A stretch of 13,579 nucleotides of DNA. Source: Conexibacter sp. Its GTDB lineage: Bacteria; Actinomycetota; Thermoleophilia; Solirubrobacterales; Solirubrobacteraceae. Under the pieces are notes generated by a model, which searched no databases, had not been told where the DNA came from, and saw only the letters and a program-made list of their open reading frames with translations. Made by a program: the position numbers and the translations under genes. Each line of letters begins with the position of its first letter. The first letter of the stretch is position 1. Location: positions 1 to 13,579 of the forward strand of contig JAOPZD010000146.1 in the NCBI GenBank assembly GCA_025964295.1, written 5' to 3'. Below, one piece after another: positions 1-13,579 of the stretch.

Positions 1-365
1 CGGCCGCCGCGGCGGCGGCGCGCGCGGGCGACGCGATCCTGGTGGACATCCGCTCCGAGGCCCAGCGCGCCGCCGACGGGGAGATCCCGGGCGCCGTGCG
101 CCATCCGCGCAACGTCCTGGAGTGGCGCGTCGATCCCGCGTCGTCGCACGCCGATCCCGCGCTGAGCGGAGACCTCGACGCGCGCCTGGTCCTGGTGTGC
201 GACCAGGGCTACCAGTCGAGCCTCGCCGCCGCCACGCTGCAGGATCTCGGCTTCGCCCGCGCGACCGATCTCGCCGGCGGCTTCCAGGCCTGGCGGGCGG
301 CAGGTCTCCCGGTCCAGAGCGCTCAAGACATGCCGACGTTTGCAAACCGGCGCCCACTGCCCTAG
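1..365 (+). CDS. Rhodanese-like domain protein, 5' end outside window
   Basis: This is the C-terminal part of a single-domain rhodanese (sulfurtransferase fold), reading in the frame of position 3 with no stop back to the left edge. The GTG at 42 is a Val inside the first beta strand (AGDAILVDIRSE), so it is not the true start. Visible family features are the DIRSEAQRAADGEIPGA motif near the start and the active-site loop C-D-Q-G-Y-Q-S, with the catalytic Cys encoded at 198-200. The typical closing segment L-x-G-G-F-x-A-W-R follows at about 276-296. Family members move sulfane sulfur to thiophilic acceptors, with the persulfide carried on this Cys. The true acceptor cannot be told from sequence. 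The last 15 or so residues (after GLPV) are a low-complexity tail that carries the promoter of the next gene. I am confident of the fold and of the active Cys. Confidence 0.9.
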   Translation, partial: AAAAAARAGDAILVDIRSEAQRAADGEIPGAVRHPRNVLEWRVDPASSHADPALSGDLDARLVLVCDQGYQSSLAAATLQDLGFARATDLAGGFQAWRAAGLPVQSAQDMPTFANRRPLP

Positions 366-368
366 CGT
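340..368 (+). promoter_or_regulatory. Putative leaderless promoter of the secreted-protein gene
   Basis: A -35-like TTGCAA (340-345) and a -10-like TAGCGT (363-368) are separated by 17 bp. The start codon ATG follows 7 bp after the -10 box, where transcription would begin, so the mRNA would be leaderless. This agrees with the lack of any Shine-Dalgarno sequence before ATG 376. The promoter lies inside the 3' end of the rhodanese gene. The motif match is partial and no transcription data are available. Confidence 0.45.
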
Positions 369-375
369 CGGCGCC

Positions 376-1104
376 ATGTCCAATCGATCGCGCCGGCGCA
401 CCCTCGCCGGGATCGTCTTCGCAGTTGCCGCGGTCGGCCTCCTCGCCACGCTCGCCCTGGCGCAGGACGTCGTCCCGATCAAGATCACCACCAGGGTGAA
501 GGTCACCCCGAACAAGGCGGGGACGCCGAAGCATCCGCAGGGCGTGAAGGCCGAGGTCTGGGGCACGATCGACATCCCGCACGACGTCGATCCGCCGCTC
601 GTCCAGTCCGTCGACGTGTGGTTCCCGAAGGACGGGATCTACAACGGCACCAAGTTCCCGACGTGCAGCGGCGCGAAGATGGCCCACAGCGGTCCGAGCA
701 TCTGCCCGGCGCGGTCGGTCATGGGCCACGGCACCGCCGTCGCCGACGCCGACGGGGTCAAGACGCGCCCGACCGTGACGGTCCTCAACGGCGGTCGCGA
801 CAAGGTGTGGTTCTACGTCGTGCTCCAGCACCCGGCGCGGGTCGCCGAGCCGGTGCGCGGCACCATCACGAAGCTGATCGGCTCGCGCTGGGGCTACAAG
901 GTCCACGTGGACATCCCGCGCAACCTCCAGATCGTCGCGGGCATCCCGCTGCGGGTGGACTCCTTCCACGGCATCGTGGGGCGCGGCGACTGGATTGCGA
1001 CGACCCACTGCCCGTCTGACCATCGCTGGAGGTACCACGCGGAGGCCCACTACAGCTCGGGGCAGATCGCGAACGTCGACGGCACCGTCGTCTGCCGGAG
1101 CTGA
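376..1104 (+). CDS. Secreted four-cysteine protein of unknown function
   Basis: A 242-residue protein beginning MSNRSRRRTLAG. It has a classical Sec signal peptide: Arg-rich n-region (residues 4-8), a hydrophobic core at about 10-27, and a likely cleavage site after ALA at 27-29. ATG 376 was preferred to TTG 340 because it puts the signal peptide at the very N-terminus. The mature part is predicted to be mostly beta and has exactly four cysteines (C97, C110, C212, C240), compatible with two disulfides outside the membrane. The segment FPTCS...ICPARSVMGHGTA (about 94-121) resembles a motif I associate with secreted actinobacterial proteins of unknown role. It ends 3 nt before the MMPL exporter gene, so the two are almost certainly cotranscribed. 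It could be a periplasmic or surface partner of the exporter, by loose analogy with MmpS-MmpL, but it shows no MmpS similarity that I can see. Function unknown. Confidence 0.8.
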   Translation: MSNRSRRRTLAGIVFAVAAVGLLATLALAQDVVPIKITTRVKVTPNKAGTPKHPQGVKAEVWGTIDIPHDVDPPLVQSVDVWFPKDGIYNGTKFPTCSGAKMAHSGPSICPARSVMGHGTAVADADGVKTRPTVTVLNGGRDKVWFYVVLQHPARVAEPVRGTITKLIGSRWGYKVHVDIPRNLQIVAGIPLRVDSFHGIVGRGDWIATTHCPSDHRWRYHAEAHYSSGQIANVDGTVVCRS

Positions 1105-1107
1105 GGG

Positions 1108-3165
1108 TTGCTGGCGGGGCTGCATGACTGGGTCGGGCGCCACCGCGTGGTGGTGCTCGTCGCCTGGGTCGCGCTCGTCGCGGCCGCGGTCCCGTTCGCC
1201 CTCCAGCAGTCCGACCGGCTCACCGGCGGCGGGTTCGCCGTCGGCGGGTCGCAGTCGGCCCAGGTCGAGGAGGCGGTGCAGCGCGGCGTCCCGGTCAACT
1301 ACCGGCCGCCGACGCTCGGCGCGGTCCTGATCGCGCCGAAGGGCACGCCGCTGCGCGACTACCGCGCGGCGCTGGCGGCGCTGGACCGGGCCGCGCGCGT
1401 GACCCCGCGCGTCACGCTGGACCCGCAGATCAAGGAGTCCGGGGTCTACTACGCGCGCGAGCGGCCCGGCGTCCCGGTGGTCCTCCCGCTCACGCTCGAC
1501 GCCGACGAGTTCCACGCGCCGGACGTCGCCAAGGTGCTGCGCAAGGAGCTGGGCCTGGCGGATGGCCGGACGTACGGCGCGGTCCGGCTGCACCTGATCG
1601 GCGCCGGCGCGCTGTGGGCCGGCATGGTCGACCTGACCAAGGACGACCTCGCCAGCGCCGAGCGCGTCGGGTTCCCGATCGTGGGGCTGATCCTGCTCGC
1701 GGTGTTCGGCTCGCTGGCCGCGGCGGTGCTGCCGCTGATCATCGGCGGGCTGTCGGTGTTGATCACCGGCGCGCTGATCGCGCTGATCGCCCGGCACTAC
1801 ACGATGACCTTCTACGTCCCGAACATGGCGTCGATGATCGGCCTCGGGGTCGCTGTCGACTACTCGCTGTTCGTCGTCGTGCGCTTCCGGGAGGAGCTGC
1901 GCGACGGGGCGTCGCTGGCGGCCGCGCGCGCCACGGCGATGGCCACGTCGGGGACCGCGGTGCTGTTCAGCGGGCTGGCGGTGGTCGTGGCGCTGGCCGG
2001 GCTGCTGCTGGTGCCGACGCCGGCGATCCGCTCGATGGCCGTCGGGGCCATGATGGTGGTGTTGGTCGCGATGGCCGCCTGCGCGACGCTGCTGCCCGCG
2101 CTGCTGGCCCTGGTCGGGCGGCGGATCGGGCCGGCCAAGCCCGACCCGGGCATGTTCCGGCGCTGGAGCGCGCGGGTGACGGCGCGGCCGCTCGTGGCGT
2201 TGTTGTCGTCCTTGGCCGTGCTGGTGGTGCTGGCCGCGCCGGCGATCGGGCTGAGGACGGGGGAGGGCGCGCTGCGCCAGTTCCCCAAGACGGATGAGAC
2301 GCGCGTGGGGTTCGAGGCGGCGCGCCAGGTGCGCGGGGCGGGCGACGGAACGCCGATGCGGATCCTCGTCAAGGCGCGCGACGTGAACCGCGCGGTGAAG
2401 CTCCTGCGCGCCGATCCCGACGTGGTGCGGACCGGCCTGCGCACGCGCACCGCCGACAAGAAGTGGCTCTTCCTGGTCGTGCGCGCGAAGTACGACGCGG
2501 ACACGCCGCAGGCCAAGGCGCTGGTCCAGCGGCTGCGGGCCCAGCTGCCGCGCGGCAGCCTGGTCGGCGGCGACACCGCGGCGCAGCTCGACTTCGACGA
2601 GGCGATCACCGGCTCGCTGTGGAAGATCATGGTGTGGATCCTCGTGGCGACGTTCGTCCTGCTGGCGGTGATGCTCCGCGCGGTGCCGCTGGCGCTGCAG
2701 GCGGTGGTCGCCAACGTGCTGAGCGTCGCGGCGAGCTTCGGGGTCCTGACGGTCTTCGAAGTGCTGCTGAAGGACGGCGGCTACGTCGACACCGTGACCA
2801 TCCCCATCATCATCGCCGTCGTCTTCGGCCTGTCGATGGACTACGAGGTCTTCCTCCTCAGCCGGATCCACGAACGCCGCGAGGCCGGCGCCGACACCCG
2901 CACCGCGGTCCTCGAAGGCATCGCCGCCAGCGGCAGGACCATCACCGGCGCCGCCCTCGTGATGGTCGCGGTCTTCGCCTGCTTCGCGCTGACCGGCGTC
3001 CCGGTCATCACCGAGATCGGCCTCGGCGCCGCCGTCGCGATCGCCATCGACGCAACGCTCGTCCGCCTCGTCCTGGTCCCTGCCGCGATCGTCCTCCTCG
3101 GCGACCGGGCCTGGTGGGCGCCGGACCTACGCCGAGGTCGCCGCGAACGCGTGCTCAGCAGCTGA
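1108..3165 (+). CDS. MMPL/RND-family membrane transporter
   Basis: A 685-residue RND-superfamily exporter with two MMPL domains. An N-terminal membrane helix (about 13-33) precedes an extracytoplasmic domain (35-185), a helix cluster (about 187-382), a second extracytoplasmic domain (385-500) and a second helix cluster (about 505-665). Both halves carry the signature of the proton-relay helix: GLGVAVDYSLF with D251-Y252, and FGLSMDYEVFLLSRI with D578-Y579. Such proteins use the proton motive force to export lipids or other hydrophobic compounds across the plasma membrane. The size suits the short actinobacterial class rather than the roughly 960-residue mycobacterial MmpL proteins. The TTG start has a GGAG ribosome site 7 nt upstream (1097-1100), and no in-frame ATG or GTG lies near it. 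The gene begins 3 nt after the secreted-protein stop. The cargo cannot be inferred. Confidence 0.92.
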   Translation: MLAGLHDWVGRHRVVVLVAWVALVAAAVPFALQQSDRLTGGGFAVGGSQSAQVEEAVQRGVPVNYRPPTLGAVLIAPKGTPLRDYRAALAALDRAARVTPRVTLDPQIKESGVYYARERPGVPVVLPLTLDADEFHAPDVAKVLRKELGLADGRTYGAVRLHLIGAGALWAGMVDLTKDDLASAERVGFPIVGLILLAVFGSLAAAVLPLIIGGLSVLITGALIALIARHYTMTFYVPNMASMIGLGVAVDYSLFVVVRFREELRDGASLAAARATAMATSGTAVLFSGLAVVVALAGLLLVPTPAIRSMAVGAMMVVLVAMAACATLLPALLALVGRRIGPAKPDPGMFRRWSARVTARPLVALLSSLAVLVVLAAPAIGLRTGEGALRQFPKTDETRVGFEAARQVRGAGDGTPMRILVKARDVNRAVKLLRADPDVVRTGLRTRTADKKWLFLVVRAKYDADTPQAKALVQRLRAQLPRGSLVGGDTAAQLDFDEAITGSLWKIMVWILVATFVLLAVMLRAVPLALQAVVANVLSVAASFGVLTVFEVLLKDGGYVDTVTIPIIIAVVFGLSMDYEVFLLSRIHERREAGADTRTAVLEGIAASGRTITGAALVMVAVFACFALTGVPVITEIGLGAAVAIAIDATLVRLVLVPAAIVLLGDRAWWAPDLRRGRRERVLSS

Positions 3166-3166
3166 G

Positions 3167-3245
3167 GCCACCACCCAGCTCTCACCAGCTCGGCTGCGCG
3201 CGCTCGTCCACCCGCCCGCGTCTCGCGGCGTAGCTGGGTGGCGGC
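3167..3245. repeat. Imperfect 14-bp inverted repeat just after the MMPL stop
   Basis: GCCACCACCCAGCT (3167-3180) pairs with AGCTGGGTGGCGGC (3232-3245), with one mismatch and a 51-nt loop. It starts 2 bp after the MMPL stop codon. It could fold as an mRNA 3' stem and help terminate or protect the transcript, but no T-tract follows. Confidence 0.4.
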
Positions 3246-3291
3246 GCGGCACGGGCGTGGAGTGCCGGCGCGGAAGCTCCGCCGAGGGAGG

Positions 3292-3464
3292 CCGGCAATC
3301 CGTGATGTCGGCGCCGATCGGGAGCCGAAGTGCGGCGTTCGATGCCACGGCGCCCAGCGCCAGCGCTCCGCATCCCCTGTCCAGCGACACAAACCAGCCA
3401 CGCTCCACACCGCCACGACGCGAGCACGAGGCGGGAGTGAGGGGGCGACATCACGGATTGCCGG
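3292..3464. repeat. Perfect 19-bp inverted repeat bounding a 173-bp element
   Basis: CCGGCAATCCGTGATGTCG (3292-3310) recurs as its exact reverse complement at 3446-3464, with 135 bp between the arms. Similarity stops sharply at both ends of the arms. No obvious target-site duplication flanks the element (GGGAGG on the left, ACGGCC on the right) and no third copy lies in this window. It may be a small non-autonomous mobile element (MITE-like), two insertions of an extragenic repeat in opposite orientation, or a long-range RNA stem. The repeat itself is certain; its nature is not. Confidence 0.75.
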
Positions 3465-3484
3465 ACGGCCAACCACGCCGAGCC

Positions 3485-4480
3485 TCACGGCGCCGGGGCA
3501 GCAACACCAGCAGCCAGCGCGTAAGACCGGTCGGCCGAGACCGCCGGCGGCGTCCCGTAGACGTGGAAGCTCTCCACCGTGCGCACCCCCCAGGCCTGGC
3601 CCTTGGCGCGCTCGGCCTCGGTCCACATCAGCGGCTGCTGGTCGGGGTCGTAGAGGAGGTGGCCGCCGGTGGTCACCTCCATGCGGTTGCCGCCGGGCTC
3701 GAAGCCGTAGAGGAAGAAGCCGCCGGCGACCGCGTGCTTTGAGGGGGCGGCCTCGATGTGGACGCCGTAGTCGAGGAACAGGTCGGCGGCGCGCAGGCAC
3801 TCCTCCCGCGTGTCGACCCAGAACGCGATGTGGTGCAGGCGGCCGGAGGCCTCGCGGGCGTCGTGGACGTAGATCAGCTCGTGGGCGGCGATGGACAGCG
3901 AGAGCCAGGCGCCGGTCTCGCGGCCGTCGTCGAGGCGGATCCCCTCGTAGTGGCGGAAGCCGAGGACGTCGGTGGCGAAGGCGCGGCACGCGGCGACGTC
4001 GCGGGCCAGCAGGTTGACGTGGTCCAGGCGCTTGACGGCCGCGCCGCGGCCGGTGTTGCGCATCGGCACGTTGCGCAGCGCCGGCCTCAGATGGGGCGGG
4101 GCGACGTACCGGTCGGCCTCGGTCAGCAGCTCCATCACGTGCCCGTCGGGGTCGGTGAACCGGTAGGCCTTGCCGTGGCCGTGGTCGCCCTCGTGCCAGC
4201 CGAGGCCCAACCCGGTGGCCTCGATCGCGGCGACGCGGCGCTCCAGCGCCTCCGGGCTGTCGGCGCGCAGGGCCATGTGGCCGAGGCCGTTGGACGGCGC
4301 CTCGGTGAGCTTGAACGAGTACCGCTGGTACTCGCCCCAGGAGCGCAGGTACACCGACTGGCCCTCGCGGTGCTCCTCCTCCATCCCCAGGATGGTGATG
4401 AAGAAGTCGAGCGACGCCTGCGGCTCGGGCGTGAGCACCTCGACGTGGTGGATGTGCGCGATGTCGTGGCGCGCGCTCAT
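3485..4480 (-). CDS. Type I extradiol ring-cleavage dioxygenase (VOC, catechol 2,3-dioxygenase-like)
   Basis: A 331-residue two-domain vicinal-oxygen-chelate protein. The N-terminal VOC domain covers about 8-125 and the catalytic C-terminal domain about 150-290. The usual 2-His-1-Glu Fe(II)/Mn(II) site is complete: H154 (RLDHVNLLARD), H216/H217 (GRLHHIAFWVD) and E268 (GGNRMEVTTGG). The second-sphere residues H200, H249 and Y258 also fall where homoprotocatechuate 2,3-dioxygenase has H200, H248 and Y257. It should cleave a catechol-type ring next to the diol using O2, in the cytoplasm. The ring substituents cannot be read from sequence. ATG overlaps the stop of the upstream aldolase gene (ATGA, 4 bp), and this is the last gene of the four-gene minus-strand operon. 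The C-terminal 30 residues (after about 300) are a tail typical of this class. Class is near certain, substrate open. Confidence 0.9.
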   Translation of the reverse strand: MSARHDIAHIHHVEVLTPEPQASLDFFITILGMEEEHREGQSVYLRSWGEYQRYSFKLTEAPSNGLGHMALRADSPEALERRVAAIEATGLGLGWHEGDHGHGKAYRFTDPDGHVMELLTEADRYVAPPHLRPALRNVPMRNTGRGAAVKRLDHVNLLARDVAACRAFATDVLGFRHYEGIRLDDGRETGAWLSLSIAAHELIYVHDAREASGRLHHIAFWVDTREECLRAADLFLDYGVHIEAAPSKHAVAGGFFLYGFEPGGNRMEVTTGGHLLYDPDQQPLMWTEAERAKGQAWGVRTVESFHVYGTPPAVSADRSYALAAGVAAPAP

Positions 4481-5103
4481 CCGACCCCCTCGACGCGCTC
4501 GCGCAGCCCATCCAAGTCATAGGACAAGGCGCCCGCCTGGAGCTTGCCGCGCTTGACGCGCTCCCGCTCCTCGCGCGCGCGAGCGGCGGCGACGACCTCG
4601 TCGATCCGCGCGGCGGCGACGACCGCGACCCCGTCGGCGTCGAGGACCACCGCGTCGCCCGCGGCGATGCGCGCGCCGCCGATCGTCACCGGCTCGTCGA
4701 TCGTCCCGGGCGCGGTCTTGGTCGCGCCGCGGATCCGGACCCAGCGCGCCCAGATCGGCAGCCCCATCAGCGCGAGGTCCTCGACGTCGCGCACCGACGC
4801 GTCGACCAGCAGCGCCGCGACGCCCTGGGCCTTGGCCTGCGTGGCGAGCAGGTCGCCGATCAGCGCGACGGGGCGCGGCTCGGGCATCGTCAGCACGAGC
4901 ACGTCGCCGGGCCGCGCCGCGGCCATCGCGGCGTGGACCATCAGGTTGTCGTCCTGCCCGCAGCGCACCGGCCGCGCCGGGCCGCACGCGCGCGCGCCGG
5001 GGATCACGGCGAGGAAGTCGGCGTCGACGAGGCCTTCGCGGCCGGCCGCCTCGTACACCGTGGCGGACCCGAGCCGCCCGAGCTCTGAGAACGCGTCGGT
5101 CAC
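4477..5103 (-). CDS. RraA-family aldolase, GalC/HMG-CHA aldolase-like
   Basis: A 208-residue protein of the RraA/class II pyruvate aldolase family. The family's metal and substrate motif is visible: GDLLATQAKAQGVAALLVDA followed by SVRDVED, with R105 and D106 as the Arg-Asp pair that binds and activates substrate and divalent metal, and D109 following. In 4-hydroxy-4-methyl-2-oxoglutarate/4-carboxy-4-hydroxy-2-oxoadipate (HMG/CHA) aldolases this site splits the substrate to pyruvate plus pyruvate or oxaloacetate. The common VDG before this motif is VDA here (A102). The GTG start shares GTGA with the stop of the upstream GalB-like gene, so translation is probably coupled. It sits directly after a 4-oxalomesaconate-hydratase-like gene, which is the order of reactions in gallate and protocatechuate 4,5-cleavage. 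This supports the aldolase reading over the RNase E-regulator reading of the family name. Confidence 0.85.
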   Translation of the reverse strand: MTDAFSELGRLGSATVYEAAGREGLVDADFLAVIPGARACGPARPVRCGQDDNLMVHAAMAAARPGDVLVLTMPEPRPVALIGDLLATQAKAQGVAALLVDASVRDVEDLALMGLPIWARWVRIRGATKTAPGTIDEPVTIGGARIAAGDAVVLDADGVAVVAAARIDEVVAAARAREERERVKRGKLQAGALSYDLDGLRERVEGVG

Positions 5104-5822
5104 AGGCCGGTCACCACCTGGGGGATCACGCGCTGGAAGGCCTCGGCGTGGCGGATCTCGGCGTTGCCCGACGCGCGCCGCGCGTGGTTGGCGCGGTGCT
5201 CGGCGCGCTGGGCGTAGTAGGTCTGCAGGTACTGCTGGGCGGCCATCGCGGCCATCGCCTCCTGCTTGGCCGCGAACACCGGCGTGATGTCGACGAACGT
5301 CGTCGGCGTGAAGTGGCAGAGCTCGGGCTGATGGGGCTCGAAGAGGAAGAGGTCGGGCGGCTTGATGGAGGCGAACGCGCTGGCGACGCCGGCGCCCGCC
5401 GCCAGCGACCGCGCCCGCTGGACCACCGCGTGGGCCACCGGGTGGTCCGGGTTGAACGGGTCGGTGTCGGTGTGGGTGATCAGGACGTCGGGCGCGAAGT
5501 CGCGGATCGCGTCGACCACGAGGGCCATCCGCTCCGGCCCGATCTCCAGCGGGTAGTCGCCGAAGTCCAGCGCCTGGAACTCGGCGCCGAGCGCGTCCGC
5601 CGCCTTCTCGGCCTCGGCGTGGCGCACCGCCTTGACCGCCTCGAGCGTCTGGCCCTCGACCTTCCACAGCTCGCCGGACTCGCCCCGCTCGCCGTAGGAC
5701 AGCGCGATGACGCGGGCCGCGCCGCCGGCGCGGGTGGCCATGGCGATCGCGCCGCCGGCGCGCCAGACGAAGTCGGCGGAGTGGGCGCCGATGACCAGGA
5801 CGCGGCGCGGCGGCGCGCTCAT
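5100..5822 (-). CDS. PIG-L-fold hydratase, GalB (4-oxalomesaconate hydratase)-like
   Basis: A 240-residue protein of the PIG-L/LmbE Zn-dependent fold. The N-terminal motif is AHSADFVWRAGG: H14 and D17 correspond to zinc ligands, but the usual catalytic Asp between them (AHPDD) is Ala16. The third zinc site is in DPFNPDHPVAH (H127 and H131). Other segments, SYGERGES (42-49), FEPHQPELC (161-169) and HAEAFQRV (225-232), match what I recall of GalB from the Pseudomonas putida gallate pathway. GalB is a PIG-L-fold enzyme that hydrates 4-oxalomesaconate to 4-carboxy-4-hydroxy-2-oxoadipate. Loss of the deacetylase base and the adjacent GalC-like aldolase both favour a hydratase over an N-deacetylase. 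ATG overlaps the DUF6282 stop (ATGA) and the stop overlaps the aldolase start (GTGA). No signal peptide, so cytoplasmic. Confidence 0.87.
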   Translation of the reverse strand: MSAPPRRVLVIGAHSADFVWRAGGAIAMATRAGGAARVIALSYGERGESGELWKVEGQTLEAVKAVRHAEAEKAADALGAEFQALDFGDYPLEIGPERMALVVDAIRDFAPDVLITHTDTDPFNPDHPVAHAVVQRARSLAAGAGVASAFASIKPPDLFLFEPHQPELCHFTPTTFVDITPVFAAKQEAMAAMAAQQYLQTYYAQRAEHRANHARRASGNAEIRHAEAFQRVIPQVVTGL

Positions 5823-6760
5823 CGGTCGCCCCCCTCGGCGAGGCGGCGGCTCTGCTGGACGGTCATGGTCCGGATCTCCTGCTCGGTGATGCCGTGCTCC
5901 AGGAGGCGGTCGGCGAAGAGCGCCAGGCCGTCCTCGACGGGCGGGTTCTTGGGCTGGCCGAGGTCGGTCGACAGCAGGTTGTTGCGCGGTCCGGTGGCGC
6001 CGATCCCGTCGGCCACGTGCGACCACGTGCACTTGCCCGTGAACGGCGTCGTGAAGCAGCGCTCGAGCACGGCGCCCCGCCGCGCCAGCGCGACCTGGTC
6101 GTCGATCGCCAGGGCCTGGCTGGGGAACTCGGGGTGGGTGACGACGACGTCGCGCACGCCGGCGGCCCGCGCCGCGTCGACCACGGTGAAGATCTCGTCG
6201 CGGTCCAGGTGGCCGGTGGCGAGGACGAGCTGGTGCTTGGCGACGACGGCGAGGACCGCGAGCAGCGCCGGCAGGGGGTCGCCGCTGGCCGGATCGACCA
6301 CCGCGACCGGCGGGGTGTCCATCCCCGACTCGCGCAGCTCCTGCTGGATCGCGACCCACATCGGCACGTGCACGCCGGGTCCGTACCGGCGGTTGCGCGC
6401 GTCGGCCTCGTTGACCGCGTCGACCGTCGGCAGCCAGACGATCCGCGCGCCCTCGCGCGCGGCGATCTCCACGGCCAGCGGGTTGAGGCCGCCGACCGCG
6501 GCGTTCAGCGTGATCGCCCCGACCGCTCGGACGCCGCCCGGCGCGACGCCGCTGACCACGCGGGCGCGCTCGGCCGTCGAGGTGTAGTGCGACTTCAGGC
6601 CGAAGCCGGCGAGGCCGTGCTCAGCGCAGCGCTGCGCCAGCGCGACGTCGTCGACGATGCGGCCGACGACGTCGGGATCGACGTGGACGTGCAGGTCGTA
6701 GGCGCCGCGGACGATGGCCCGGCCGCGCTCGGTGGGGGTCGTGATCGGGATGTCGCTCAT
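5819..6760 (-). CDS. DUF6282 amidohydrolase-superfamily protein
   Basis: A 313-residue TIM-barrel metal-dependent hydrolase, first gene of the minus-strand operon. The amidohydrolase metal set is all visible in order: H24 and H26 (DLHVHVD), K56 (FGLKSHYTS), H184 (TGHLDRDE), H209 (VTHPEFPSQ) and D266 (STDLGQPKNPP). I take it as the DUF6282 family, whose reaction is not established. Relatives in the superfamily include lactone hydrolases of aromatic pathways such as LigI (2-pyrone-4,6-dicarboxylate hydrolase), so a lactone or enol-ester hydrolysis in the same catabolic route is plausible; this is inference. ATG at 6760 lies 11 bp after a TACGGT -10 box and has no Shine-Dalgarno sequence, so the mRNA is nearly leaderless. 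It overlaps the GalB-like gene by ATGA. Confidence 0.85.
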   Translation of the reverse strand: MSDIPITTPTERGRAIVRGAYDLHVHVDPDVVGRIVDDVALAQRCAEHGLAGFGLKSHYTSTAERARVVSGVAPGGVRAVGAITLNAAVGGLNPLAVEIAAREGARIVWLPTVDAVNEADARNRRYGPGVHVPMWVAIQQELRESGMDTPPVAVVDPASGDPLPALLAVLAVVAKHQLVLATGHLDRDEIFTVVDAARAAGVRDVVVTHPEFPSQALAIDDQVALARRGAVLERCFTTPFTGKCTWSHVADGIGATGPRNNLLSTDLGQPKNPPVEDGLALFADRLLEHGITEQEIRTMTVQQSRRLAEGGDR

Positions 6761-6771
6761 CGAATCGTCTG

Positions 6772-6801
6772 ACCGTAAACCCGCTGCCCCAGGATTGTCA
6801 A
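6772..6801 (-). promoter_or_regulatory. Promoter of the minus-strand catabolic operon
   Basis: Read on the minus strand, TTGACA (6801-6796) and TACGGT (6777-6772) are 18 bp apart. The start codon of the first operon gene begins 11 bp beyond the -10. The -35 is the left edge of the operator palindrome, so a bound repressor would block it. Confidence 0.65.
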
Positions 6802-6815
6802 CAATCTTGTTGACA
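6796..6815. promoter_or_regulatory. Operator palindrome, likely GntR/FCD binding site
   Basis: TGTCAACAATCTTGTTGACA is a perfect inverted repeat of 9 bp arms around a 2-bp centre. It lies in the 88-bp gap between the divergent catabolic operon and the GntR gene. Its two ends are the -35 boxes (TTGACA) of the two opposing promoters, so a single bound dimer could control both. AT-rich TTGT/ACAA-type palindromes next to the regulator gene are usual for FadR-subfamily GntR proteins. The assignment to this regulator is inferred from position. Confidence 0.75.
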
Positions 6816-6839
6816 CGCGGTCCACGGCGAGGCTAGGGT
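6810..6839 (+). promoter_or_regulatory. Promoter of the GntR regulator gene
   Basis: TTGACA (6810-6815) and TAGGGT (6834-6839) are 18 bp apart. ATG 6849 follows 9 bp after the -10 and has no Shine-Dalgarno sequence, so transcripts should be leaderless or nearly so. The -35 is the right end of the operator, which implies autoregulation. Confidence 0.65.
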
Positions 6840-6848
6840 CGGCCTCCG

Positions 6849-7526
6849 ATGGCCACGCCGCCCCCTGACGCCTACGCGCTGCTGCGCGCCGAGATCCTCA
6901 GCGGCGAGCTGCAGCCCAGCGAGCGCCTCGTCGAGGCCGACCTCACCGCGCGCCTCGGCGTCGGCCGCGCCGCCGTCCGCACGGCGCTGGCGCGCCTGAC
7001 GCAGGAGGGCCTCGTCGAGCACGAGCGCAACCGCGGCGCGCGCGTCCGGCTCGTCGACGAGCACGAGGCGGCCGAGATCCTCGAGGCGCGCATGGTCCTC
7101 GAGGGCCTCGCCGCGCGGCACGCCGCGACGCGGGCGACGCCCGGCGACGTGGCCGCGCTGCGGGCGATCCTCGCCGACATGGGCGAGCGGCTCGACGCCG
7201 GCGACCTGCTCGGCGCCTCTGACCGCAACGCGGTCCTGCACGCCCGGCTGATGGCGATCGCCGACCACGCGACGGTCGCGCGCCTGGTCGCCGGCCTGCG
7301 GGGTCAGCTCGTGCGCTTCCAGTACCGCACCATCCTGGTCCCCGGCCGCTCGGACCGCTCGCTGGCCGAGCACACGGCGATCGTCGACGCGGTGGCGGCG
7401 GGCGACGCCGACGCGGCCGAGGCGGCGATGCGCGCCCACCTCGGCCAGGTCGCCCACGCGCTGCGCGAGTCGCGTCAGCGAAACAGCGCCTCGACGGCGC
7501 CCGCGCCCAACCCGACGGCCTCGTAA
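6849..7526 (+). CDS. GntR-family regulator, FadR/FCD subfamily
   Basis: A 225-residue one-component transcription regulator. Residues 8-68 form the GntR winged helix, with ILSGELQPSERLVEADLTAR followed by LGVGRAAVRTALARLTQEGL as helix-turn-helix and recognition helix. Residues 75-205 form an all-helical FCD effector domain. Its expected metal/ligand pocket is present as H131, H175 and H197, with an acidic or amide residue (D125/N127) before H131. FCD regulators usually bind carboxylates such as organic or aromatic acids and release DNA on binding. It is divergent from the catabolic operon across a perfect palindrome, so it most likely represses that operon and itself. The last 20 residues (rich in Ala, Pro, Ser, Thr) lie outside the FCD domain and are encoded in DNA that also encodes the end of the cupin gene on the other strand. 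Confidence 0.9.
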   Translation: MATPPPDAYALLRAEILSGELQPSERLVEADLTARLGVGRAAVRTALARLTQEGLVEHERNRGARVRLVDEHEAAEILEARMVLEGLAARHAATRATPGDVAALRAILADMGERLDAGDLLGASDRNAVLHARLMAIADHATVARLVAGLRGQLVRFQYRTILVPGRSDRSLAEHTAIVDAVAAGDADAAEAAMRAHLGQVAHALRESRQRNSASTAPAPNPTAS

Positions 7527-8008
7527 TGCGCCTTGCACATCGCGATGTAGTGATGGACGTCGAAGAAGTCCTCGGACTCGCCGTCCTCGTCGAGCCAGAT
7601 CAGCGGCCCCTTGACGATGAAGATCGCGCGCATCGGCTCCTCGTGGTCGTAGGCGACGAGCGTGTGGCCCTCGCCGGGGGACTCGTAGACGAAGTCGCCG
7701 GCGGTCGCGATCCAGTCGTGCTCGAGGTACCCCCACTTGCCGGAGATGGTGTAGGCGAAGACCTCGTGCGGGTGGTAGTGGCGGTTGACGAGGCCGGCTT
7801 CCTTGGCCATGAGGACGTCGCACCAGCGGTTGGTCGTCGGCGAGATCCACAGGGGCCGCGAGGACACCGTCTCGGAGAACGGGACGTAGTAGCGGTCGTC
7901 GTCGATGGGGGCGTCGTGGAGGTAGACCTCGGGCGGCGCGTCGGGCTGGAAGACCTTCGCGATCGGCTTGAGGTCGCGCCAGAACTCGGTCTTGGGTGCG
8001 TCAGGCAT
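7475..8008 (-). CDS. Cupin dioxygenase, 2,4'-dihydroxyacetophenone dioxygenase-like
   Basis: A 177-residue single-domain cupin. The metal site is visible as the cluster H77, H79, H81-E82 (NRHYHPHEVFAYTISG) and H115 (SPGEGHTLVAY). The overall layout, with WISPTTNRWCDVLMAKEAG before the cupin and the acidic DEDGESEDFFD after it, resembles what is annotated as 2,4'-dihydroxyacetophenone dioxygenase family. That enzyme splits the side chain of a hydroxyacetophenone to 4-hydroxybenzoate and formate with a non-haem iron. Other cupin oxygenations cannot be excluded. I start it at ATG 8008, with AGGA 8 nt upstream; ATG 8017 (three residues longer) is an alternative. It is divergent from the importer operon and convergent with the GntR gene, overlapping it by 52 bp. 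Confidence 0.85.
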   Translation of the reverse strand: MPDAPKTEFWRDLKPIAKVFQPDAPPEVYLHDAPIDDDRYYVPFSETVSSRPLWISPTTNRWCDVLMAKEAGLVNRHYHPHEVFAYTISGKWGYLEHDWIATAGDFVYESPGEGHTLVAYDHEEPMRAIFIVKGPLIWLDEDGESEDFFDVHHYIAMCKAHYEAVGLGAGAVEALFR

Positions 8009-8021
8009 GCAAAGCATCCTA
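8009..8021 (-). promoter_or_regulatory. Start region of the cupin gene: -10 box or ribosome site
   Basis: On the minus strand TAGGAT (8021-8016) is followed by 7 nt and ATG. It fits a TAnnnT -10 box of a leaderless transcript, while the AGGA inside it fits a Shine-Dalgarno site 8 nt from the start. Only one reading can be right, and no convincing -35 is seen. Confidence 0.35.
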
Positions 8022-8026
8022 AACAT

Positions 8027-8056
8027 TTGACACTTACGGGCTAGCTCGGCTACGTT
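8027..8056 (+). promoter_or_regulatory. Promoter of the ABC importer operon
   Basis: TTGACA (8027-8032) and TACGTT (8051-8056) are 18 bp apart. Transcription would start near 8063, leaving a leader of about 45 nt with the ribosome site AGGGGAG (8091-8097). No full copy of the 20-bp operator is present; only the TTGACA end recurs, which the -35 box explains by itself. Confidence 0.6.
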
Positions 8057-8107
8057 CGAGCAGGTCACGCGCGGACACCGTCCGGCAACGAGGGGAGACA
8101 GGTGACG

Positions 8108-9169
8108 ATGGAGGAGAACACCGCGGGTCACGGCGGTGCACAGACGCAGGTCGCGCGCGGGGGCGGCGGTCAGGACGACCGCGGCGCCAAGCTGCGCGAC
8201 CTCGGCCGGCGCGCGCTCGCGGTGGAGTCCAACAGCGTCCTGGTGGCGACCATCGCGCTGATCCTGTTCATCGGGATCATGCACCCCGACTTCCTCACCT
8301 GGAGCCAGCTGAAGGAGGTCGTCCAGAACTCGGTCTACGTCGGGATCATCGCCGCGGGGATGGCGTTCCTGATCTCGATGCGCGAGATCGACCTGTCGGT
8401 CGGGTCGATCTTCGGGCTGTCGATCGTGTGCTCCTCGCTGCTGATGCAGCACAGCTGGAACCCGTGGCTCGCCGGGCTGGCCGGGGTCCTGCTGGCCGGC
8501 GGGATGGGCCTGGTCAACGCGACCGCGGTGCAGTTCATCGCGATCCCGGCGATCGTCGCCACGCTCGCGACGCTCTCGATCTTCCGCGGCCTGGCGCAGG
8601 CGCTCAGCAACGGCCAGCAGGTCACCGGCCTGCCCGCCGACAACTCGTTCTTCACCTTCCTGGGCGGCGACAAGCTCGGCCTCCCGGTCAGCGTGTGGGT
8701 GCTGATCCTGGTGGTGATCGTGCTGACCGCGGTCCTGCGGCTGACCCCGTACGGTTACCGCGTCCGGGCGATCGGGTCCAACCCGGAGGCCGCGACGTTC
8801 TCGGGGATCTCGATCGCGCGCACGCGCGTGCAGACCCTGATGCTCGTCGGCCTGCTGTCGGGCGTCGCCGGCATGCTCGGGCTGGCCTTCTTCATCTCGG
8901 GCGACCCGAACATCGGCTCGGGCTTCGAGCTGCAGGCGATCGCCGCGGCGGTCATCGGCGGCACGCCCCTGCGCGGCGGCAGCGCGACGGTCGTCGGCGC
9001 GGTCCTCGGCGCGATCCTGCTGAGCGCGGTCAACAGCGGGTTGGCCTACTTCAACGTGCCGGTCAACTGGTCCAACTTCGCGACCGGCGCGGTGATCCTG
9101 ACCGCGGTGGCCCTCGACAGCCTCATCCGCGGGCGCCGGCAGCATCGCCGGCAAGCCCTTGACGCATGA
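8108..9169 (+). CDS. ABC transporter permease, CUT2/RbsC-like
   Basis: A 353-residue integral membrane subunit of the BPD_transp_2 (RbsC/XylH) type. A hydrophilic Gly-rich N-terminus of about 40 residues precedes roughly ten membrane segments. Family landmarks are MREIDLSVGSIFGLS, TPYGYRVRAIGSNPEAATFSGI (the cytoplasmic loop that contacts the ATPase, about 215-236) and AAAVIGGTPLRGGSATVVGA near the C-terminus. Two starts are possible: GTG 8102 (4 nt from the ribosome site) and ATG 8108 (10 nt). I chose ATG; the difference is two residues. It is the first gene of the importer operon, 35 nt before the binding-protein start. CUT2 systems mostly carry sugars, but this locus suggests another small hydroxylated compound or a glycoside. 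Confidence 0.92.
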   Translation: MEENTAGHGGAQTQVARGGGGQDDRGAKLRDLGRRALAVESNSVLVATIALILFIGIMHPDFLTWSQLKEVVQNSVYVGIIAAGMAFLISMREIDLSVGSIFGLSIVCSSLLMQHSWNPWLAGLAGVLLAGGMGLVNATAVQFIAIPAIVATLATLSIFRGLAQALSNGQQVTGLPADNSFFTFLGGDKLGLPVSVWVLILVVIVLTAVLRLTPYGYRVRAIGSNPEAATFSGISIARTRVQTLMLVGLLSGVAGMLGLAFFISGDPNIGSGFELQAIAAAVIGGTPLRGGSATVVGAVLGAILLSAVNSGLAYFNVPVNWSNFATGAVILTAVALDSLIRGRRQHRRQALDA

Positions 9170-9192
9170 CGATCTCTGACCATCTGAGCACT

Positions 9193-9197
9193 GGGAG
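9193..9197 (+). promoter_or_regulatory. Ribosome binding site deciding the binding-protein start
   Basis: GGGAG lies 7 nt before ATG 9205. It favours that start over ATG 9166, which overlaps the permease stop (ATGA) but would place 13 polar residues ahead of the lipoprotein signal. Confidence 0.55.
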
Positions 9198-9204
9198 CAG
9201 GAGC

Positions 9205-10326
9205 ATGACTGTGGTGTCACATCGGCGCGCCGGAGGGCGCGCATGGAGGTCGATGCTGTCCGTCGTCCTCGCCGCGGGGGTCGTCGTGGTCGCGGGCTGC
9301 GGCTCGTCGAACGACGACAAGACCTCGGGCGGCGGCGGGTCGACCGGCGCGAGCGGCGGCGGGTCCAAGAGCGCGAGCCTCGCGTTCGTCTACCCGACGA
9401 CCGAGACGAACTTCGGCCAGGAGATGGCGCTCGGCGCCAAGGCGGCCGCGCAGGACCGGCCGGCGGTCGACCTCAAGGAGTCGGCGCCCGCCAACGTCGA
9501 CGGGCCCAAGGAGGTCCAGCTCTTCCAGGCCGCGACGCGTGCCTCCAAGGACGGCGTGGCGATGATGACGCTGACGCCCGACCTGTTCCTGCGGCCGCTG
9601 CTCACCGCCGGCCAGCAGGGCGTCCCGCTGGTCGCGGTCGACGTGCCGCCGGCCAAGGGCGCCGAGAAGGCGGCCAAGCTGCTGATCGGCAACTCCAACG
9701 TCGGCATCGGCCAGGACCTGGCGAAGTCGCTGCTGGCCAAGATCCCCAAGGACGCGTCCGGCGAGGTGCTGATCGGCACCGACACCCCGGGCCTCCCGGT
9801 GCTCGAGCAGCGCAACCAGGGCTTCAAGCAGGTCATGGCCAAGGAGCGCCCGAACCTCAAGATGGTGGTCTTCGACGCCAAGCAGTCGCCGACCGACAAC
9901 TTCAACACGTGGAGCGCCCAGGTCAAGGCGCATCCCAATGCGATCGCCTACGTCGGGCCGGGCTCGCAGGCGGCGGTGTCGCTGACGCGGATCCAGAAGC
10001 GCGGCGGCAAGAAGCTCCTGGTCGGCGCATGCGACCTCGACCCGGTCGCGCTGCAGGGCGTCAAGGACGGCTACGTCGAGGCGCTGATCTCGCCGGAGCA
10101 CTTCCTGAAGGCCTACATCGCGATCGCGCTCCTGGCCGCCAACAAGCAGGACGGCAAGGCGCTGCCCGAGGGCGTCTGGAACACGGGCGAGCTGACGGTC
10201 AACAGCAAGAACATCGACGAGATCATCGCCCGGCAGAAGTCGCCGCAGGCCCGCGAGGCGTTCTTCAAGCCGGTGGCCGACAAGCAGCTGGCGGACCCGT
10301 CGTCCTACCTGGCCCCGGGCGCCTGA
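9205..10326 (+). CDS. ABC substrate-binding lipoprotein, RbsB-like (Peripla_BP_4)
   Basis: A 373-residue solute-binding lipoprotein. The signal has basic residues at 7-15, a hydrophobic stretch at about 17-30 and a lipobox VAGC, giving a lipidated Cys at position 32. A flexible Gly/Ser/Asn/Asp-rich linker (33-55) follows, then the two-lobed type I periplasmic binding fold from about 57 (LAFVYPTTETNFGQEMALGA). Hinge-type segments include LIGTDTPGLPVLEQRNQGFK and VGACDLDPVALQGVKDGYVE, the latter being the usual ligand-proximal D-x-D/A-x-x-G-V-x-x-G region. It delivers ligand to the RbsC-like permease from the outer face of the membrane. The operon order permease, binding protein, ATPase differs from the common rbsACB order. 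The ligand cannot be read from sequence. The alternative start at 9166 would give 386 residues. Confidence 0.9.
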   Translation: MTVVSHRRAGGRAWRSMLSVVLAAGVVVVAGCGSSNDDKTSGGGGSTGASGGGSKSASLAFVYPTTETNFGQEMALGAKAAAQDRPAVDLKESAPANVDGPKEVQLFQAATRASKDGVAMMTLTPDLFLRPLLTAGQQGVPLVAVDVPPAKGAEKAAKLLIGNSNVGIGQDLAKSLLAKIPKDASGEVLIGTDTPGLPVLEQRNQGFKQVMAKERPNLKMVVFDAKQSPTDNFNTWSAQVKAHPNAIAYVGPGSQAAVSLTRIQKRGGKKLLVGACDLDPVALQGVKDGYVEALISPEHFLKAYIAIALLAANKQDGKALPEGVWNTGELTVNSKNIDEIIARQKSPQAREAFFKPVADKQLADPSSYLAPGA

Positions 10327-10329
10327 CCC

Positions 10330-11847
10330 ATGCTCGAGGCGCGCGGCGTTCGCAAGTCCTACGGCGGCGTCGTGGCCCTGGCCGGCGCGGACCTCACGGT
10401 CCGCGCCGGCTCGGTGCACGCGCTGCTCGGGGAGAACGGCGCCGGGAAGTCGACGCTGGTGAAGGCGATCGCGGGTGCGGTGACGCCCGACGCGGGGTCG
10501 CTGGTGCTGGACGGCGTCGCGGTCCGGTTCGGGTCGACCGCCGAGGCGGTGCGCCACGGCGTGGCGGTCGTCTCCCAGGAGCTCAACGTCTTCCCCGATC
10601 TCGATGTCCTGGCCAACTTGTACCCCATGCGCGAGCCGCGGCGCGGGCCGTTCGTGCGGCGCGGGGAGATGGAGGCGCGGGCGCGGCCCGTGCTGGCCGA
10701 CCTGGAGCTCGACGTGGGGCTGCGCCAGCCGGTGGAGGAGCTCTCGCTGGCCGAGCGCCAGCTGATCGAGATCGCCAAGGCGATGCTGACCGACCCGCGG
10801 GTCCTGATCCTCGACGAGCCGACGAGCGCGCTCGGACAGGGGTCGACCGAGAACCTGCTGCGGATCCTGCGCGTCCTGCGCGACCGCCAGGTTGGCGTCG
10901 TGTTCGTGTCGCACATCCTCGAGGACGTGATGGCGCTGTGCGACGAGGTGACGGTGCTGCGCGACGGCGAGGTGGTCATGAGCGCGCGGCCGATGGGCGA
11001 GCTGACCGTGCCGGTGATCGTCGAGGCGATGCTGGGCGAGCGGCGCGAGGTCGTGCCGGCGCCCGCGGCGGCGCTGCGCGAGGTGGTCGAGCAGACCCGC
11101 GGCGCGCTGGAGCTGCGCGAGGCGTCGATCGAGGACCGGCTGCAGCCGCTGACGCTGACGGTGGCGCCGGGGGAGATCGTCGGCCTGGCCGGCGTCGCGG
11201 GCGCCGGGCACCACGCCGTCCTGGAGCTGGTGAGCGGTCTGACGCGGCCGTCGAGCGGCACCGTCACGCTGCCCTCGGGGCGCTCGGTGCCGCACGGGCT
11301 GCGTGGCGCGATCCGCGCGGGCGTCGCGCTGGTCAGCGGCGACCGCCGCCGGTTGGGGTTGATGTTGGACAAGCCGATCTGGGAGAACATCGCGCAGATC
11401 CGCGCGGTGGGCCTGGCGGCCGCGGGGCCGATCATCCGCACGCCCGATCTGCGCGTGCGCGCCCGCGAGCACGTCGAGCGCCTGCGCATCCGCAGCGCGT
11501 CGGTCGACCAGGACGTCGGCGGCCTGTCGGGCGGCAACCAGCAGAAGGTCGTCTTCGCCAAGTGGCTGGACGCCGCACCCTCGGTGATCCTGCTCGACGA
11601 CCCGACGCGCGGCGTCGACGTCGGCGCGAAGGCCGAGATGCACGCGCTGATCCGCTCGACCGCCTCCGCCGGCGTCCCGGTGCTGATGTGCTCCACCGAC
11701 ATCGACGAGCTCGCCAGCCTCTGCGACCGCGTGATCGTCATCCACAACGGCCGCGCGAAGGTCGAGCTGACCGGCACGACCCTCACGACCCACTCGGTGC
11801 TCGAAGCGATGAACACCGGCGAGCTGGCGGGCAGCGCACGAGGCTGA
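10330..11847 (+). CDS. ABC transporter ATPase with two nucleotide-binding domains, RbsA-like
   Basis: A 505-residue tandem ATPase that energises the CUT2 importer. Domain 1 (about 1-240) has Walker A GENGAGKST (34-42), signature LSLAERQ (138-144) and Walker B LILDEPT with E163. Domain 2 (about 255-500) has the degenerate Walker A region GLAGVAGAGHHA expected for this family, signature LSGGNQQK (399-406) and Walker B LLDDPTRGVDVGAK. The two domains have complementary peculiarities: the first signature lacks the normal Gly (LSLA), and the second Walker B has Asp424 where Glu is usual. RbsA-like proteins are normally asymmetric, so this is a modest variation. The start ATG lies 3 nt after the binding-protein stop, with no clear ribosome site, so coupled translation is likely. 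It is the last gene of the importer operon. Confidence 0.92.
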   Translation: MLEARGVRKSYGGVVALAGADLTVRAGSVHALLGENGAGKSTLVKAIAGAVTPDAGSLVLDGVAVRFGSTAEAVRHGVAVVSQELNVFPDLDVLANLYPMREPRRGPFVRRGEMEARARPVLADLELDVGLRQPVEELSLAERQLIEIAKAMLTDPRVLILDEPTSALGQGSTENLLRILRVLRDRQVGVVFVSHILEDVMALCDEVTVLRDGEVVMSARPMGELTVPVIVEAMLGERREVVPAPAAALREVVEQTRGALELREASIEDRLQPLTLTVAPGEIVGLAGVAGAGHHAVLELVSGLTRPSSGTVTLPSGRSVPHGLRGAIRAGVALVSGDRRRLGLMLDKPIWENIAQIRAVGLAAAGPIIRTPDLRVRAREHVERLRIRSASVDQDVGGLSGGNQQKVVFAKWLDAAPSVILLDDPTRGVDVGAKAEMHALIRSTASAGVPVLMCSTDIDELASLCDRVIVIHNGRAKVELTGTTLTTHSVLEAMNTGELAGSARG

Positions 11848-11936
11848 GGCCTGCCCGCCGGCTCGCGCTTCGCGGCGCGCCCGGTCATCCGTCCATCGAT
11901 CCACTCAGGGGTCCTCACGACGCTATCGTCGCCGCG

Positions 11937-11942
11937 AGGAGG
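11937..11942 (+). promoter_or_regulatory. Strong ribosome binding site of the SIR2-like gene
   Basis: AGGAGG, a perfect Shine-Dalgarno core, lies 7 nt before TTG 11950 and fixes this as the start although no ATG or GTG is used. A TATCGT that could serve as a -10 box is at 11924-11929, but no -35 is convincing. Confidence 0.7.
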
Positions 11943-11949
11943 CTGAGGG

Positions 11950-13002
11950 TTGACGCAGGGACACGACATCGACGGGGAGCTGGCGTGGTGGGACGGCGTT
12001 GCGCCGCTGTGCCGCTGGAAGGTGCTCCTCCTCGGCAACGGCCTGAGCACGAACGTGTGGGCAGGGTTCGACTACAAGTCGCTGTACGAGAAGGCGGCTG
12101 CTGGCAGTCGGCATGGTGGCTTGGCAGAGGCGGACAAGGTCCTCTTCGCGTCGGTCGGGGACACGACGAACTTCGAGCGCGTGCTGGCCGAGTTGAAGGC
12201 GGCGATCACGATGGCCAACGCGCTGGGGCAGGACGCCAAGCCCTACGCGGATCGGTACGCGAGCATCAAGCGCGCCCTGGGTGCCGCGGTGCGCGCCTCG
12301 CACATCGAGCAGATCGAGATCCCGGAGTCGACGTTCCGGACCATCCGGGACGCGATGCTGGAACTCAGCTGCGTCTTCACCACGAGCTATGACTTGCTCG
12401 CGTACTGGGCGATGAGCCTCGACGGCTTCGAGGGCTTCTGCGACTGCTTCTACGCCAACAACCGCAACGAGTTCGGCACCTGGGTCCCAGAGCTGCGCAC
12501 ACCGGTCTTCTTCCTGCACGGTGCGCTGCACCTCGTGGTCGAAGCCGACGGGACGACGCGAAAGCTCAAGCGCGACGACCGATCGCTGTTGGAGCAGTTC
12601 GGCAACCCCGCGCCGGATGACCCGGAGTCCGATCCGTTGCTGGTCACAGAGGGCTCCTCGCGGGACAAGCTCGCCGTGATCGAGCAGAACGACTATCTCG
12701 CCTACGTGCTGCAGCGGCTGCGCGAGAGCGACGAGCCGCTGGTCGTCTTCGGCCACAGCCTGAGCGAGCAGGACGCTCACCTCGTCGATGCCATCAACCT
12801 CCATCCGGATCGGTCGGTCGCCGTCTCGCTGCTGCCGAGCGACACGACGGCGGAGACGCGCGGCCGCCAGGCGGAGATCCGGGCGCGGCTGCACGCGGTG
12901 GACCGGTTGTACTTCTTCGACGCCTCGACGCATCCGCTCGGCGCGCCGGAGCTGCGAGCCGAGGGAATCTTCAACGGCACGGGGATGTTCGGCCGGGGCT
13001 GA
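11950..13002 (+). CDS. DUF4917 family SIR2-like protein
   Basis: A 350-residue protein that I assign to DUF4917, a SIR2-like family. Landmarks are LLLGNGLSTNVW (26-37, nucleotide-binding loop with G29-N30-G31), TTNFERVLAEL (72-82), FTTSYDLLAYW (143-153), FFLHGALHL (187-195) and VVFGHSLSEQDAHLVDA (265-281). The TT-x-YD, LHG and G-x-SL-x-x-D pattern is that of SIR2-like NAD-handling domains, several of which are NADases in anti-phage systems. In those the third residue of the TTNYD motif is usually Asn; here it is Ser146, so NADase activity is uncertain. It has no signal peptide and no partner gene beside it. Third codon positions carry more A and T than in the neighbouring genes, which may point to separate acquisition. 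It shares nothing visible with the catabolic locus. Function unproven. Confidence 0.78.
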   Translation: MTQGHDIDGELAWWDGVAPLCRWKVLLLGNGLSTNVWAGFDYKSLYEKAAAGSRHGGLAEADKVLFASVGDTTNFERVLAELKAAITMANALGQDAKPYADRYASIKRALGAAVRASHIEQIEIPESTFRTIRDAMLELSCVFTTSYDLLAYWAMSLDGFEGFCDCFYANNRNEFGTWVPELRTPVFFLHGALHLVVEADGTTRKLKRDDRSLLEQFGNPAPDDPESDPLLVTEGSSRDKLAVIEQNDYLAYVLQRLRESDEPLVVFGHSLSEQDAHLVDAINLHPDRSVAVSLLPSDTTAETRGRQAEIRARLHAVDRLYFFDASTHPLGAPELRAEGIFNGTGMFGRG

Positions 13003-13014
13003 GCCGGCGCCCCG
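12994..13014. terminator. Possible GC-hairpin terminator between convergent genes
   Basis: CGGGGC (12994-12999) and GCCCCG (13009-13014) can form a 6-bp stem with a 9-nt loop, overlapping the stop of the SIR2-like gene and just short of the stop of the convergent ThDP-enzyme gene. There is no T-run on either strand, so this is only a weak candidate. Confidence 0.25.
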
Positions 13015-13019
13015 CCCGC

Positions 13020-13579
13020 CTACGGGTCGAAGTGCTCGTCCTGCTCGACGACGACCTCGAGGAGGATCGGCGACTCGCGGGAGGCGAGGGTGGGGAGGAG
13101 GTCGTCGAAGCGCGACAGGAGGTCGGCGTGGTCGGTGATGCGGACGGCGTCGATGGACTGCGCACGGGCGAGCGCGGAGATGTCGATGGTGTCGAGCGCG
13201 GGCCAGGGGCCGGGTGCGCCGGAGCGTTCGGCGAGGCGGTCCATGATCGCGTAGCCGCCGTTGGAGAGCACCAGGAAGACGACGCCGGCGTGGTAGGTGC
13301 CCGCCGACCAGAGGGTGAGGATCTGGTAGAGCGAGGCGCCGTCGCCGACGACCGCCAGGACGCCCCGGTCGGGGCGCGCGAGGCGAAGGCCGACCGCGGC
13401 GGGAAGGGCGAAGCCGAGCAGGCCCATGGCGCTGACGAAGCCGAGCGGCTCGACGATCGGGACGCGCGCGTGGAGCTCGGGCCGGCTGGAGGGCGTCTCC
13501 TCGACGAGGATCGCGTCGCGCGGCAGGCGGTCGGCGAGCGCGGCCAGGACGTGGGCGGCGCGCAGCGGCTCACCGGGAG
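13020..13579 (-). CDS. Thiamine-diphosphate enzyme, benzoylformate decarboxylase-like, C-terminal part
   Basis: About 185 C-terminal residues of a ThDP-dependent enzyme; the frame stays open to the right edge, so the N-terminal two thirds (with the cofactor-activating Glu) are outside. The ThDP/Mg-binding motif is clear: GDGASLYQILTLWSAG followed by VLSNGGYAIMD, i.e. GDG with a later N-G-G-Y. The preceding segment, AMGLLGFALPAAVGLRLARP, is the usual entry to the C-terminal pyrimidine-partner domain. The LYQILTLWSAGTYH stretch resembles benzoylformate decarboxylase (MdlC) and related 2-keto acid decarboxylases more than acetolactate synthase. Such enzymes turn aromatic 2-oxo acids into aldehydes and CO2 in the cytoplasm. 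It lies 17 bp from the convergent SIR2-like gene. The ATG at 13427 is internal. Class is clear, exact substrate not. Confidence 0.85.
   Translation of the reverse strand, partial: PGEPLRAAHVLAALADRLPRDAILVEETPSSRPELHARVPIVEPLGFVSAMGLLGFALPAAVGLRLARPDRGVLAVVGDGASLYQILTLWSAGTYHAGVVFLVLSNGGYAIMDRLAERSGAPGPWPALDTIDISALARAQSIDAVRITDHADLLSRFDDLLPTLASRESPILLEVVVEQDEHFDP

Follow-up and report, generated by a model that had tools for sequence, protein, structure and literature searches.

Organization of the proposed ring-cleavage operon

The window, by which we mean the whole 13,579-nt stretch of Conexibacter sp. contig JAOPZD010000146.1, contains four minus-strand genes in the order DUF6282, GalB-like hydratase, GalC-like aldolase and VOC dioxygenase, with a 4-bp overlap at each of the three joins. 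A GntR gene is divergent from the DUF6282 gene, and a cupin dioxygenase gene lies beyond it. The initial annotation had described this same arrangement, and its coordinates are exact to the base; the identities that it gave to the four products are borne out by matches to PF19799, 5cgz, NF006731 and the Glyoxalase/VOC family. The Pfam and NCBIfam profile scan covered ten window proteins, with the genes at 3-365, 376-1104, 1105-3165 and 10330-11847 left out.

The first gene of the string (5819-6760, minus strand) encodes a 313-residue DUF6282 protein of the amidohydrolase superfamily (PF19799, 201.2 bits). We propose that it stands in for GalD, a tautomerase, or for LigI, the 2-pyrone-4,6-dicarboxylate hydrolase. 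GalD and LigI act after ring opening and before hydration, a step to which DUF6282 had previously not been assigned. Its AlphaFold model (pLDDT 90.3) predicts a barrel of the amidohydrolase superfamily, to which LigI (4d8l, 4dia) also belongs, and a Foldseek search with the model returned 4dia at rank 9 (E 3.4e-5) and 4d8l at rank 13 among many other amidohydrolases. Relatives of dihydroorotase and phosphotriesterase lead the VIA-align results, and LigI is absent among the best 50 matches listed. The fold thus fits LigI and other amidohydrolases equally and yields no function. By sequence, a LigI orthologue is ruled out, as none of the PDB amidohydrolases, LigI chains included, matched the window protein with phmmer at E up to 5.

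The GalB-like 4-oxalomesaconate hydratase (5100-5822, minus strand; 240 residues) has the PIG-L fold (Pfam, 75.5 bits) and matches the solved GalB 5cgz over residues 7-238 with 188.8 bits, the runner-up chain scoring 26.7 bits; it is 65% identical to its Thermus oshimai homologue. A role as a sugar or thiol deacetylase was considered and rejected, since the best NCBIfam deacetylase model gives 63.1 against a cut-off of 182.5. The 208-residue GalC/LigK-like 4-carboxy-4-hydroxy-2-oxoadipate aldolase (4477-5103, minus strand; GTG start) has the RraA fold (Pfam RraA-like, 116.9 bits). It marginally passes NF006731, the model for this aldolase (179.9 against a cut-off of 179), fails TIGR02798 (169 against 304.5), and scores 144.4 bits against the solved aldolase 3noj. 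The last gene (3485-4480, minus strand) encodes a 331-residue VOC-type, or type I, extradiol dioxygenase (Glyoxalase/VOC, 85 bits), for which we propose cleavage of the gallate or protocatechuate ring.

The absence of a type II enzyme from the locus, noted in the initial annotation, is confirmed for the operon, to which the result applies: none of the ten proteins scanned matches the LigB or LigA domains of GalA-type enzymes (PF02900/PF07746). GalD was likewise not found among these ten with NCBIfam models, and no LigC was recognised in the window.

The GntR/FCD-family regulator (6849-7526, plus strand; FCD 103 bits, GntR 56.5 bits) is 81% identical to its copy in locus L116. A palindrome, TTGTCAACAATCTTGTTGACAC, lies between the DUF6282 and GntR genes at 6795-6816, with a matching palindrome in L116 (10612-10641) and its core, TTGTCAACAA, in L121 at 3419, about 40 bp upstream of the L121 GntR gene. 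It is probably the GntR operator, from which the regulator would repress.

The cupin (7475-8008, minus strand) matches 2,4'-dihydroxyacetophenone dioxygenase 4p9g over its full length (309 bits; 171 residues, positions 7-177 of the 177-residue query) and is 88% identical to the L116 copy. To the right is a sugar-type (Rbs-like) ABC importer (8102-11847, plus strand) with permease (8102-9169) and binding protein (9166-10326) assigned by Pfam and NCBIfam and an ATPase (10330-11847) assigned by sequence and position; it is syntenic in L116 at 81-90%. The cupin may be an upstream feeder enzyme and the importer may take up the pathway substrate. A conserved link of the operon with either was considered and rejected, as both links are seen solely in the window and L116 among the loci examined; there was no cupin match in the 80 GTDB VOC loci.

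Recurrence of the gene set

Homologues were collected by searching plasmids, GTDB contigs and whole genomes. The initial annotation knew of no described pathway with this gene set. The set is not a one-off; its neighbourhood is widespread, and the search that the annotation suggested recovered it in GTDB loci and in 11 of 299 genomes of one class. These 11 carry both a close GalB (at least 70%) and a close VOC (at least 58%), and all 11 keep the order DUF6282-GalB-GalC-VOC with DUF6282 adjacent, although the genomes of the class are related and 11/11 does not represent 11 independent events. DUF6282 is present in the same 11 genomes and in G262, and neither GalD nor a strong LigI was found in any of these 12. 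LigA exceeds the cut-off in 3/299 class genomes and in none of the 11 carriers. One genome (G291) has a GalB (58%) without a VOC match, and another (G255) has a GalB (50%), accompanied by GalD, distant from a weak VOC (44%).

In the GTDB contig scan 80 VOC loci were kept. A 4-oxalomesaconate hydratase is encoded in the stretch examined in 36 of them, as GalB in 33 and as LigJ (identified by 2gwg, 631 bits) in three, and GalC accompanies the hydratase in 32/36. The hydratase-linked loci carry GalD, a LigI-like hydrolase or DUF6282. LigI-like genes occur in 10/36 and DUF1932 genes in 15/36, with DUF1932 also in L117 and L120, and DUF6282 is found in 5/80 VOC loci but never there together with GalD or LigI; across VOC-GalB-GalC loci, LigI alternates with DUF6282. 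The genome-wide GalB search covered 26 of the 44 loci that lack a hydratase in the stretch examined, and found GalB elsewhere in 22 genomes; LigJ was present in two of the other four (24/26 in total); the VOCs of the two genomes in which no hydratase was found (L046, L047) branch outside the linked clade described below. Many of these genomes are metagenome-assembled, so absences among them are weak.

VOC together with GalB or LigJ is present in Actinomycetota, Bacillota, Chloroflexota, Deinococcota, Acidobacteriota and Pseudomonadota. Plasmids of Agrobacterium vitis and Thioclava carry GalB-VOC-GalC-GalD operons, the A. vitis GalD passing the OMA-tautomerase cut-off (503 against 440). In Thermus oshimai the order VOC-GntR-DUF6282-GalB-GalC-DUF1932 lies beside genes annotated as aldehyde dehydrogenase and 4-hydroxybenzoate 3-monooxygenase.

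The VOC clade and type II enzymes

The VOC proteins form a clade that neighbours catechol 2,3-dioxygenase, and many records annotate them under that name. The window protein scores 317.7 with the catechol 2,3-dioxygenase model TIGR03211, narrowly below the cut-off of 320.2, with the Thermus relative above it (332.2) and the A. vitis relative below (301.6), so that plain catechol activity is conceivable. Its nearest solved chain is 9wgj (376.7 bits). It shares the VOC fold with the catechol 2,3-dioxygenases XylE (1mpy) and RHA1 3lm4, and H248 and Y257, like the iron ligands, are conserved between them; the 2-His-1-Glu site (H153, H216, E267) is present in 19/19 aligned members and aligns with the iron ligands H153, H214 and E265 of XylE. 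In a 48-row tree with midpoint rooting, however, the hydratase-linked VOCs fall within one 40-row clade (support 99/95), and XylE, 3lm4, L046, L047 and L112-L115 branch outside it. Five residues (Y50, R290, Q294, W296 and H305) are invariant in the 19 members and all five differ in 3lm4, the XylE stretch compared stopping before 294. The alignment makes R290 and Q294 candidate positions for binding a substrate carboxylate.

A LigA domain was found in eight of the 56 genomes with VOC loci (5/28 and 3/28) and in none of the other 48. LigA-LigB adjoins VOC in L004 and L010, and in G326, G337 and G340 LigA lies 3-6 kb from GalB, closer than VOC, so that some VOC genomes do have type II enzymes. 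A search for LigB-type enzymes without a LigA domain covered the first 28 genomes. Strong matches of the LigB/GalA type, at 302-363 bits and all short of the gallate-dioxygenase cut-off of 412, occur in four of them, and weak ones (47-59 bits) in five more.

Proposed pathway and alternatives

The gal pathway of Pseudomonas putida KT2440 consists of GalA, GalB, GalC and GalD. GalB-like and GalC-like enzymes are likewise present in the window, in an overlapping string with the presumed ring-cleavage gene, but a VOC takes the place of the type II GalA, and DUF6282 and GntR are present where GalD was not found. The protocatechuate 4,5-cleavage pathway uses LigAB, LigC, LigI, LigJ and LigK, and the same lower intermediates would be expected for the window operon. 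LigAB and PcaA are type II enzymes, whereas that of the window is type I; Pseudarthrobacter PcaA is an actinobacterial single-subunit type II enzyme that also acts on gallate, according to PMC8431788.

We consider it likely (probability roughly 0.78) that the operon specifies a meta-cleavage pathway of the gallate/protocatechuate type in which the type I VOC, rather than GalA, LigAB or DesB, opens the ring. That a type I enzyme sits in the GalA/LigAB place had been suggested initially, and the recurrence of VOC with GalB or LigJ in six phyla strongly supports it. The best reading of the clade is that its members would take over from GalA/LigAB in opening gallate or protocatechuate, with DUF6282 replacing GalD or LigI. 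The reactions are proposed from gene linkage and co-occurrence. The VOC would open a 3,4-dihydroxybenzoate, most simply gallate, or protocatechuate if a dehydrogenase encoded elsewhere acts next, and its product is inferred to be 4-oxalomesaconate, or else the lactone 2-pyrone-4,6-dicarboxylate. DUF6282 would hydrolyse the latter or tautomerise the former. By family assignment, the GalB-like enzyme would hydrate the DUF6282 product to 4-carboxy-4-hydroxy-2-oxoadipate, which the GalC-like aldolase would split into pyruvate and oxaloacetate.

More broadly, we lean towards the view that the VOC clade is a second family of enzymes opening the gallate/protocatechuate ring, non-homologous to the first and supplying 4-oxalomesaconate in six or more phyla, and that DUF6282 offers a third solution alongside GalD and LigI. 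Because GalD, LigI and DUF6282 contexts all occur within the clade, its members may differ in substrate. If this view is correct, the label catechol 2,3-dioxygenase is wrong for a widespread family that contains an enzyme of solved structure, and gallate- or protocatechuate-type products of lignin and tannin could be used by many bacteria lacking LigAB or GalA. It would also be a clean case of an unrelated fold taking over one pathway step, a swap that appears repeatedly in distantly related bacteria, and would give DUF6282 its first testable function and provide new candidate enzymes for producing 2-pyrone-4,6-dicarboxylate or 4-oxalomesaconate from lignin. Among the hits of open-access literature searches, no title or abstract opening described 4,5-cleavage of gallate or protocatechuate by a VOC enzyme, and none of the papers listed concerned a Geobacillus enzyme of the 9wgj kind.

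A special case of the preferred reading, possible though doubtful, has protocatechuate as the substrate: the VOC would yield the 6-semialdehyde, a dehydrogenase would convert this to 2-pyrone-4,6-dicarboxylate, and DUF6282 would hydrolyse it as LigI does. The Thermus oshimai locus and the DUF1932 and LigI-like genes counted above speak for this, as do the predicted amidohydrolase fold of DUF6282, which brings up LigI in Foldseek, and the cupin homologue, which would presumably yield 4-hydroxybenzoate, a precursor of protocatechuate. The dehydrogenase candidates are the DUF1932 protein or an aldehyde dehydrogenase. Against this route, neither the window proteins scanned nor the syntenic part of L116 included a recognisable dehydrogenase, and GalD-type loci also carry DUF1932, which therefore need not be the dehydrogenase.

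It is unlikely that the substrate of the enzyme is a different substituted catechol, for example 3-O-methylgallate or a trihydroxyphenyl ketone product, whose cleavage converges on the same intermediates. The initial annotation suggested a different catechol, perhaps with an acyl or carboxyl side chain, and the 2,4'-dihydroxyacetophenone dioxygenase homologue does adjoin the operon; cleavage of 3-O-methylgallate is proposed to lead to 4-oxalomesaconate (PMC8091115). The cupin gene is confined to the window and L116 among the loci examined and so does not define the operon, and an exotic catechol is not needed because the complete gal-type operons of A. vitis and Thioclava make gallate or protocatechuate sufficient.

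Least probable of all is that the VOC is an ordinary catechol 2,3-dioxygenase beside unrelated GalB and GalC genes, as its TIGR03211 scores, its annotation and the naming of 9wgj might suggest, because the linked genes are those for GalB, GalC, GalD, LigI and LigJ, the association extends over six phyla and two non-homologous hydratases, the catechol enzymes lie outside the linked clade, and 2-hydroxymuconate pathway genes were not recognised among the ten window proteins scanned. The 9wgj chain, deposited as 'Catechol 1,2-dioxygenase', is identical at 305/309 positions to the VOC of Geobacillus locus L022, which is 52% identical to the window VOC and whose gene adjoins GntR, DUF6282, GalB, GalC and DUF1932.

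The operon and its occurrence in the class

Within the window (13,579 bases, G+C 72%) four minus-strand genes joined throughout by 4-bp overlaps encode, in operon order, a DUF6282 amidohydrolase-superfamily protein (5819–6760), a GalB-like PIG-L protein (5100–5822), a GalC-like RraA protein (4477–5103) and a VOC (type I extradiol) dioxygenase (3485–4480). A GntR/FCD gene (6849–7526) lies on the opposite strand, with the palindrome TTGTCAACAATCTTGTTGACAC (6795–6816) between it and the DUF6282 gene, and a cupin gene encoding a strong homologue of 2,4'-dihydroxyacetophenone dioxygenase (7475–8008) adjoins the operon.

For the PIG-L protein the top match is GalB, a 4-oxalomesaconate hydratase of solved structure (5cgz), at 188.8 bits, as opposed to 26.7 for the second-best chain. 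The RraA protein scores narrowly over the NF006731 cut-off (179.9 vs 179) and below that of the narrower TIGR02798 (169 vs 304.5), and its best solved chain is the CHA aldolase 3noj. Sequence search gave no credible PDB relative for the DUF6282 protein. The VOC protein scores just under the cut-off of TIGR03211, catechol 2,3-dioxygenase (317.7 vs 320.2), and among solved structures 9wgj is closest to it (376.7 bits). Over the stretch compared, 9wgj shares 305 of 309 residues with the VOC protein of Geobacillus thermocatenulatus (locus L022, 9947–10945), whose gene neighbours are GntR, DUF6282, GalB, GalC and DUF1932; 9wgj, deposited as 'Catechol 1,2-dioxygenase', is a VOC-family protein near-identical to this Geobacillus member of the clade, and its deposited name looks wrong.

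The initial annotation had singled out this neighbourhood as one to be sought in relatives, and it does recur: the order DUF6282-GalB-GalC-VOC is present in 11 of 299 genomes spread evenly over the class of the Solirubrobacterales MAG G001, a count that does not represent independent events because the genomes are related. GalB was matched at E 1e-40 in 14 genomes (at least 70% identity in 11), VOC at E 1e-60 in 16 (at least 58% in 11) and DUF6282 at E 1e-50 in 12; one set of 11 genomes accounts for the high-identity GalB matches, the high-identity VOC matches and all but one of the 12 DUF6282 matches, and each of them has this order. Elsewhere in the sample, G262 has a short contig with DUF6282, GalB and a VOC fragment, G255 has GalB (50%) with the tautomerase gene GalD, distant from a weak VOC (44%), G291 matches GalB (58%) and not VOC, and four other genomes with weak VOC matches (38–45%) have no GalB match.

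The closest relative found, G297 (locus L116), has the gene order of the window, with 71–90% identity across the operon's four genes, the GntR and cupin genes and a three-gene ABC importer, and a palindrome matching that of the window. The core of the palindrome also occurs ~40 bp upstream of the GntR gene in L121, and the word was not seen in the other class loci scanned. Among the loci examined the cupin gene is kept only in L116. A DUF4917 gene (11950–13002) sits between the conserved ABC genes and a conserved TPP-enzyme gene, at the place of two other predicted genes in L116, and this is possibly a spot of recent exchange; the TPP gene (13020–13577, cut by the window end; L116 copy 77%) encodes the C-terminal part of a benzoylformate-decarboxylase-like enzyme.

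Partner genes of the VOC family

A GTDB scan with a VOC alignment kept 80 loci, of more than 80 that exist. A hydratase is encoded in the stretch examined in 36 of these 80 (GalB in 33, LigJ in three), and 32 of the 36 also have GalC. LigJ is the other 4-oxalomesaconate hydratase and is not homologous to GalB; its identity was fixed by the match of the reference protein to 2gwg (631 bits), and that of the LigI-like 2-pyrone-4,6-dicarboxylate hydrolase by the match of its reference protein to 4d8l (262 bits). Among the 36 hydratase loci GalD is present in 13, a LigI-like gene in 10, DUF6282 in five and none of the three in 10; GalD and LigI occur together in two, and DUF6282 with GalD or LigI in none. 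Plasmids of Agrobacterium vitis and Thioclava carry GalB-VOC-GalC-GalD, and Thermus oshimai carries VOC-GntR-DUF6282-GalB-GalC-DUF1932 adjoining a gene annotated as 4-hydroxybenzoate 3-monooxygenase. In the Bacillus and Cohnella carriers L014 and L024 neither GalD nor LigI was seen, and their loci lack DUF6282.

No hydratase was seen in the stretch examined at the other 44 of the 80 loci, which counts against the proposal. A genome-wide search for 26 of these 44 found GalB elsewhere in 22, for instance ~24–26 kb from VOC in Bradyrhizobium (e.g. G328, G332, G342). Two of the four genomes without GalB have LigJ, and neither hydratase was found in the genome search for L046 and L047. In a midpoint-rooted tree of 48 rows, with loci of our choosing, the hydratase-linked VOCs fall within one 40-row clade (support 99/95), outside of which are L046, L047, four weakly matching relatives from the class (L112–L115) and the catechol 2,3-dioxygenases XylE and RHA1 3lm4. 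The DUF6282 label requires four changes on this tree and the GalD label three, and the partner gene has therefore been swapped at least twice.

A gene for a DUF1932 NAD-binding oxidoreductase recurs beside operons of both the GalD and DUF6282 types (L001, L005, L006, L009, L017, L019–L023, L082, L085, L117, L120), and possibly encodes the semialdehyde dehydrogenase of a protocatechuate route. In L119 (10632–11540) and L122 (10511–11392) the DUF6282 copies have the first His of HxH replaced by Tyr and the THP His by Asn, with the operon intact.

Type II ring-opening enzymes in the carriers

A LigA domain is present in five of 28 genomes whose VOC locus has GalB, GalC or GalD (one barely over the cut-off), in three of 28 genomes of a second set, and in none of the 11 class genomes with the operon. 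The search for LigB-type enzymes lacking a LigA domain covered the first 28 genomes only, where LigB/GalA-type matches score 302–363 bits in four and 47–59 bits in five more. The VOC enzyme is therefore the only recognised ring-opening candidate in most, not all, of the carriers examined. In G326, G337 and G340 LigA is 3–6 kb from GalB, closer than VOC. On a Roseomonas gilardii plasmid (L004, 7043–9960) the VOC dioxygenase gene forms a consecutive run with those for LigA, LigB and an alpha/beta hydrolase, and in L010 LigA and LigB homologues adjoin VOC, such that both ring-opening types lie within one cluster.

Proposed pathway, substrate and active site

Conversion of gallate to 4-oxalomesaconate by the type II enzyme PcaA has been described (PMC8431788), as has a dioxygenase route between the same compounds in sphingomonads (PMC8091115). 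A type I enzyme cutting the same bond would yield the same product, and GalB and GalC would then complete the route. The substrate is likely to be of the gallate/protocatechuate class, with either one possible. GalD-type loci are consistent with gallate, and LigI-type loci and Thermus with protocatechuate via 2-pyrone-4,6-dicarboxylate. For the window, gallate is favoured because no recognised dehydrogenase was found among the proteins scanned; the 2,4'-dihydroxyacetophenone dioxygenase homologue points to 4-hydroxybenzoate, and so to protocatechuate. Among the open-access papers that literature searches returned, no title or abstract assigned 4,5-cleavage of gallate or protocatechuate to a VOC enzyme, and no paper mentioning DUF6282 was found in that open-access collection. 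The pathway itself has been described before; the proposed ring-opening and DUF6282 steps would be new versions of it.

The iron ligand positions H153, H216 and E267 are invariant in 19 aligned VOC members, as are H248 and Y257. At the position of XylE H199 (alignment A4, window numbering), a second-sphere residue, the window protein and its eight nearest relatives have His and the remaining 10 of the 19 have Tyr, a difference that may affect the chemistry with oxygen or the range of substrates. Y50, R290, Q294, W296 and H305 are likewise invariant in the 19 and all differ in 3lm4 (the compared XylE stretch stops before 294); R290 and Q294 are candidates for holding the substrate carboxylate.
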